Source: Kineosporiaceae bacterium | GTDB taxonomy: Bacteria > Actinomycetota > Actinomycetes > Actinomycetales > Kineosporiaceae | Reading direction: 5' to 3' | Length of the DNA stretch: 64,000 nucleotides | Assembly (NCBI GenBank): GCA_016794595.1 | Contig: JAEUJN010000075.1 | Coordinates: 1 to 64,000 of the forward strand | Shown: positions 1 to 64,000 of the stretch, in pieces | Position numbering within the stretch: the stretch's first letter is position 1 | Layout of the letters: each line of letters opens with the position of its first letter | Position numbers and translations under genes: made by a program | The notes under the pieces: generated by a model | Seen by the model: the letters and a program-made list of their open reading frames with translations, nothing else | Told to the model about the DNA's origin: nothing | Databases searched by the model: none

Positions 1-186
1 AGGCCAGCAGCCACCGCCAGCCGATCCTGTGTTCTCACAAACCATGATCTTTTGGGGGTGGCTGCCCCTGTGTCACGTACCGACACACCACAAATCAGCA
101 GGTCACAGCATGATCAACAGTCAACTGGCGCTGTCGTACTAGGGTCCCATCGTGGTCACATCTGACTGGATGATCGGGGTCTGGCG

Positions 187-1536
187 ATGAGCTTGCGACT
201 GAAGACCATCGGTGTGCTGTGCGCTCTGCTCTCGCTGTCAGCGGCGGCGCTCGCCGGCCCGCCGAGCGCCTCGGCAGCGACGCCGAAGCCCGAGGCACAC
301 GACATCGACATGCACAGGGGCGGCCCTTCGTGGGATGTCCGCGCTCCGGGTGCCAGTGCCAGGACACATGGTCACAGTGTGGTCCGTGGAGCAGGTGCCA
401 CGTTCGAGTTCACCTACGTCGAGCCCGTACGGCCCGAGCTGAAGCGCGTGGTCGAAGAGGCGGGAAGACGTTGGGGCGCAGTGCTTCGCTCGGCACGGCC
501 GATCGTGGTCCTCGTCCGTGACGTGCCCGACCTGTCCTTCACCGATGCCTACGCAGTCAATGTGATCAGGAACTCGTCGTCGCTCCCGGAGCATCCTTCG
601 CTGATCCCGGGCGTCATGTATCCCATGGCTCTGCTCAATGCGATCACGGGGCAGGACATCAGTCCTGCCGGAACACCGATCACGAATATTCGGCCCGAAT
701 GCGTCGCCATCGGTTGCGACCTGGTGGCCTCGTTCGGTGGCCCGGACTGGTACTTCGGATTGGACGGCAAGCCGGGAGCGGGACAATACGATGCGGTGTC
801 GGTGGCCGAACACGAGATCGGTCACGGTCTCGGCTTCGACACCGATGCCCTGGTCACCGGCGCACTGGGGTCGTTCAGTCCTGCGCCCACGGTCTACGAC
901 CGTTTCCTCGTCGCTGGGGATGGTGTCCGGCTGACCTCGATCGCTCCTGACTCGACCGAGTTGGCCGCGCGGATCCAATCGAACGACCTGTTCTTCGACG
1001 GACCCTCCGCGCAGCTCGCCTTCGGCTCGCCGGTGCCGCTGTTCGCGCCGGATCCCTACGTAGATGGAACGTCCCTCTCCCATGTCAGCGCTGCGTCCCT
1101 CCCCGGGTCGATGATGGTGAGCGCAGCTCAGTCGCCGCTGGTCGGCAAGACACGCACTCTCGACACGGTCACGCTGGGAATCCTCGCCGATCTCGGATGG
1201 CCGATGCGGAACCGACTCTCGGTCGAGGGCGCCAAGGCACCAGAGCGTGACGGCGCCCAGTTGCGCTTCACCCTGCGCCTGGCTCAACCGGCAGTCGTCG
1301 GCGTCAAGGTCCGATATGCCAGTGAGGACGCGAGTGCCACAGCCGGTCGCGACTACACCGCGGTGACGGGCGTTGCGGAGATCCCGGCGGGCCGCTCGTC
1401 CACGGTCGTGTCGGTTCCGGTCCTCCCCGACCGAATCAAGGAACCGCGCGAGACGATGGTGCTACGGCTGACACTGAGTGCCGGAGCCACGCTCGGCACG
1501 ACGCAGGCGAGGGGCACGATCGTCGACGAGCGTTGA
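187..1536 (+). CDS. Secreted HExxH metalloprotease-like protein with C-terminal Calx-beta domain
   Basis: The 449-residue product starts with a Sec-type signal peptide (about residues 1-32, cleavage near SASA). Around residues 209-219 it contains HEIGHGLGFDT, which matches the zinc-binding HExxHxxGxxH/D signature of secreted metalloproteases; the third ligand would be Asp instead of His. Residues about 345-449 look like a Calx-beta repeat (a Tyr-Ala-Ser-Glu-Asp-Ala stretch, then Ala-Gly-Arg-Asp-Tyr), a Ca2+-binding or adhesion fold. It is probably an extracellular enzyme or surface protein. The ATG at 187 is preceded by a GGGGTCTGG stretch. Substrate unknown. The metalloprotease assignment rests on the motif only. 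Confidence 0.85.
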   Translation: MSLRLKTIGVLCALLSLSAAALAGPPSASAATPKPEAHDIDMHRGGPSWDVRAPGASARTHGHSVVRGAGATFEFTYVEPVRPELKRVVEEAGRRWGAVLRSARPIVVLVRDVPDLSFTDAYAVNVIRNSSSLPEHPSLIPGVMYPMALLNAITGQDISPAGTPITNIRPECVAIGCDLVASFGGPDWYFGLDGKPGAGQYDAVSVAEHEIGHGLGFDTDALVTGALGSFSPAPTVYDRFLVAGDGVRLTSIAPDSTELAARIQSNDLFFDGPSAQLAFGSPVPLFAPDPYVDGTSLSHVSAASLPGSMMVSAAQSPLVGKTRTLDTVTLGILADLGWPMRNRLSVEGAKAPERDGAQLRFTLRLAQPAVVGVKVRYASEDASATAGRDYTAVTGVAEIPAGRSSTVVSVPVLPDRIKEPRETMVLRLTLSAGATLGTTQARGTIVDER

Positions 1537-1593
1537 GTCAGGTTCGCGGCAACTGCGGACACTCGCGAGCAATTGACAGCATTGTCATGCCCT

Positions 1594-1653
1594 CGACCTG
1601 ACCGCACTCGGCGCGACCTGACCGCACTCGGCTCGAACTGACCGCACCCAGCA
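1594..1653. repeat. Three tandem 20-bp units
   Basis: Three head-to-tail copies of cgacctgaccgcactcggcg lie at 1594-1613, 1614-1633 (last base t) and 1634-1653 (diverged). They fall in the intergenic space between two convergent genes. No function is evident; slippage expansion is the simplest explanation. Confidence 0.8.
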
Positions 1654-1709
1654 GCGGCGCACCCTCAGCCAGCACCCTCAGTCAGCACCCCTGCAGCAGC
1701 CGGGAAGGA

Positions 1710-4391
1710 TCACCCGCTGTGCCGGATGATCGCCGTCACCCGCGTGCCGTCCGGGCGCAGTTCGATGGTGGTGTTCTGCGCCAGCTCGCTGACGATGGCC
1801 AGCCCCCGCCCCCGTTCGGAGGCGCCGTCGCTCGCCTCCCGCCAGCGCCCGTGGTCGGTCACCTGAACCCGCACCCGATCGACGTCCACCTGATCGACGG
1901 TCAGCTCGGCCCGCGGATCGGAGGCGAACCTCGGGTGCTCGAGCGCATTGGTGGCCATCTCGGTCGCCACCTGGATCACCGCGTCGACCGTGGCCGGCTC
2001 GAGGTTCAGCTGCTCACCCCACCGGCGCAGGCGCCGGCGCACGCCCGCCAGGTCGCGGACGGCGTCCAGGCCGGCGCGCACCACCGACCCCTCGCTGTCC
2101 ACCGTTCGACCCAGGACGGCGCAGGTGACCACCAGGTCGTCGGCCCGGGAATCCGCCGAGGTCAGCAGGTCGCGCAGCCGCTCGGCCACCTCCCCGGGGG
2201 CGAGCCGTTCGAACGCGGGGTCCCGGGCGATGCCGGCGGCCGCGCCCAGCAGTTGGTCCAGTCCGTGCTGCAGTGAGCGACCCCGGCGCTCGATCAGGCC
2301 GTCGGAGTACCAGATGAGCATCGCGCCGTCCGGCACCGTGAGCTCGTGATCGCGCCGTGGCTCCATCGCCACGCCCAGCGGTGGCCCGGGCGGGACGTCG
2401 AGGAACTGCGCCCGCCCGGGCGTCAGCAACAGCGCGGGCGGGTGACCGGCGCTGGCGATCCGCAGCACCCCCATCGCCGGGCTGTAGTCGGCGTACCCCA
2501 CCGTGCTGCACAGCGCGCCGGGCATCCACTCGCACGCGCCGTCCAGGGTCTCGAGCAGTTGCGCCGGGCTGCCCCCCGACTGCGCGTGCGAGCGCAGCAG
2601 CGGCTGCACCTTCATCATCACCGTGGTCGCCGCCAGATCGTGGCCGACGATGTCCCCCACGCACAGCCCGATCCGGTTGCCGGGGATCTCGAACACGTCG
2701 TACCAGTCGCCGCCGATCTCACGCCCGGTGGTCGCCGGCACGTAACACCCGCCGGCCCGCACCCCGGGCAGGTCACCCGGCAGATCCGGCAGCAGGGCCG
2801 CCTGGAGTTGGTGGGCCGCGCGGTACTCCGCCTCGTACTGCTCGGCTCGTTCCAGGGCCGGCCCGGCGAGCGAGGCCAGGGTCTGGGCCAGCACCCTGTG
2901 GTCCAGACTGACCGGTCCGGGCCGCTCGAAGCCGAAGCCCAGGGCACCGATGGAGCGCTCTCCGATCAGGATCGGCACGCACAGGGTGCTCCGGCTGCCG
3001 GTCGAGGCGTAGTACCGGGCCGCCTGCGGGTGCCGGCCCGCCATCTCCTCCAGGCTCTCGAACACCAGCATCCGTCCCACCCGGGCCGCCGTGGTGATCG
3101 GGGTGAGGTCGGACTGGTCCACCGGGATGACGGCCAACCCCTCGGCGATCGCCGGGGGCAGGTTCTGTGAGGAGAATCTGCGCCAGACCCGGGCCTCCCG
3201 GTCGAGCACGGCGACCACGCCGAAGGTGGCGACCATGCGCACCCCCCGCTCGACCAGGACCCCGGCGATCTCCTCGATGGTGGCGGCGGTGGCGAGCCCG
3301 GCGGTGACCTCCTGCAGGGTGCGCATCCGGGCCACCGCCGACTCGGCGGCCTGCAGCGACAGGGCGCGGTCGAGCGCGATCGCGGTGTGCGCGGCCACGC
3401 TCGACAGGAAGCTGGTCTCCTCGGCGTCGAACCAGCGCGGATCGTCCCAGCCGAACGCCACGATGCCCACCAGACGATCACCGACCACCAGTGGCAGGTT
3501 CGCCCACGCCTCCTGGACGCCCTCATCGGCCACCAGATCGGGATAGCGCAGTCGCCGATCAGCGGCCGAGGTCACCAGCACCGGACGGCGGTCGCGCACC
3601 ATCTGGCGGACGGCGGACAGCTGCGCGTAGGCCTCGGCACCGGGCAGGTCCTCGGGGTCGGAGCCGCCGAACAGGATGTCCTCCACCCCGGGGATCCCGG
3701 TCGCGGCCAACAGCCGCGGCCGCCGCAGGCCGTCGTAGATCGTGATCGTGGCCGCCGAGGCCGAGAGCATCGGCAGGCACACCTCGATCAGGGTGGTCGC
3801 GACCTCGGTCGCCGAGGTCGCGGCCGCGAGCCGGGTGGTCAGGGCGTACAGGTCCGCCAGCCGCTGCGCCGTCCGCTGGGCATCGAGCCGGGCCTCGCTC
3901 TCGCGGTGGTGGGCCTGGGCCCGTTCCATCGCCGCTCCGCAGATCGTGGCCAGTTGCCGGATCCCTTGCACCTGGTCGGGGTCGAAGGTTTGCTCCCGCA
4001 CCCATCCCAGGGACAGGACGCCGAGCGGCCGGTCACGCGGACCCAGCGGCGCGACCGCCAACGAGGTCTGATCGAGGGGTGTCCCGGCCACCTCGGGGAA
4101 GCGGCGGTCCAGGTCGTCGGGGGTGCGCAGCAGGACCACCTCGCCGCTGGCCAGCGCCTCCGTCGACGGCCGGAGGATCCGCAGGTCGTAGGTGGCGAGC
4201 TGCGAGGCCACCTCGGCCCGCATGCCGCGGGCCTCGACCAGCCGCATCGTGTGCCCATCGGGGTCGAGCAGGGCGATGTTGACCAGCTGCGCCCCGGCCA
4301 GCGGGCCGATCATCTCGCCCAGAACGGCCAGGACATCCTGCTCGGTCACCGCCCCGGCCAGTTCGGCGGCGAAGTCGGCCCACTCGCTCAC
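1710..4391 (-). CDS. GAF-GAF-GAF-SpoIIE (PP2C) phosphatase with C-terminal anti-sigma-type HATPase
   Basis: This 893-residue cytoplasmic signalling protein has three tandem GAF sensor domains (about 10-165, 185-345, 365-515). They are followed by a PP2C-type SpoIIE phosphatase with GGDWYDVF and CVGDIVGHD metal-binding motifs and a WYSDGLIERRG motif (about 545-735). A C-terminal RsbW-like ATPase (about 765-890) has ATEMATNALEH as N-box and GRGLAIVSELA as G-box. Such hybrids control partner-switching pathways, dephosphorylating an anti-sigma antagonist while the kinase domain can act as an anti-sigma or antagonist kinase. No sigma factor or STAS partner lies nearby, so the target is unknown. 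There is no membrane segment. Confidence 0.93.
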   Translation of the reverse strand: MSEWADFAAELAGAVTEQDVLAVLGEMIGPLAGAQLVNIALLDPDGHTMRLVEARGMRAEVASQLATYDLRILRPSTEALASGEVVLLRTPDDLDRRFPEVAGTPLDQTSLAVAPLGPRDRPLGVLSLGWVREQTFDPDQVQGIRQLATICGAAMERAQAHHRESEARLDAQRTAQRLADLYALTTRLAAATSATEVATTLIEVCLPMLSASAATITIYDGLRRPRLLAATGIPGVEDILFGGSDPEDLPGAEAYAQLSAVRQMVRDRRPVLVTSAADRRLRYPDLVADEGVQEAWANLPLVVGDRLVGIVAFGWDDPRWFDAEETSFLSSVAAHTAIALDRALSLQAAESAVARMRTLQEVTAGLATAATIEEIAGVLVERGVRMVATFGVVAVLDREARVWRRFSSQNLPPAIAEGLAVIPVDQSDLTPITTAARVGRMLVFESLEEMAGRHPQAARYYASTGSRSTLCVPILIGERSIGALGFGFERPGPVSLDHRVLAQTLASLAGPALERAEQYEAEYRAAHQLQAALLPDLPGDLPGVRAGGCYVPATTGREIGGDWYDVFEIPGNRIGLCVGDIVGHDLAATTVMMKVQPLLRSHAQSGGSPAQLLETLDGACEWMPGALCSTVGYADYSPAMGVLRIASAGHPPALLLTPGRAQFLDVPPGPPLGVAMEPRRDHELTVPDGAMLIWYSDGLIERRGRSLQHGLDQLLGAAAGIARDPAFERLAPGEVAERLRDLLTSADSRADDLVVTCAVLGRTVDSEGSVVRAGLDAVRDLAGVRRRLRRWGEQLNLEPATVDAVIQVATEMATNALEHPRFASDPRAELTVDQVDVDRVRVQVTDHGRWREASDGASERGRGLAIVSELAQNTTIELRPDGTRVTAIIRHSG

Positions 4392-4462
4392 GGCTCAAAC
4401 ATCAACTCGACCGTGCAGGACGGCAAGTGGCGAAGTCCCTCGAGTGGGAGTGCCCGGCAGGG

Positions 4463-5209
4463 TCAGGTGGTGACGGTGACCCCGCGCCAGAAGGCGACGT
4501 GCCCGGTGATCTGCTCGGCCGCCGGCTTGGGGGTCGGGTAGAACCACGCGGCGTCCGGGTTCACCTGGCCGTCGACCTCGAGGGAGTAATAGGACGCCGT
4601 GCCCTTCCACGGGCAGACCGAGGTGGTCGACGAGGGGCGCAGTACCGCCGGGTCGACCGAGTCGAGCGGGAAGTAGTGGTTACCCTCGACCACGACCGTC
4701 CGGTCGCTGTCGGCGATGACGTGTCCGTTCCACATGGCGCGCATGGGCCTTCCAACGCCACCGGTGGGCCGATGCTTCCCGGGTCGCTTCCCCGGCTGTC
4801 GGGCCTGGACGGCGTCCGCGATCCGGCGCGCGGCGTCCTCGGGGTCCTCGTGCTCCCACACCCGGACGGCGAGCCAGCCGGCAGCGGCCAACGCCCGATC
4901 GGTCGCGCGATCGCGGGCGACGTTGCCGGCGAGCTTGTCCCGCCACCAGTCGGCGTTGGCCGCGGGGGAGGTGGCGTGCTGGGGGCACGAGTGCCAGAAG
5001 CACCCGTCGACGAACACCGCCACCTTCGCCGGTCCGAACACCAGGTCCGCGCGGCGACGCAGCCCGGGGACGATTGGACGATCCACCCGATAGCGAAACC
5101 CCATGCGGTGCAACGCCTTGCGCACCGCGATCTCGGCTCCGGTATCGCGGCGACGCTGGGATTGCATGCGCCGTTGCACTCCAGGCGAGGACGCCGGTGG
5201 CCGGGCCAT
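4463..5209 (-). CDS. vsr: Very short patch repair (Vsr) endonuclease fused to a DUF427 domain
   Basis: Residues about 13-138 are a Vsr T:G-mismatch nicking endonuclease, with ADLVFGPAKVAVFVDGCFWH, then CPQH and WWRDKLAGN, the usual metal and Zn-site motifs. Vsr repairs T:G mismatches created by deamination of 5-methylcytosine, which fits the cytosine methyltransferase gene 3 kb upstream. Residues 156-248 form a complete DUF427 domain (MRAMWNG, VVVEGNHYFP, SVCPWKG, AWFYPTPK), normally a separate protein of about 95 residues and unknown role. Met156 (ATG at 4742-4744) has a GGAAGG ribosome-binding-like sequence 3 bp upstream, so DUF427 may also be made alone. Met15 is a possible later start for Vsr. 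Confidence 0.9.
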   Translation of the reverse strand: MARPPASSPGVQRRMQSQRRRDTGAEIAVRKALHRMGFRYRVDRPIVPGLRRRADLVFGPAKVAVFVDGCFWHSCPQHATSPAANADWWRDKLAGNVARDRATDRALAAAGWLAVRVWEHEDPEDAARRIADAVQARQPGKRPGKHRPTGGVGRPMRAMWNGHVIADSDRTVVVEGNHYFPLDSVDPAVLRPSSTTSVCPWKGTASYYSLEVDGQVNPDAAWFYPTPKPAAEQITGHVAFWRGVTVTT

Positions 5210-5408
5210 CGCCCCAGTCTGCCGCGATCGGGCTGGTCAGGGGGCCTCAGGACCGATCGCGAACTGGCCGACACTTCTCACGAACCGGCGGTTCGGACCG
5301 GTACGGTACGGCCACCGCAGTCGTGACGAGCCCGGCGATACCGCATCGGCGCAGCCGCTCCCGGATCGATCGGGTTCGGGAAACGTCCCAGTGATCGAGG
5401 AGTCAGCA

Positions 5409-5954
5409 ATGGCAAAGGGCAAGAAGGACAAGGCCAAGGACACCAAGGCCGCCAAGAAGGCCAAGGACGAGCTGAAGAAGCAGACCAAGGCCGCGGAGAA
5501 GGCGGCCAAGGCTGCGAAGGCCGCGGAGAAGGCCGCCGAGAAGGCCGCGGCCAAGGCGGCCGCCAAGGCCGAGAAGGCGGGCGCGAAGGCCGCCGCCAAG
5601 GTGGTCGAGAAGGCGAGGACGACCAAGGCAGCCAAGGCAGCCAAGGAGCCCCAGGCTGCCGCGCCGGTCGAAGCGGCACCCGTTGCCAAGGCTCCGGTTG
5701 CCAAGGCTCCGGTTGCCAAGGCGCCGGTCGTCGAGGAGGCTCCGGTCGTCGAGGCGCCGGTTGTCGAGGAGGCGCCGGTTGTCGAGGAGGCTCCCGTCGT
5801 CGAGGCCGTTCCGGCCGAGCAGAACGGGCACGCCGATCTGGGCTCCATGACCCGGGTGCAGCTGCTCGCCGAGGCGCGCCGGCTCGAGATCCCGGGCCGT
5901 TCGGCGATGTCGAAGGACCAGTTGCTGGCCGCCCTGCGCGATCGCCAGAGCTGA
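5409..5954 (+). CDS. Histone H1-like Lys/Ala-rich DNA-binding protein with C-terminal SAP/Rho-N-like motif
   Basis: The product has 181 residues. Residues 1-85 are almost only Lys, Ala and Glu in KAAEKAAK-type repeats, as in eukaryotic H1 tails and actinobacterial nucleoid proteins. Residues about 88-138 are repeats of PVAKA (three times) and PVVEEA/PVVEA. The last 35 residues (MTRVQLLAEARRLEIPGRS, then MSKDQLLAALRD) look like a SAP or Rho N-terminal-type nucleic-acid-binding helix-turn-helix. It probably binds DNA non-specifically. The ATG at 5409 has GAGGAG 5 bp upstream; longer reading in this frame lacks such a site. The gene lies against the direction of the flanking restriction genes. 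Confidence 0.88.
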   Translation: MAKGKKDKAKDTKAAKKAKDELKKQTKAAEKAAKAAKAAEKAAEKAAAKAAAKAEKAGAKAAAKVVEKARTTKAAKAAKEPQAAAPVEAAPVAKAPVAKAPVAKAPVVEEAPVVEAPVVEEAPVVEEAPVVEAVPAEQNGHADLGSMTRVQLLAEARRLEIPGRSAMSKDQLLAALRDRQS

Positions 5955-6041
5955 GCCGAACCACCGCTGCACCGCACCACCGCTGCACCGAACCAGTTCC
6001 ACCGAACCACCGGCACCGCCGTCCGCCAGACTCCTCCGGCA

Positions 6042-6085
6042 GGCGCCGGCGTCACGATCGTCGACTGCGTCGTGACGCCGGTGCC
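6042..6085. terminator. 16-bp-arm hairpin between convergent genes
   Basis: Arms ggcgccggcgtcacga (6042-6057) and tcgtgacgccggtgcc (6070-6085) pair with a single G-T wobble around a 12-nt loop. It sits between the convergent H1-like and endonuclease genes, so it could terminate both. There is no T-tract, as is common for hairpin terminators in high-GC actinobacteria. Confidence 0.65.
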
Positions 6086-6185
6086 TGGTCCACTCCGGGG
6101 CCTGGCAGGACCCCAGAGGTACGGATCCTGTCGACTCCCCGCCGATCCCTGCCGACCCTGGCGAGATCCTGGCGAATCGCGCGAC

Positions 6186-7034
6186 TCAGACGTAGGCGAA
6201 CGTGGTGTCGTACTCGTTGGCCATCCGCACGATCATCGACTCGTAGTTGAACGAGTCCCCCGGCGCCGGTGCGGGGCGATCGGTCACCAGCTCGACCGGT
6301 CCGCCGTCGTTGCGCAGGCTGAGCACGGTCACCCCGATGCCGTCGAAACCGACCGCGGACGACGCCGATCGTCGGGGGATCTCCGCCACCTTGGCCAGCA
6401 CCCGGAGCGCGTCCGCCGGCTGCTTGTGCCGGGTCACCTCGAAGTGGCCGTCCCGTGGCCCGCGGTTGTTCACCACCGGCGAGATGAACTCCGGGGCGGC
6501 ATTGACCTGGACGTACCCGATCGCCAACGCCTGTCGAGAGGCGCCGTGGACGCACAGGTGCGAGGAGTTCAGCTCGTCGTAGAGCCGGGGCAGCGACTTC
6601 ACGTGCGCGGTCATGCAGGCCTTCGCCTCGAGTGCCACCAGGACGGCGCCGACCACCGAGGCCACCGGTACGGGTGGCAACGATCCGAGCAGTGCCCGGT
6701 CGGCCTCCTCCAGCGGTGCCCCGTAGGCGTCGGCCAATCCCGCGAACGTGCCGACCAGCCGGCCGCCGTCCGCAGGCCGGGCGATCACCAGGTCGAGGTC
6801 CTTGTGCCGTCCGGTGGCGAAGTCCACCATCCGCTGGTTGACCCCGACGACCACCTTGCCCTCGGCGGCATGCCGGCGCAGCAGCGAGGAGGTGGCCAGC
6901 AGGTCCAGGGCCACCCCCCAACTGCCGACCTTGCTGTGCCGATCCGAGCGTGAGTGGTATTGCCAGGCGACGCCGTACCGGTCGGGCTTGCCCGGCTGCG
7001 CCAGGAAGCGCACCAGCAGAGACGGTCCGATCAC
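6186..7034 (-). CDS. Putative type II restriction endonuclease (PD-(D/E)XK-like)
   Basis: The 282-residue product lies directly downstream of the cytosine methyltransferase gene on the same strand, where the cognate endonuclease is expected. It contains KDLDLVIARP and later VALEAKACMTAHVKSLPRL, a plausible D...ExK nuclease core, followed by ELNSSH. I do not recognise a named family, so the function is inferred from the motif and the neighbour. The GTG at 7032-7034 is chosen as start because a strong GGGGGAGGGGAG ribosome-binding stretch lies just upstream; an ATG at 7112 would overlap the methyltransferase gene by 29 bp and lacks such a site. Confidence 0.68.
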   Translation of the reverse strand: MIGPSLLVRFLAQPGKPDRYGVAWQYHSRSDRHSKVGSWGVALDLLATSSLLRRHAAEGKVVVGVNQRMVDFATGRHKDLDLVIARPADGGRLVGTFAGLADAYGAPLEEADRALLGSLPPVPVASVVGAVLVALEAKACMTAHVKSLPRLYDELNSSHLCVHGASRQALAIGYVQVNAAPEFISPVVNNRGPRDGHFEVTRHKQPADALRVLAKVAEIPRRSASSAVGFDGIGVTVLSLRNDGGPVELVTDRPAPAPGDSFNYESMIVRMANEYDTTFAYV

Positions 7035-7083
7035 CGGTGCTCTCCCCTCCCCCTCGGGCCCGTTCGCTCGCTCGACAGCCGAC

Positions 7084-8283
7084 TCAACCGGCCAGCGAGG
7101 TGGACGTCGCACCCTCGACCGGTGCGGTGAGCTCGCGGTGGGCGATCACGTCCTCGCGGAACCCGGGGTGACGGCCGAGGTTGCCCTGACTGAGCCGGCC
7201 CAGGAATCCCGCGGTGCCGCGATGGCTCAGGGTCGGGGCCTGATCGGCGTCCAGGACGTCGAGCAGGTGACGGTACGGCTGGAGTCGCGGGTACTCGGAC
7301 GCCGCCACCCGCCAGACCTTCCCCCGCTCGCCCCAGGCCGCGGTCGGCCACGAGCGCGGTCCCGACCAGGGCTCGGCGTCCAGGATCATCTCCCCCGGCT
7401 CGGCGATCCGCCCCGCCAACCAGGCGGCCACCCCGACCGTGACGGCGTTACCCACCAGCTTCCACCGCGGGCCGTTGCGCCGGGGCACGGTCTCGGCCGG
7501 CGCCGTCCAGCCGCGCGGGAAGCCCTGCAACGCCTCGGCGTCGCCGATCTGCGGGGTGATCAGGCGGCGTCCGGGGCTCGCACCCGGCACCCACACGGCC
7601 GGCGGGGAGGGAATGCCGATCGTCGAGCCGCCCTTCAGGGTCGGGACGGCGTCGCGCGCCCAGCCCAACCCTCCCCGGCCCTCGGTCCAGTAGAAGCCGT
7701 AGGCGTCCTCGGCCAGGTCGCTCTCGGGGCGCTCGCCGGCCTCGTCCGCGAACAGCACCTGGCGGGGATCGTGCGTGCGCGAGGCGACCAGCAGCACCCT
7801 CCGCCGTCGCTGGGGCACCCCGGTGAACCGGGAGTCGACGACGCGGTAGGCCCAGCGGTAGCCGAGCGCCTCGAGCTCGCCGACCAGGTAGTGCATCGCC
7901 TCCCCCCGGTCGAGGGAGAGCATGTTCGGCACGTTCTCGATCACCAGCCAGGGCAACCGGCGTCGGCGCCTGCGGGTCAGCCGCAGGGCCTCGAAGACGT
8001 GCGAGACCAGGCTCGACTGACCGCCGGTGATCCCCGCCGTCCGGCCGGCTTGCGACAGATCGGTACACGGGAAGCCGGCCGCGACGACGTCGGTGCCACG
8101 GGGCAGGTCGCGCAGTTGCCGGACGTCGGGGTGCAGCGGGACGTCGCCGAACCGGGCCTCGAGCACTCGCTGGGCGGGCTCCCACCACTCACAGAGCAGC
8201 TCGGTGCGGGCCTGCTCACCGAGGGCGGCCCGGAAGCCGCTCTCGATGCCGCCGATCCCGGCGAACAGCCCGACGATCCTCAT
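7084..8283 (-). CDS. dcm: DNA (cytosine-5)-methyltransferase
   Basis: The 399-residue enzyme carries the C5-MTase signature motifs in order: I (GLFAGIGGIESGF, SAM binding), IV (AAGFPCTDLSQAG, catalytic Pro-Cys), VI (ENVPNML), VIII (QRRRRVLLVAS), a target-recognition region, and X (KLVGNAVTV). It methylates cytosine in a specific site, protecting DNA from the adjacent candidate endonuclease; the vsr gene 1.9 kb further on would repair its deamination products. The ATG at 8281-8283 begins exactly at the conserved MRIVGLFAG and follows GGGAGAGAG; the longer upstream reading is low-complexity and rejected. Recognition sequence unknown. Confidence 0.95.
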   Translation of the reverse strand: MRIVGLFAGIGGIESGFRAALGEQARTELLCEWWEPAQRVLEARFGDVPLHPDVRQLRDLPRGTDVVAAGFPCTDLSQAGRTAGITGGQSSLVSHVFEALRLTRRRRRRLPWLVIENVPNMLSLDRGEAMHYLVGELEALGYRWAYRVVDSRFTGVPQRRRRVLLVASRTHDPRQVLFADEAGERPESDLAEDAYGFYWTEGRGGLGWARDAVPTLKGGSTIGIPSPPAVWVPGASPGRRLITPQIGDAEALQGFPRGWTAPAETVPRRNGPRWKLVGNAVTVGVAAWLAGRIAEPGEMILDAEPWSGPRSWPTAAWGERGKVWRVAASEYPRLQPYRHLLDVLDADQAPTLSHRGTAGFLGRLSQGNLGRHPGFREDVIAHRELTAPVEGATSTSLAG

Positions 8284-8499
8284 CTGGGTCTCTCTCCCTG
8301 TCCTCCAGGCCGGCACCACAGGACCGGTCCGCACGGGTCGCGGGGGTGAGTGGCGTGCCCTGGCCCGAACGCTAGCCGGATCGGTGCCCGAACTCGAGCC
8401 GCCACCCGGTTCGCCCTGAAGTAGACACCCGGCCACCGACAGGGCGCTGTCCTGATATCGTCTCGCCCCGATTGAGCGATTTACGGATGATCACACCTC
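8284..8499. other. Divergent intergenic region
   Basis: This 216-bp gap separates the divergently transcribed methyltransferase and GH26-like genes and must hold both promoters. A slightly AT-richer patch lies near 8448-8490, but I see no confident -35/-10 pair or operator. Confidence 0.5.
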
Positions 8500-10197
8500 G
8501 TGGGTGCGATGTCACCGCTCGTCAGATCTGTTCGAAGTGAACCCGCGCCGGGACTGGCCGACCTCAGCCCCGTTTCGATGCCAGAGGTGGACGTGCGAGT
8601 GATCCAGCCGGATCCGGGTCCGCATCCCCTGCTGAGCCGTAGGGAGCTGCGCGAGTCCCGGCGGCGTGGCACCCGCTCCGCACCGTCCCCCGCCGAGGTC
8701 GACCAGCCGATCCTGCTCACCGCTGACCTCACCCTCCCGCCCACGAGACCGGCGGCGGAGCCTGCGGCCACCCGGCGGTCCGAGGGAGCCCGGCGGTCCG
8801 AGGGAGCCCGGCGGTCCGAGGGAGCCAGGAGGCCGGCTCACCCCGGGCGGCAGGCCGAGCGGCCGGGTCCCGTCGGACGGCGGGCCGAGCGCTCACAACG
8901 CTCCGCCACCCGGCGCACCCGCCGGCTGCGCGCGGTCGCGGCGTCCACCGTTGCCGTCGTGATCGCCTGCGGTGCGATGGCCGTGATCCTGAGCCGGCGC
9001 GACTCCGACCGTGACCTGACCACCTCGCTCGCCCAGCAGCCCCAGGTCAGCGTGACGGCGTCCGCGAGCGACCCGGCGCTCACCCTGTTGGGCGAGGCGA
9101 CCCCGGGTGCCACGGTGTCGGTGGCCGGGTCCCCCTCGCCCGGTGCGTCGGCCTCCGCCGCAGCCAAGACCGGCGCCGGGGCCAAGACCTCGGCCAGATC
9201 GACGAGCGCGAAGTCACCTGCCACGACCACCACGAGAACCTCGACCGGCACCCGGCCCGGCGTCGTCCTCGACGGCCGCCGGATGGGTGGCTGGTACGCC
9301 GGTGCCGGGGGCTCCGGGGTCGCCGACGGCAGCTTCGCGAGCTGGCTCGGCCAGCCCCTGGGGATCGTCAGCACCTGGGCCGACACCGGTGACGAGGAGC
9401 AGCGCACCGTCTCGGGGCTGACCGCCACCTACGCCAACTGGAAAGGTGCGATCGACATCGCGGTCGGCGGCATGGTGATCGGCAGCGGGGAGTCCTACGC
9501 CGCCGCCGCCAACGGCGCCTACGACGCGAGGTGGCGCCAGGCCGCCGGGGTGATCGCCTCGGTGCGCAAGGGGGCCTCCGGCCCGACGTTCGTCCGCCCG
9601 TTCCACGAGTACAACGGAACCTGGATGGGCGAGTGGTCGATCAACTCCGGCAACGTGGCCGACTTCAAGCGGGCGTTCACCCGATACGCGCAGATCCTGC
9701 GTGCCGCGATGCCCGAGGTCTACATCGTCTGGTGCCCGAACTCGGGTGACCACTCCGGCGTCCCGGTCGAGACGCAGTACCCCGGGGACGACGTGGTCGA
9801 CGTGGTGGCGCCCGACTACTACCACGACGGGTCCAGCGAGGATCCGACCTCGACCACGTGGCGCGGGGGCAGCCCGCTCGGCATGGACGCCTGGCGCCGG
9901 TTCGCTGCCTCGCACGGCAAGCCGATCGGGATGCCCGAGTGGGGGCTGAAGTCCGAGGGCGGCGGCGACTCCCCCGAGTGGATCCGCGCGGTCAACGCCT
10001 GGGCCACCCAGAACGCCAACACCGCGACCTGGCAGATCGGCGAGCGGATTCCCGCTGCCGCCGCGGGCAAGGTGCTCTACATCAGCTACTTCAACGTGGT
10101 GCACGGCGGTCAGACCGCCTTCACCATTCACGGGTACGGGGCGAACCCGGCCTCCGAGGCGGCCTACAAGAGCCTGCGCTGGGGCAACAACACCTGA
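8500..10197 (+). CDS. Membrane-anchored glycoside hydrolase, GH26 (beta-mannanase-like)
   Basis: The 565-residue protein has a long basic cytoplasmic N-terminus, one transmembrane segment (about residues 146-172), a Ser/Thr/Ala-rich linker, and an extracellular TIM-barrel domain (about 250-565). GH26 motifs are visible: FVRPFHEYNGTWMGEW with the acid/base Glu370, IVWCPNSGD, and GMPEWGLKSEG with the probable nucleophile Glu480. GH26 enzymes cut beta-mannans or mixed beta-glucans. Three perfect 18-bp repeats (8773-8826) encode RRSEGA three times in the cytoplasmic part. The start is a GTG at 8500; an ATG at 8509 is equally possible. Its stop abuts that of the convergent downstream gene. Confidence 0.87.
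   Translation: MGAMSPLVRSVRSEPAPGLADLSPVSMPEVDVRVIQPDPGPHPLLSRRELRESRRRGTRSAPSPAEVDQPILLTADLTLPPTRPAAEPAATRRSEGARRSEGARRSEGARRPAHPGRQAERPGPVGRRAERSQRSATRRTRRLRAVAASTVAVVIACGAMAVILSRRDSDRDLTTSLAQQPQVSVTASASDPALTLLGEATPGATVSVAGSPSPGASASAAAKTGAGAKTSARSTSAKSPATTTTRTSTGTRPGVVLDGRRMGGWYAGAGGSGVADGSFASWLGQPLGIVSTWADTGDEEQRTVSGLTATYANWKGAIDIAVGGMVIGSGESYAAAANGAYDARWRQAAGVIASVRKGASGPTFVRPFHEYNGTWMGEWSINSGNVADFKRAFTRYAQILRAAMPEVYIVWCPNSGDHSGVPVETQYPGDDVVDVVAPDYYHDGSSEDPTSTTWRGGSPLGMDAWRRFAASHGKPIGMPEWGLKSEGGGDSPEWIRAVNAWATQNANTATWQIGERIPAAAAGKVLYISYFNVVHGGQTAFTIHGYGANPASEAAYKSLRWGNNT
8773..8826 (+). repeat. Three perfect 18-bp tandem repeats in coding sequence
   Basis: cggcggtccgagggagcc is repeated exactly three times (8773-8790, 8791-8808, 8809-8826), giving Arg-Arg-Ser-Glu-Gly-Ala three times in the cytoplasmic tail of the GH26-like protein. 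The unit length keeps the frame, so copy number could vary without breaking the gene. Confidence 0.9.
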
Positions 10198-11217
10198 TCA
10201 GCCCCACTCGCCGGCGAGGACGGACAGGGCACGAAGGGTGACCCACTTCGACGCTCGGCCCTGCGGTTCGATGTCGACCTCGGTCTTGCCGGTGTAGGCG
10301 TAGCGATTGGTCCACCGGCCGCTGGCGTCACGCTGGTCGAGCAGCCAGGACCGCGCATGGTCGAGTCGCTCGTCGCCGCCGTGACCGAGCTCGGTCAGCA
10401 CCTCGAGCACCTGCAGCACGTCGGTGACGTAGCCCGAGGGGAACCCGAGCCGGAACCACGACCGGCTCGGTGTGGTGTTGCCCCAGCCCATCGGGTAGTC
10501 GGCGACCGCCGGGTCGCGCGAGAGCAGGAAGGCCACTGCCTGCTCGATCGCGCGCTCGACGGACGCGGAGCGGTGCTCCGGGGGGATCCGTGCCAGCCCG
10601 CGCAGTTCCTTGACCGCACCCCAGGCGCAGGGCTGCTTGTCGTTCGCGCCGCAGGAGAACAGCGGCCCACTCGTGCCGGTGGCGTGGAACCGCGCCCGAC
10701 CGTCCCCGAGGATCGTCGAGGCTGCCCACTCCGCGGCCGCCCGGACGCGACCGTCCTCGCCCAGGCCGAAGCCGAGGAACGCGCGCAGGAGGTTGCCGTT
10801 GAGGCAGTGGGCGATCGAACTGGGAGGCGGGGCCTTCTGCCGGGCAGCCCCCGAGATGCCGAACCCTCCGGCGGAGGTCGCGGTGTGGTCGAGCAGGTAC
10901 GCGCAGGCACGGCGGACGCGCTCGTCGGCCGGATCGGCGCCGAGTTGGTCGAGGAAGATCACCTGCCAGACGGTGCCGCGGTACTTCGGGCTGTAGCCCG
11001 GGCCGGGTTTCGTCCACCAACCGTCAGGCTGCTGGGCGGCCAGGATCGCTGCGATCGGGTCGGTGCGCATCGCCGCGGCACGCGCCTGCACCACCTCGGG
11101 GTCCTGGGGCGGGCGGCCGAGCAGCCGCTGCAACGCAGCGGCGCGGACGGCGGGCTGGTCGGGCTCGAGCAGCCACGTCACGAGGTCATCGACCTTCTGG
11201 ACGGCAGCCATGGGCAT
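10198..11217 (-). CDS. Prenyltransferase/squalene-cyclase-fold (alpha/alpha toroid) protein
   Basis: The 339-residue product contains repeated toroid-type motifs: QQPDGWWTKPGPGYSPKYRG, a DASGRWTNRYAYTG motif and SAGGFGISG, as in squalene-hopene cyclase and prenyltransferase repeats. The DXDD catalytic motif of squalene-hopene cyclases is not visible, so it is unlikely to be a classical cyclase. Related actinobacterial proteins are uncharacterised. Several Cys (HCLNG, SCGANDKQPCAWG) might bind metal. Start at 11217 or the second Met at 11211. Confidence 0.72.
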   Translation of the reverse strand: MPMAAVQKVDDLVTWLLEPDQPAVRAAALQRLLGRPPQDPEVVQARAAAMRTDPIAAILAAQQPDGWWTKPGPGYSPKYRGTVWQVIFLDQLGADPADERVRRACAYLLDHTATSAGGFGISGAARQKAPPPSSIAHCLNGNLLRAFLGFGLGEDGRVRAAAEWAASTILGDGRARFHATGTSGPLFSCGANDKQPCAWGAVKELRGLARIPPEHRSASVERAIEQAVAFLLSRDPAVADYPMGWGNTTPSRSWFRLGFPSGYVTDVLQVLEVLTELGHGGDERLDHARSWLLDQRDASGRWTNRYAYTGKTEVDIEPQGRASKWVTLRALSVLAGEWG

Positions 11218-11366
11218 CGCCTCGAGTGAACCCTGGCACGATCGTCGGGCAGGCGCCTCGCCCCTTGGTCCTCGGCCGGTTCGGGCCTGTTCGGGCAGGT
11301 CGCCCTCGATGAGGGTTCACTCATCGTGTTCTCACGATCCGCCTCGGCCCGGTCGAGGAGAATGGC

Positions 11367-11909
11367 GTGGTGCGTGGATGGCTGGTGGGCGTTGCGGGCG
11401 CCACTGCCCTCGCCGGCGGCCTCGTCCTGATGCCGGTGGCCTGGGCCGCCGTCCTGACCCCTCAGCCCGACGACCGGGTGATCGGTCCCGCTCTGGTGAT
11501 CGGTCCGGAGGGGTTGACGGTCACGGCCGACACCACGCCTGACTCTCCCCCGCCGACGGAGGCGGCCTCGGCGTCCGGGTCGTCTGGCGCGCCGACCGTG
11601 CCCACGCCGTCCGTCACCGTCGGGCCACGCGTCGCAGGCTCGGACCCCTCCGGCCTCCAGGGCGCGACGACGGGCGACCCGACCGCTGCCACCACCGTCG
11701 ACTCGGCGGCCACCACCCGGCCGACCTCGGCCCCGACCACGAGAGCCGCGGCGTCCGCGAGCGCGCCGGAGACCGTCCAGCCGTCTCGGGTACGGTCGGT
11801 CGAGCCCGCCGAGGACGAGCACGCGGAGGACGAGCACGACGAGGACGAGCACGCATCCTCGACCTCCTCGACCACCAACCGGTCGACCGAGCCGGACGAC
11901 GACCACTGA
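11367..11909 (+). CDS. Secreted Thr/Ser/Ala-rich protein with acidic His-containing tail
   Basis: The 180-residue product begins with a signal peptide or membrane anchor (about residues 1-28, ending in VAWAAVL). The rest is a disordered Thr/Ser/Pro/Ala-rich region ending in repeats EDEHAEDEHDEDEHASS. I recognise no family. The acidic His-spaced repeats could bind divalent metal ions. It lies 36 bp upstream of a sensor kinase gene on the same strand, and a similar acidic tail occurs in the protein encoded at 14450, so both may belong to one metal- or redox-sensing system. GTG start. Confidence 0.65.
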   Translation: MVRGWLVGVAGATALAGGLVLMPVAWAAVLTPQPDDRVIGPALVIGPEGLTVTADTTPDSPPPTEAASASGSSGAPTVPTPSVTVGPRVAGSDPSGLQGATTGDPTAATTVDSAATTRPTSAPTTRAAASASAPETVQPSRVRSVEPAEDEHAEDEHDEDEHASSTSSTTNRSTEPDDDH

Positions 11910-11945
11910 CCCGGAGTCTGCCCACCCGAGGGATCACCCACGGCC

Positions 11946-13421
11946 ATGACCGGTGAACGCCACCTGACCATCGGCGTCCGTGCCCGCATCATGTCCACGG
12001 TGCTGCTGCTGGCGGCGTTCGGCATGGCTCTGGCCGGTTCGGCGTCCACCGTCTTCGAACGGCGCCAACTGATCGACCATCTGGACGGCGTCCTGCTGGC
12101 CGATGTCACCCAGTTCCGGGTCGACGTGGCGGCCGATCCGAGCCGGCCGGTCAGCCAGATCCTGCGCGACACCCTGCAACGGCACGTCCCCACCGACGGG
12201 GAGGTTCTGGCCGGCCTGCTCGACGGCCATCCGGCCTTCGTCACCGCCGATCCCCGGCCGTTCGCGATCGAACGCGAGGGCGCACTGCTGGCCGACGTGG
12301 CCTCGATCGGCAGGGACGAGCCGTCGCGCATCCGGCAGGTCGAGACCTCCGTGGGTCCGGTGCGCCACGTGGTGGTCCAGGTCCGTTCCACCTCCGAGGC
12401 GGGGGCCGGTTCGCTGGTGATCGCCGTGAGTCTGCAACCGGTCCTCGATCAACTGGCCGACAGCGCTCGCCGGTACGCCGTCCTGGCCGGGGTCGCACTG
12501 GTCCTGATCGCGGTCGGAGGATGGTTGGTGGCCGGCCGCCTGCTGCGCCCGTTGCGGTTACTGCGCGAGGCAACCCAGGCGATCTCCCCCGACGATCTGA
12601 CCACCCGCATCCCGGTCACCGGGCGCGATGACGTCACCCAACTGACCCGCACGGTCAACGCCATGCTCGACCGGCTCGCCGACGCCTTCGACACCCAGCA
12701 GCAGTTCCTGGACGACGCGGGGCACGAGCTACGGACGCCGATCACGATCGTCCAGGGTCACCTCGAACTGTGTGACCCGACGGACCCCGACGAGGTGGCC
12801 TCGACCCACGCCCTGGTGCTCGACGAGCTCGACCGGATGGGACGGCTGGTGAACGACCTGATCGTGCTCGCCCAGGCGGGGCGGCCGGACTTCGTGCGGT
12901 TCGAGGTCGTCGACCTCGACCGTCTGCTGCGCGAGGTCTTCGACAAGGCCCAGGGACTGGCGGAGCGTCACTGGGTGCTCGACTCGACGGTGACGGCCCA
13001 CGTACTCGCCGACGCCCACCGGCTGACCCAGGCCCTGCTGCAGCTGACCGACAATGCCGTGCGGCACACCGGCCCGCAGGACGTGGTGGCCGTCGGCGGG
13101 GTGCTCTCGCGGGGGCAGGTGCAGTTGTGGGTTCGCGACAGCGGACCGGGGGTGTCCCCGCACGATGCGGAGCGGATCTTCGCCCGCTTCGGCCGGTCGG
13201 GCATGTCGCGTGGTGACTCGCACAACTCCGGACTGGGGCTGTCGATCGTGGCCGGGATCGCGGCCGCGCACGGGGGACGGGTCGAGCTGAGCCGTCCCAC
13301 CGACCCCCTGTCGGCCGGGTTCTCCCCCGAGCGGCCCGGGGCGCGGTTCACCTTGATCATGCCGTTGCGGGTCGTCGCCCACCCCCAACTCGCCTTCGGC
13401 GGCCAGGGGAGGTCGGTGTGA
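11946..13421 (+). CDS. Sensor histidine kinase (HAMP-HisKA-HATPase)
   Basis: The 491-residue membrane kinase has TM1 (about 15-35), an extracytoplasmic sensor region (about 36-168), TM2 (about 170-192), a HAMP linker, HisKA with DDAGHELRTPITIV (phospho-acceptor His260), and an HATPase domain with N-box QLTDNAVRHT, G1 DSGPGV and G2 GLGLSIVAGIAAAHGG. It should phosphorylate the response regulator whose GTG start overlaps its stop by 4 bp, but that gene carries a frameshift here. The signal is unknown. Neighbouring flavin, haem and ferredoxin genes suggest a redox or metal signal (inference). Confidence 0.93.
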   Translation: MTGERHLTIGVRARIMSTVLLLAAFGMALAGSASTVFERRQLIDHLDGVLLADVTQFRVDVAADPSRPVSQILRDTLQRHVPTDGEVLAGLLDGHPAFVTADPRPFAIEREGALLADVASIGRDEPSRIRQVETSVGPVRHVVVQVRSTSEAGAGSLVIAVSLQPVLDQLADSARRYAVLAGVALVLIAVGGWLVAGRLLRPLRLLREATQAISPDDLTTRIPVTGRDDVTQLTRTVNAMLDRLADAFDTQQQFLDDAGHELRTPITIVQGHLELCDPTDPDEVASTHALVLDELDRMGRLVNDLIVLAQAGRPDFVRFEVVDLDRLLREVFDKAQGLAERHWVLDSTVTAHVLADAHRLTQALLQLTDNAVRHTGPQDVVAVGGVLSRGQVQLWVRDSGPGVSPHDAERIFARFGRSGMSRGDSHNSGLGLSIVAGIAAAHGGRVELSRPTDPLSAGFSPERPGARFTLIMPLRVVAHPQLAFGGQGRSV

Positions 13422-14105
13422 GCAGGATCCTGGTGGCCGAGGACGAGGCCCGGATCGCCTCCTTCATCGACAAGGGGGCTGCGGGCCAGCGGGTACGCCG
13501 TCACGGTGGTCGGTGACGGCCCGGCCGCCTACGACGAGGCGATCAGCGGCACCCACGACCTGCTCGTGCTCGACATCGGGCTCCCGCTGCTGGACGGGTT
13601 CGCCGTCCTGAACAAGCTGCGCCGGGCGGGCAGTGCGCTGCCGGTGATCATCCTGACCGCCCGCACCGGCGTCCACGACACCGTGGCCGGACTGGAGAGC
13701 GGCGCGGACGACTACATGCCCAAGCCGTTCCGGTTCGAGGAGTTGCTCGCCCGGATCCGGTTGCGGTTGCGCTCGGAGGCGCGGGCACCCGAGCCGGCCG
13801 TGGTGCGCTACGGCGACCTGGTGCTGGATCCCGCGACCCGACGGGTGGTGGCCGGGGGGCGCCAGGTCGATCTGTCCGCCAGGGAGTACTCGCTGCTCGA
13901 GACCCTGATCCGGCACCCGGGCCAGGTGCTCAGCAGGGAACAGCTGTTGAGCCGGGTCTGGGGCTACGACTTCGATCCGGGGTCGAACGTGGTCGACGTG
14001 TACATCCGGTACCTGCGTCGCAAGGTCGGCGCCGAACGGATCGAGACCGTCCGCGGAGCGGGGTACCGGCTGCGGGACGTCACGCCGTGCGACGGCCAGT
14101 GCTGA
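13418..14105 (+). pseudogene. OmpR/PhoB-family response regulator, interrupted by a +1 frameshift
   Basis: The first part (GTG 13418) reads SRILVAEDEARIASFIDKG, the acidic-pocket start of a receiver domain. The frame is then lost at a run of five G (13474-13478) and continues one base later as LRASGYAVTVVGDG, the phospho-acceptor LLVLDIGLPLLDG, and a winged-helix DNA-binding domain ending VRGAGYRLRDV at 14105. Removing one G restores a normal regulator of about 228 residues. In the sequence as given, the second frame could only start internally (GTG 13506), giving a receiver without its acidic pair. It could be a sequencing error, a real inactivating mutation, or phase variation at the G-run. 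The upstream kinase is intact. Confidence 0.9.
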
Positions 14106-14322
14106 TCGAGCAGTAGACCACCTGGGCGATCACCGGGCGGCGACGCCCGGTGAGGAACCACAGGCCATCGAGCAGCCAGCGACGGCGAGCGGCCTGCGGC
14201 AGAACCGCGGCCTCGGCCACGATGGCCGAGGACCACTCCCGGTCGGCGGCCTCGCCGGTGGAGCCGACCCAGTCGATCAAGGCGTCGAGTGGTCGGCGTC
14301 GTGCCGGTCGGTGCGGGTCCAC
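14080..14322 (-). CDS. Small hypothetical protein (80 aa)
   Basis: The product has a tryptophan-containing helical core (LIDWVGSTGEA, RRRWLLDGLWFLTGRRRP) and no signal peptide. I do not recognise it. The GTG start (14320-14322) has a perfect GGAGG ribosome-binding site 5 bp upstream, which supports a real gene. Its 3' end overlaps the convergent response regulator by 26 bp, and it is divergent from the redox operon. Confidence 0.5.
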   Translation of the reverse strand: MDPHRPARRRPLDALIDWVGSTGEAADREWSSAIVAEAAVLPQAARRRWLLDGLWFLTGRRRPVIAQVVYCSISTGRRTA

Positions 14323-14359
14323 GGTGTCCTCCGTTCCGGGCCAGCTTGGCTGGGTTTTG

Positions 14360-14373
14360 TCTATCTAGATAGA
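14360..14373. promoter_or_regulatory. 14-bp perfect palindrome in divergent promoter region
   Basis: TCTATCTAGATAGA is a perfect palindrome in an AT-rich pocket of otherwise GC-rich DNA, between the divergent genes starting at 14322 (minus) and 14450 (plus). Position and symmetry fit an operator for a dimeric regulator. A second short palindrome, gagagctctc, lies at 14391-14400. Which regulator binds is unknown. Confidence 0.5.
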
Positions 14374-14449
14374 GATACTGCTCCGGAGATGAGAGCTCTC
14401 TCATTCCTGTCTCCCCAGGTTCCTCATGTGCGGAACCGACCCTGAGTAC

Positions 14450-15028
14450 ATGTCCATCACGCATGCGCACCGTGTCGGTGCGACCGCCGCTGCCGCCGCC
14501 GTCCTGCTGGGAGGTGCCGGCGCCGCCCTGCTGGCCACCACCGGGACGGCCACCGCCGCCCCCGCGACCACCGCGGACAGCGCTCAGAACGCACTGGCCC
14601 TGACGGCGGGCGCCACCACCGCCGCTGGCTCCCAGGAGCTCGAGGCGGCCCTCGGGCAACTGAGCGCCGAGAGCGAGCGGCTGACGGTCGAGGCGGACTC
14701 CCTGCGGGCGGAGATCGCCCGCCGGCAGGCGAGTGCCGCGGCGGCTCGGGTCGCGGCCGCCCAGGCGTCGGCTGCCGAGGCCGCGGCTGCCGAGGCCGCT
14801 GCTCAGGCACAGGCCCACGCACCGGGCGAGGCCCCAGAGCACTACCGGGCCGCCGCGAGCCAACCGGCCGCCGCTCCCGCCCCGGGCGGCGGCGCCGCCG
14901 AGGCGACCGCTGCGGCACCGACCTCCCATGCCACCACCGGCGCCAGCGGCTCGACCGGCTCCGAGCACGAGGACCACGACGAGGACGACAAGGGCGAGGA
15001 CCACGACGAGGACGGCGACGATGACTGA
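14450..15028 (+). CDS. Secreted coiled-coil protein with acidic His/Asp-rich tail
   Basis: The 192-residue product has a signal-peptide-like N-terminus (about residues 1-38), a short coiled coil (ELEAALGQLSAESERL, then AEIARRQ), an Ala-rich helix, and the tail EHEDHDEDDKGEDHDEDGD. It is the first gene of a run in which each stop overlaps the next start up to the ferredoxin. A TTGASGST stretch near residue 166 loosely resembles the [ST]GA[ST] core that ApbE flavinylates, but no FMN-bind fold is recognisable. I choose the ATG at 14450; the in-frame ATG at 14426 also lacks a clear ribosome-binding site. Confidence 0.65.
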   Translation: MSITHAHRVGATAAAAAVLLGGAGAALLATTGTATAAPATTADSAQNALALTAGATTAAGSQELEAALGQLSAESERLTVEADSLRAEIARRQASAAAARVAAAQASAAEAAAAEAAAQAQAHAPGEAPEHYRAAASQPAAAPAPGGGAAEATAAAPTSHATTGASGSTGSEHEDHDEDDKGEDHDEDGDDD

Positions 15029-15593
15029 TCGCCTCTCGACGGCCGAGCGGCTGCCCGGTGCCCCCGGGCCGTCCCGCCAGTCCCGGTGGTCGGTGGCTGC
15101 CCTGGTGGCTCCCGCCTCGGCGGCGGTCTTTGCCGGCAGCATGGGCTGGGCCGTGGCTCACCCGCCGGTGACCGCGTCGGTGGACACCGTCGCGCAGGCC
15201 GCGGCACCGGCGGCATCCTCGGGTGCTGTCGCCGCCTCGCCGGAGCCCGCCGCGGTGGACCCTGCCCTGGGGCAGCAGGTCGAGGAGCAGCTCGCCCAGG
15301 TGACCGCACTGCGCAGCCAGGTCGAGGAGTTGCGCTCCCAGGTGGCCGCCCTGGACGACGCCGCGACCACGGCCGGCGCAGCCACCGGGACGTCCCCACG
15401 GACCTCCACCGCGAGGTCCGCTGCGAAGTCGGCGGCCAAGTCCGCTGCACCAGCCCAGCAGGCTCCGGCCCAGCCGGTCGCCAAGCCTGCCCAGCCGGCC
15501 CCCGCTCAGCCGGCCCAGCAGCCCGCCCCCAAGCCTGCCCAGCCGGCGCCGCCCCCCGCTCCGGCCACCAACGGCAGCACGGGTGGATCGTGA
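15021..15593 (+). CDS. Membrane-anchored or secreted coiled-coil, Pro/Ala/Lys-rich protein
   Basis: The 190-residue protein has a hydrophobic segment (about 24-46, WSVAALVAPASAAVFAGSMG), a short coiled coil (VEEQLAQVTALRSQVEELRS), and a long AQPA/KPAQPAP-repeat tail typical of cell-wall-spanning linkers. No enzymatic domain is visible. It overlaps the preceding gene by 8 bp and shares GTGA with the following apbE gene, so it is translationally coupled to both. It may position components of the redox system in the envelope (inference). Confidence 0.65.
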   Translation: MTDRLSTAERLPGAPGPSRQSRWSVAALVAPASAAVFAGSMGWAVAHPPVTASVDTVAQAAAPAASSGAVAASPEPAAVDPALGQQVEEQLAQVTALRSQVEELRSQVAALDDAATTAGAATGTSPRTSTARSAAKSAAKSAAPAQQAPAQPVAKPAQPAPAQPAQQPAPKPAQPAPPPAPATNGSTGGS

Positions 15594-16648
15594 CCTCGCT
15601 GGCCGCCGTCGAGAGTTCTCCCTCCCCCACCGGTTCGTCAGCCGACCCACGGACGGGCCCCCCGTCGCCGATGGCGTGCCGGTTCCGGGCCATGAACACC
15701 GACATCACGATCCAGGTGACGGGTCCGGGGGCACAGGCCGAGCACCTGATCGACCAGGCCCGGCGCCTGTTCGCGCGGGTGGAGCTCGCGTGCACGCGGT
15801 TCGACCCCGACAGCGCGCTGATGCAGGCCAACCGGGCCGGTGAGTCGTGGGTCGAGGTCCCCTCCGAGTGCTACCTGGCCATCGCCGAGGCCGAGGGCGC
15901 CCACGTCGAGACCCAGGGCCTGTTCGACCCCCGGGTGCTCGAGACCCTCGTCGGGCTGGGCTACGACCGCACGCTGGCCTTCGGTGACGGGCCGGTGCGG
16001 CTGTCCAGCGGCACCCGTCCCGAGGGCATCCCACTGATACTTCCCTCGCCCGCCGCCGCGGCGGCCTCCTCGCGCCGGCCGCCGTGGACGCCGGGGCTGG
16101 ATCGCGCGCGGCGCGCGGTCCGGATCGGGCCGCTGCCCATCGACCTCGGCGGCATCGGCAAGGGCCTGGCGGTTCGCTGGGCCTCCCACCTGCTGGTCGA
16201 GGCGGGCGCCGGCCACCTGGTGGAGGCCGGTGGGGACTGTGCCCTGGCCGGCCCCAGCCCGGACGGTGGCCCGTGGCGGATCGGGGTGGAGGACCCGTTC
16301 GGCGGCGACCAGCCGGTCGCCGTCCTGGCACTGCACGACACTGCCGTGGCCACCTCCTCGTTGCGCAAGCGCACCTGGCAGCTGGACGGCCGGCAGGTCC
16401 ACCACCTGATCGACCCGCGGTCCGGGGCCTGCGTGGACGGCGGGCTGCGCTCGGTGACCGTGCTCGACACCGACGCGGCGCGCGCCGAGGTCTGGAGCAA
16501 GGCCCTGCTCGTCGCCGGACGGCGGCACATCGCCGAGCTGGCCACCGAGAAGGCCCTGCCCGCGCTGTGGGTGGACGACAGCGGCCGGTTGGCCGCCACC
16601 CCCGAACTGCACGAGACGATCATCTGGAGCTGTCGCGATGTCCACTGA
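15590..16648 (+). CDS. apbE: ApbE family FAD:protein FMN transferase
   Basis: The 352-residue product matches ApbE. It has FRAMNTDITIQV near residue 33, FARVELACTRFDPDSALMQAN, DLGGIGKGLAVRWASHLL, VEAGGDCALAG, and HHLIDPRSGACVDGGLRSVTVL with the metal-binding Asp. ApbE enzymes move FMN from FAD onto a Thr/Ser of extracytoplasmic electron-transfer proteins. No obvious lipoprotein signal is present, so the location is uncertain. The GTG start overlaps the previous stop (GTGA). Partners downstream are a haem-type ferric reductase, a NuoF-like protein and a ferredoxin; no FMN-bind acceptor is recognised in the window. Confidence 0.93.
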   Translation: MTSLAAVESSPSPTGSSADPRTGPPSPMACRFRAMNTDITIQVTGPGAQAEHLIDQARRLFARVELACTRFDPDSALMQANRAGESWVEVPSECYLAIAEAEGAHVETQGLFDPRVLETLVGLGYDRTLAFGDGPVRLSSGTRPEGIPLILPSPAAAAASSRRPPWTPGLDRARRAVRIGPLPIDLGGIGKGLAVRWASHLLVEAGAGHLVEAGGDCALAGPSPDGGPWRIGVEDPFGGDQPVAVLALHDTAVATSSLRKRTWQLDGRQVHHLIDPRSGACVDGGLRSVTVLDTDAARAEVWSKALLVAGRRHIAELATEKALPALWVDDSGRLAATPELHETIIWSCRDVH

Positions 16649-17444
16649 CCGCAGGCCGGACGACACGGCGCCCCTGACGCTGTTCCCCTCGGCTGCCTCC
16701 ATGTCCTCCGGGGGCTCGGTGTCCTCGGTGTCCTCGGTGGCAGCGCGCGGATTGCCTCACCGCCCGGCGGCGCTGGGCACGATCGCCCTGATCGCGGCGT
16801 CCACCGGCCTGACCGGTCGGCTGGTCGGCTGGGCCGCGTGGTCGGTCGCCGACGACAAGAACGCCCCGTGGATCCTCGGCCGGGCCTCTGGCGTGTGCGC
16901 CTACCTGTTGCTGGTCGCCCTGGTGGTGATGGGCCTGCTGCTCTCGCACCCGTGGCGCACCCGGTGGCGTCGACCGTCGCCGGTGGTCCGGATCCGGCTG
17001 CACGTCAGCCTGGCCATGTTCACCCTGGCCTTCCTCGTGCTGCACATCGTGGTCCTGGCCACGGACGAGTACGCGAAGGTGGGCTGGTGGGGTGCCCTGC
17101 TGCCCATGGCCTCGCAGTACCGGCCGGTGCCGGTGACCCTCGGGGTGATCGCGACCTACGGCGGGATCCTGGCCGGCGTGACCGCGTTGGCCGCCGGGCG
17201 ATGGGCGTGGCGGCTCTGGTGGCCGGTGCACAAGGTGGCCGTGCTCAGCCTCATCCTGGCCTGGCTGCACGGGGTGTTCACCGGCGTGGACACCCCTGCC
17301 CTGGGCTGGCTGTACGGCCTGACCGCTGCCCTGGTGCTCGCTCTCGCGGCGTCCCGGTACGTCACCCGGACGCCGGCGGACCTGGCGGCCGACCACGCCG
17401 AGGTCCACCCCGTGGACGGCGCCGAGTGGCGGAGCGTGGCATGA
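16638..17444 (+). CDS. Ferric reductase-like transmembrane protein (di-haem)
   Basis: The 268-residue protein has about six transmembrane helices (from residue 45 to 240). Two helices each carry a spaced His pair, RLHVSLAMFTLAFLVLHIVV and PVHKVAVLSLILAWLHGVF, the usual bis-haem b ligation of the FRE/NOX/YedZ fold. It lacks the FAD/NAD-binding domain of full ferric reductases, so electrons should come from a partner, plausibly the NuoF-like protein and ferredoxin encoded next. It overlaps apbE by 11 bp and shares ATGA with the next gene. The start at 16638 gives a Ser-rich cytoplasmic N-terminus. Confidence 0.87.
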   Translation: MSTDRRPDDTAPLTLFPSAASMSSGGSVSSVSSVAARGLPHRPAALGTIALIAASTGLTGRLVGWAAWSVADDKNAPWILGRASGVCAYLLLVALVVMGLLLSHPWRTRWRRPSPVVRIRLHVSLAMFTLAFLVLHIVVLATDEYAKVGWWGALLPMASQYRPVPVTLGVIATYGGILAGVTALAAGRWAWRLWWPVHKVAVLSLILAWLHGVFTGVDTPALGWLYGLTAALVLALAASRYVTRTPADLAADHAEVHPVDGAEWRSVA

Positions 17445-18964
17445 CCCACCCCGCTGCCCGGCGCAGGTCGATCGCCGGGGCGCGACCCTTGCGCCTCGCC
17501 CCCGACGTGACCCGGGCCCTGCCGCTCGGTGTCCCGGACGGCGACCAGCCGGCCACCCAGGGGCCGGACCGGCACCTGTTGGGGGCCGAGGTCTACTACC
17601 GGGCCGCCCAGCGCGATGTGCTGCACGGTCCGACGACCGAGGGACTCGGCGTTCACCTGGCCCGGGTCGGCCCGATGCCATCGGCCCTCGGGGGCGCCGG
17701 CGGCCAGTTGCTGCAGATCGTCGACGAGGTGGGTCTGACCGGCCGGGGTGGGGCGCACTTCCCGGTGGCGGCCAAGTGGCGCTCGACCATCACCGCCGTG
17801 CAGGAGCGGCACGTCCGCCGACGGATCCGCGGCGGTCGAGGTGAGAGCGCCCCCGGCGAGGTACTCGTGGTGGCCAATGGCGCCGAGGGGGAGCCCGCCA
17901 GCGCCAAGGACGCCGCGCTGCTCCAGCACCGTCCGCACCTCGTCCTCGACGGCCTGGTCGCCGTCGCCGAGGTGGTCGGGGCCGACGCCGGCGTCGTGTG
18001 GCTGCACGAGTCCGCCGACCAGACCCGGCAGGCCGTCGCCCGGGCGCTGGCCGAGCGGCGCGCGGCCCGGCACGATTCGGTGCCGATCAGCCTGGCCACC
18101 GGACCGGATCGCTACCTGACCGGTGAGGCCAATGCCGTGGTGCAGGCGCTGGACGGCGGCCCCGCAGTGCCGTGGTTCCGCACCGTGCCGGCGGCTCAGG
18201 GGGGCGGCGTCGACGGCCAGCCGACCCTGGTGCACAACGTCGAGACCCTCGCCCGCACGGCCCTGCTGGCCCGTACCGGGGTGCCGACCGAGGCCTCGGG
18301 TCCGGCGGGAGGCGTGCTGACCAGCGTCCTGGGACGGCTGACCTCGGGGCAGGCGGTGATCACCGTGCGGGAACTGCCGCCGCAGTGCACCGTGGCGGAC
18401 GCCGTCCTGGACCGGTACGGCCACGAGGTCGCGCCGCGCGCCGTCCTGATCGGGGGTTACGGAGGCACCTGGTTGAGCTGGGAGGAGGCCGCCGACCTCA
18501 CCCTCGGGCGGCTCGACCGGCGCCGGGCCCCGGGTGCCGGGCTCCTGCCCGGCGAGGTGACCCTGGGTGCCGGCGTGCTGGCAGCCCTGCCGGCCGACGC
18601 GTGCGGGGTGGCCGAGACAGCCTCTGTCGCAACGTATCTGGCCGACTCGAGTGCCCGGCAGTGCGGCCCGTGCCTGTTCGGCACGCGTGCACTCGCCGAG
18701 CTCTGGACCCGGATCGCCCAGGGTCGGGCCCGGCGTGGGGACGAGCAGGAGCTCGCGCGGATCTCGGCCCAACTGGTCAGACGAGGGGCCTGTGCCCTGC
18801 CGGACGCCGCGGTGAACCTCACCCTGTCGGCCGCCCGGGTCTTCGCGGACGACGTGCGTGGTCACCTGGCCGGCGCCGGCTGCGTCCGGGGCTGCCGGGC
18901 GGGGTCGGCTGCCGGCCCGGCGGAGGCCTGGTCCACCGTGCTGCCGGTCCCGAGGTCGGCGTGA
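17441..18964 (+). CDS. NuoF/RnfC-like NADH-dehydrogenase flavoprotein subunit
   Basis: The 507-residue product has NuoF-type motifs: VGLTGRGGAHFPVAAKW (FMN/NADH-binding glycine loop), VVANGAEGEPASAKD, YLTGEANAVVQALDGG, PTLVHNVETLA, and ARQCGPCLFGTRAL in place of the SxxCGxCxPCR Fe-S motif. Only two of the usual cluster cysteines are in that stretch, with CALP and two Cys near the C-terminus elsewhere, so the cluster may be altered. It likely oxidises NAD(P)H and passes electrons to the ferredoxin encoded next. ATGA overlap with the upstream gene, TGATG junction with the downstream one. Confidence 0.87.
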   Translation: MTHPAARRRSIAGARPLRLAPDVTRALPLGVPDGDQPATQGPDRHLLGAEVYYRAAQRDVLHGPTTEGLGVHLARVGPMPSALGGAGGQLLQIVDEVGLTGRGGAHFPVAAKWRSTITAVQERHVRRRIRGGRGESAPGEVLVVANGAEGEPASAKDAALLQHRPHLVLDGLVAVAEVVGADAGVVWLHESADQTRQAVARALAERRAARHDSVPISLATGPDRYLTGEANAVVQALDGGPAVPWFRTVPAAQGGGVDGQPTLVHNVETLARTALLARTGVPTEASGPAGGVLTSVLGRLTSGQAVITVRELPPQCTVADAVLDRYGHEVAPRAVLIGGYGGTWLSWEEAADLTLGRLDRRRAPGAGLLPGEVTLGAGVLAALPADACGVAETASVATYLADSSARQCGPCLFGTRALAELWTRIAQGRARRGDEQELARISAQLVRRGACALPDAAVNLTLSAARVFADDVRGHLAGAGCVRGCRAGSAAGPAEAWSTVLPVPRSA

Positions 18965-19236
18965 TGGCGAGCCCGGATGCCCGGTCGTCCCGGCGTCCCG
19001 ACCGCGGCGGGCAGGATCGTGGCGGGCAGGATCGTGGGCGGGACACCCACCGGGTCAGGGTCAACCCGATCGCGTGCGAGGGCATCGGCATGTGTGCCCA
19101 CCTGGCCCCGGACGTGATCGTGGTGGACGACTGGGGTTACCCGATGCCGGCGACGCGTGACCTGGACCGGCGCGAGGTTCGCGCCGTCCGGTCGGCGATC
19201 GCGGCCTGCCCCCGGCGTGCCCTCTTCCTCACGTGA
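18964..19236 (+). CDS. Single-cluster ferredoxin (3Fe-4S type)
   Basis: The 90-residue protein has only three cysteines, Cys38, Cys44 (CEGIGMC) and Cys82 (CP), the pattern of actinobacterial 3Fe-4S ferredoxins in which the second ligand of a 4Fe-4S motif is missing. A basic/Gln repeat RGGQDRGGQDRGRD precedes the domain. It should carry single electrons from the NuoF-like protein to the haem membrane protein or another acceptor. ATG 18964 forms TGATG with the upstream stop; GTG 18961 is also in frame. Last gene of the coupled run starting at 14450. Confidence 0.88.
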   Translation: MASPDARSSRRPDRGGQDRGGQDRGRDTHRVRVNPIACEGIGMCAHLAPDVIVVDDWGYPMPATRDLDRREVRAVRSAIAACPRRALFLT

Positions 19237-19253
19237 CGCCGCACCCAGCCCCC

Positions 19254-19317
19254 CTCGAACCCGCCGTGTGCATGCACTTTCGACCAGTCGAAAGTGCATG
19301 ATCACGGCGGGTTCGAG
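19254..19317. repeat. Palindromic repeat family A, copy 1 (bidirectional terminator candidate)
   Basis: Two 31-nt arms (19254-19284 and 19287-19317) pair with two mismatches around a CA loop. The core contains catgcactttcgac and its complement. It lies between the convergent ferredoxin and glycosyl hydrolase genes. The same core recurs near 24671, 24947 and 41363. Confidence 0.85.
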
Positions 19318-19350
19318 GGCGCCGGGTGGGGCGGTGGCGGGGGTCGGGAG

Positions 19351-21600
19351 TCAGTTGGTGACGGCCTGGAAGGCCACTCCCACCCGGGCGAGGCCGGCCT
19401 TGGCCCGCTCGGTGTAGGTGACATCGTTCCAGGTCGGCCAGGTGTACGTGGTGCGGTAGGGCACCGACCCTCCGACCGAGAAGCTCAGGGTCAGGTCCTC
19501 GATCCGGTGGGTGGTCATCGGCGTGCCCTCGCCCCGCGCCGTCCGGCTCGACGGGTCGGCCAGCCCGAGCATCGCCCAAGGGATCCGCATCCGGACCGTG
19601 TCCCCGCTCGCCCGCCAGGTGGCCAGCGAGGAGTACCCGGGTTCGGCGGGGTCCCAGGACCCGCGCACGAGCGTGCCGACGTCCTGGTACTCCATGGTCG
19701 AGTCCTCCACCCCGGCGTAGGACCGGTTGGTGATCAACCGGTACAGCTGCCAGGGCTCGCCGGCCTGCGGCAGCGGCTCCCAGGTGTCCAGCCGGGCCGG
19801 CGCGAGGGCGGCCCGCACCAGTGCCCGGCCGTTGCCCGCCCGGGGATCGATCTCGATCCGGTGGTCCGAGCCCCCGTCGCCGGCGCGCCCGGTGCCCCCC
19901 GGGACGACCTCGGCGCTGATGATCAGCGGTTCGCGGGCGGTGATGCCCCCGCCCGCCGTCCCGCCGGGGGCAGCAGCCCCCGCCCGGCCCGCGCGGTAGG
20001 TGACATCGATGAACACGTAGGACGGGTCGGCGTCCAGGACGATCTTGGCGATCTTGCCCGAGTTCGGCACCCGCTCGGTGCGGGCACCGCTGATCCGCAC
20101 CGGGTCGTGGGCCAGCAGGCCGAAGTACTGCTCGTTGGTCAGTGGGTCGTGCCAGAGCTGGCGCCGGTCCCGCGGGGCCTGGTGCTCGAGGGTGTTCCAG
20201 GTGAACTTGAACCACTCGTCGGTCCAGGAGAACAGGAATGCCCCCGACAACCCTTGGGCCTTGACCGTGCGCAGCAGCGAGGCGTTGATCGCCATCGCCT
20301 CGTCCTCGCTGTGGCCGCCCTGGTCGCGCCCGTTGGTGCCGACGTGCGCCGAGCCGAGCGACGACGGCACGCCCAGCTCGGTGATCATCACCGGCATGGA
20401 CGGGTGGTGCTTCCGCAGCGCGCCCAGGTAGGCCGCGTAGGCGTCGACGGTGCCGGCGAGCGGGCCGCGGCTGTGCGGCTGGAGCAACCCGGGCTCGAAG
20501 CGCAGGAAGTCGGGGTAGTAGGGGTAGGCGTGGTAACTGGCGAAGGTGCCGCCGGGCCAGGCCAGGGTGGGCAGGACGTGATTGGCGTCCACCCCGACAA
20601 GGTCCTCTTCCTTCGTGGGTTCGGCCGGGTGTCGCAGGGGGTCGGTGGTCGGCCAGTTGACGAACGCGATCGGCATCGAGCGCCCGTGGGACGCCTCGAG
20701 CTGGGCCAGCGAGTTCAGGTGCTTGGCGATCCAGCGCTCGGTGGGCGTGGCATCGGGGGTCGAGCGGAAGTACCGCCCGTTCACCCGCGGGGCCTGGGCG
20801 TGGCGGGCATCGGTGCGCGCGGTGGCCTGCGGGTCCCACTCGACGCCCACGATCCACGACATCACCCAGGGGGAGACGTCGGCGGTCCACCGGCCCCAGG
20901 CCCGTCCGGGCAGGCGCCCGCGGTCGAGGGTGCCGTGCACGGCGCGGACGGCGTCCGCGATCTCGGCGGCGAACCCGTTGTCGGTGACCGGGTCGTACAG
21001 CGTGCCCTGGGCGAGGTAGGTCTCGTCCGGCAGGTAGACGCCCTGCACCAGGTAGATCGGGTCCTTCGGGTGAGACTCGTTGTAGCGCAACAGTTCCTGG
21101 TAGAACTCGGGCCGGTGGATGGTGTAGATCCGCACGGCCCGGATGCCGAGGCGGCCCATCTGCTCGAACCAGCGGCGATAGGTGGGTCCGTCGATCGCCA
21201 GTTCGCCGGGCTGGTGTCCGGGGGTGGTCGCGCCCACGTCGACGCCGGCGATGAACGAGCGGGCGCCGTCCGTGGTGAGCAGGCGCAGTCCCCGCCCGTC
21301 CGCGGTGGCCACTGTGCGCAGCCTCGAGAAGGTGGCCGGGGACGGGGACCAGTCGGGGCCCAGACGCGGCGTCCGAGCGGCGTTCACGGTGCCGGCCGGG
21401 AGGGCGGTGGTGGCGCCCTGGTCGCCGGGGCTGGCGTCGGTGGTCATCGAGGCCAACCCGCCGAACAGGACGAACGGAACGCACGAGGCCACCGCGAGCC
21501 GGGTCGTCCAGCGGCGCCGTCCGGTGGTGGGGCCTGCCAGCGGACGCGGCGGGCTGACCGGCGGGCGTGAGGCGGATCGGGATCCGTCGGCTCGGCTCAT
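19351..21600 (-). CDS. Membrane-anchored glycosyl hydrolase-like protein (TIM barrel, GH2/GH5-like)
   Basis: The 749-residue product has a transmembrane or signal segment (about 32-52), then a TIM-barrel region (about 110-470) with FIAGVDVGATTPGH, LGIRAVRIYTIHRPEFYQELL, VYLPDETYLAQG, WVMSWIVGVEWDP, SYHAYPYYPDFL and MITELGVPSS (likely catalytic Glu), and GAFLFSWTDEWFKFTWNT. The C-terminal 250 residues look beta-rich. Related actinobacterial proteins are annotated as family 2 glycosyl hydrolases of unknown substrate. It converges on the ferredoxin operon across a long palindrome. Confidence 0.78.
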   Translation of the reverse strand: MSRADGSRSASRPPVSPPRPLAGPTTGRRRWTTRLAVASCVPFVLFGGLASMTTDASPGDQGATTALPAGTVNAARTPRLGPDWSPSPATFSRLRTVATADGRGLRLLTTDGARSFIAGVDVGATTPGHQPGELAIDGPTYRRWFEQMGRLGIRAVRIYTIHRPEFYQELLRYNESHPKDPIYLVQGVYLPDETYLAQGTLYDPVTDNGFAAEIADAVRAVHGTLDRGRLPGRAWGRWTADVSPWVMSWIVGVEWDPQATARTDARHAQAPRVNGRYFRSTPDATPTERWIAKHLNSLAQLEASHGRSMPIAFVNWPTTDPLRHPAEPTKEEDLVGVDANHVLPTLAWPGGTFASYHAYPYYPDFLRFEPGLLQPHSRGPLAGTVDAYAAYLGALRKHHPSMPVMITELGVPSSLGSAHVGTNGRDQGGHSEDEAMAINASLLRTVKAQGLSGAFLFSWTDEWFKFTWNTLEHQAPRDRRQLWHDPLTNEQYFGLLAHDPVRISGARTERVPNSGKIAKIVLDADPSYVFIDVTYRAGRAGAAAPGGTAGGGITAREPLIISAEVVPGGTGRAGDGGSDHRIEIDPRAGNGRALVRAALAPARLDTWEPLPQAGEPWQLYRLITNRSYAGVEDSTMEYQDVGTLVRGSWDPAEPGYSSLATWRASGDTVRMRIPWAMLGLADPSSRTARGEGTPMTTHRIEDLTLSFSVGGSVPYRTTYTWPTWNDVTYTERAKAGLARVGVAFQAVTN

Positions 21601-21773
21601 GAACGAGTCGTCGGCGCACCGGGCCCGGCCCTTGACCCGTTCGGCCCAACGGGGCGCAGCGTGGGTCAGCCCGGGCTGGCCCGGTGGCAGGTTCTGCCCA
21701 CCCGGCGCCTGCGCGATACGGTCGGGGCGTCGGTGGGGACCCGCCCGCCGCTCACCGAGGTACGGGAGCTGAC

Positions 21774-21893
21774 GTGAAGAAGATCCTCGCCGTGGCGGTC
21801 GCTGCCGTCGCCGGGTTCGCCGTGTGGCGCAAGGTCGAGGCCGGCCGGGCCGAGCAGGAACTGTGGGCCGAGGTCACCGACCCGGTCAAGTGA
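21774..21893 (+). CDS. DLW-39 family micropeptide
   Basis: The peptide is exactly 39 residues with the family layout: VKKILAVAVAAVAGFAVWRK (one membrane helix followed by basic residues), then an amphipathic end with RAEQELWAEVTDP. The namesake DLW motif is ELW here. These peptides are widespread in actinobacteria and often lie next to a tRNA gene; tRNA-Ala begins 63 bp downstream. Function unknown. GTG start at 21774 preceded by ACGGGAG. A second related peptide is encoded at 24821. Confidence 0.85.
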   Translation: MKKILAVAVAAVAGFAVWRKVEAGRAEQELWAEVTDPVK

Positions 21894-21955
21894 GGCGCTG
21901 ACCCCGGTCGCGGGTCGCCGGACGCCGTCCGGACGCCGTACCCTGGGGCTGCCCA

Positions 21956-22028
21956 GGGGCGTTGGCGCAGTTGGTAGCGCGGCTGCTTTGCAAGCAGCAG
22001 GTCACCGGTTCGAGCCCGGTACGCTCCA
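21956..22028 (+). tRNA. tRNA-Ala (anticodon UGC)
   Basis: The 73-nt cloverleaf has acceptor ggggcgt/acgctcc (one G-U pair), D-arm gcgcagttggtagcgc, anticodon stem ggctgc/gcagc with loop tttgcaa (anticodon TGC at 21989-21991), T-arm ccggttcgagcccgg, and discriminator A at 22028. The CCA end is not encoded. Confidence 0.97.
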
Positions 22029-22082
22029 CGCTGGATCGTCTGCGGTTCGCCGGTCCCCCTCCTCCAGGGCGTCGCCCGGTGC

Positions 22083-22787
22083 TCAGGCCTCGACCCGGAC
22101 GCCATCGGACAGATCGCGTGCCAGCCACCCGAGCACCCCGGCCCGGGAGCCGGTGACGGTGACCCGGCCGTCGTCACCGGTCCCCAGGACCCACTCGGCT
22201 CCCGCGCCGCCGTCGCCGCCGTCCAGGGTGCGCACGGTCAGCCGGGGCGGGGGGTCGTCGGATCGCCGGGAGCGCAGCTCGACGGTGAGGAAGCGGTCGA
22301 GCAGGCCCTCGTCGAGTGCGCTGTCCAGCCGGTCGAAGGTCAGCCCCGCCTGCAGATCGATGTGGTGGTAGACCACCTCGCGCAGCCGCATCGCGGGCAG
22401 GTTGCCGATCCGCACCAGCATGCCGCCGGGAGTGCGTTCGTGGCGCTGGTCCTCCTGGTCGGGGCCGAGCCGGCGCAGGGTCGCTTCCAGGGCGGCGGCG
22501 GTCTCGGTCAGGTCGCGCACCTGCTCGGCCACCGGACGGCGCGCCCCCGCCTCGATGTCGGCCTCGCGCGCCTCGGTGCTGGCGTACATGGTCTCGCCGG
22601 TGCCCTCCAGCGCGGCCCGGGCCAGCCGGGTGAGCCCCTCGGCGTTGCGCGCCAGGTGGGACAGCACGTGTCCCCGGGTCCACCCGGCGCACAGTGAGCC
22701 GGCCGCCAGGTCGTCGTCCGTGAAGGTGGCGGCGGTGGCCAGCAGCGCGGCTGTGTGCCGGTCGAGGACGGCGAGCAGCTCGGTCAT
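22083..22787 (-). CDS. Mycothiol-dependent maleylpyruvate isomerase-type / DinB-like metalloprotein
   Basis: The 234-residue product fits the actinobacterial family with an N-terminal maleylpyruvate isomerase/DinB four-helix bundle. GWTRGHVLSHLARNAEG carries the first metal His, and EVVYHHIDLQAG the other two. The C-terminal half resembles the sterol-carrier-like MDMPI domain (RLTVRTL, WVLGTGDDGRVTVTGSRAG). Members use mycothiol to isomerise or conjugate substrates; the true substrate here is unknown. Divergent from the TPP enzyme 69 bp away. Confidence 0.85.
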   Translation of the reverse strand: MTELLAVLDRHTAALLATAATFTDDDLAAGSLCAGWTRGHVLSHLARNAEGLTRLARAALEGTGETMYASTEAREADIEAGARRPVAEQVRDLTETAAALEATLRRLGPDQEDQRHERTPGGMLVRIGNLPAMRLREVVYHHIDLQAGLTFDRLDSALDEGLLDRFLTVELRSRRSDDPPPRLTVRTLDGGDGGAGAEWVLGTGDDGRVTVTGSRAGVLGWLARDLSDGVRVEA

Positions 22788-22856
22788 GGGGGCAGGGTAC
22801 GTCCGAGGTCCGACAGCGCGGTCGACGGCGGGCTACCGGCACGTAACATCGCGCCC

Positions 22857-24644
22857 ATGGCAGCGACGGTCCGTCACGGCGGCGATCGGGTGGCGCAGGT
22901 GCTGGCGCGCTGGGGCGTGGGGCAGGTGTTCACCCTGTGCGGCGGTCACATCTCGCCCATCCTGGTGGGCGCCGAGAGCGCCGGGCTGTCGGTGATCGAC
23001 TGCCGGGACGAGAAGAGCGCGGTGTTCGCGGCCGACGCGGCCGCCCGGCTGACCGGGCTGCCCGGGGTGGTGGCCGTGACCGCCGGCCCAGGGGTGACCA
23101 ACACGATCACCGCGGTGCAGAACGCCCAGCTCGCGCAGTCCCCGGTGCTGGTGATCGGGGGGGCCACCGCCACCGTCCTGAAGGGTCGCGGTGCGCTGCA
23201 GGACATCGACCAGCTGGCCCTGATCCGTCCGGCGGTGAAGTGGGCCGGGCGGTGCACGACGGTGGCCGCGATCGTCCCGACCCTCGAGCGTGCCCTGACC
23301 GAGGCGACCACGGGGGTGCCCGGGCCGGTGTTCGTCGAGCTCCCGGTGGACGTGCTCTACCCCGAGGACGTGGTGCGCCAGTGGTACCGCGCCGAGTCCG
23401 GGTCCCTGCGGACGGCGTCCTGGCGCCGGCGCGCGGAGGCCCTCTACCTCGAGGCGCACCTGGCCCGGCAGTTCCGGGCCCCGCACGTGGACGTCGCCGG
23501 CCTGCTGACGCGTCGGACCGGCCAGGCCGACCCACTGAGCGATGCCCTGCAGGCCCGGCTCGACCAGGCGGCGGCAGCCCTGCGGTCCGCGCAGCGGCCC
23601 GCCCTGGTGCTGGGTTCTCAGTGCATGGCCGGGCTGAGTGACCCCGAGCCGCTGGCCCGCGCGGTGCGTGCCCTCGGGGTCCCGGTGTGGCTGGGGGGCA
23701 GTGCCCGGGGGTTGCTGGGCCCAGGTGACCGGCTGCAGTTCCGGCACGCCCGGGGGGCGGCCCTGAAGCGGGCGGACGTCGTCCTGGTCGGTGGCTTCCC
23801 GTTCGACTTCCGGCTGAGGTACGGCCGCGGCCTGGCCCGGGAGGCGATGGTGATCGCGGCGAACCTGTCCGATCGGGAGCTGCGCCTGAACCGCACCCCG
23901 GGCCTGGCGTTCGAGGCGCACGCGGCCGACGTCCTGATCGCCCTGGCCGATCGGATGTCCGGGCGGTTGGCGGCCGAGGACGGCGCGGGGGGTTCCTGGA
24001 CGCCGTGGCTCGAGGAGTGCCGCGGCCGGGAGGTCGAGCGGGACGAGCAGATCGCGGCCTCGGCGCGTCCGGACGGCGAGCTGGTCGACCCGGTGCACTT
24101 CTTCTCGCGGCTCGAGCAGGTGCTCGCCGACGACTCGGTGCTGGTGATGGACGGCGGGGACTTCGTGGCCACCGCCTCCTACATCCTGCGGCCACGGCGC
24201 CCGCTGTCCTGGTTGGACCCCGGGGTGTTCGGAACCCTCGGTGTCGGCGGCGGTTTCGCGGTGGGTGCGGGCGCCGTCCGGCCGGGGTCGCAGGTGTGGA
24301 TCATCTACGGCGACGGGTCGTCGGCCTACAGCCTCAGTGAGTTCGACACCTTCGTCCGGCACGGCATGGCGCCGATCGCGGTGGTCGGCACGGACGCCTC
24401 CTGGCAGCAGATCGCCCGTGACCAGCAGAGCCTGCTCGGCAGCAGCGTGGCAACCACGTTGCGCCGCACCGACTATCACCGGGTGGCCGAGGGATACGGC
24501 GGGGTGGGACTGCTGCTCGACGAGCCCTCGGCGGTGGACGCCGTGCTGGCCCGAGCCGTCGAGGTGTCCCGGCAGGGCAGGCCGGTGTGCGTCAATGTCC
24601 ACCTGGCACCGACCACCTTCCGCGAGGGGTCGATCTCGATCTGA
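22857..24644 (+). CDS. Thiamine-pyrophosphate-dependent enzyme (acetolactate synthase-like)
   Basis: The 595-residue protein has the three-domain TPP fold: an N-terminal PYR domain with [16 protein letters not shown] and the catalytic Glu in [15 protein letters not shown], a central domain (about 210-340), and a C-terminal PP domain with the TPP/Mg2+ motif [15 protein letters not shown]. It groups with acetolactate synthase and 2-hydroxyacyl-CoA-lyase-like decarboxylases; the substrate cannot be fixed from sequence. It is not in an ilv operon (no small subunit). ATG 22857 is chosen; upstream in-frame codons overlap the divergent promoter. Confidence 0.85.
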
Positions 24645-24670
24645 CCGCGAGGGTCGATCCCGACCTCCCC

Positions 24671-24710
24671 CGTGATCATGCACTTTCGACGTCAATAGTG
24701 CATGATCACG
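24671..24710. repeat. Palindromic repeat family A, copy 2
   Basis: cgtgatcatgcact (24671-24684) pairs perfectly with agtgcatgatcacg (24697-24710) around a 12-nt loop. It lies 26 bp after the stop of the TPP enzyme and shares the family core catgcactttcga. Confidence 0.85.
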
Positions 24711-24820
24711 CAAGGGTGGGTGCGGTGGGTCAAGGTCGGTGGGTGAAGTGCCGAGGCCACGGGGACAGGTCGGGTGTGCCCGCCGTGGGCCCACCACCTG
24801 CTCGGGACGAGGGAGTCACC

Positions 24821-24928
24821 GTGAAGAAGTTCGCCGTTGCCGGAGCCGCTGCCGCCGCTGCTGCCGGGATCGCCGTCTGGCGCCGGTCGCGGGCGCACCG
24901 GATGGCCCAGGAGATCGCCGCCGCCTGA
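24821..24928 (+). CDS. DLW-39-like micropeptide (35 aa)
   Basis: GTG at 24821 follows a GAGGGAG site and encodes VKKFAVAGAAAAAAAGIAVW then RRSRAHRMAQEIAAA: one membrane helix with flanking basic residues, the same layout as the peptide at 21774 but without the LW motif. It is flanked on both sides by family A palindromes. Probably a diverged paralogue of unknown role. Confidence 0.65.
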   Translation: MKKFAVAGAAAAAAAGIAVWRRSRAHRMAQEIAAA

Positions 24929-24935
24929 CCCTTCC

Positions 24936-24996
24936 CCCACCCTCTCGTGATCATGCACTTTCGATCATTCGATGGTGCGTGGTCACGAGGGGTGGG
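24936..24996. repeat. Palindromic repeat family A, copy 3
   Basis: An imperfect long palindrome with gtgatcatgcactttcga (about 24947-24964) opposite tcgatggtgcgtggtcac, extended by cccaccctc/gaggggtggg. It sits between the convergent micropeptide and the acyl-CoA synthetase gene; probable bidirectional terminator. Confidence 0.8.
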
Positions 24997-25010
24997 CAGG
25001 TGGGCGGGAA

Positions 25011-26471
25011 TCAGCGCAGTCGGGTCTTGACCACCTTGCCCATGGCGTTGCGCGGCAAGGACGTCACCAGCCGGACCACCCTCGGGCGCTTGTGGACCGA
25101 CAGTCGGTGCGCGACGAACTCGACCAGCGCCCCCTCCTCGACGCCGTCGGCGACCACGAACGCGGTCACCTGCTCGCCGAGGTCGGGGTGCGGCGTGCCG
25201 ATCACGGCGGCCTCCCGGACGCCGGGGTGGGCGAGCAGGGCGTCCTCGACCTCCCCCGCGCCGATCCGGTAGCCACCGGAGGAGATCAGATCGGTGCTCG
25301 CCCGCCCGACGATCCGGTGCCACCCGTCCGGTCCGGTCACGGCGATGTCACCGGTGTGCATCCACCCGTCGGCGTCGAGCACCTCGGCGGTCGCCGCCGG
25401 CCGAGCGTGGTAGCCGTCGAACAGCGTCGGCCCGCGCACCCAGAGCTCGCCGGGGGTCTGGCCGTCCGGGGCGACGTCCCGCCCCTCGTGCACCAGCCTG
25501 GTCTGCACGCTCCGCACCGGCAGTCCCACCCACCCCGGACGGCGCTCACCGTCGGCGCGGGTGGCCAGGGTGATCATCGTCTCGGTCATCCCGTACCGCT
25601 CGACCGCGCGGTGGCCGGTGAGCGCCGCGAGCCGCTCGAACACCGGCACGGGCAGGGCGGCGCTGCCCGAGACCAGGAGCCGCGCCGTCCGGAGCTGCCC
25701 GGCCGCAGCCGGTTCGGCGGTGATCCGAGCCCACACGGTGGGGACGCCGAAGTACAGCGTGCCGCCGGCAGCGGCGTAGGCCTCGGGCGTCGGGCGCCCG
25801 GTGTGCACCAGCGGCGACCCGGCGCGCAGGGCACCCAGGACGCCGAGCACCAGGCCGTGCACGTGGAACAGCGGTAGCCCGTGGACCAGGGTGTCCTGCG
25901 CCGTCCAGCCCCAGGCGTCGAACAGTGCGTCCAGGCCCGCGGCCACCGCCCGCCGGCTCAGCACCGCTCCCTTGGGCGCGCCGGTGGTCCCGCTGGTGTA
26001 GACGATCAGCGCGGTGGTGGCCGGATCGGCGTGCGCCGGCGACCAGGCGCCGTCCGGGCGGTGGGGCAGGTCGGCCAGGCCGATCACCGGTACCGCACCG
26101 GCCGCGATGTCCTGCGGCGCCTGCGCCGCATCGTCCACCAGCACCAGTTCGGCGCCGGAGTCGCGCAGCAGGTGCGTGCGCTCGGCCGGGCCGGAATCGG
26201 GCGGCAGCGGAACGACCGGGACGCCGGCCAGCAGCGCCCCGGTCACCGCCACCACGGTCTCGAGCGTGGCAGTGGCGTGGACGGCGACCGAACCGGCCCC
26301 GGTGAGGCGCTGCGCCAGTGCGCCCGCCCGGTCGACGAGCTCCGCGCGCGTGAGGGTGCGGCCGGCGACCGTGACGGCGTGGCCGGAGTCGGTGGCGTCC
26401 GGACCGGTCAGGGGGGCCAGCAGTTCGGAGGACGGCACGTGTTCACCCTCGCACAGCACGGTGCTGTCCAT
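25011..26471 (-). CDS. matB: AMP-binding acyl-CoA synthetase, MatB-like (malonyl-CoA synthetase)
   Basis: The 486-residue enzyme is an ANL-family ligase. It has the P-loop-like YTSGTTGAPKGAVLSRRAV, A5 YGMTETMITLATRADGERRPG, A7 GWMHTGDIAV, A8 GRASTDLISSGGYRIGAGEVE, and A10 LPRNAMGKVVK with the catalytic Lys near the C-terminus. The short length, the missing N-terminal extension and the GRASTDLI-S-GG-IGAGEVE region match actinobacterial malonyl-CoA synthetase (MatB), which makes malonyl-CoA from malonate, CoA and ATP. Substrate specificity is inferred from this resemblance. Convergent with the upstream micropeptide gene. Confidence 0.75.
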   Translation of the reverse strand: MDSTVLCEGEHVPSSELLAPLTGPDATDSGHAVTVAGRTLTRAELVDRAGALAQRLTGAGSVAVHATATLETVVAVTGALLAGVPVVPLPPDSGPAERTHLLRDSGAELVLVDDAAQAPQDIAAGAVPVIGLADLPHRPDGAWSPAHADPATTALIVYTSGTTGAPKGAVLSRRAVAAGLDALFDAWGWTAQDTLVHGLPLFHVHGLVLGVLGALRAGSPLVHTGRPTPEAYAAAGGTLYFGVPTVWARITAEPAAAGQLRTARLLVSGSAALPVPVFERLAALTGHRAVERYGMTETMITLATRADGERRPGWVGLPVRSVQTRLVHEGRDVAPDGQTPGELWVRGPTLFDGYHARPAATAEVLDADGWMHTGDIAVTGPDGWHRIVGRASTDLISSGGYRIGAGEVEDALLAHPGVREAAVIGTPHPDLGEQVTAFVVADGVEEGALVEFVAHRLSVHKRPRVVRLVTSLPRNAMGKVVKTRLR

Positions 26472-26514
26472 CGGGACTGTCGATGAGCCGATCAGGTGGA
26501 CGCGCCGGCATCAC

Positions 26515-26544
26515 TTGACACAAGAATGCAATTACCTGAATCAT
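26515..26544 (+). promoter_or_regulatory. Candidate sigma-70-type promoter for the riboswitch-terC transcript
   Basis: A perfect -35 TTGACA (26515-26520) is followed after 18 bp by AATCAT (26539-26544), inside an AT-rich pocket that contrasts with its surroundings. It lies just upstream of the riboswitch, as expected for the transcription start of the leader. Confidence 0.5.
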
Positions 26545-26570
26545 CTTTCCTTAATCGAGCAAGGCTCGAG

Positions 26571-26681
26571 GACGAAGGGGAGTATCCGAGACGTCCCGGT
26601 CGTCAGGACGGCATCGCGGCACAGCTGTCGAGATGCCCGGCCGCGACGGGCGCCATCCTGGCGCCGGAGAGACCTTCGGTC
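26571..26681 (+). promoter_or_regulatory. Probable yybP-ykoY (Mn2+) riboswitch
   Basis: The leader shows the signature of this class: CGAAGG+GGAGTA on the 5' side (26573-26584) and GAGA+CCTTCG on the 3' side (about 26669-26678), so that cgaagg and ccttcg form the closing P1 helix and GGAGTA/GAGA form the conserved internal loop. Between them are a tcgtcaggacgg segment and a ggcgcca-tcc-tggcgcc hairpin (26649-26665). The downstream gene is a TerC/Alx-family transporter, a classical target. Translation of the GTG at 26707 uses GGAGGT at 26695, so switching could act on ribosome access. The details of the internal helices were not modelled. Confidence 0.78.
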
Positions 26682-26706
26682 GTGTGCGTCGACCGGAGGT
26701 TGGACC

Positions 26707-27735
26707 GTGGACGTTCCCCTGTGGCTCTGGATGGCCTTGCTGGCGGTCATCGTCGCCATGCTCGCTGTCGACCTGTTCGCCCACCGCACGGCTCACGTGG
26801 TGCCGGTGCGTGAGGCAGCTGCCTGGAGCGCGGTGTGGGTGGCGCTCGGGTTGGGCTTCGGCGCCGTGGTGTGGCTGATGTTCGGGGCGCAGGCGGCGGG
26901 TGAGTACTACGCGGGGTACCTGATCGAGAAGAGCCTCGCAGTTGACAACGTCTTCGTCTTCGCCATGATCTTCACCGCCTTCGCCGTGCCGCGCGAGTAC
27001 CAGCACCGCGTGCTGTTCTACGGGGTGCTGGGTGCGCTGGTGATGCGGGCCGGGTTCATTGCCGCCGGGGCCGCACTGATCGACGCCTTCGCCTGGATCC
27101 TCTACTTGTTCGGTGCCCTGCTGGTGGTCACCGGGGTGCAGATGTACCGCCACCGCCACGATCACGGTGTTCCGGCCCAGCACCCCGTCCTGCGCCTGAC
27201 CAGGCGGGTGATCCCGAGTACCCAGACCTGGTACGGCACCAAGTTCTGGGTGAAGGAGAAGGGCCGGTGGGTGGCCACGCCGCTGTTCACCGTGCTCATC
27301 CTGATCGAGACCACCGACCTGATCTTCGCGGTGGACTCCATCCCGGCGATCTTCGCGGTGACCCGGGAGCCGTTCCTGGTCTTCACCAGCAATGCCTTCG
27401 CGATCCTCGGATTGCGCGCGATGTACTTCCTCCTCGCCGACCTGATGCACCGGTTCGTCCACCTCCGGCTCGGACTCGCGGTGGTCCTGATCTTCGTGGG
27501 CGTGAAGATGCTGCTGCTCGAGGTCTACAAGGTGCCCATCGTGCTCTCGCTGTCCGTGATCGCCACGGTGATCACGGTGTCGGTGATCGCCAGCCTGGTC
27601 CAAACCCGCACGGCGACAGTCGGATCCGGCGGCCCCTCGAGCCCCGGCCCGACGGTGCCGGGCGCGGCGACGCCGACGACTCGCTCGACCCCGTCAACCG
27701 ACTCCACCCCGTCAACCACAGGAGGCCCTTCATGA
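26707..27735 (+). CDS. TerC/Alx family metal (Mn2+) homeostasis membrane protein
   Basis: The 342-residue inner-membrane protein has about nine helices and the TerC motifs EKSLAVDNVFVFAMIFTAFA near residue 76 and ETTDLIFAVDSIPAIFAVT near 205, whose acidic residues lie within membrane helices and probably bind metal. Family members export Mn2+ or protect from tellurite and metal stress. The C-terminal 40 residues are a Ser/Thr/Pro-rich tail (repeat STPSTDSTPSTT). The GTG at 26707 with GGAGGT 6 bp upstream fixes the start; it is preceded by the Mn2+ riboswitch and shares ATGA with the next gene. Confidence 0.93.
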   Translation: MDVPLWLWMALLAVIVAMLAVDLFAHRTAHVVPVREAAAWSAVWVALGLGFGAVVWLMFGAQAAGEYYAGYLIEKSLAVDNVFVFAMIFTAFAVPREYQHRVLFYGVLGALVMRAGFIAAGAALIDAFAWILYLFGALLVVTGVQMYRHRHDHGVPAQHPVLRLTRRVIPSTQTWYGTKFWVKEKGRWVATPLFTVLILIETTDLIFAVDSIPAIFAVTREPFLVFTSNAFAILGLRAMYFLLADLMHRFVHLRLGLAVVLIFVGVKMLLLEVYKVPIVLSLSVIATVITVSVIASLVQTRTATVGSGGPSSPGPTVPGAATPTTRSTPSTDSTPSTTGGPS

Positions 27736-28910
27736 TCGGCACCGACACCGACCTCGCTTCGGTGGCCACGATCGATGATCCGCTCTCGCGCACCGCGATC
27801 ACGCCCAGCCTGATCACCGCCCTGCAGTCGGTCACCGGTCACCCCTGTGTGTCGCTGCTGCTCAGCACGACGCCGGCGCAGACCATGCAGCGCGAGGACG
27901 CCGCCCGCCTCCTGGGGCTCTACCGCGAGGCAGAGGCCCGGTTGGTGGAGTCCGCGGCGCTGCCGGGTGTCGGGTCGAGCGTGCTGGGGCCGCTGCGCGC
28001 CCTCGTGGAGGAGGTCGGCCGGGGCCCGGCCAGTGAGGCGGTGGCGGTCTTCGCCTCGGCCGCGATGCAGACCGCCGTCCGGCTCAGCCTGCCGGTCGTC
28101 GACCGGGTCGTCGTCGACCCCAGTTTCGCCACTCGGGACCTGGTGCGGGCCCTGCACCGGACGCCGCGCCATGTCGTCCTGGCCCTGAGCGCCCACGAGG
28201 CCCGGCTGTTCGACGGGGTCGGATCCCAGTTGTGCCCGGCACAGAGCGGGGCGTTTCCCCAGACCATCGACGGGCAGGGGCCGGACAGCCGTGGCCGGGG
28301 GCCAGGGGGGCGCCGATCCGCGCGCCGTCCCACGGACGCCGAGGACCGCAGGGCATTCCTGCGTGAGGTCGACCGGGCGCTGGGCAGCTACCTGCGGGTC
28401 CGGCCGGCGCCCCTGGTGCTGGTGGGTACCGAACGGGTGGTCGCCGAGTTCCGTCGCGTGTCGTCCAACCTGGGGCGGCTCGCCGGATGGGTGCCCGGAA
28501 GCCTGGTCACCTCGCCGACCACCGACCTGGTGCCCAGGATCCGGGTGGTGCTCGAGGAGTACCTGGTCTCCCGTCAGCGGGAGGCCGTCGAACTGCTCGA
28601 GCGGCGGCAGGGCGAGGGACGTGTCGCCGCTGGGATCGCCGCCGCGTGGCAGGCCGCGTACGCGGAGCGACCCGAGATGCTGGTCGTCGAGGAGAGTTAC
28701 TTCCACCCGGCGCGCATCGGCCGGGACGGTGAGGTCCTCGATCCCGACCCGGCCGATCTCGAGGCGCCCGACGTGATCGACGATCTGGTCGACGAACTCA
28801 TCGAGGCGGTGCTCCGCCGCGGCGGCTGGGTGGCCTTCGCCGGGGACGACGCGCTCGCAGCGTACGGCGGGGTCGCGCTCACCGTGCGACCGCGGGGCCG
28901 GTCCGCGTGA
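27732..28910 (+). CDS. baeRF family protein (bacterial archaeo-eukaryotic release factor-like)
   Basis: The 392-residue protein fits the baeRF3-type group: an N-terminal domain (HPCVSLLLSTTPAQTMQ), a central eRF1/pelota-like region with HVVLALSAHEARLFDGVG, and a C-terminal L7Ae-like region (LGSYLRVRPAPLVLVGTERV, then LEAPDVIDDLVDELIEAVLRRGG). Such proteins are predicted to act on stalled ribosomes or as hibernation factors. An ATG with AGGAGG about 6 bp upstream overlaps the terC stop (ATGA), so both genes should be under the same Mn2+ riboswitch. Insertion of an Arg/Gly loop near residues 180-200. Confidence 0.8.
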   Translation: MIGTDTDLASVATIDDPLSRTAITPSLITALQSVTGHPCVSLLLSTTPAQTMQREDAARLLGLYREAEARLVESAALPGVGSSVLGPLRALVEEVGRGPASEAVAVFASAAMQTAVRLSLPVVDRVVVDPSFATRDLVRALHRTPRHVVLALSAHEARLFDGVGSQLCPAQSGAFPQTIDGQGPDSRGRGPGGRRSARRPTDAEDRRAFLREVDRALGSYLRVRPAPLVLVGTERVVAEFRRVSSNLGRLAGWVPGSLVTSPTTDLVPRIRVVLEEYLVSRQREAVELLERRQGEGRVAAGIAAAWQAAYAERPEMLVVEESYFHPARIGRDGEVLDPDPADLEAPDVIDDLVDELIEAVLRRGGWVAFAGDDALAAYGGVALTVRPRGRSA

Positions 28911-29006
28911 CGGCGGGGTGAACCGGCCAGCAGCGACGGCCGGCGGGAGTGGAGGCGGCCGACACTGCGGACGCCGGTCGTCCGGAATGCCTCCTAGAGT
29001 GGCGCC

Positions 29007-29363
29007 ATGGCGATCGCACGGTTCCCGGTGGTGGTGCTCGACTGCCCCGACCCGAAGGTTCTGGCGGAGTTCTACGGCGCCCTGCTCGACTGGACGCTCG
29101 AACCGGGGGACGACTTCTGGTTCGTGCGGGCCGAGTACGGCGATGCGCTGGGCTTCCAGAAGGTCGAGCACTACGCCCCGCCGAGGTGGCCCGGCCAGGA
29201 GGTGCCGCAGCAGATGCACCTGGACGTCGTGGTCGACGACCTCGATGCCGCCGAGGCTGCAGTGGTCGACCTCGGCGCCACGAAGCACGAGCACCAGCCG
29301 GGGACGACGTTCCGGGTCTTCCTGGACCCGGCCGGCCATCCGTTCTGTCTCTGCCAGAACTGA
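29007..29363 (+). CDS. VOC (glyoxalase-fold) family protein
   Basis: The 118-residue protein is a single VOC module made of two beta-alpha-beta-beta-beta units: FPVVVLDCPDPKVLAEFYGALLDW and MHLDVVVDDLDAAEAAVVDLGA, ending VFLDPAGHPFCLCQN. It may be a dioxygenase, resistance protein or glyoxalase-like enzyme; the substrate cannot be inferred. Followed by a hairpin terminator at 29411. Confidence 0.9.
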   Translation: MAIARFPVVVLDCPDPKVLAEFYGALLDWTLEPGDDFWFVRAEYGDALGFQKVEHYAPPRWPGQEVPQQMHLDVVVDDLDAAEAAVVDLGATKHEHQPGTTFRVFLDPAGHPFCLCQN

Positions 29364-29410
29364 GTCGTGACCGCCACTATCGAGGTCCGCTGCCACTGAA
29401 CGAACAGTTC

Positions 29411-29428
29411 CTGCCCGATTTCGGGCAG
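29411..29428 (+). terminator. Hairpin terminator or palindromic operator
   Basis: ctgcccga (29411-29418) and tcgggcag (29421-29428) form a perfect 8-bp stem followed by aacttt. It lies 48 bp after the VOC stop and 42 bp before the next gene, so it could end the first transcript or act as an operator for the second. Confidence 0.5.
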
Positions 29429-29469
29429 AACTTTGGCATCGATCGGATCTGTGGTGCACAGTTGATCGG

Positions 29470-29730
29470 GTGTTGACCCCCGAGATCGTCGATCGGATCG
29501 CCGGCACCACCGGGCTGACCCCCGGCGAGGCGGCCCGCGTGATCGATGATGTCCTGGCCTATTACCGCGAGGACGTCGATGCCTATGTCCGGCGGCGGCA
29601 CGCCCACCTCCAGGCGCACGGCGTCCGCAACGAGCAGGCCTTCTCGCTGATCGCGGAGGAACTCGGACGGCGCCTGGTCGCCCCTCCGGAGCTGTCACTG
29701 CGCCAGCTGCGCCGCATCGTCTACGGCTGA
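29470..29730 (+). CDS. Small hypothetical protein (86 aa)
   Basis: A helical, soluble protein (LTPEIVDRIAGTTGLTPGEA, DDVLAYYREDVDAYVRRRHA, NEQAFSLIAEELGRRLV). I do not recognise a domain; the pattern resembles small helical DNA-binding or regulatory proteins. GTG start. It lies 29 bp upstream of glmS on the same strand and may be co-transcribed with it. Confidence 0.65.
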   Translation: MLTPEIVDRIAGTTGLTPGEAARVIDDVLAYYREDVDAYVRRRHAHLQAHGVRNEQAFSLIAEELGRRLVAPPELSLRQLRRIVYG

Positions 29731-29759
29731 ATCGTCTACGGCTGAGGAGCCACTCCCCC

Positions 29760-31682
29760 ATGTGCGGAATCGTCGGGTACATCGGAACCCAGAACTCCAC
29801 GCCCCTGCTGATCGAGGGGTTGATGCGGCTGGAGTACCGCGGCTACGACTCGGCCGGAGTGGCCGTGATGACCGCGGGCAAGGGTTCGGGCCAGGGATCG
29901 GGCAAGGGTTCGGGCCGGGGTTCGGGCCAGGGATCAGACAAGGTCTCGGAGCCGGCGGAGATCACCACGGTGCGCCGGGTGGGCCGGGTGCGCGACCTGG
30001 CCGCTGCTGTCCCGAAGCGGTTGAACGGGACGGCCGGTATCGGGCACACCCGCTGGGCCACGCACGGGCCGGCGACCGAGCCGAATGCGCACCCGCACGC
30101 CAGCGCGGACGGCCGGATCAGCGTGGTGCACAACGGGATCATCGACAACGCGACGGTGTTGCGCGCCCGGCTCGAGCAGGACGGCGTGCCGCTGGCCTCC
30201 GACACCGACACCGAGGTGATCGCCCACCTGATCGGCCGGTCGAGCGCGGACACGCTCGAGGCGGCCGTGCTCGAGGCGTTGACGAAGATCGAGGGCACGT
30301 ACGCGATCGCCGTCCTGGACACCGCCCACCCCGACCGGATCGTGGTGGCGCGCAATGGGTCCCCGCTGATCCTGGGCGTGGGCGCGAAGGAGATGTTCAT
30401 CGCCAGCGACGTCTCGGCGCTGGTGCGTCACACCACCTCGGTGATCCACCTGCACGACGGCGAGCTGGCCTCGGTGACCGCCACCGGCTACCGCACCTTC
30501 ACCCGGGACAGCGACGACACCGGCCGGGTCCCGGTCGAGATCGACGTCGAGGCCGGCGATCTGGAGCTGGCCGGGTACGCGCACTACATGGCCAAGGAGA
30601 TCCACGAGCAACCCGACGCGGCCGCCGCCGTGATGCGCGGCCGGATCGACGAGCGGTTCGGCACCGCGCGCCTGGACGGGCTCAACCTCGGCCCGCGCGA
30701 GCTGCGGGCGTTCCGCCGGGTAAAGATCCTCGGCTGCGGGTCGGCCTACTACGTCGGTCAGATGGGCGCGGCGATGATCGAGGAGCTGGCCCGCATCCCC
30801 GCGGACGCCGAGCCCGCCTCGGAGTTCCGCTACCGCAACCCGATCATCGAGCCGGACACGCTGTACGTCGTGGTGTCGCAGTCGGGTGAGACCGCCGACA
30901 CCGCGTTCGCCGTGGCCGAGGTCAAGCGCAAGGGCGGCACCGTGCTCGGCGTGGTGAACGTGGTCGGCTCGACCATCGCCCGCGAGGTGGACGGCGGCAT
31001 CTACCTGCACGCCGGGCCGGAGGTCGCGGTGGCCTCGACCAAGGCCCTGACCACGATGGCGATCGCGTTCGCGCTGCTGGCGCTGCTGCTCGGGCGGGTG
31101 CGTGACCTGTCGGTGGCCGACGGACAGCGGATCATCGCCGGGCTGCGCCGGATCCCGGAGCAGATCCGCGAGATCCTGGCCGGCGAGGCGGCGCTGGCCG
31201 ATGTGGCCAAGAGCCTGGCCGAGGCCCAGAGCTGCTTCTTCATCGGGCGGGTGCGGGGCTACCCGGTGGCACGCGAGGGGGCGCAGAAGCTCAAGGAGGT
31301 CAGTTACATCCACGCCGAGGCCTATCAGACCAGCGAGCTGAAGCACGGCCCGCTGGCGCTGATCAGCCCCGAGATGCCGACCATCGCGCTGATCCCGGAC
31401 GACGAGCTCACCGACCGCAATCTGGCTGCGGCCGAGCAGGTCCTGGCCCGACGCGGCCCGCTGGTGGTGATCACCAACCCCGGCGTGGACGTCGCGGGCC
31501 TGGGCGCTCAGGGCGGCGTGGAGCATGTGGTGCCCACGGTCGTCGTCCCCAAGAACGAGCCCGAACTCGACCCGATCCTGCTGACCATCCCGCTGCAGGT
31601 GATCGCCTACCACGCCGCGTTGAACCGAGGCCTAGACATCGACAAGCCGAGAAACCTGGCCAAGTCCGTCACCGTGGAATAG
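29760..31682 (+). CDS. glmS: Glutamine-fructose-6-phosphate aminotransferase (isomerizing)
   Basis: The 640-residue enzyme makes glucosamine-6-phosphate for peptidoglycan precursors. The N-terminal glutaminase starts with the catalytic Cys2 (MCGIVGYIG) and has RLEYRGYDSAGVA, GHTRWATHG, and HNGIIDN. The two SIS domains follow (CGSAYYVGQMGAAMIEELAR, VSQSGETADT, ARGEGAQKLKEVSYIHAEAY-type motif) and the C-terminal KPRNLAKSVTVE. Residues about 40-62 are an insertion of KGSGQGSGKGSGRGSGQGSD-type repeats inside the glutaminase domain, about 25 residues longer than usual. A family B palindrome follows the stop. Confidence 0.97.
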   Translation: MCGIVGYIGTQNSTPLLIEGLMRLEYRGYDSAGVAVMTAGKGSGQGSGKGSGRGSGQGSDKVSEPAEITTVRRVGRVRDLAAAVPKRLNGTAGIGHTRWATHGPATEPNAHPHASADGRISVVHNGIIDNATVLRARLEQDGVPLASDTDTEVIAHLIGRSSADTLEAAVLEALTKIEGTYAIAVLDTAHPDRIVVARNGSPLILGVGAKEMFIASDVSALVRHTTSVIHLHDGELASVTATGYRTFTRDSDDTGRVPVEIDVEAGDLELAGYAHYMAKEIHEQPDAAAAVMRGRIDERFGTARLDGLNLGPRELRAFRRVKILGCGSAYYVGQMGAAMIEELARIPADAEPASEFRYRNPIIEPDTLYVVVSQSGETADTAFAVAEVKRKGGTVLGVVNVVGSTIAREVDGGIYLHAGPEVAVASTKALTTMAIAFALLALLLGRVRDLSVADGQRIIAGLRRIPEQIREILAGEAALADVAKSLAEAQSCFFIGRVRGYPVAREGAQKLKEVSYIHAEAYQTSELKHGPLALISPEMPTIALIPDDELTDRNLAAAEQVLARRGPLVVITNPGVDVAGLGAQGGVEHVVPTVVVPKNEPELDPILLTIPLQVIAYHAALNRGLDIDKPRNLAKSVTVE

Positions 31683-31690
31683 ACCCTGCC

Positions 31691-31796
31691 AAACCTGCTC
31701 ATGCTCCGTGGGTGACGACTCATGCTCCGCAGCTGACGCGTGTGGCCGGCGTCTTGGGGCGCCAACTCGTCACCAGCGGAGCATGAGCGGGTTGGG
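31691..31796. repeat. Palindromic repeat family B, copy 1
   Basis: Outer arms aacctgctcatgctccg (from 31692) and cggagcatgagcgggtt (to 31793), with a second inner ctcatgctccgc (from 31720). It starts 9 bp after the glmS stop. Related copies follow ilvA and purL. Confidence 0.85.
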
Positions 31797-31843
31797 GCGG
31801 AGGTGCTACACCCGGGTGACGGCCGTGTGCACTGGGCACTCGG

Positions 31844-31889
31844 TAGTGTCAAACCTGGGCAGAAAGTAGTGTAAGAGATGGGCAGGCAG
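31844..31889. repeat. Two diverged 23-bp tandem units (possible insertion scar)
   Basis: tagtgtcaaacctgggcagaaag (31844-31866, 23 bp) and tagtgtaagagatgggcaggcag (31867-31889, 23 bp) are related direct repeats just upstream of a gene that has lost its 5' end. They may mark the end of a lost mobile element; no transposase is present. Confidence 0.5.
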
Positions 31890-31923
31890 TAGTTGGGCGG
31901 TCCATGCCGACCGGGTCATTCGG

Positions 31924-33066
31924 GTGGATGATCCGGACATCCTGCGGCTCCTTCACGCAGATGCTCACGCGGTTCTGGCAGGCACCGGCCGTGTCGTCCT
32001 GGACGAGTGGCAGCGATTTCCCGCGTTGTGGGACGTGGTCCGGCGTGCTGTGGACGACGGCGCGCCGCCCGGCCGGTTCCTGCTCACCGGCAGTGCGGCG
32101 CCGATCACTGCTCCCACGCATACCGGGGCCGGGCGCATCGTCCGGGCGCGAATGCGTCCGATGTCGCTGGTGGAACGGCAACTGTCGACCCCGACGGTCG
32201 GCGTGCGAGCCCTGTTCGCCGGGTCGGCCGAGGTCGGCGGTGAGTGCACCGTCGACCTGCCGAACTACGTCGAAGAGATCCTGCGCTCCGGTTTCCCCGG
32301 AATCAGGACCTTGGCCGCCGCCGGTCGTGCTGCTCAACTCGACGGATACCTGGACTACGCCGTGACGCACGACCTGACCTACCAGGGAACGACCGTTCGA
32401 CGGCCCGACGCTCTGCGGCGGTGGTTGGCCGCCTATGCCGCGGCGACCGCCACCACAGCCAGCTACAACTCGATCCTCGATGCTGCCACCGCTGGTGAGG
32501 CGAACAAGCCTGCTCGATCCACCGTCGAGGGGTACCGCGAGGCCCTGACCCACCTCTGGCTACTCGATCCGGTGCCCGGCTGGATCCCGGGCGACAACCG
32601 CCTGGAGCGGCTCACGGCGAGTCCCAAACACCACCTCGCCGATCCGGCCCTGGTGGCGCGCCTGCTGGGTCTGGACGCCTCCGCCCTGATCGGCCATCGG
32701 CTGTCGGAACCGATCGCCGTGGCCCGCCGATCAGGGTCTGCGCTGGTCGGCCCGCTGTTCGAGAGTCTGGTGACGCAGTCCGTTCAGGTCTACGCGCAGG
32801 CCGCGCAGGCTCGGGTCTTTCATCTGCGGACCCGCGAGGGTCGCCACGAGATCGATCTGGTGCTCGAGCGTCCGGACGGCGCCGTGGTGGCCATCGAGAT
32901 CAAGCTCGCTGCGACGGCGAGCGACAGCGATGTGACCCACCTGCTCTGGTTGCGAGAACGTCTGGGGGATCGCCTGGCGGCAATGGTGGTGCTGACCACG
33001 GGACGCTATGCCTACCGGCGTCCGGACGGCGTTGCCGTCGTCCCCGCCGCCCTGCTGGGTCCATGA
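31924..33066 (+). CDS. DUF4143 AAA-type ATPase, N-terminally truncated (P-loop missing)
   Basis: The 380-residue product matches proteins with an AAA ATPase core and a C-terminal DUF4143 nuclease-like domain: VVLDEWQRFPALWDVVRRAVDDG (Walker B region), GRFLLTGSA, a winged-helix region (ASYNSILDAATAGEANKPA), and HEIDLVLERPDGAVVAIEIK (D...ExK core). Homologous sequence continues in frame upstream (HADRVIRVDDPDILR), but the next stop is at 31867 and no Walker A motif is present, so about 40 residues including the P-loop are missing. It is probably a decayed gene. GTG 31924 is the first usable start. Confidence 0.75.
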   Translation: MDDPDILRLLHADAHAVLAGTGRVVLDEWQRFPALWDVVRRAVDDGAPPGRFLLTGSAAPITAPTHTGAGRIVRARMRPMSLVERQLSTPTVGVRALFAGSAEVGGECTVDLPNYVEEILRSGFPGIRTLAAAGRAAQLDGYLDYAVTHDLTYQGTTVRRPDALRRWLAAYAAATATTASYNSILDAATAGEANKPARSTVEGYREALTHLWLLDPVPGWIPGDNRLERLTASPKHHLADPALVARLLGLDASALIGHRLSEPIAVARRSGSALVGPLFESLVTQSVQVYAQAAQARVFHLRTREGRHEIDLVLERPDGAVVAIEIKLAATASDSDVTHLLWLRERLGDRLAAMVVLTTGRYAYRRPDGVAVVPAALLGP

Positions 33067-33115
33067 GACCACGGCGGACGAGGGCCGCTTCGCCGGCGAG
33101 GACGAAGGAGACGAG

Positions 33116-33373
33116 ATGACGCCTCGCTTCCGTTGATCACGGCACTCGCGACGCGGCCCGCTCGGGGACGCGGGTTGTCGCCTCGGTACTGAGCCTGGTC
33201 GAGGTGCTGGCCGGCATACGGCCCGCCTGGCCAACCGCTACCTGCGCTCGCATCGAGGCGTCGACCCCGTCGACTACGTCATTGCCGCGACCGCGCAGCA
33301 CCTGGACGCCGAGTTGTGGACCAGGAACGTCGAGCATTTCCCGATGTTCCCCGACCTGGCGTCCCCGTACTGA
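33116..33373 (+). pseudogene. Decayed VapC-type PIN-domain toxin
   Basis: Translating pieces in different frames gives MTPRF at 33116, then RVVASVLSLVEVLAGIRP (about 33170-33223), then RLANRYLRSHRGVDPVDYVIAATA and WTRNVEHFPMFPDLASPY ending at TGA 33371-33373. These are the start, middle and C-terminus of a VapC ribonuclease. The N-terminal catalytic Asp segment and about 35-40 central residues are missing and the frames do not join, so it is inactive. Any VapB antitoxin upstream is gone or unrecognisable. It follows the truncated DUF4143 gene by 49 bp. Confidence 0.75.
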
Positions 33374-33396
33374 GCCTTCCCGGTGATCACATCCAT

Positions 33397-33505
33397 GATC
33401 ACGTTGAAGATCACGTTGAGGGAATCCGTCAGCCTCGAGCACACACATCCCTCAACGTGATCTTGCTGGCGTCCCGATTCCCTCAACGTGATCTTCAACG
33501 TGGTC
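33397..33505. repeat. 29-bp inverted repeat with one mismatch
   Basis: The left arm 33397-33425 and right arm 33477-33505 are complementary at 28 of 29 positions, separated by 51 bp; the loop holds a further half copy (tccctcaacgtgatcttg, 33449-33466). The motif gatcacgttgagggaat is thus present three times. It lies right after the VapC remnant. It may be a transcription terminator, a small non-autonomous element, or a protein-binding array. Confidence 0.85.
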
Positions 33506-33641
33506 TCTGGACGCCTCACCGCGACCTCAACACCGACTCGCCGCGCGTGGCCCCGCGGCCGGCGTCGAAACATCGTCGCCCGTGACCAGGGCATCCTCTC
33601 GGGCCCTACGCCGGAATACCCCAGTGGGTACTCTTGCTGAG

Positions 33642-34118
33642 ATGTCCGCGGCCTTCGTCCTGCGTGGTTGGCCGGCTCGACGGTGGCTGGTGGCTCTGGC
33701 GACCGCCGTGGCCACCGTGGTGGTGGTCGGCGTCCCGACCGTGCTCGTGCCCAATCCTGTGTTCAGCCGCGAGATCGCGGTGACCGCTTGGGCATGGCCG
33801 GTGCTGCTGGTGACGGCCGTGCTGTCCGGGTTGCTCGCCGCCACCTACATCCGCGCCGGCGCCGTCGATCCTCCGGCCGAGGTCCCGGCGGATGCCCACA
33901 CCAGTCGCTGGGGCGCGGCCGGCGGGCTGCTCGCCTACTTCGCCGTGGGGTGCCCGGTCTGCAACAAGATCGCGTTGCTCGCCCTGGGCTACACCGGTGC
34001 CCTGCGCTGGTTCGCCCCGGTGCAGCCGTACCTGGCAGTGCTCGGGGTGGCCCTGCTCGGCTACGCCCTCCATCGCCGTCTGCAGGGCGAGCTCGCGTGC
34101 CCGGTCCGGCCCGTCTGA
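33642..34118 (+). CDS. Four-helix membrane protein with CPxC motif
   Basis: The 158-residue product has about four transmembrane helices. Its third region contains YFAVGCPVCNKIALLALGY, a CPVC dithiol motif at a membrane edge, followed by LACPV near the C-terminus. This recalls DsbD/VKOR-like or MauE-type thiol membrane proteins and uncharacterised actinobacterial proteins with a GCPxCN signature. A role in thiol or metal handling is possible but unproven. The ATG at 33642 gives a usual N-terminus. Confidence 0.75.
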   Translation: MSAAFVLRGWPARRWLVALATAVATVVVVGVPTVLVPNPVFSREIAVTAWAWPVLLVTAVLSGLLAATYIRAGAVDPPAEVPADAHTSRWGAAGGLLAYFAVGCPVCNKIALLALGYTGALRWFAPVQPYLAVLGVALLGYALHRRLQGELACPVRPV

Positions 34119-34205
34119 GCCCCGCGACGGCTACTCGGCCGGCTCGCATCGGACCGTCAACGGTGCGGCTAGCCTGTCTGCCGCGGCTTGACATAGGAGA
34201 AACGC

Positions 34206-34547
34206 ATGGTGCTCCAGCAGGTGGAGCTCGTCGTGTCCGGCGGGCAGGAGGCGGCGTTCGAGGCAGCGCTGTGTGAGGTGCGGCAACGCGTGTTCGCCTC
34301 ACCGGGCTTCCGGGGGTTCACCGTCGTCGAGCGCCTGCATGATCACCCTGTCAGTTACCTGGTGCAGGTGCGGTGGGAGACCGCGGACGAGCTGACCGCG
34401 CACCTCGACACCCGGTTCGAACGCTGCTGGAGCCCCGTCGAACCGTTCCTCGCCGGGACTCCGCGGGTGGGCCACTTCCGCGAGCGACCGGGGTTCGACC
34501 TGAACGGCCCAGGTGTCATCACGGACCTTTCCTGGCTCACCTCGTGA
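34206..34547 (+). CDS. Antibiotic biosynthesis monooxygenase (ABM)-domain protein
   Basis: The 113-residue protein has a dimeric ferredoxin-like ABM fold (QQVELVVSGGQEAAFEAAL, FASPGFRGFTVVERLHDHP, YLVQVRWETADELTAHLDT). Members are cofactor-free oxygenases or haem-degrading enzymes; the specific role is unknown. AGGAGA lies upstream of the ATG. Its TGA overlaps the GTG of ilvA (GTGA), so the two are translationally coupled. Confidence 0.88.
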   Translation: MVLQQVELVVSGGQEAAFEAALCEVRQRVFASPGFRGFTVVERLHDHPVSYLVQVRWETADELTAHLDTRFERCWSPVEPFLAGTPRVGHFRERPGFDLNGPGVITDLSWLTS

Positions 34548-36175
34548 CGCCCGACCTGCCCCGGCCGGACGACGTGGCGACGCCCTACCTCAAGCGCATC
34601 CTCACCTCGCGGGTCTACGACGTGGTCACCGAGACCCCGTTGGACGCCGCGCCCGCCCTGTCGGCGCGCCTCGGCCACACCGTGCTGCTCAAGCGCGAGG
34701 ACCTGCAGCCGGTGTTCTCGTTCAAGATCCGTGGCGCCTACAACATGATGGCGAATCTGCCTCCGGACGCCTTGGCCAAGGGTGTCATCGCCGCCAGCGC
34801 CGGCAACCATGCCCAGGGCGTGGCGATGGCCGCCCGCCGCCTCGGCTGCAGCGCGGTGATCGTGATGCCGACCACCACCCCCGAGGTCAAGATCGATGCG
34901 GTCCGGACGGCGGGCGCCGAGGTCGTGCTGCACGGGGTCTCCTACAGCGAGGCGCACGCGCACGCCGTCCGGCTCGGGGCCGAGCGGGGGCTCACTTTCG
35001 TGCACCCCTTCGACGACCCCGACGTGATCGCCGGCCAGGGCACCATCGGCATGGAGATCCTGCGCCAGCACCCCGGCGGGCTCGACGCGGTGTTCGTCGC
35101 GGTCGGCGGCGGCGGCCTGATCAGCGGGATCGCGGCCTACATCAAGGCGTTACGGCCCGACGTCCGCATCATCGGGGTGCAGACCGACGACTCCGACGCG
35201 ATGACCCGATCCCTGGCGGCCGGTGAGCGCGTCGAACTCGACCAGGTCGGCCTGTTCAGTGACGGCACCGCCGTCCGATTGGTGGGGGCCGAGACGTTCC
35301 GGCTGGCCAGCGTGCTGGTCGACGAGATGATCCGGGTCGACACCGACGAGGTGTGCGCCGCGATCAAGGACGTGTTCACCGATACCCGCGCCATTCTCGA
35401 ACCGGCCGGTGCACTGGCCGTCGCCGGGCTGAAGGCCTACGCCGCCGCCCGCGCGGCCCGGCGCGAACCCGTCGAGGCTGGAGACCCCGGCGTCGCAAGC
35501 GAGCCCGGTGAGCCCGGCGAGCCCGGTGACCCAGGCGAGCCCGGCGAGCGGCAGACCTACATCGCCGTGGCCTGCGGGGCGAACATGAACTTCAGCCGGT
35601 TGGGCTTCGTCGCCGAGCGCGCCGAGATCGGTGAGCAGCGCGAGGCGGTGTTCGCCGTGACCATTCCCGAGCAGCGGGGCAGCTTCCGGGCGTTCCTGGC
35701 CACCATCGGTGAGCACCGGGCGATCACCGAGTTCAACTACCGCATCGCCGACACCGACGACGCGCACGTCTTCGTCGGGGTTCAGGTGCACGATCGGGCC
35801 GAAACCCGATTGATCGCGAAGGGTTTCGCCGAGGCCGGGCTGCCGGCGCTGGACCTGACCGACGACGAGCTGGCCAAGCTGCACCTGCGCCACCTGGTCG
35901 GCGGCCGGACACCGTTGGCGGCCGACGAGCGGCTCTACCGGTTCGAGTTCCCCGAGCGCCCGGGCGCCCTGGTCCGGTTCCTGGCGGCGATGTCGCCGGC
36001 CTGGAACATCTCGCTGTTCCACTACCGCAATCACGGCAGCGACGTCGGCCGGGTGCTGGTCGGCATGCAGGTGCCGGACGCCGACCGCGCGGCGTTCGCG
36101 CTCTTCCTCGCCCAGGTGGGCTACTCGTGGGTGGAGGAGACCGACCATCCGGCCTACCACCTGTTCCTGCGCTGA
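34544..36175 (+). CDS. ilvA: Threonine ammonia-lyase, biosynthetic, with two ACT-like domains
   Basis: The 543-residue PLP enzyme converts threonine to 2-oxobutyrate, the first step of isoleucine synthesis. The PLP Lys61 lies in FSFKIRGAYNMM, with SAGNHAQGVA and VGGGGLISGIA as further PLP-binding segments. Two C-terminal ACT-like domains (EQRGSFRAFLATIGEHRAIT and ERPGALVRFLAAMSPAWNIS) give feedback control by isoleucine and valine. Residues about 310-336 are a collagen-like insertion (repeats of EPG/GEPGDPG) between the catalytic and regulatory parts. A family B palindrome begins just after the stop. Confidence 0.96.
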   Translation: MTPDLPRPDDVATPYLKRILTSRVYDVVTETPLDAAPALSARLGHTVLLKREDLQPVFSFKIRGAYNMMANLPPDALAKGVIAASAGNHAQGVAMAARRLGCSAVIVMPTTTPEVKIDAVRTAGAEVVLHGVSYSEAHAHAVRLGAERGLTFVHPFDDPDVIAGQGTIGMEILRQHPGGLDAVFVAVGGGGLISGIAAYIKALRPDVRIIGVQTDDSDAMTRSLAAGERVELDQVGLFSDGTAVRLVGAETFRLASVLVDEMIRVDTDEVCAAIKDVFTDTRAILEPAGALAVAGLKAYAAARAARREPVEAGDPGVASEPGEPGEPGDPGEPGERQTYIAVACGANMNFSRLGFVAERAEIGEQREAVFAVTIPEQRGSFRAFLATIGEHRAITEFNYRIADTDDAHVFVGVQVHDRAETRLIAKGFAEAGLPALDLTDDELAKLHLRHLVGGRTPLAADERLYRFEFPERPGALVRFLAAMSPAWNISLFHYRNHGSDVGRVLVGMQVPDADRAAFALFLAQVGYSWVEETDHPAYHLFLR

Positions 36176-36177
36176 CC

Positions 36178-36290
36178 CCAAACCCGCTCATGCTCCCCAG
36201 CTGACGGTCGATGCTCCGCAGCTGGCCGGCTGACCGTCTCGCTGCGGAGCATGAGCAGTCGGCCACGGAGCATGAGCAGGTTGGGTGGGG
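36178..36290. repeat. Palindromic repeat family B, copy 2
   Basis: Outer arms cccaaacccgctcatgctcc (36178-36197) and ggagcatgagcaggttggg (about 36267-36285), inner pair gatgctccgcagctggc and gctgcggagcatgagc. Starts 2 bp after the ilvA stop. Confidence 0.85.
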
Positions 36291-36420
36291 GTGTCGGCGC
36301 GAAACGCCGGGAATGTCATGATCGCGCCCACCGGGCGCTACCGTGTGCCATCACCCTCGCCGCGGGTGCATCCGCACCGTCGCTGGGCTTCCGCGGTGAA
36401 AGTCGTTGCAGGAGAACGCT

Positions 36421-36831
36421 GTGGACAAGACTCGGTTGGACGACGGCAGCGTGCTGGTCGCGTTCGGGTTACCCGGTGCCGTGCAGGCCAGCTCGGTGGT
36501 CCTGGTCGGCGACTTCAACGGCTGGTCGAGGGAGGCGAACCCGCTCGCTGTGCAGGACGACGGCAGCTTCCGCACCGAGCTGCGACTGCCGGCCGGGCAG
36601 CGGTCCAGGTTCCGCTACCTCCTGGACGGGCACCGCTGGGAGAACGACTGGGCAGCCGACGACTACGTACCCAACGGGCTCGGAGCCGACGACTCGGTGG
36701 TCGACCTGACCGGTCTCGAGGCGAACCAGCCGTCGTCGCCGGAGAGTGCGCTCGCCACCCCGGACGTCGCCGAGCCGGTGGTCCGGCGTGGACGCCGTCC
36801 GTGGTGGTTGCTCTGGTGGCCCTGGCGCTAG
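36421..36831 (+). CDS. CBM48 / isoamylase N-terminal (AMPK-like) domain protein
   Basis: The 136-residue protein is a single CBM48-type glycogen-binding module (VVLVGDFNGWSREANPL, GSFRTELRLPAGQRSRFRYL, NDWAADDYVPNGLGADDS) followed by a linker and a C-terminal hydrophobic WWLLWWPWR that may touch the membrane. It probably binds alpha-glucan. GTG at 36421 with CAGGAG 7 bp upstream; a TTG at 36406 is less likely. Confidence 0.85.
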   Translation: MDKTRLDDGSVLVAFGLPGAVQASSVVLVGDFNGWSREANPLAVQDDGSFRTELRLPAGQRSRFRYLLDGHRWENDWAADDYVPNGLGADDSVVDLTGLEANQPSSPESALATPDVAEPVVRRGRRPWWLLWWPWR

Positions 36832-36977
36832 GCCTGCCCGGCTCGCCACGGCCGGAGAGAGCACGGTGACGATCACGCGCACCCGGACCGACGTCCTGGT
36901 GTACTGGCAGTCCACCCCGGTGCTGCCCTGGATGCTGCCGTCGCGATCGGCCGAGGGTGGATCGAGGGGAGCCGACG

Positions 36978-37736
36978 ATGAGGGTCGCACTGTTCGTCAC
37001 CTGCCTGAACGACACGATGTTCCCGCAATCGGGTCGGGCGACGGTGAGCGTGCTCGAACGGGTGGGCGCCTCGGTGGCCTTCCCGATGGCCCAGACCTGC
37101 TGCGGCCAGATGCACGTCAACACCGGCTACCGCAGGCAGGCCACCGACATGGTGCGCGCCTTCCTGGACGCCTTCGAGAGCCACGAGACGATCGTGGCGC
37201 CGTCCTCGTCCTGCACCGCCACCATTCGCCACCACTACTCGGCGGTGGCCGCCGAGAGCGGCGATCCGCTACTGGTGCAGCGGGTTGAGCAGATCGTTCC
37301 CCGGGTGTTCGACCTGTCCGAGTTCCTCATCGACGTGGTGCAGACCGCGGACGTCGGGGCCTACTTCCCGCACACCGTCACCTATCACGCGACGTGCCAC
37401 TCCCAGCGCGCGGTGCACCTGGGGGATCGGCCCTACCAGCTGCTGCGCGCGGTCAGGGGGTTGCGGCTGCTCGAGTTGGCCAACTCCGAGGAGTGCTGCG
37501 GGTTCGGCGGCACCTTCTCGGTGAAGAACCCGGATGTCTCGGTGGCGATGGGCTCGGACAAGGCACGGCACGTCCGTGAGACCGGGGCGGAGGTGCTGGT
37601 TGCCGCCGACCGCTCGTGCCTGATGCACATCGGGGGTCTGCTGTCGCGCCAGCGCAGCGGGATCCGCGTGATGCACCTGGCCGAGGTGCTCGCATCCACC
37701 GACCAACCGTCGTCCGGGACCGCCGTCACGGCCTGA
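36978..37736 (+). CDS. lutA: L-lactate utilisation protein LutA (Fe-S oxidoreductase)
   Basis: The 252-residue protein has two CCG domains: TCCGQMHVN around Cys41-Cys42 and ECCGFGGTFS near residue 173, with HATCHSQRAV between, as in LutA/GlpC-type heterodisulfide-reductase-like subunits. With LutB and LutC it oxidises L-lactate to pyruvate, passing electrons to quinone. It is the first gene of lutABC (19 bp before lutB, lutB and lutC overlapping). No lutR or permease gene lies next to it. Confidence 0.95.
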   Translation: MRVALFVTCLNDTMFPQSGRATVSVLERVGASVAFPMAQTCCGQMHVNTGYRRQATDMVRAFLDAFESHETIVAPSSSCTATIRHHYSAVAAESGDPLLVQRVEQIVPRVFDLSEFLIDVVQTADVGAYFPHTVTYHATCHSQRAVHLGDRPYQLLRAVRGLRLLELANSEECCGFGGTFSVKNPDVSVAMGSDKARHVRETGAEVLVAADRSCLMHIGGLLSRQRSGIRVMHLAEVLASTDQPSSGTAVTA

Positions 37737-37754
37737 GCGAGAGGAGGTGTCGCC

Positions 37755-39254
37755 ATGAGCAAGGCGTTCGTGGGGATGCCGAAGTTCCAGACCGGGGCGA
37801 AGCAGGCGCTCGGCGATTCCCAGCTGCGCACCAACCTCGGTCACGCCACGACGACCATCCGTGCCAAGCGGGAGAAGGCGGTCGGCGAGTTGCCCGACTG
37901 GGAGGACCTGCGGCTGGCCGGGGCAGCGATCAAGGACGAGGTCGGCGCCCATCTGGATCACTACCTTGAGCTGTTCGAGCGCCAGTTCACCGCGGCCGGG
38001 GGGCACGTGCACTGGGCCCGGGACGCCGCGGAGGCGAACCGCATCGTCACCGACCTGGTGCGAGCCACGGGTGAGAGCGAGGTGGTCAAGGTCAAGTCGA
38101 TGGTCACGGTCGAGATCGCGCTCAACGAGGCGCTGGCCGAGGCCGGGATCACCGCCCACGAGACCGACCTCGCCGAGCTGATCGTGCAACTGGCCGATGA
38201 CCTGCCCAGCCACATCCTGGTCCCGGCGATCCACCGCAGCCGGGGCGAGATCCGCGAGATCTTCCTCGAGCACATGCCCGGCGTGACACCGGAGCTGAGC
38301 GATGAGCCGGCCGATCTGGCCGGGCAGGCCCGCACCTACCTGCGGGAGAAGTTCATGCAGGCAAAGGTCGCCATCTCGGGAGCCAACTTCATGGTGGCCG
38401 AGACCGGCACCCTGGTGGTGGTCGAGTCCGAGGGCAACGGCCGGATGTGCCTGACCCTGCCCGAGACGCTGATCAGCGTGGTCGGCATCGAGAAGGTGCT
38501 GCCGACCTGGCGCGACCTGGAGGTCTTCCTGCAGTTGCTGCCGCGCTCCTCGACGGCCGAGCGGATGAACCCCTACACCACGATGTGGACCGGCGCCCAC
38601 GGGTGGGGCCAGGGCAGCGACGGCCAAGGGAGCGACGACCAGGGCAGCGACGGACCGAGGACCGTGCACGTGGTGCTGCTGGACAACGGGCGCACCCGGG
38701 TGCTCGCGGACCCGGTCGGGCGGCAGGCGTTGCGCTGCATCCGGTGTTCGGCCTGCCTGAACTCCTGCCCGGTCTACGAACGGGTCGGGGGGCGAGCGTA
38801 CGGGTCGGTGTACCCCGGCCCGATCGGGGCGATCCTCAACCCGTTGCTCAACGGGGTCGAGGCGGGCCCGGTGGAGAGGTCGCTCCCCTACGCCTCCTCG
38901 TTGTGCGGGCGCTGCTTCGAGGTGTGCCCGGTGCGGATCGACATCCCGGACGTGCTGGTGCACCTGCGCGGTCAAGTGGTGGCGTCCCACCAGAACGGGC
39001 GCGGTGAGGCGCTGGCCCTGGGCGCGGTCGGATGGGTGTTCGGTTCGGCGCGCCGGTTGAGGATGGCCGAACGCGGCCTCTCACTGGCCCATCGCCTGCT
39101 CGGCCAGCGGACGGCGATCGGTCCGATCCCGTTGCCGTTCTGGGCCACGGCGTGGTCACAGGCCCGCGACGTGCCGATGCCGCCGGCGGAGTCGTTCCGG
39201 CAGTGGTGGCACAGCACCCGGGGGGACGAGGAGCCGAAGGGATGGCAGCGATGA
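37755..39254 (+). CDS. lutB: L-lactate utilisation iron-sulfur protein LutB
   Basis: The 499-residue protein has the N-terminal LUD domain (AKVAISGANFMVAETGTL, then VVVESEGNGR) and two 4Fe-4S motifs: CIRCSACLNSCPVY (about 328) and CGRCFEVCPVRIDIP (about 380). Residues about 283-303 contain an unusual GQGSDGQGSDDQGSD repeat insertion. GAGAGGAGG precedes the ATG. Middle gene of the lut operon. Confidence 0.95.
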   Translation: MSKAFVGMPKFQTGAKQALGDSQLRTNLGHATTTIRAKREKAVGELPDWEDLRLAGAAIKDEVGAHLDHYLELFERQFTAAGGHVHWARDAAEANRIVTDLVRATGESEVVKVKSMVTVEIALNEALAEAGITAHETDLAELIVQLADDLPSHILVPAIHRSRGEIREIFLEHMPGVTPELSDEPADLAGQARTYLREKFMQAKVAISGANFMVAETGTLVVVESEGNGRMCLTLPETLISVVGIEKVLPTWRDLEVFLQLLPRSSTAERMNPYTTMWTGAHGWGQGSDGQGSDDQGSDGPRTVHVVLLDNGRTRVLADPVGRQALRCIRCSACLNSCPVYERVGGRAYGSVYPGPIGAILNPLLNGVEAGPVERSLPYASSLCGRCFEVCPVRIDIPDVLVHLRGQVVASHQNGRGEALALGAVGWVFGSARRLRMAERGLSLAHRLLGQRTAIGPIPLPFWATAWSQARDVPMPPAESFRQWWHSTRGDEEPKGWQR

Positions 39255-39901
39255 GCGCCAAGCAGGAGATCCTCCGCCGGATCCGTTCGGCCAGAGGCGA
39301 TCTCGCCGATCAGTCGCCGGGAACGACACCGATCCCGCGTGGCTACCAGGTGCGTCGCGACGTGCCCGAGGGGTTGATCGAGCGGTTTCGCGAGCGGGTG
39401 GTCGACTACCGGGCCGAGGTGGACGTCGTGCCGGCCGACGGGGTCGGCGCTGGGGTGGCCGGTGCCCTGGCCCGGCTCGGCGCGAGCCGGGTGGGGGTGC
39501 CGGCCGGCCTGCCGTCGTCCTGGCTGCCGGACGGGGTGCAGGTGCACCGGGACGCGCCGTCCGACCCTCTGGGGCTCGACGCCTTGCAGGCGCTGCACGC
39601 CGTGGTCACCGGGTGCGCGGTCGGCATCGCCGAGACCGGCACGGTGGTGCTCGACGGCAGACCCACGTGCGGACGCCGGGCGTTGCACCTGGTGCCGGAC
39701 GCGCACGTCTGCGTCGTGGCGGCGTCCGACATCGTGGACGACGTGCCCGCCGCGATCGCCCGGCTCGCCCCCGCTCCCGGCGAGCGGGCGGGGCCGCTGA
39801 CCTGGATCTCCGGCCCCTCGGCCACCTCGGACATCGAACTCAACCGGGTCGAGGGGGTGCACGGCCCGCGCGCGCTGCACGTGATCGTCGTCCGGGACTG
39901 A
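39251..39901 (+). CDS. lutC: Lactate utilisation protein LutC (LUD domain)
   Basis: The 216-residue protein is a LUD-domain protein (AKQEILRRIRSAR, VTGCAVGIAETGTVVLD, ALHLVPDAHVCVVAASDI, GPSATSDIELNRVEGVHGP). It is the third component of the LutABC lactate dehydrogenase. The ATG at 39251 overlaps the lutB stop (ATGA); an in-frame ATG at 39242 would add three residues. Confidence 0.94.
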   Translation: MSAKQEILRRIRSARGDLADQSPGTTPIPRGYQVRRDVPEGLIERFRERVVDYRAEVDVVPADGVGAGVAGALARLGASRVGVPAGLPSSWLPDGVQVHRDAPSDPLGLDALQALHAVVTGCAVGIAETGTVVLDGRPTCGRRALHLVPDAHVCVVAASDIVDDVPAAIARLAPAPGERAGPLTWISGPSATSDIELNRVEGVHGPRALHVIVVRD

Positions 39902-40029
39902 GGTCTGGGGTCGGGCGGTTCAGGGTTGTGCCGACTGGGGCGACTCGAGCACGATCGCCCGATTCCCCTGCGGAGGGCGAGCACAGCGTGGTTGATTGAG
40001 CCGCGTCACGCGTCCTGAGGGGGTCTCCG

Positions 40030-41328
40030 GTGGTAGTGCGGCTCACGACACGAACCAAGAGCATCGCGGCGATCGTGCTGGGAGCCATGGTGGCCGTGGG
40101 GCTTTGGGTCGTGCCCGCGGCGCGGGCGGCCACCAACCTGATCGCGAATCCGTCGGTGGAGTCGGTGGCGGGTAGTGGTCCGGCGAGTTGGTCGACGAAT
40201 GTGTGGGGGACGAACACGGCCTCGTTCTCGCATGCGAGTACGGGTCGGACTGGTTCGCGCAGTGTGCTGGTGTCGATGTCGTCGCGGACCTCGGGTGATG
40301 CGAAGTGGTTGGCCGATCCGGTGCCGGTGACGGCGGGGACGGCGTACTCGTACAGCGATTACTACATCTCGGGTGTGACCACGCAGGTGTACGTGATGTA
40401 CATCGATGCGGCGGGTGCCTATGACGTGCGGTATCTGGCGGATGCCCCGGCGAGTGCGACGTGGCGGCAGTTCACGACCACGTTCACCCCGCCGTCCACG
40501 GCTCGTCGGGTGGTGATCTCGCACGTGCTGCCGGCGGTGGGCAGCCTGCAACTGGACGACGTCTCGATCACCTCCGGGTCGACCCCGACGCCAACTCCCA
40601 CTCCGACGCCGACCGTCACCCCGACGCCCACTGTCACCCCGACCCCCACACCGACCCCGACGACCCCGGTGAACAACGGCTACGTCAGCCTGACCTTCGA
40701 CGATGGGCGCAGTGGCCAGTACGACACCGCGCTGCCGGCCCTTCAGGCGCGCGGGCTGAAGGGGACCTTCTACATCATCGGTGAGGCCCTCGGCTGGGGC
40801 AGCGGCTACATGAACGCGAGCCAGGTCGGCGCCCTGCACGCCGCGGGCAACGAACTGGGCAACCACAGCTGGAGCCACCCCTACCTGACCTCCCTGTCGG
40901 CGACCCAGATCGCCCAGGAGTTCAACCAGACCCAGACCACGCTGCAGGGCATCACCGGTGTGACCCCGACCGCATGTGCGTACACCTATGGCGCCTACAA
41001 CGCGACCGTGCAGCAGGTGGCCAGCGGCATCTTCCGGACGTGCCGGAGCACGGACGGCGGGGTGAACACCGCCGCGGACACCCCGCAGTACGCCCTGCGC
41101 ACCTACTACGTGACCACCTCGACGACGGCCAGCCAGATCAGGGCCGCGGCAGACCAGGCCAGGGCCAACAAGTCGTGGGTGATCTTCATCTATCACGGCG
41201 TGGGCACGGTGATCAGCACGGACGACGTCACCTCGAGCACGTTCAACGCCCACCTGGACCAGATCGTCGCCTCGGGCGTCACGGTGCTGCCGGTCAGCTC
41301 GGCGTATCACGCACTGACCGGGCGCTGA
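40030..41328 (+). CDS. Secreted polysaccharide deacetylase (NodB) with N-terminal carbohydrate-binding-like module
   Basis: The 432-residue product has a signal peptide (about 1-37), a beta-sandwich carbohydrate-binding-like module (about 38-175), a Thr-Pro repeat linker (about 182-213), and a NodB deacetylase domain: TFDDGRSGQYDT (metal Asp223-224), NHSWSHPYLT (metal His279 and His283) and a late IYHGVG. It should remove acetyl groups from chitin, xylan or peptidoglycan in the wall. Codon choice differs sharply between the first module (rich in NNG/NNT) and the rest (rich in NNC). Ends before a family A palindrome. Confidence 0.9.
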   Translation: MVVRLTTRTKSIAAIVLGAMVAVGLWVVPAARAATNLIANPSVESVAGSGPASWSTNVWGTNTASFSHASTGRTGSRSVLVSMSSRTSGDAKWLADPVPVTAGTAYSYSDYYISGVTTQVYVMYIDAAGAYDVRYLADAPASATWRQFTTTFTPPSTARRVVISHVLPAVGSLQLDDVSITSGSTPTPTPTPTPTVTPTPTVTPTPTPTPTTPVNNGYVSLTFDDGRSGQYDTALPALQARGLKGTFYIIGEALGWGSGYMNASQVGALHAAGNELGNHSWSHPYLTSLSATQIAQEFNQTQTTLQGITGVTPTACAYTYGAYNATVQQVASGIFRTCRSTDGGVNTAADTPQYALRTYYVTTSTTASQIRAAADQARANKSWVIFIYHGVGTVISTDDVTSSTFNAHLDQIVASGVTVLPVSSAYHALTGR

Positions 41329-41360
41329 CCGCCTGCCCCACCGAACGTCCCCCACCCGAT

Positions 41361-41406
41361 GCCGTGATCATGCACTTTCGACTGTTCGAGAGTGCATGAT
41401 CACGGC
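41361..41406. repeat. Palindromic repeat family A, copy 4
   Basis: gccgtgatcatgcactttcg (from 41361) pairs with cgagagtgcatgatcacggc (to 41406) with one mismatch. It lies between the convergent NodB and FN3/PKD genes, the same context as copies 1 and 3. Confidence 0.87.
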
Positions 41407-41438
41407 GGGGTGTCGACTGGGGACGGCGGTACGTCGGG

Positions 41439-42422
41439 TCAGCGAGCCTTGATGGTCACCACGTTCGACGCCGAGCCGTAGACGGCGTTCAGCGCTGTGA
41501 CCAGGTAACGGTAGGTCGTGCCCGACCGAACGGTGGTGTCACTCCACCGGGTGGCGGACGGGGCCAGAGTCGCCACCGGGGAGAAGATCGTGCACCGGGA
41601 TCCCGTGCACCGGCTGACCACCAGTGAGGTGGCGGTGGTGGTGGCCGGGTTGGTCCACCGCAGGTCGACGCGGCGGCGCACGGTCGAGGAGGCGGTGAGG
41701 TTCGTCGGAGCGCCCGGGGGCTGGGTGGACACGGTGATCGTGGTCTGGCTGAGGTCGGCCAGGCCGCGGGCGGTGGCCACGGTCAGCGTCGCCCGGTAGG
41801 TGCCCGGCGTGGTGTAGACGTGGGTCGCCGTCGGACCGCTGGCGGTGGCCCCGTCACCGAAGGACCACGACCAGGTGGCGATCTGCTCGAAATCGAGCCC
41901 GGTGGAGGCTGACCCGTCGAAGCTGACCGTCAACGGCGCCAGGCCACTGGTGGGGGTAGCCGTCATCACCGAGGAGGGGTAACCGCCACCGGCAGTGATC
42001 CCGCTCGGCAGGGCGGCCTCCGCCGACCAGGCCGAGGCACCGGCGGCGTTGACCGCACGCACCCGGTAGCGGTAAGCGCTGATAGGGGTGTTGTCCAGGT
42101 AGAGGTACTGGTTCGCCAGGGTGGTGGCCAGCGGGGCGAACGCGCACCCGGTGGCGGTGGAGGTGCACCGCTCGATCTCGAAGCCGGTCTCGTCCGCGGA
42201 GTTGTCGGCCCAGACCAGGGAGGTGGCCGCGCCACCGTTGGCCGGCCGGGCGGCCAGACCGGACGGGGCGATCGGGATGGTCACGGCCGCCGCGGGGCTC
42301 AGTGGGGCGATGACCAGGCCCCCGGCCAGGGCGAGGCCGGCGCCGAGAGCAGCGGCTCGGCGGGAGCGGCCTCGCGCGGGTCGCCTCGACCACGGGTTTT
42401 GATGACGTGTCAGCAGGTCCAT
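41439..42422 (-). CDS. Secreted FN3-PKD-FN3 protein
   Basis: The 327-residue product has a twin-Arg-containing, basic signal peptide (about 1-46, ALGAGLALAGGLVIAPLSPA), a fibronectin type III domain (about 48-140), a PKD domain (about 150-235, WSWSFGDGATASGPTATHVY), and a second FN3 domain (about 240-327). No catalytic domain is present, so it is likely an adhesin or scaffold. The ATG at 42420-42422 starts the signal peptide; longer upstream reading is not protein-like. Confidence 0.82.
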   Translation of the reverse strand: MDLLTRHQNPWSRRPARGRSRRAAALGAGLALAGGLVIAPLSPAAAVTIPIAPSGLAARPANGGAATSLVWADNSADETGFEIERCTSTATGCAFAPLATTLANQYLYLDNTPISAYRYRVRAVNAAGASAWSAEAALPSGITAGGGYPSSVMTATPTSGLAPLTVSFDGSASTGLDFEQIATWSWSFGDGATASGPTATHVYTTPGTYRATLTVATARGLADLSQTTITVSTQPPGAPTNLTASSTVRRRVDLRWTNPATTTATSLVVSRCTGSRCTIFSPVATLAPSATRWSDTTVRSGTTYRYLVTALNAVYGSASNVVTIKAR

Positions 42423-42651
42423 TGGCCCACTGTAAGCGGCCCCGGCCCGGTGATCACTGACTTGACCGGGCGTTGACCGACAAGCACCAGTGCGTGGAGA
42501 GAGACCGCCAGGGTCCGACAGTTTCGATGAGGTGTCGCCAGTGACCTTTGTCCGGCCGTGACGGGCCTTGCCGTCCGGGCCCGGCGCTGCCGGCGGGCCC
42601 CGGTAGCCTGGGACCCGCCGTCCCAACCCCACGTCGGGAGCACGACCTCTG

Positions 42652-45600
42652 ATGCAGCAGGTGCTGACCAGCTTCGAGGGCGGCACCGCCCTCTCCCCGT
42701 TCCGGGCCGCGGCCCTGCTCGACCGGCTTCAGGACGTCGCGCCGTCCGTGATCGGGGTGTCGGCCCGGTTCGTGCACTGGGTCTCGACCGACACGACCCC
42801 GGACGACGCCGCGCTCGGCCGGCTGGCGCGGTTGCTCGACTACGGCGATCCGTTCGAGGCCGATCCCGCAGCGGGAGAGGCCGGCACGGTGATCGTGGTC
42901 GGCCCCCGGCTGGGCACCATCTCGCCCTGGGCCTCCAAGGCGACCGACATCGCGCACAACTGCGGCTTCGCCGTCCACCGGCTCGAGCGGGTCACCGAGT
43001 ACCACCTGCACCATCCGGACGCCGCGCCGCTCACCGAGGCGCAGTGGACTTCGTGCGCCGCCGTCCTGCACGACCGGATGACCGAGACCGCGCTCGCCGC
43101 GCGCGGGGACGCCGCCGCGCTGTTCGCCGAGCGGGCCGCCGAGCCGATGGCTCACGTCGACGTGCTCGGTGCCGGTCGCGCCGCGCTCGAGAAGGCCAAC
43201 GTGGACTTCGGGTTGGCGCTGTCACCGGACGAGATCGACTATCTGGTCGAGGCGTTCACTCAGTTGCGGCGCAACCCCACCGACGTCGAGCTGATGATGT
43301 TCGCCCAGGCCAACTCCGAGCACTGCCGGCACAAGATCTTCAATGCCGACTTCGTCGTGGACGGCGTGCCACAGCCGCGCTCGCTGTTCGCCATGATCCG
43401 GCACACCGAGCAGGTCGCCGGGCAGGGCACGATCGTGGCGTACCGGGACAACGCCTCGATCATGACCGGAAACCGGGTGCAGCGCTGGCTGCCCGAAACC
43501 CCTGATGCCCCGAGCCGTTACGCGGCCCGTGACGCCCAGGCCCACGTGCTGATGAAGGTCGAGACCCACAATCACCCGACCGCGATCTCGCCGTTCCCGG
43601 GGGCGGCGACCGGGGCCGGAGGCGAGATCCGCGACGAGGGGGCCACCGGGCGCGGCTCGGCGCCCAAGGCCGGCCTGACCGGGTTCGCGGTCTCGAACCT
43701 GAACCTGCCCGGCACCGATGAGCCCTGGGAGCGTGAGGATTGCGGCGCCCCGGTGCACCTCGCCTCACCGCTGCAGATCATGCTCGAGGCCCCGATCGGC
43801 GCCGCCGCGTTCAACAACGAGTTCGGCCGCCCCGGGCTGGGCGGCTTCTTCCGGGTGTACGAGCAGAGCGTGGACGGTGTCCGGCGCGGTTACCACAAGC
43901 CGATCATGAGCGCGGGCGGCCTGGGCACCATCGATGCCGACCAGACCGACAAGATCGCTTTTCCCTCAGGCACTCTGCTGATCCAGCTGGGCGGGCCGGG
44001 TATGCGGATCGGCATGGGCGGCGGCGCCGCGTCGTCCATGGCTGCGGGCGTGAACGCCGCCGACCTCGACTTCGATTCGGTGCAGCGCGGCAACCCCGAG
44101 ATCCAGCGCCGGGCGCAGGAGGTGATCACCCACTGCTGGAGCCTGGGCGCGGACAACCCGATCCTGTCGGTGCACGACGTCGGCGCCGGCGGGCTGTCGA
44201 ACGCGTTCCCCGAGCTGGTGGACGGCGCCGGGCTGGGTGCGCGGTTCGACCTGGACGCGGTGCCGGTCGAGGAATCGGGCCTGGCGCCCAAGGAGATCTG
44301 GTGCAACGAGAGCCAGGAACGCTACGTGGTGGCGATCGACCCGGCCTCGCTGGACCTGTTCGCGCGGCTCTGTGAGCGGGAGCGCTGCCCGTACGCGGTG
44401 GTCGGCGTGGCCACCGAACAGCCGCAGCTGGTGGTGGCCCCAGACGCTCTGCTGGCCGACGCGACGCCGGACGCGCCCAGCGGCGTCGGGGCGGCAGGGG
44501 ATATCCCGATCGACCTGCCGATGGAGGTGCTGCTCGGCAAGCCGCCCAAGATGACCCGCGACGTGGCCCGGATCGCCCGGGACGCAGGCGATTTCGATCC
44601 TGAGGGCCTGGACCTGCGCGAGGCCGCGTACGCCGTCCTGCGGCACCCGAGCGTGGCGAGCAAGCGGTTCCTGATCACCATCGGCGACCGCACCGTGGGC
44701 GGGCTGTCGCACCGCGATCAGCTGGTCGGCCCGTGGCAGGTGCCGGTCGCCGACGTCGCGGTGACCCTGGCCGACTACGTGGGCTTCGCCGGCGAGGCAA
44801 TGGCCACCGGTGAGCGGATGCCGATCGCCGCGGTCGATGCGCCCGCCTCGGGCCGGATGGCGGTCGGCGAGGCGATCACGAACCTGCTCGCGGCACCGAT
44901 CGAGCTGAGCCGGGTCAAGCTGTCCTGCAACTGGATGGCCGCCTGTGGCGAACCCGGTGAGGACGCCGCGCTGTACGACACGGTGCGGGCGGTCGCGATG
45001 GAACTCTGTCCCGCGCTGGGGATCTCGGTGCCGGTGGGCAAGGACTCGCTGTCCATGCGCACCCGGTGGCGCGACCCGATGAGCGGCGAGGCCAAGCAGG
45101 TGACCTCGCCGGTCTCATTGGTGGTCAGTGCCTTTGCTGCCCTGGACGACGTGCGGGGCACCTCGACGCCGCAGTTGCAGGGAACCGAGGGCGATCCGTC
45201 CGAACTGCTGCTGATCGATCTCGGCGGCGACGCGAACCGGCTCGGCGGTTCGATCCTGGCGCAGACCCAGGGCGTCTTCGGTGGGGCGGTGCCCGATCTG
45301 GAGGTGCCCTCGGTGTTGGCCGGACTGGTCAACGCAGTGACCGCACTGCGCCAGGCCGGGCTGCTGCGCGGGTACCACGACCGATCCGACGGCGGTTTGT
45401 GGGTGACCTTGTGCGAGATGGCGTTCGCCTCGGGTCAGGGGATGTACGTCTGGGCCAGCTCACCCGAGCAACTGTTCGCCGAGGAGCTCGGTGTCGTGCT
45501 CGAGGTCCCCTCCAGTGCGCGCGAGGCGGTGTTCGACGTCATCTGGGACCACGGCCTGATCGAGTTCACCAGCCACGTCGCCGTCCCCACCTCGACGCGG

Positions 45601-46605
45601 CGGATCGTGGTGCACCACGCGGACACCGACGAGGTCCTGCTGGACGAGTCGGTGCACGATCTGGCCCAGGCCTGGGACGAGGTGTCCTGGCGGATCGCCC
45701 GGCTGCGGGACAACCCTGAGTGTGCGGACGCCGAGCATGCCGCCGTCGGCGCGGACGACGAGCCCGGGCTGGTCGTCGCGCCGTCCTTCGACCCGAACGA
45801 GGACGTCGCGGCACGATGCGGCGCGAACCTCGCGCGCGGCGTCCGGCCGAAGGTGGCGATCCTGCGCGAGCAGGGCGTGAACTCCCACGTGGAGACGGCC
45901 TTTGCGTTCGACGTCGCCGGGTTCGACACCTACGACGTGCACATGACCGATCTGCAGTCCGGCCGGTTCGACCTAGCCGACGTCGTGGGACTCGTTGCCT
46001 GTGGTGGGTTCTCCTACGGCGACACGCTCGGCGCCGGGGAGGGCTGGGCCCGGTCGGTGCTGTTCAACCCGGCGCTGACCGAGATGTTCTCGACGTTCTT
46101 CCACCGCGACGACACGTTCGGGCTCGGCATCTGCAACGGCTGTCAGATGTTCGCCGCGCTGGCCGACCTGATCCCGGGGGCGCAGGCCTGGCCGCGGTTC
46201 ACCCGCAACGTCTCCGAGCAGTACGAGGCGCGGCTGACCCTGGTGGAGATCCTCGACTCGCCGTCCCTGTTCACCGCGGGCATGGCCGGCTCGCTGATCC
46301 CGATCGCGGTGGCGCACGGCGAGGGCTTCGCCAACTTCGCCGCCCGCGGGGACGCCGGCGCCGTCCAGAAGGTTGCCCGGTTCGCCGACCACCGCGGCGG
46401 GCCGGCCACGCGGTACCCGTTCAACCCCAACGGTTCCCCCGAGGGCCTGACCGCGGTCACCACGGACGACGGGCGCTTCACCGCGATGATGCCTCACCCG
46501 GAACGCGTCGCGAGAAACGTCCAGTTCTCCTGGACCGACAAACCCCTGGACGCCGACAGCCCCTGGCTCCGCATGTTCCGCAACGCCCGAGCCCACGTCG
46601 GGTGA
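42652..46605 (+). CDS. purL: Phosphoribosylformylglycinamidine synthase, single-chain large form
   Basis: The 1317-residue enzyme makes FGAM from FGAR, glutamine and ATP (fourth step of purine synthesis). It has the N-terminal PurS-like region, two AIRS-like halves ([34 protein letters not shown], then [21 protein letters not shown]), and the C-terminal glutaminase with nucleophile Cys1161 in GICNGCQMF and HGEGFANFA. This fused type is usual in proteobacteria, eukaryotes and bifidobacteria. Most actinomycetes use separate PurS, PurQ and PurL. A family B palindrome follows 5 bp after the stop. Confidence 0.96.
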
Positions 46606-46610
46606 CCCCA

Positions 46611-46723
46611 CCCAACCCGCTCATGCTCCGCGGGTGACGGCTCATGCTCCGCAGGCACCGCGAATCGCGTCGGCAGCGGAGCAGGAGGCGTCCCCTGGGG
46701 AGCATGAGCAGGTTTGTCGGGGG
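46611..46723. repeat. Palindromic repeat family B, copy 3
   Basis: Outer arms cccaacccgctcatgctcc (46611-46629) and ggagcatgagcaggttt (about 46698-46715), with inner ctcatgctccgc and gcggagcaggag. Directly follows purL. Confidence 0.85.
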
Positions 46724-46763
46724 GTTCACTCGGCCCTGTCCGGCCGCCTGGGCGTCTCCGGGG

Positions 46764-47234
46764 TCAGCCGCGCAGGAGTTGCTCCAAGGCGACCACAAAC
46801 GCGTTCGGATCCGGCTCGGGCCCCACTCCCCAGTCCCGGTGTGCCTCGCCGTCCCATTCCCCGATCATGGTCTGCACCTGCCCGTCCTCGGTGCCGGCGA
46901 ACTCCAGGGTGAGGTAACGCGGCGGGGCGCCGTCCGCACCGGGCAGTACCGCGGCGAGCAGCGCCTCGGGGAGGCGCTGCACCGGCGGGAAGCGCACGAG
47001 CAACGCGCGCCCGCCGGCGAGATCGACCGCCCACACCGACAGGCCCTGCGCGTCCACCCGCTCCTGGGGTGGCAAGGCGTCGCCGAGTGCCTCCCAGGCA
47101 CCCAGCAGCGCCGGCTCCAGGACGTCGTGCTCGGCCATCTCCACCAGGTCGAACCGCCCCGACCTCACCAGCTCCGGCAGGGTCCGATGAGCGAACTCGT
47201 AGTGATGACGGCGCGCGGTCACAGAGGAGGTCAC
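46764..47234 (-). CDS. Hypothetical protein (156 aa)
   Basis: A soluble protein (RRHHYEFAHRTLPELVRSGR, AVDLAGGRALLVRFPPVQRL, RYLTLEFAGTEDGQVQTMIG, AHRDWGVGPEPDPNAFVVAL). The pattern fits a small uncharacterised actinobacterial family. The GTG at 47232-47234 is preferred; an ATG at 47300 would add a low-complexity leader. Confidence 0.75.
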   Translation of the reverse strand: MTSSVTARRHHYEFAHRTLPELVRSGRFDLVEMAEHDVLEPALLGAWEALGDALPPQERVDAQGLSVWAVDLAGGRALLVRFPPVQRLPEALLAAVLPGADGAPPRYLTLEFAGTEDGQVQTMIGEWDGEAHRDWGVGPEPDPNAFVVALEQLLRG

Positions 47235-47333
47235 CGGATCATCATCACCGGCTGTGCAGGAGCAGTCGACCTGCCGGGACGATCCGGCCTCCGGCTGCAC
47301 GATCGCCCGGCAGCGCGCCCGGCGTCCCGGCCC

Positions 47334-47936
47334 TCAGAATCGACGAGCCGCCAGACCCGGACGGCGAGCCGCCGCCACCGCCTGCCGGTGCAGCAACCAC
47401 GCGGCCAGCACGCCGCCGACCGCCCCGAACAGGTGCCCCTGCCAGGAGATCCCCTCCTGGGGGACCACCCCGCTGACCAGCGCGCCGCCCCAGAGCACCA
47501 GCACCACGGCGCTGACGGCGACCTCCATCGGCAGGCGGGCGAACACCCCACGGGCGATCAGGTAGGCGGCGAAGCCGAACACCACGCCGCTCGCCCCGAT
47601 GTGCACCGTGGACGGCGCGCCGGTCAGCCAGGTGCCCAGCCCGCCGACCACGACGACGATCGCGCCGACGGCGACCAGCCGGGCGAGCCCGGCCAGGGCG
47701 ATGGTCACGCCCAGCACGACGAAGGGCACCGTGTTGGCCATCAGATGGCCGAAGCCGCCGTGCAGGAAGGGGGCGTAGGCGATGCCGTCCAGGCCCGAGA
47801 GGTCTCGGGGGACGATGCCGTACTGGTCGAGTGCGCCCCCGAGCACGGTGTCGATCGCCTCGCTCACCCACATCGCCAGGGTGAGCGCCACGATCGCCAC
47901 CAGGCCGGAGCGCCGGGATGCGGAGGTGACGGCCAT
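47334..47936 (-). CDS. Rhomboid family intramembrane serine protease
   Basis: The 200-residue protein has about six membrane helices with the catalytic dyad Ser116 (GASGVVFGF) and His168 (QGHLFGAVGG), plus the HGGFGHLMANT oxyanion-side His64/Asn68. It cleaves substrates within membrane helices. It is divergent from nothing nearby and 34 bp from the end of the next gene on the same strand. Confidence 0.92.
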   Translation of the reverse strand: MAVTSASRRSGLVAIVALTLAMWVSEAIDTVLGGALDQYGIVPRDLSGLDGIAYAPFLHGGFGHLMANTVPFVVLGVTIALAGLARLVAVGAIVVVVGGLGTWLTGAPSTVHIGASGVVFGFAAYLIARGVFARLPMEVAVSAVVLVLWGGALVSGVVPQEGISWQGHLFGAVGGVLAAWLLHRQAVAAARRPGLAARRF

Positions 47937-48053
47937 GCATCGAGCATCGCTGACGGCCGGGCGAGCGGCACGCCGAAGACCGCGTGGCGGCGCTGAGTGC
48001 CTGGGTGCTTGGCTGTGGTTTCGCCGAACACGGTGAGGTCGGGCGGTCGCGGG

Positions 48054-49496
48054 TCAGGCGGCGCCGATATGCCCCGGCTCGGACGGGCCAGGTTGGGACG
48101 GCGTGGTGTCGGACGCAGCGTGCAGCAGCACCTGGGCCTCCTCGAGAAGACGCTGAATCGCCAGGCTGATGCCCCCCGACTCGGTTTCGATTCTGGCGGC
48201 GTTGCGCTGGATGGTGCCGGCCAGCTTCTTGACGTCGTCCAGCTTCTGCAACTGGGCGACGGCGGCCGCGATCTTCTCATCCACCGTGCCGAGGTCCGCC
48301 GCGGTCGAGCGGGTGCTGACGGCCAGCGCCGTGGTGGCCAGCAGCTGGACGGCGGAGCGCAGCAGGGTGGGGTCGTCGACGTCCGGGTCGAAGGCCATCA
48401 CGAGGCGGCGCGGGCCCTGAACGCGGATGCCCTGTCCGCCATTCTGTTCCATCGAGCGGACCAGGCCGAGGGAGGCCGCCGCGGCGCGGTTGCGCTCCGC
48501 CTCGTCCAGGTAGGAACCCCACGTCGTCCGGCTCGAATCGGTCACCTCGAGCACGATCCGCGCGGCACCGTTCTCGAGGGTGAGCACTCCGTCGCCCTTC
48601 TTGCTACGCGGCAGCTGCCCGGTGGTCGACGTGGTGTCGGCGTACTCGGCGCCCAGGCCGGCAGCGATGTCGAGCATGAGCGAGTGCACCTGCTGCTCGA
48701 ACGAACCACCCTTGATCGGCGTCACGCTGGCAAGGCTCTTGGTGGCTCCCTGAACCGTGATGGCCGTAGTCAGGGCCTCGACCTTCGCCGTGATCTCTGC
48801 GGTGGTCCTGTCGAAGTGTTCGGTGAGCTGCTTCTGCTGCTGGTTCAGCGCGTGCGCGTGCTTGGCCATCGGCGAGGTGGGGTCCGACGGGTCGAACTGC
48901 TTCGCCGCCTTGTCCAGCACCTCGCTCGCCGTTGCGACCAGCTTGCGGTCCAGATCGGCGGTGAACCGGTCGAGCAGGGGCTGCAGACGGTCGAGCAGCT
49001 CCGGCTTGTCCCCTCCCACAAGCCGCCGCAGCTCGGACGCCAGCTGCTGCTTGGCCCCGTCGACGGCGGCGACGAACTCCTTGCGGCTGGTCTGGTCAGC
49101 CTCGGTGATCGCCTTCTTGGCGTCGTTCGCCACGGTGGTCACCGTCTCGGCCGCCTGGCGGGCGGCCCGCTCGGTCAGCTCGGAGGCACGGACGGCGGCC
49201 TCCGAGGTCTGCCGCCCGACCTCCTTGACCATCTGCTCCAACCCGCGGGCGTCGGACACCTCACCCACCACGGCCAGCGTCCGGGAGCCCAGCACCATCG
49301 CCTCGAGCACGAACGGGGACAGGTCGGCCTGCTTGAGGTCGCCGGCGTCGTCCACGGCCGGACCCCGCGACCCGGTGGTCCACCGACGTGCCTCACGCAG
49401 CACATCGGGATGGGTGATCGTCAGGTGGTCGATTCGCAGCACTGAGGTCGTGCTGTCCAGCTGCACCCGCGTCGGTTCGGAGGTCGGGTCGGACAT
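48054..49496 (-). CDS. Coiled-coil protein with PD-(D/E)XK-like C-terminal region
   Basis: The 480-residue soluble protein has a predicted long coiled coil (about 85-245, many Ala/Gln/Glu/Lys heptads), then a compact domain (about 262-385). The latter has an N-terminal helix SFEQQVHSLMLDIAAGLG, KKGDGVLTLENGAARIVLEVT (Asp302 ... Glu317-x-Thr319), then DEAERNRAAAASLGLVRS, which looks like a RmuC/DUF2130-type nuclease fold with Thr in place of the catalytic Lys. It is divergent from the type I restriction locus across a 178-bp region with a palindrome. A role in defence or in controlling it is inferred from position. Confidence 0.7.
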   Translation of the reverse strand: MSDPTSEPTRVQLDSTTSVLRIDHLTITHPDVLREARRWTTGSRGPAVDDAGDLKQADLSPFVLEAMVLGSRTLAVVGEVSDARGLEQMVKEVGRQTSEAAVRASELTERAARQAAETVTTVANDAKKAITEADQTSRKEFVAAVDGAKQQLASELRRLVGGDKPELLDRLQPLLDRFTADLDRKLVATASEVLDKAAKQFDPSDPTSPMAKHAHALNQQQKQLTEHFDRTTAEITAKVEALTTAITVQGATKSLASVTPIKGGSFEQQVHSLMLDIAAGLGAEYADTTSTTGQLPRSKKGDGVLTLENGAARIVLEVTDSSRTTWGSYLDEAERNRAAAASLGLVRSMEQNGGQGIRVQGPRRLVMAFDPDVDDPTLLRSAVQLLATTALAVSTRSTAADLGTVDEKIAAAVAQLQKLDDVKKLAGTIQRNAARIETESGGISLAIQRLLEEAQVLLHAASDTTPSQPGPSEPGHIGAA

Positions 49497-49587
49497 GTCG
49501 TGCTCCCCTCGTCGGTGATCGAGCCGATGCGGCCGATCGAAGTGATCACCACCGTCCCCGCTGGATCAGTACTGGCCAAGGCGAACA

Positions 49588-49607
49588 CTGATAAGCCGGT
49601 TTATCAG
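49588..49607. promoter_or_regulatory. 20-bp near-perfect palindrome in divergent promoter
   Basis: ctgataagccggtttatcag matches its own reverse complement at 18 of 20 positions. It lies in an AT-rich spot between the divergent genes at 49496 and 49675. The gene at 49675 begins with a helix-turn-helix and could encode the binding protein (inference). Confidence 0.65.
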
Positions 49608-49674
49608 CGAGTCGAACCGAGTGACGGGAAATTCCTCTCTATGCTGATCCGGATATCGAGGGGAGGCGGTCGCC

Positions 49675-51597
49675 ATGACGGTCCCCGTCACTCTGACCCT
49701 GCAGGAGATCGCCGCTGTGGCCCGGGTGCAGCGACCGGTCGTCTCCATGTGGCGCCGCCGCCCCCGCGTGCACGGGCAGACCATTCCGTTCCCGAAGCCG
49801 GTGAACTCCGACGCCGGCCTGGAGCGCTTCGACCGCGCTGAGGTTCTCGCCTACCTGGACGCCACCGGTCGGGGTAACAATCCCGAGGCCCACCTGGACG
49901 CACCCACGCACACCGCGCCCATCGTCGACCTCGAGGAAGCCGTCACCACGCTCTGCCTGCGCAGGCTCAGCGAGCGAGAACTCACCGGTCTGGACGCCGA
50001 TGCGCTCGCGTCGCTGGCCGAGCAGACCGACCCGTCGGACCGCCTCCTGTTGCGCGAGATCCGCGCCATGCCCCACTCGGAGCAGGTCTGTGCCTATGTC
50101 GAGGACGTCCTCGAGGCGTCCCTGGGCCATGCGGATGCCCTGACCAGGCTGCTCAGCGGACCACTGGGGCGTCACGCCGGCGGTCGCGGGCTGACCACGG
50201 ACTGCCTCGCCGCCGTCCGCGCTCTCGCCCTCGCCTGCCGTGACCACCTGCCGACAGACGCCGTGGCTCTCAGCGCAGCAGGCGATCATGAACTGCTTCG
50301 CGTCGTGGCTCCGCAGTTCGCGGGTTTGGTTGTACCGGACAACGATCCCGCCTCCCGCCAGCAGCGCCGCCGCGCCATCCTGGACGACATCCCGGTGCTC
50401 GACCAGGCGCCGATGAGCGTGCACCTGCGTTCGCTGGTGGGGGTTCCGGACGGCACCGCGCTCGACGACCTGGACGAGCTGGTGCTCTCGCTCGGCCCCG
50501 CCGACGTGGCGCTGGTGATCGGATCGGTGAGCCTGCTGGCCGAGGCGCTGTCCGGCGAGCTGGACCAGCGGCGATCGACGATGCTGCGCTCGGGCACGTT
50601 GGCCATGGCGGTGCGCCTGCCGCGCGGGTGGTGGAAGGGCGCGCATCGCCAGGCGCTGGCGGCCTGGGTGCTCAGCGGTCGCGCCGGCATCGAGCACCCC
50701 CGCCTGGCCGACGTGAGCGCGATGGACCTCGAGGGACCGGTGGCGTTGGAGGATCTCGCCCACGATGCGGCCGCCGCCCTGGCCCGATCCGACCACCGGG
50801 CCTTCCGCTATGCCCGAGCCGGGTCGCTGAAGGGCCTGCTCGCCCGCGGGCCGATCGTTCCCGCGGGGGTGCGGGTGGTGCGGTTCGTCGATCCGGCGGC
50901 GGCCTCGCCGCTGGAGCGCATCCACGAGGCCACACTGCGCAGCGCTCGCCCCCTTCCCGGGTGGGATCTCGACGTCCTGCCGGCGCCCGCTCGCATCCAG
51001 CTGCGGTGGACATCGCTGGCGCAGCTGCACCAGGCGGGCTTGCTGCGCATGCGCCGGGGGCAGCGGATCGACCCCGTCCACGGCGACCCCGACGGCACCG
51101 TCCCGGTGGTCACCGCCGACGGGGCCACCCCCGTGCGGCTCGACCCCTTCGACGCGGTGCGGCTCTACCCCCGGGCCACGCGGACCGAGCCCGGGGACGT
51201 GGTGTTCGCAGAGCGTCCCTGCCCGGCGGCCTGGGTGGACGCTCACGGCGGTGGCCTGGTGTGCGCGCCGAGCCGCGTGCTGCGGCTCGCCGCCGCCGCA
51301 CCGGTCGGCCCGCACACGCTCGCGGCGATCATCAATCAGCGCTCACCCATCGGAAGCAGCTGGCAGACCTGGGCCGTGCCCGACCTGCCGGACGACGAGG
51401 CAATGGCTCTGGACGACGCCCTGGCCTCGGCCGCGGCCCACCTGCACGACCTGCAGCGACGCCGCGAGACGATGCAGGGGCTGGTCACCACCTTGATCGA
51501 TGCCGTGGCCGCGGGAGTGGTCACGGTCGTCGTCCCCGACCACCACGTACCGCGTCCCGGTGCACCTCACCGTCCCACCGAGCAGAAGGCTGGTTGA
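49675..51597 (+). CDS. HTH protein with degenerate N6-methyltransferase-like core and HsdS-like C-terminus
   Basis: The 640-residue protein begins with an HTH (LTLQEIAAVARVQRPVVSMW, residues 7-26). The middle (about 85-345) has the layout of N6-adenine methylases (DRLLLREIRAM, LRSGTLAMAVRLPRGWW, LAAWVLSG), but I see neither the FxGxG SAM loop nor NPPY/F, so it should be catalytically inactive. The C-terminus (about 430-620: GDVVFAERPCPAAWVDAHGG, VCAPSRVLRLAA, TLAAIINQRSP, then a long helix) resembles HsdS target recognition. It overlaps no gene and starts 3 bp before hsdM. Probably a specificity or regulatory factor of the type I system (inference). Confidence 0.7.
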   Translation: MTVPVTLTLQEIAAVARVQRPVVSMWRRRPRVHGQTIPFPKPVNSDAGLERFDRAEVLAYLDATGRGNNPEAHLDAPTHTAPIVDLEEAVTTLCLRRLSERELTGLDADALASLAEQTDPSDRLLLREIRAMPHSEQVCAYVEDVLEASLGHADALTRLLSGPLGRHAGGRGLTTDCLAAVRALALACRDHLPTDAVALSAAGDHELLRVVAPQFAGLVVPDNDPASRQQRRRAILDDIPVLDQAPMSVHLRSLVGVPDGTALDDLDELVLSLGPADVALVIGSVSLLAEALSGELDQRRSTMLRSGTLAMAVRLPRGWWKGAHRQALAAWVLSGRAGIEHPRLADVSAMDLEGPVALEDLAHDAAAALARSDHRAFRYARAGSLKGLLARGPIVPAGVRVVRFVDPAAASPLERIHEATLRSARPLPGWDLDVLPAPARIQLRWTSLAQLHQAGLLRMRRGQRIDPVHGDPDGTVPVVTADGATPVRLDPFDAVRLYPRATRTEPGDVVFAERPCPAAWVDAHGGGLVCAPSRVLRLAAAAPVGPHTLAAIINQRSPIGSSWQTWAVPDLPDDEAMALDDALASAAAHLHDLQRRRETMQGLVTTLIDAVAAGVVTVVVPDHHVPRPGAPHRPTEQKAG

Positions 51598-51599
51598 GC

Positions 51600-53225
51600 A
51601 TGCCCCCCCGTACCAGGAAGGCGGCACCCGAGGGGCCGTCCACCATGAAGGAATTGAAGGACACGCTGTGGGCGGCGGCGAACAAGCTGCGCGGGTCGTT
51701 GTCGGCCAATCAGTACAAGGACGTTGTCCTCGGCCTGGTGTTCCTCAAGTACGTCTCGGACGCCTATGACGAACGCCGCGAACAGATCCGCATCGATCTG
51801 GCCGCGGAGGGCTACGACGAGGACCAGATCGCCACCCTGATCGATGACCCCGAGGAGTACCAGGGCTACGGGGTGTTCGTGGTGCCGCCGGAGGCGCGCT
51901 GGGCCTACCTCGCCGAGAACGCGAAGGGCAAGCCGGCGACCGGCGCGGAGCCAGCCCGAACCATCGGCTCGCTGATCGACGAGGCGATTCAGGCCCTGAT
52001 GGCGCACAACGACAGCCTGCGCGGCGTGCTGCAGCCGCGGTACAACCGCGACAACATCGACCAGCGCAGGCTCGGTGAGCTGATCGAGTTGTTCACCAGC
52101 GCGCGGTTCAGCCGCCAGGGCGAGCACCGCGCGCGTGACCTGATGGGTGAGGTGTACGAGTACTTCTTGGGTAAGTTCGCGGCCGCCGAAGGACGACGGG
52201 GCGGGGAGTACTTCACCCCGCCGTCGGTGGTGAGGGTGATCGTCGAGGTGCTCGAGCCCACAGCGGGTCGGGTGTACGACCCGTGCTGCGGGTCGGGCGG
52301 CATGTTCGTACAGACCGAGAAATTCATCGACGAGCACCACGGCGACCCCACGAACGTCTCGATCTACGGCCAGGAGGCGATCGAGGAGACCTGGCGGATG
52401 GCCAAGTTGAACCTGGCCATTCACGGCATCGACAACAACGGGCTGGGTGCGAGCTGGGGCGACACCTTCGCCCGCGATCAGCATGCCGAGCTGCGGATGG
52501 ACTACGTGATGGCCAACCCGCCGTTCAACATCAAGGACTGGACCCGGCGCACCGACGATCCTCGGTGGATCTACGGGGTGCCCCCGGCGAACAACGCCAA
52601 CTACGCCTGGATTCAGCACATCCTGTCCAAGCTGGGTTCGGGCGGTAAGGCCGGCGTGGTGATGGCCAACGGGTCGATGTCATCGCAGTCCAACGGCGAG
52701 GGCGACATCAGGGCGCGAATCGTCGAGGCCGACCTGGTCTCGTGCATGGTGGCGCTGCCGACCCAGCTGTTCCGCAGCACCGGTATTCCGGTGTGCGTCT
52801 GGTTCTTCGCCAAGGACAAGTCCGCCGGGGAGCAGGGCGCGATCGACCGGTCGGGCCAGGTGCTTTTCATCGACGCCCGCGATCTGGGCTACATGGTCGA
52901 CCGGGCTGAACGGGCGTTGTCGACCGAGGACGTCGTGCGGATCGGTGACACCTATCGCGCCTGGCGGGGGACCCGATCGGGGTCGGCCAAGAAGCTCGTC
53001 TACGAAGACGTCCCCGGGTTCTGTAAATCGGTGGATCTGGCCGAGATCAAGGCGGCGGACTACGCGCTGACGCCCGGTCGCTATGTCGGCTCCGCGGCGG
53101 TCGCGGACGACGAGGAGCCGGTCGAGGAGAAGATCGCGCGGCTGACCAAGGAGCTCTTAGCCGCCTTCGACGAGTCGGGTCGGCTGGAGAAGATCGTGCG
53201 GACTCAACTGGAGCGCTTGAAGTGA
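51600..53225 (+). CDS. hsdM: Type I restriction-modification methyltransferase subunit HsdM
   Basis: The 541-residue subunit has the N-terminal HsdM helical domain (LWAAANKLRGSLSANQYKDV, LGLVFLKYVSDAYDERR) and the methylase domain: GGEYFTPPSVVRVIVEVL, motif I DPCCGSGGMF (Asp227), and motif IV NPPFNIKDW (Asn306). It methylates adenine in the site chosen by HsdS. Starts 3 bp after the upstream gene and overlaps hsdS by GTGA. Confidence 0.97.
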   Translation: MPPRTRKAAPEGPSTMKELKDTLWAAANKLRGSLSANQYKDVVLGLVFLKYVSDAYDERREQIRIDLAAEGYDEDQIATLIDDPEEYQGYGVFVVPPEARWAYLAENAKGKPATGAEPARTIGSLIDEAIQALMAHNDSLRGVLQPRYNRDNIDQRRLGELIELFTSARFSRQGEHRARDLMGEVYEYFLGKFAAAEGRRGGEYFTPPSVVRVIVEVLEPTAGRVYDPCCGSGGMFVQTEKFIDEHHGDPTNVSIYGQEAIEETWRMAKLNLAIHGIDNNGLGASWGDTFARDQHAELRMDYVMANPPFNIKDWTRRTDDPRWIYGVPPANNANYAWIQHILSKLGSGGKAGVVMANGSMSSQSNGEGDIRARIVEADLVSCMVALPTQLFRSTGIPVCVWFFAKDKSAGEQGAIDRSGQVLFIDARDLGYMVDRAERALSTEDVVRIGDTYRAWRGTRSGSAKKLVYEDVPGFCKSVDLAEIKAADYALTPGRYVGSAAVADDEEPVEEKIARLTKELLAAFDESGRLEKIVRTQLERLK

Positions 53226-54418
53226 AGACTCGTCTCGTTCGCGAACTCGTCGGAGAGGGTGTCCTTCGAGTGGAGGATGGCAATCATGGAAATGATCGAC
53301 CGCGCCCCGATGAGTTCGTCCAAGATGGAGTGGCGTATGTAAGGGCCGCGGATATGACCCAAGGTTGGGTGGATTTCGGATCTACCGGAAAGATCAATTC
53401 TCATGCACGCCAGCGCATACGGAAGGGGGTCGGCGCTCCGGGTGACGTACTGCTCTCTCACAAAGGGACTGTCGGACGAGTGGCAGTGGCGCCCCTCGAT
53501 TCCCCCGAATTTGTCTGCTCACCGCAGACAACCTTTTGGCGCAGTCAGGATCCGTCGGTTCTTGACCAGCGCTTCTTGGGCTACCTACTCCTCTCGCCGG
53601 AATTTCAAGAGAAGCTAAGACGCCTGGCCGGCCAGACAGACATGGCTCCTTACGTTAGTCTCACCGATCAGCGATCTATGGAGCTCGCACTGCCCGAGAT
53701 CACCCAACAGAAGGCTATTGCTGAGGTGCTGGGGGCGCTCGACGACAAGATCGTGAATATTGGTCTTGCCGTGACGACGAGTGAGTCGCTCATGTGCTCC
53801 TTGGCCAGCGCCAGCGATAGCAGAATCCCTGTTTCTGATCTTGTGACTCGAACCCAAAGGGTCGTCATCGACCCTTCGAGCATTGAGTCGACGGTCTCTC
53901 ACTACAGCCTGCCAGCTTTCGACAATTCATGCACACCCGAACTGGTCAAAGGCGGGTCGATCAAGAGCAGCAAGTACCTACTCACGGGGGCCGCTGTCCT
54001 TGTGTCGAAGCTGAATCCGAGGATTCCGAGAGTCTGGAACATCCCCTACTTGCCGGAGCATCCAGCGGTAACGTCGACTGAGTTCGTCATCTTGGAGCCA
54101 TCGCACGTGGCCGTTTCCGTGCTCTGGGCGTGCATCTGCCAACCGGATGTTATGGAACAACTTCAGTCCAAGGTGGCTGGGACATCGGGCAGTCATCAGC
54201 GAGCCAAGCCCGGTGGCGTGATGTCTCTCCTGGTGCGAGACCCGAGGTTGCTGCCTCCCCAGGTTCTTGATGCTCTTGAGGCGCTGGGCGCCCACGCCAA
54301 CGCCCTCAGAAGGCAGCGAGTGCTTCTGGGCCTGTGCCGAGACGAGCTCCTACCACTCCTCATGTCCGGCAAGATCACCGTTCGGGACGCCGAGCGCACC
54401 GTTAGCGACGTGGTCTGA
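53222..54418 (+). CDS. hsdS: Type I restriction-modification specificity subunit HsdS
   Basis: The 398-residue protein has two target recognition domains separated by conserved helices (LPEITQQKAIAEVLGALDDKI near residue 158 and the C-terminal ALRRQRVLLGLCRDELLPLL). TRD1 includes GDVLLSHKGTVGRVAV and FLGYLLLSPEFQEKLR; TRD2 includes ELVKGGSIKSSKYL. Base composition is clearly less GC-rich than the neighbours (AT-rich codons through 53225-54400), as expected for a fast-exchanging recognition gene. GTG start overlaps the hsdM stop. Confidence 0.93.
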   Translation: MKTRLVRELVGEGVLRVEDGNHGNDRPRPDEFVQDGVAYVRAADMTQGWVDFGSTGKINSHARQRIRKGVGAPGDVLLSHKGTVGRVAVAPLDSPEFVCSPQTTFWRSQDPSVLDQRFLGYLLLSPEFQEKLRRLAGQTDMAPYVSLTDQRSMELALPEITQQKAIAEVLGALDDKIVNIGLAVTTSESLMCSLASASDSRIPVSDLVTRTQRVVIDPSSIESTVSHYSLPAFDNSCTPELVKGGSIKSSKYLLTGAAVLVSKLNPRIPRVWNIPYLPEHPAVTSTEFVILEPSHVAVSVLWACICQPDVMEQLQSKVAGTSGSHQRAKPGGVMSLLVRDPRLLPPQVLDALEALGAHANALRRQRVLLGLCRDELLPLLMSGKITVRDAERTVSDVV

Positions 54419-54504
54419 CGTGGCGCATCAGTGCCACGCCTCGCCACATTACAACAGATTGGCACAGTCAGTGGCAAAGTGAGTGGCACAGTGAAGGGGG
54501 AGGG

Positions 54505-56268
54505 ATGGACACCACTGATCTGGTCGCCCAGCTGCGCCGAACGGGAGTCGAGCCGACGAACGTCGAGGTCAAGGCTGCCGTCCGGGCACTGCCCAGCTCT
54601 GTCCCCGAGACCATCACCGCTTTCGCGAACGGCACCGGCGGCACCCTGCTGCTCGGCCTCGACGAGGGCGCCGGCTTCACGGTCGCCCCTGACTTTCGCG
54701 CCGAGGCAATTCGGGACTCCCTGGTCGACGCCTGCACCAACAAGATCGAACCGATCTGTCGGGCGCCGGTCGAGATTGAGCCGTTCGAAGGCGCGCTGGT
54801 GGTACGCCTCGACGTCCCCGAACTCGACCCGGTCGACAAACCCTGCTTCGTCACCACGCGTGGCACCTACGGCGGGTCATTCATCCGGGGCGGCGATGGT
54901 GATCGGCTGCTCAGCCACTACGAGGTCACCCAGCTGCTGAGCAACCGAACCCAGCCGACCGTCGACCGTGACCCGGTGCCCGGCGCAACCCTCACCGACC
55001 TCGACTCCGACCTGCTCGACCGGTACCTGACTCGGGTTCGCCGACGCTCCCTGCGACTCGCCGCACCGAGCGATGAGCAACTGCTGCGTATTCTCGGCGT
55101 TCTCACCACGGACTCTGAGGGGCAACCACGCCCCACCCTGGCTGGCTTGCTCGCCTTCGGCATCTACCCGCAACAGTTCTACCCGCAGCTGTTCGTGTCA
55201 TTCGTGGTGTTGCCCCGACTGCGGATGGGCGAGACCGGCCCGGACGGACGCCGGTTTCTCGACAACGTCACGGTCACCGGGCCCATCCCCGAGATCGTGG
55301 CCAGCGTGATCGCCACTGCAGTCCGCAACATGCGCGCAGGGGCGATCATCACCGGTATCGGGCGCGAAGACCGGTACGACTACCCGATCGAGGTCATCCG
55401 CGAGCTGACCGTGAACGCTGTGCTGCACCGCGATTACAGCGCCGATGCCCGCGGCGCCCAGGTACAGATCGAGCTGTACCCGGATCGGCTCGAGATCCGT
55501 AGCCCCGGTGGGTTGTACGGGCCGATCACGATCGCTGACCTGGGGTCGGATGAGCATCGGTCCACTTCACGCAATCAGACCCTTGCTGCGATCCTCGCCG
55601 ACGTCGAGGCGCCCGGCTCACGCGGCGAGGCGCTGTGCGAGAACCGTGGCTCAGGACTGCATTCTGTCCTGGCCGAACTGCGTCGGGTCGGCATGAGCCC
55701 CCCCGAGTTCGACGTGCGTCCGGGGCGGATGACCGTTCGGCTGCCGCAATCAGCCTTGCTCTCACCCGAGACGGCGGCGTGGATCGGTTCACTGGGAGTA
55801 CCTGACCTCAGTGAATCGCAGCACCTCGCCCTGGCGATGATGCGCAGCACCGGACGGGTCACCAATGCGATGTTGCAGGCCTGGGGAGTCGATCGGCTGC
55901 AGGCCGGTGTGGCCCTGAAGGACCTGGTAGACCGGAGCCTCGCGCTACGCACCGGGGGCCGCCGCTACGCGAGTTATCAACTCACCGGCGATGCCAACGC
56001 CTCCACGCCGACCATGCCACTGCGCGAGTCACGTAGCCCCCGCGCCGTCGGCGCCCAAGCCGAGCTGGACGCCGTCCTGCAGGCCATCGCCGCCGGTTAC
56101 ACCACGCGGCGCGCGCTGATGGAGCGTCTGGGGCTGCCGCAACGAACGTTGGCTCGACGCCTGACGAGTCTGATCGAACGCGGCGCCATCGAGCCGACCC
56201 AACCCACCCGAAGCCACCGTCAGAGCTACCGCCTGGCAGTGGGAAGGAGCACCGACCATGGCCAGTGA
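54505..56268 (+). CDS. AlbA_2/Schlafen-like and HATPase-like DNA-binding ATPase (COG2865 type)
   Basis: The 587-residue protein has an N-terminal AlbA_2 domain (about 1-130, with NVEVKAAVRALPSSVPETIT and FANGTGGTLLLGLDEG), a GHKL-type ATP-binding region (about 260-400: REDRYDYPIEVIRELTVNAVLHRDYS, RLEIRSPGGLYGPI, CENRGSGLHSVL), and C-terminal winged-helix segments (TNAMLQAWGVDRL, TTRRALMERLGLPQRTLARR). Such genes often lie inside type I restriction operons, where they are thought to modulate the system. AAGGGGGAGGG precedes the ATG. The leader 54445-54500 carries agtggca direct repeats. Overlaps hsdR by 11 bp. Confidence 0.85.
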   Translation: MDTTDLVAQLRRTGVEPTNVEVKAAVRALPSSVPETITAFANGTGGTLLLGLDEGAGFTVAPDFRAEAIRDSLVDACTNKIEPICRAPVEIEPFEGALVVRLDVPELDPVDKPCFVTTRGTYGGSFIRGGDGDRLLSHYEVTQLLSNRTQPTVDRDPVPGATLTDLDSDLLDRYLTRVRRRSLRLAAPSDEQLLRILGVLTTDSEGQPRPTLAGLLAFGIYPQQFYPQLFVSFVVLPRLRMGETGPDGRRFLDNVTVTGPIPEIVASVIATAVRNMRAGAIITGIGREDRYDYPIEVIRELTVNAVLHRDYSADARGAQVQIELYPDRLEIRSPGGLYGPITIADLGSDEHRSTSRNQTLAAILADVEAPGSRGEALCENRGSGLHSVLAELRRVGMSPPEFDVRPGRMTVRLPQSALLSPETAAWIGSLGVPDLSESQHLALAMMRSTGRVTNAMLQAWGVDRLQAGVALKDLVDRSLALRTGGRRYASYQLTGDANASTPTMPLRESRSPRAVGAQAELDAVLQAIAAGYTTRRALMERLGLPQRTLARRLTSLIERGAIEPTQPTRSHRQSYRLAVGRSTDHGQ

Positions 56269-59200
56269 GGCCGACTGGGAGATCGTGACGCTGGAGGCGG
56301 TCGGCGAGCACGGCTGGAAGCCGTTGGCGGGCAGCGAGATCGCCCCGGGGACGGCGCGGGGCCGCACATCCTGGGGCGACCTGGTACTGCCCGATCGGAC
56401 GCTGGCCGTCATGCGCGCGCTCAACCCGATGGTCCCCAGGCAGTACCTCGAACAGGCCCTGGGCGAGATCCTCACACCGAGCTCCCAGGACGCCGTCACC
56501 GAGAACTTCCGGCTGCACCGGATCCTGGTCGAGGGCTACCGCGGGATCGCCTACCTCGACAGCGACGGTATCGAGCAGAACCCGACGATCCATCTGGTCA
56601 GCCACATCGTCGAGAACAACGAGTTCCTCGCCGCCAACCAGGTGACCCTTCGCTCGCGCGAGCATGAACGCCGGCTGGACGTCGTCCTCTACCTGAACGG
56701 GTTGCCCGTCGTCATCGTCGAGCTCAAGAAGGCGGGGTCGGCTCGGGCGACCATCGGCTCGGCGCACAGCCAGCTGGCGACCTACCTGGCCGAGTTCCCG
56801 ATGGCGTTCCGGTGCTGCGTGCTGACGGTGATCAGTGACGGCATCACGGCCCGGTACGGCACCCCGTTCACGCCGCTGAACCACTACGCGCCCTGGAACG
56901 TGGACGACGATGGGCACCCCCTCCCGCAGAACGGCGTCGAGACCGACCCGCACGACCCCCGGATCGGTGTCCCGTTGGAGTTCCTGCTCGACGGTGTCGG
57001 CAACCCCGAACGCTTCCTGCAGTTGCTGCGCAACTTCGTCGCCTTCGACGCCGGGGCCGAGGGCCTGACCAAGCGCATCGCCAAGCCCCACCAGTATTTC
57101 GCGGTCACCAAGGCCGTCGGCCACACCGTCGAGGCGGCCGAGAGCGACGGCAAGGCCGGCGTGGTCTGGCACACCCAGGGCTCCGGCAAGTCGATGGAGA
57201 TGGAGCTCTACGCCCATGCCGTGACCCAGCAGGCCAAGCTCAAGAACCCCACGCTCGTGCTGGTGACCGACCGCACCGATCTCGACACCCAGCTGTGGGA
57301 GGCGTTCGAACGCTCGCAATTGGTGGGGCAGCCGCTCAAGGTCACCTCACGCGACGATCTGCGACGGGAGCTGAACGACCGGATCACCGGCGGCATCTAC
57401 TTCACGACGCTGCAGAAATTCTCGCTCACCCAGGCCGAGAAGCAGGCCGGGCGGGACCACCCGCTGCTCAGCCAACGCCGCAACATCATCGTGATCGTCG
57501 ACGAGGCTCATCGCAGCCACTACGACCAGCTCGACGGCTACGCCAAGCACATCCGCAGTGCGCTGCCCCACGCCACGTTCATCGCCTTCACGGGCACCCC
57601 GATCTCGTTCGCCGACCGCGACACCGTCGATGTGTTCGGTGACGTGATCGACACCTACGACCTCAGCCGGGCGGTGACCGACGGGGCAACCGTACGCGTG
57701 TTCTTCGAGCAGCGGATCATTCAAGTCGCCCGCGCCGGTGAGGTCACCGAGGAGCAGCTCGATGCCGCCGCCGACGAGGCCACGGCGGGCCTGGACGACG
57801 TCGAGCGTGACCGCATCGAGACGTCGGTGGCAGTCATCAACGCCATGTACGGCGTGCCCGAGCGGATCGCCGAACTGGCCCGGGACATCCTGGAGCACTG
57901 GGATCGCCGTTCCGCCGCGATGCGCCCGTTCATCGAGTGCACGGGCAAGGCGTTCATCGTCGGTGCCACACGAGAGATCTGCGCCCGGATCTACGAACAG
58001 ATCATCGCCCTACGTCCCGACTGGCACGACGATGCCATCGACCGCGGCAAGATCAAGGTGGTCTACTCCGGCTCGGCCTCGGATCAGCCACCGATCTCGA
58101 AACATGTTCGGCGGCAATCACTCAACGAGACGATCCAGAATCGGATCAAGGATCCCGACGACCCGCTCGAGATCGTCATCGTCAAGGACATGTTGCTGAC
58201 CGGGTTCGACGCCCCGCCGCTGCACACCCTGTATCTCGACCGGCCGCAGCAGGGCGCTCAACTGATGCAGACCCTGGCCCGGGTCAACCGGACCTTCCGT
58301 GGCAAGACTGATGGCCTGCTGGTCGCCTACGCGCCCCTGGCTGACAATCTGACCCGAGCGCTGGCCGAGTACACCGCGAACGACCAGGCGCGTCGTCCGG
58401 TGGGCCGGGACGTCGCAGAAGCTGCCGCGGCGGCCCGTGAGCACCTCGAGGCGCTGGATGAGCTCTGCAGCGGATTCCCCTGGCGGGACAGGATCGCCGA
58501 TGCCGGCACGAGGACCTGGCTCAAGACAGTGCTCGGCCTGACGCAGCATCTGCGGGCCCCGGCAACTCCGGGCAACCAGGATGATCCGACCCTCGCCGAC
58601 CGGTTCCGCCAGCTCGCGGCGCGACTCGCCCGGTTGTGGGCGCTGGCGACGGGCGACGACACGGCGAAGGAGCTGACCCGTGACGTCCGCTTCTATGAAG
58701 AGGTCCGGGTGTGGATGGCGAAGTTCGACGCCCAGGAACGTCAGGCGTCGGGCCAGGCCGTGCCGGACGACGTCCGGCGCCTGCTGTCTCAGCTCATCGC
58801 CACCTCGACCACCACCGGCGAGATCATCGACATCTACGAGGCGGCGGGAATCCCCAAGCCGAGCCTGACCGATCTCAATCCCGAACTGGTGCAACGACTC
58901 CAGAACGCCGAGCGCCCCCATCTGGCGATCGAGGCGTTGCGCGATCTGCTCACCAGCGAGGCGGGTGCCGTGACCCGGCACAACCTGACCCGTCAGCGCG
59001 CGTTCTCCCAGCGCCTGCGTGAACTGATGAACCGCTACACCAACCAGCAGCTGACCTCCGCTGAGGTGATCGCCGAGCTGATCGAGCTGGCGCGTGAGGT
59101 CGCTCGGGAGTCCCAGCGGGGCAAGGACTTTCAGCCCCCACTGTCACACGACGAGCTGGCCTTCTACGACGCCGTCAGTACGAACGCCTCGGCCGTCGAG

Positions 59201-59425
59201 GTTCAGGGCGAGGCCGTGCTGGCCCAGATCGCCCGCGAACTGGTCGCCATCATGCAACGCGACGTCAAGACCGACTGGAGGGTCCGTGACGACGTCCGGG
59301 CGAAGCTGCGCTCCTCGATCAAGAGACTGCTGGTCAAGTACCGTTATCCACCCGACCGGCAACCCGACGCGATCAGGCTGGTGATCGAGCAGATGGAGGC
59401 CATGGCGCCTCGGTATGCAAGTTGA
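56258..59425 (+). CDS. hsdR: Type I restriction enzyme HsdR subunit
   Basis: The 1055-residue subunit cuts DNA after translocation. It has a PD-(D/E)XK nuclease site (RRLDVVLYLNGLPVVIVELK, Asp140 ... Glu155-x-Lys157), helicase motif I (TQGSGKS, 306-312), motif II DEAH (415-418, VDEAHRSHYDQLDGYAK), TGTPI (motif III-like), and a long helical C-terminus. It completes the hsdMS-ATPase-hsdR order. A hairpin terminator lies 149 bp after the stop. Confidence 0.97.
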   Translation: MASEADWEIVTLEAVGEHGWKPLAGSEIAPGTARGRTSWGDLVLPDRTLAVMRALNPMVPRQYLEQALGEILTPSSQDAVTENFRLHRILVEGYRGIAYLDSDGIEQNPTIHLVSHIVENNEFLAANQVTLRSREHERRLDVVLYLNGLPVVIVELKKAGSARATIGSAHSQLATYLAEFPMAFRCCVLTVISDGITARYGTPFTPLNHYAPWNVDDDGHPLPQNGVETDPHDPRIGVPLEFLLDGVGNPERFLQLLRNFVAFDAGAEGLTKRIAKPHQYFAVTKAVGHTVEAAESDGKAGVVWHTQGSGKSMEMELYAHAVTQQAKLKNPTLVLVTDRTDLDTQLWEAFERSQLVGQPLKVTSRDDLRRELNDRITGGIYFTTLQKFSLTQAEKQAGRDHPLLSQRRNIIVIVDEAHRSHYDQLDGYAKHIRSALPHATFIAFTGTPISFADRDTVDVFGDVIDTYDLSRAVTDGATVRVFFEQRIIQVARAGEVTEEQLDAAADEATAGLDDVERDRIETSVAVINAMYGVPERIAELARDILEHWDRRSAAMRPFIECTGKAFIVGATREICARIYEQIIALRPDWHDDAIDRGKIKVVYSGSASDQPPISKHVRRQSLNETIQNRIKDPDDPLEIVIVKDMLLTGFDAPPLHTLYLDRPQQGAQLMQTLARVNRTFRGKTDGLLVAYAPLADNLTRALAEYTANDQARRPVGRDVAEAAAAAREHLEALDELCSGFPWRDRIADAGTRTWLKTVLGLTQHLRAPATPGNQDDPTLADRFRQLAARLARLWALATGDDTAKELTRDVRFYEEVRVWMAKFDAQERQASGQAVPDDVRRLLSQLIATSTTTGEIIDIYEAAGIPKPSLTDLNPELVQRLQNAERPHLAIEALRDLLTSEAGAVTRHNLTRQRAFSQRLRELMNRYTNQQLTSAEVIAELIELAREVARESQRGKDFQPPLSHDELAFYDAVSTNASAVEVQGEAVLAQIARELVAIMQRDVKTDWRVRDDVRAKLRSSIKRLLVKYRYPPDRQPDAIRLVIEQMEAMAPRYAS

Positions 59426-59912
59426 CCTCCTGCACACCGGTGACCAGAGGACGACCGGAGGTCAAACTGGCGCGGACCTATCCAGCCACGTTCACCCACC
59501 CAGCGTCTATGGCATGAACACATGCCGGGAGACAATTGTCTTACCGGTAGGAAGAGAGCACCGTACCCGTACCCACCCCTGAAGGGGTGTTTCTCGAGCA
59601 GCAAGGTCACGTTGAATTCTGTTCATCGGACCAGTACCCGTAGCATCTGTTGAGATCCTGTTCAGGTACCGCGCGCCAGATAGTTCCCTGCGAACCTAGT
59701 CGATGGGGTCGTCGACCACCCATCGCCAGCGGCCCTATTGGCCAGTTCACCACAGTATCGCCGTCTCATGGACGGCCTGCTTGGTCCCCTTAACGGAGGG
59801 GTCCGAAAGTGGTTCCCGTGCCCGTACGAGCGTCATCACTGTCCCCTCTTCTGCCGGCTTCCGAATCCGATCGAGCCGCCGGCGCACTCCGCCGGAGGAA
59901 CAGGAGGCCAAA
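59426..59912. other. Intergenic region after hsdR
   Basis: This 487-bp stretch has no credible gene. It is less GC-rich than the surroundings and holds a 12-bp palindrome agacaattgtct (59530-59541), a T-tailed hairpin (59574-59594), and cgatggg/cccatcg (59701-59725). It probably contains the promoter and any leader for the small peptide gene at 59913. Confidence 0.6.
59574..59594 (+). terminator. Rho-independent terminator after hsdR
   Basis: cacccc (59574-59579), loop tgaa, ggggtg (59584-59589), then tttct. The only classical T-tailed terminator I noticed in the window. Confidence 0.75.
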
Positions 59913-60011
59913 GTGTCTCTCACCGCAGCGGCGTTCTTCGTCGCACTCTTTGGGGTCGCTGTCGAAACCGCGAGCCTGGTAGTCGCGGTCATCCAGTTGC
60001 GGCGCCGCTGA
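59913..60011 (+). CDS. 32-residue single-helix membrane peptide
   Basis: A GTG with a perfect AGGAGG (59902-59907) 5 bp upstream encodes SLTAAAFFVALFGVAVETAS then LVVAVIQLRRR: one transmembrane helix with a basic end. The layout resembles holin-like or type I toxin peptides but the family is not recognised. A 54-nt nested hairpin follows 10 bp after the stop. Confidence 0.55.
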   Translation: MSLTAAAFFVALFGVAVETASLVVAVIQLRRR

Positions 60012-60021
60012 CCCATCCACC

Positions 60022-60075
60022 GATCCGGGTCGGGGGACGCTTGCCCCCGAGGGCGAGCGATCCCCGACCCGGATC
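60022..60075. terminator. 54-nt nested hairpin
   Basis: Outer arms gatccgggtcgggg (60022-60035) and ccccgacccggatc (60062-60075) pair perfectly over 14 bp; an inner stem gcttgccc (60039-60046) and gggcgagc (60051-60058) has one G-T pair and a CCGA loop. It lies 10 bp after the membrane peptide stop and 57 bp from the end of the convergent peptidase gene. Confidence 0.8.
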
Positions 60076-60132
60076 CGTCTCGTACGAGCGCTGGCCGTCG
60101 ACAACTGCCTGTGTGCGCGGCCACCCTGCCTG

Positions 60133-62091
<1,959 letters not shown>

Positions 62092-62142
62092 CTGCGAACT
62101 CTACGGCGAGGGGACGTTTCGGGCCCGGGTAGATTCCGGCCC

Positions 62143-62694
62143 ATGGCATCGCGGGCATCCCAGGCACCCCGGACACCTCGGGTCGAGATCGTCCACCTGC
62201 CGGCGGCGGCGCTGCACGCGCTGGCGGCCGGCGACCTGGCCACGGCGAACGCCGCCTCCCCGGTGCCGTTGACGCCCGCCTTCACCGACCCGGACTGGCA
62301 CGGCGTGTGGCAGTTGCGCAGCCGCCAGGTCGACCACGACCCGGGCGCCCTGGCCTGGGTGACCGGCGCGGTCCGGGACGTCGACGCGGGCGTGTGCGTG
62401 GGCCGGGCCGGGTTCCACGGGCCGCCGGACGAGAACGGCATGGTCGAGGTCGGCTACGCGGTGGACGAGTCCCTGCGGCGCCGGGGCTACGGCCGGGCGA
62501 TCCTGGCCGCCCTGCTGGCGCGGGCCGCGGTGGAGCCCGAGGTGCGGGTGGTGCGGGCGAGCGTCGGCCCGGACAATCAGGCCTCGCTGGGGTTGATCGA
62601 GGAGTTCGGGTTCGTCCGGGTGGGCGAGCAGTGGGACGAGGAGGACGGCCTGGAGTACGTCTTCGAGCTCACCCCACCCCGGACGGCGCGATGA
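62143..62694 (+). CDS. GNAT family N-acetyltransferase
   Basis: The 183-residue product has the acetyl-CoA-binding motif A (VEVGYAVDESLRRRGYGRAI) and motif B (ASLGLIEEFGFVRVGEQW) of the RimJ/RimL-like group. Acceptor unknown. Its 3' end overlaps the convergent GGDEF gene by 26 bp. Confidence 0.9.
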   Translation: MASRASQAPRTPRVEIVHLPAAALHALAAGDLATANAASPVPLTPAFTDPDWHGVWQLRSRQVDHDPGALAWVTGAVRDVDAGVCVGRAGFHGPPDENGMVEVGYAVDESLRRRGYGRAILAALLARAAVEPEVRVVRASVGPDNQASLGLIEEFGFVRVGEQWDEEDGLEYVFELTPPRTAR

Positions 62695-64000
62695 CCTGAT
62701 CGGCGCACACCCGGTTGCGGCCGGTGCTCTTGGCCTCGTAGAGCAGCTCGTCGGCGCGGGCCAGCGCGGTGCGCTTGGTGTCCTCCGGCACGATCACCGT
62801 CGCCCCGATCGAGACCGTCACCTGCAGCCCCGCCACGAGTCGATGCCATGGATGGCGCTCGATCGCCTCGCGCAGGGCCTCCAGGCGTCCGAAGGCCCGC
62901 CCCGGCGAACTGTCCTCGAGCAGGAGCAGGAACTCCTCGCCGCCGAGCCTGGCAGCCAAGCCCTCGAAGCGACCGGATTCGATCACCCCCGCCTGCTCCC
63001 CCGTGGGAACCGGCGGCTGCGTCGGATCCTGATCCGCGGCGTCCACCGGAGGTGTCTCCTGGCGGAGTCGGCCCGCCACGTCGGTGAGCGGGCCGGCCAG
63101 CATGCGCAGCACCTCGTCGCCGACATCGTGGGAGTAGGTGTCGTTGACCTGCTTGAAGTGGTCGACGTCCACGATCGCCACCACGCAACAGGTGGTCTCG
63201 GTATCGCCGCCCCGGGCACGGCGCTCCAGGATGCGGGGCAGCTGTTCGTCGACCAGGCGCCGGTTGAACAGGCCGGTGAGCGGGTCGGTGCGGGCCAGTT
63301 CGCGGAACCTGCGTGCCTCGCGCCGCGCCTCAGCGGTCTCGAACAGGGCCTGGCGCGTGCGGGCGGCGGCCTCGCGCTGGTGGCATCGCAGCCGGTCGGC
63401 CTCCTCGACATGCAGCCGATAGGTCCGGTACGCGGACTCGAAGTCCCCCCGAGCAGCATGGGTCTTCGCCTGCACGTCGAGCGCACGGATCCGGATTCCC
63501 TCGAGCCCGCGCTCGGCGCAGACGTCCAGGCAGACCTGCACGCGTTCGGCCGCCTGGTCAGGCTGGCCGGTGGCGAGCAACACCTCGGCGTGGGTGAGGG
63601 CCAACTCCGCCGGGGTCAGCGGCTGCGAGGCACCGAGGGAGGTCAGCAGGCCCCAGCCCCGGGTGAGCATCGCCACGGCGTCGGGGTACCGGGCCGCCAT
63701 CAGGTAGGCCCGGGCGATGGTGTCGGCGACATCGGCGTTCAGGTGCTCGGTGCCGGCCAGGCGGCCCAGCCGCTCGGCCGTGCGCACCGCGGCCTCGGTG
63801 TCCCCCGCCTCGCACTCCAGCATGGTGAGGTTGTTGACCGCGGTGACGAGCATGTCGTCATCGGCGATGGCCAGGCAGATGTCCTCGACCTCGAGGTAGC
63901 GCTCGCGGGCCGGTGTGGTGCTGCCGGTGGTGGCCAGGGCGTCGGCGAGGCGCAACAGGTGGACGGCGCGAGTGCGCGCCGGCGCGGCGTCGTCCAGCAG
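62669..64000 (-). CDS. TPR-containing diguanylate cyclase (GGDEF), partial
   Basis: The coding frame is open to the right edge, so the N-terminus lies outside the window. The visible part has TPR-like helical repeats (about 63350-64000: ARERYLEVEDICLAIADDD, GDTEAAVRTAERLGRLA), a coiled linker, and a GGDEF domain with RTDPLTGLFNRR-type start (ARTDPLTGLFNRRLV), DVDHFKQVND and the active site RLGGEEFLLLL. The catalytic Gly-Gly-Glu-Glu-Phe is intact, so it likely makes cyclic di-GMP. A Pro/Asp-rich loop (about 63000-63060) interrupts the domain. Confidence 0.92.
   Translation of the reverse strand: MLDDAAPARTRAVHLLRLADALATTGSTTPARERYLEVEDICLAIADDDMLVTAVNNLTMLECEAGDTEAAVRTAERLGRLAGTEHLNADVADTIARAYLMAARYPDAVAMLTRGWGLLTSLGASQPLTPAELALTHAEVLLATGQPDQAAERVQVCLDVCAERGLEGIRIRALDVQAKTHAARGDFESAYRTYRLHVEEADRLRCHQREAAARTRQALFETAEARREARRFRELARTDPLTGLFNRRLVDEQLPRILERRARGGDTETTCCVVAIVDVDHFKQVNDTYSHDVGDEVLRMLAGPLTDVAGRLRQETPPVDAADQDPTQPPVPTGEQAGVIESGRFEGLAARLGGEEFLLLLEDSSPGRAFGRLEALREAIERHPWHRLVAGLQVTVSIGATVIVPEDTKRTALARADELLYEAKSTGRNRVCADQVIAPSGVG

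Follow-up and report, generated by a model that had tools for sequence, protein, structure and literature searches.

The window, a 64,000-nucleotide stretch of DNA from a Kineosporiaceae bacterium, contains a gene cassette that we think likely carries out NAD(P)H-driven transmembrane electron transfer of the MsrQ-like/NuoF-like kind, with one or more disordered proteins bearing a flavinylation motif, and not an FMN_bind protein, as the flavin acceptor. Two such proteins are encoded at 14450 and 15021, in the slot where an acceptor gene would lie, and, judging from their sequences, both are probably flavin carriers of an unconventional kind that fill this gap. The best reading is that they represent a new class of ApbE substrate, in which the flavin would be held on a disordered thread. 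The features of the cassette are as follows.

11367..11909, + strand: Ser/Thr-rich protein with an N-terminal hydrophobic stretch and an acidic His-rich end (sequence)
11946..13421, + strand: sensor histidine kinase (Pfam HAMP, HisKA, HATPase_c)
13418..14105, + strand: OmpR-type response regulator (Pfam Response_reg/Trans_reg_C, domain match 13506-14102)
14450..15028, + strand: first proposed flavin carrier (motif conservation; no Pfam/NCBIfam family)
14927..14947, + strand: HATTGAS flavinylation-type motif of the 14450 product (TTGAS at 14933-14947)
15021..15593, + strand: second proposed flavin carrier (conserved C-terminus; no Pfam/NCBIfam family)
15576..15590, + strand: STGGS, final five residues of the 15021 product (alignment of carriers)
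15590..16648, + strand, GTG start: ApbE-family FMN transferase, variant (Pfam ApbE, residue alignment)
16638..17444, + strand: FRD/MsrQ-like membrane protein with two conserved His pairs (Ferric_reduct match, His conservation)
17441..18964, + strand: NuoF-like NADH/FMN/4Fe-4S protein (Pfam Complex1_51K, NADH_4Fe-4S)
18964..19236, + strand: single-cluster ferredoxin with three Cys (Pfam Fer4_15)

The gene ends, checked in the sequence, confirmed an earlier note that described two-component genes and seven further genes: the order is kinase, frame-disrupted regulator, 14450 product, 15021 product, ApbE, FRD, NuoF-like protein, and ferredoxin, and the last six genes overlap by 1 to 11 bases. The kinase and regulator domains of the two-component pair were found, but the regulator gene reads as disrupted: the GTG start at 13418 is out of frame with the remainder, and the shift falls at a five-G run (13474-13478). 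The 11367..11909 product, which had no informative Pfam or NCBIfam match, is perhaps outside the system. The proposed electron path (NAD(P)H flavoprotein, 3Fe-4S ferredoxin, di-haem protein, and FMN transferase) was supported by Pfam matches, His pairs, and the three Cys. The NuoF-like protein matched Complex1_51K (E, 4e-28) and NADH_4Fe-4S (E, 9e-17), and the ferredoxin matched Fer4_15 (E, 9e-8) and has three Cys, as expected for the 3Fe-4S type. The match of the FRD protein to Ferric_reduct (E, 1.2e-5; 25.8 bits) lies below the 28-bit cut-off; its His pairs are 122/136 and 198/211, and each His is kept in 19 of 19 aligned relatives. As for the genes of MsrQ-like clusters, both an ApbE gene and a NuoF-like (PF10589) gene are present, and an FMN_bind gene is absent from the cassette. 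The MsrQ-like flavinylation clusters of Actinobacteria likewise have ApbE beside a di-haem PF01794 membrane protein, and a NuoF-like PF10589 protein replaces the fused NAD-binding domain in 31 of 1797 clusters (Méheust et al. 2021, PMC8238504).

No FMN_bind domain (PF04205) was detected in the nine cassette proteins scanned with Pfam, slot proteins included, in agreement with the earlier note, which had recognized no such acceptor. Nor did Pfam and NCBIfam give anything consistent that would point to a concealed domain, FMN_bind or other, in either slot protein, and this idea was rejected; among 40 members of the slot-protein family, nine Pfam families matched one member each, weakly (best E, 0.001). 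The 14450 product consists of an N-terminal hydrophobic stretch, a low-complexity chain, HATTGAS, and an acidic/His-rich tail ending DDD, with the TTGAS reported earlier found at residues 162 to 166. The 15021 product has an N-terminal hydrophobic stretch, a low-confidence (disordered) remainder, and a conserved C-terminus; a single-sequence AlphaFold2 model had a mean pLDDT of 59 and one confident helix (residues 81 to 121). Compared with the published flavinylation motif, D-x-x-[ST]-G-A-[ST] (PMC12052999), HATTGAS has [ST]GA[ST] and lacks the Asp, and the NGSTGGS of the 15021 product has Gly in place of Ala and also lacks the Asp; in published work, exchanging the motif Asp for Ala had minor effects only (PMC12052999). 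We propose Ser166 of the 14450 product and Ser190 of the 15021 product as the flavin sites. The suggestion that these proteins occupy the acceptor slot gained support, in that both have many homologues that retain a flavinylation-type motif, with the rest of each chain unconserved. On the sequences compared, the more widely conserved candidate carrier is the 15021 product, with its putative site at the extreme C-terminus, which corrects the earlier note.

In other actinomycetes, the gene directly upstream of the cassette apbE specifies a protein in which an N-terminal hydrophobic stretch is followed by a low-complexity linker without conservation and then by a conserved tail. A C-terminal Ser is present in all 53 distinct carriers paired with an N- or G-type ApbE (see below), and after redundancy filtering of this large clade, 47 of 47 end in [ST]-x-[GAS]-Ser ([ST] at -4, G/A/S at -2). 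The last residue is the sole nearly invariant column in a 40-carrier alignment (A4) with a mean column identity of 18%. Two Streptomyces carriers end in DSTSGAS, which fits the published motif fully, and Kineosporia-type carriers end in DATSGGS. In the window clade, [ST]G[AG]S occurs within the last eight residues of 16 of 21 homologues of the 15021 product (expected, 0.1 to 0.3) and [ST]GA[ST] in 14 of 22 homologues of the 14450 product (expected, 1.7). Four of six distinct permuted orders of the latter motif were at or near chance (1, 2, 2, and 4 of 22); the two above chance, A[ST]G[ST] (8 of 22) and [ST][ST]GA (12 of 22), probably owe their excess to overlap with the tail TTGASGS. At 6 of the 22 window-clade loci, L036 and L037 with the gene order of the window among them, the exact motif is missing from both proteins; the variant tails include THAS, TAGS, KASG, RASG, and SAGSGG. 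A strict C-terminal-Ser rule for every non-Asp ApbE was rejected because the window clade has up to four residues past the motif. FRD cassettes of a second subfamily, which are without ApbE, had no carrier in 29 of 29 cases with room for one. It is important to note that published ApbEs favor Thr over Ser (PMC12052999) and that the carriers here use Ser, which counts against the flavin-carrier reading.

By sequence, the window ApbE is a member of the family (Pfam ApbE, PF02424; E, 4e-51; 174.5 bits against a cut-off of 25.6; 13 PDB sequences matched) and a putative transferase. It keeps the catalytic Ser256 and His272 and the conserved Asp113, Lys191, and Asp216, but Glu300 and Lys304 replace the metal-site Asp and the Thr four residues on that are found in four aligned solved ApbEs. 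The metal-binding Asp is replaced in every cassette ApbE scored, either by Asn or by Glu together with Thr→Lys, and is retained by ApbEs in FMN_bind clusters of the same genomes; the altered site also sets the cassette apart from MsrQ-like clusters. Among 44 ApbEs from 20 genomes, 25 of 27 N/E-type enzymes directly follow a carrier, and of the 14 D-type enzymes none does and 10 lie inside an FMN_bind cluster, a correlation that rests on few evolutionary events because the N-type ApbEs form one clade. The corresponding Asp of FmnB binds both Mg ions, and replacing such ligands with Ala greatly reduced or abolished activity (PMC8906456); with this residue lost, the enzymes of the cassettes may have little activity or none. 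A crude scan for hydrophobicity gave no cassette ApbE an evident signal peptide, and the enzyme may act in the cytoplasm. ApbE looks cytoplasmic and the carrier tail extracytoplasmic, a mismatch that counts against the flavin-carrier reading.

One alternative, which we consider unlikely, is that the cassette ApbE binds FAD, transfers no FMN, and sits in the cytosol as a flavin subunit that links ferredoxin to haem, with the tail as an unmodified peptide that docks to it. Loss of the Asp in each scored cassette ApbE and the lack of an evident signal peptide both fit this account, as does Lys304, which in the window clade would occupy the metal site; further, the ApbE of Vibrio cholerae needs no divalent cations to bind FAD, and the binding persists in a His mutant that has no activity (PMC5655446). 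However, the catalytic and other conserved residues are retained, and the tails match the transfer motif, some of them exactly, a match that docking alone would not need.

The genome search proposed earlier gave a divided answer: the cassette is without an FMN_bind gene, yet the window's genome has two elsewhere, one in its own FRD-FNR/FMN_bind/ApbE cluster and one, at C120, with no adjoining ApbE. The latter would suit a second alternative, in which the cassette ApbE attaches flavin to an FMN_bind protein from another part of the genome and the slot proteins act as scaffolds or sensors, as would the FMN_bind genes in 14 of 20 window-clade genomes and at four Arthrobacter loci, where an FMN_bind gene without its own ApbE lies ∼5.5 kb downstream of the cassette ApbE. 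Nevertheless, FMN_bind matches are absent from 11 of 19 named cassette genomes, every one of which has ApbE, and from 6 of 20 window-clade genomes, five of the six at least 95% complete, so that an always co-inherited partner, named beforehand as a refuting observation, was rejected. Since FMN_bind clusters also usually bring their own D-type ApbE, and the conserved tails would stay unexplained, we regard this alternative as very improbable. DUF2271 (0 of 19 named cassette genomes) and NqrB/RnfD (none above cut-off in 20 genomes; two sub-threshold NqrB-like matches in Arthrobacter) were likewise rejected as acceptors; the families covered were these and FMN_bind.

It is scarcely credible that the Ser/Gly ending is a by-product of translational coupling to apbE through ribosome-binding and start/stop overlap sequence, as the nearly constant TGA stop (often overlapping or abutting the apbE start), the GGAGGT in Kineosporia-type ends, and the terminal TCN codon (45 of 47) might suggest, and we judged it insufficient, because the likewise tightly packed genes of the same loci have no Ser bias (ApbE, 5 of 43; FRD, 5 of 43; NuoF, 8 of 42), all four codons are used for the penultimate Gly, TSSS and TSAS ends have no ribosome-binding-like run, the ending is kept in 6 of 7 carriers followed by FRD and not apbE, and the 14450 motif lies inside its gene.

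The computations show which genes are present, that the tails are conserved on a background that is not, that many cassette genomes lack the acceptors searched for, and that the ApbE metal site has changed to match. All support for the flavin-carrier reading is comparative, and we infer flavin attachment, an outside location of the tail, the course of the electrons, and their last acceptor as follows. The acceptor role would fall to disordered proteins, two of them in the window, that are anchored in the membrane or exported and have a flavinylation motif on the tail; the cassette ApbE would take FMN from FAD and transfer it to the Ser in HATTGAS, to the one that ends STGGS, or to both. Electrons would pass from NAD(P)H through the FMN and Fe-S centres of the NuoF-like protein to ferredoxin, the two FRD haems, and the tethered FMN, and from there to Fe(III), a quinone, or another acceptor outside the cytoplasm. 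Because the carriers look N-in/C-out and no signal peptide is evident in the ApbEs, FMN attachment would take place in the cytoplasm, with export of the tail to follow.

Such a carrier would resemble the FMN_bind (PF04205) proteins NqrC, RnfG, and PplA in having covalent FMN on Ser/Thr, attached by ApbE and located outside the cytoplasm, but it has no PF04205 domain, its chain is unconserved except for the tail, and its motif is C-terminal or nearly so, or else precedes an acidic tail. In MsrQ-like clusters an FMN_bind gene is described as typical, though not as required (PMC8238504); the present cassette has none, and domain-less proteins fill the slot. FMN_red proteins with a flavinylated unstructured C-terminal extension are alike in motif placement and ApbE-linked genes, but that extension serves a folded flavin-binding domain (PMC10979944), and no such domain was found here. 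A seven-residue tag is enough for ApbE and worked best at a terminus; in this engineered Flavin-tag a short terminal motif is likewise the whole acceptor, and the window system would be its natural counterpart with a dedicated ApbE (PMC12052999). In the portion of the open-licence PMC literature covered, supplements aside, we found no description of a C-terminal or domain-less disordered ApbE substrate. In a published survey, 670 genomes (4%) had ApbE but no known substrate, and the authors state that rarer substrates have yet to be identified (Méheust et al. 2021, PMC8238504). Domain models do not see a carrier of which everything but the tag is disordered, and such carriers could explain part of the substrate-less ApbE genomes in Actinomycetota. 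They would also give a candidate substrate to a large subfamily of ApbEs from which a residue called catalytic has been lost, and, if the reading is true, a flavin-binding fold is not needed for covalent flavin to act as a tethered carrier of electrons.

A more speculative extension, which we consider unlikely, is that the active site is shared: the metal-binding carboxylate missing from N-type ApbEs would be supplied by the C-terminal carboxylate of the substrate, with the flavin attached in the cytoplasm and threaded out on the disordered chain, so that a covalent cofactor would be exported without any folded domain. N-type carriers would then end exactly in Ser because their C-terminal carboxylate replaces that of ApbE, and E-type enzymes would allow up to four residues after the motif because they keep a carboxylate. 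The exact Ser end holds in 53 of 53 distinct N/G-type carriers; the exception set aside is locus L067, where the N-type ApbE is frame-disrupted and the carrier ends in SGGSHP.

The cassette's gene set is as the earlier note had described it, with end-to-start overlaps across six genes from 14450 to 19236. Pfam assigned the kinase, the regulator, ApbE, the FRD-type membrane protein (match slightly under the cut-off), the NuoF-like protein, and the ferredoxin; the 14450 and 15021 products matched nothing in NCBIfam, nor any Pfam family below an E value of 0.01. Two His pairs occur in the FRD protein, every His being kept in 19/19 aligned relatives; the ferredoxin has three Cys. The reading frame of the response regulator (13418-14105) breaks at a five-G tract (13474-13478), either an assembly error or a real lesion. 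Before the kinase, 11367-11909 encodes a Ser/Thr-rich protein with an acidic His-rich end resembling that of the 14450 product; inspection by eye found no [ST]GA[ST] motif in it, and it might bind metal or provide input to the sensor.

A search with the NuoF-like protein gave matches in 42/58 relatives (respiratory NuoF counted too) and, by name, at least 80 loci from GTDB genomes. The FRD, NuoF, and ferredoxin core recurs in Kineosporia, Nocardioides, Arthrobacter, Mycobacterium, Rhodococcus, Streptomyces, Actinomadura, and others, with one FRD subfamily adjoining ApbE and another lacking it. Directly 5' of the cassette ApbE is a short gene whose product, here termed the carrier, has an N-terminal hydrophobic stretch and a Thr-, Pro/Ala-, Gly/Ser-, or Gln-rich linker. 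Among ApbE-less loci, a carrier-like gene was present in the first subfamily in 5/5 with room (6/7 overall), and none was found within 500 bases upstream in the second in 29/29 with room (0/30 overall). Carriers for counting were chosen by position, hydrophobicity, and composition, and sequence ends played no part in the choice. None was chosen for six ApbEs (L046, L072, L083, L135, L144, and L184); by eye, the carriers of L046 and L083 end in SSGS, and that of L072, before FRD, in SRGS.

The window ApbE has Glu300 and Lys304 at the positions of Asp and Thr in four solved ApbEs; in the majority of other cassette ApbEs the pair is Asn/Thr. The Asp at this site in FmnB, Asp 301, is described as binding both Mg ions, and Ala at such residues as greatly reducing or abolishing activity (PMC8906456). 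A cassette ApbE altered here could be a FAD-bearing pseudoenzyme, which we consider unlikely. Typed by this residue, the 44 ApbEs in 20 genomes (split matches joined by our own count) comprised 27 of N- or E-type and 14 of D-type; one further protein had Thr at the site, and two were not scorable. Twenty-five of the 27 N-/E-type ApbEs lie directly after a carrier, the other two (G074 and G075) lie apart from it, and none is within an FMN_bind cluster. No D-type ApbE (0/14) directly follows a carrier; 10 are inside an FMN_bind cluster, one has no partner in view, and three adjoin lipoprotein-like ORFs that we read as FMN_bind-like, one passing the PF04205 cut-off. In a phylogeny of 91 ApbEs, a single clade holds the N-type sequences together with one G. 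The E-type sequences are split three ways: 13 belong to the window clade, five make up a second group, and two form a pair on the D side. The match between ApbE type and carrier thus reflects few events, long kept, and Fisher's P of 5e-9 (25 against 10) overstates it. The ApbE-like protein of L184 (Kineosporia rhizophila) carries Thr in place of the Asp and Tyr in place of the His, and looks dead. At Arthrobacter loci L076, L081, L113, and L116, an ApbE-less FMN_bind cluster begins ∼5 kb downstream of the cassette ApbE.

The absence of FMN_bind from the cassette, as first reported, was borne out, but the window's own genome has two FMN_bind genes elsewhere. The one on contig C47 has an FRD-FNR fusion on one side and another ApbE on the other. 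The second (C120:42870) has no ApbE match in the surrounding 14-kb region, and the neighboring ORF is read as chemoreceptor-like from its HAMP-type sequence. On contig C17, a D-type ApbE (C17:42180) with no FMN_bind gene in view lies ∼9 kb before a second NuoF cassette (C17:52069). That the real acceptor is an FMN_bind protein encoded elsewhere seems to us very improbable. Co-inheritance of FMN_bind with every cassette, which the earlier note had named as telling against the carriers, was not what we found: 11 of 19 named cassette genomes, counted irrespective of completeness, had no FMN_bind match. Among these 11, Mycolicibacterium litorale F4 (CP019882, titled complete genome) has a single ApbE, of N-type, apart from the carrier, whose gene precedes FRD. 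Six of 20 window-clade genomes lacked FMN_bind, and completeness was at least 95% for five of these six. There was no DUF2271 match in the 19 named genomes, and a search of 20 cassette genomes gave no NqrB/RnfD above the cut-off.

Among 58 distinct carriers, the terminal residue was Ser in 52/52 with an N-type ApbE, 1/1 with G-type, 1/3 with E-type, and 1/2 with a frame-disrupted ApbE. After a 4-mer redundancy filter, all 47 N/G carriers had terminal Ser, [ST] at -4, and G/A/S at -2; terminal Ser occurred in 5/43 ApbE, 5/43 FRD, and 8/42 NuoF proteins of the same loci. The probability of 10 to the -35 for terminal Ser assumes an independence that the rows lack; the telling point is that the tail is kept while the linkers diverge (a shared 6-mer in 82/1081 linker pairs, tails excluded). 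In an alignment of the window carrier with 39 of 51 references (12 near-copies excluded), mean column identity was 18%, and a single column was nearly invariant, that of the C-terminal residue (Ser190 in the 15021 product). Two Streptomyces carriers end in DSTSGAS and Kineosporia-type carriers in DATSGGS; the flavinylation motif is given as D-x-x-[ST]-G-A-[ST] (PMC12052999). With genes that overlap, such a tail could be a by-product of translational coupling, an explanation we find hardly credible.

A class-wide search of 394 genomes with the window ApbE yielded 20 close loci (L204-L223), which with L036, L037, L198, and the window copy (L203) form the window-clade set; both slot genes were present at 22/24 loci. 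After filtering, 16/21 homologues of the 15021 product had [ST]G[AG]S in the last eight residues (expected, 0.1 by residue shuffling and 0.3 by a first-order Markov null). Homologues of the 14450 product contained [ST]GA[ST] in 14/22 (expected, 1.7 under both nulls) and ended in Asp-Asp in 20/22. In the window, HATTGAS ends at 14947 (14450 product), and STGGS lies at 15576-15590 (15021 product). At 6/22 loci (L211, L221, L222, L036, L037, and L198) neither tail had the exact motif, with tails such as THAS, TAGS, KASG, RASG, and SAGSGG.

The carriers are likely oriented N-in, C-out because K/R excess precedes the hydrophobic stretch (55/56, one tie). In a crude hydrophobicity scan, 3/69 and 1/60 ApbE matches had a strong stretch ahead of the domain, all of which we read as upstream of the likely start, where the carrier gene overlaps; FMN_bind-linked ApbEs likewise had none. 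Flavin modification would precede export. Experiments suggest that the Sec channel can widen to ∼22 Å (review, PMC5963308), and an unfolded tail bearing FMN could therefore get through.

From the observed gene content, conservation, and ApbE change, we infer a flavin on the carrier, the electron direction, the side of the membrane, and a final acceptor: electrons would most likely pass from NAD(P)H through the NuoF-like protein, ferredoxin, and two haems to tethered FMN and an outside acceptor. Members of the window clade would use two carriers in parallel, each with its own kind of tail. We speculate that the substrate's C-terminal carboxylate stands in for the lost ApbE Asp, in keeping with a strictly terminal Ser in N-type carriers and more relaxed termini in E-type ones. 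The cluster type, MsrQ-like with a NuoF-like protein, is already known (PMC8238504), as is a motif on an unstructured extension in FMN_red, but there beside a folded flavin domain (PMC10979944). What we propose as new is a domain-less, disordered carrier as an ApbE substrate, of which we found none in the open-licence literature.

Four E/K-type ApbEs without FRD matches (L225, L226, L228, and L230) adjoin putative lipoproteins, all ending in Ser and, in the first three, containing CSGAS or CSGPS; these are a possible further substrate class. At L227 and L231, an ApbE with Glu and retained Thr lies near FRD/FNR matches, with an upstream protein ending in TTYTRGS; given their D-side position in the phylogeny, this is perhaps an independent case.
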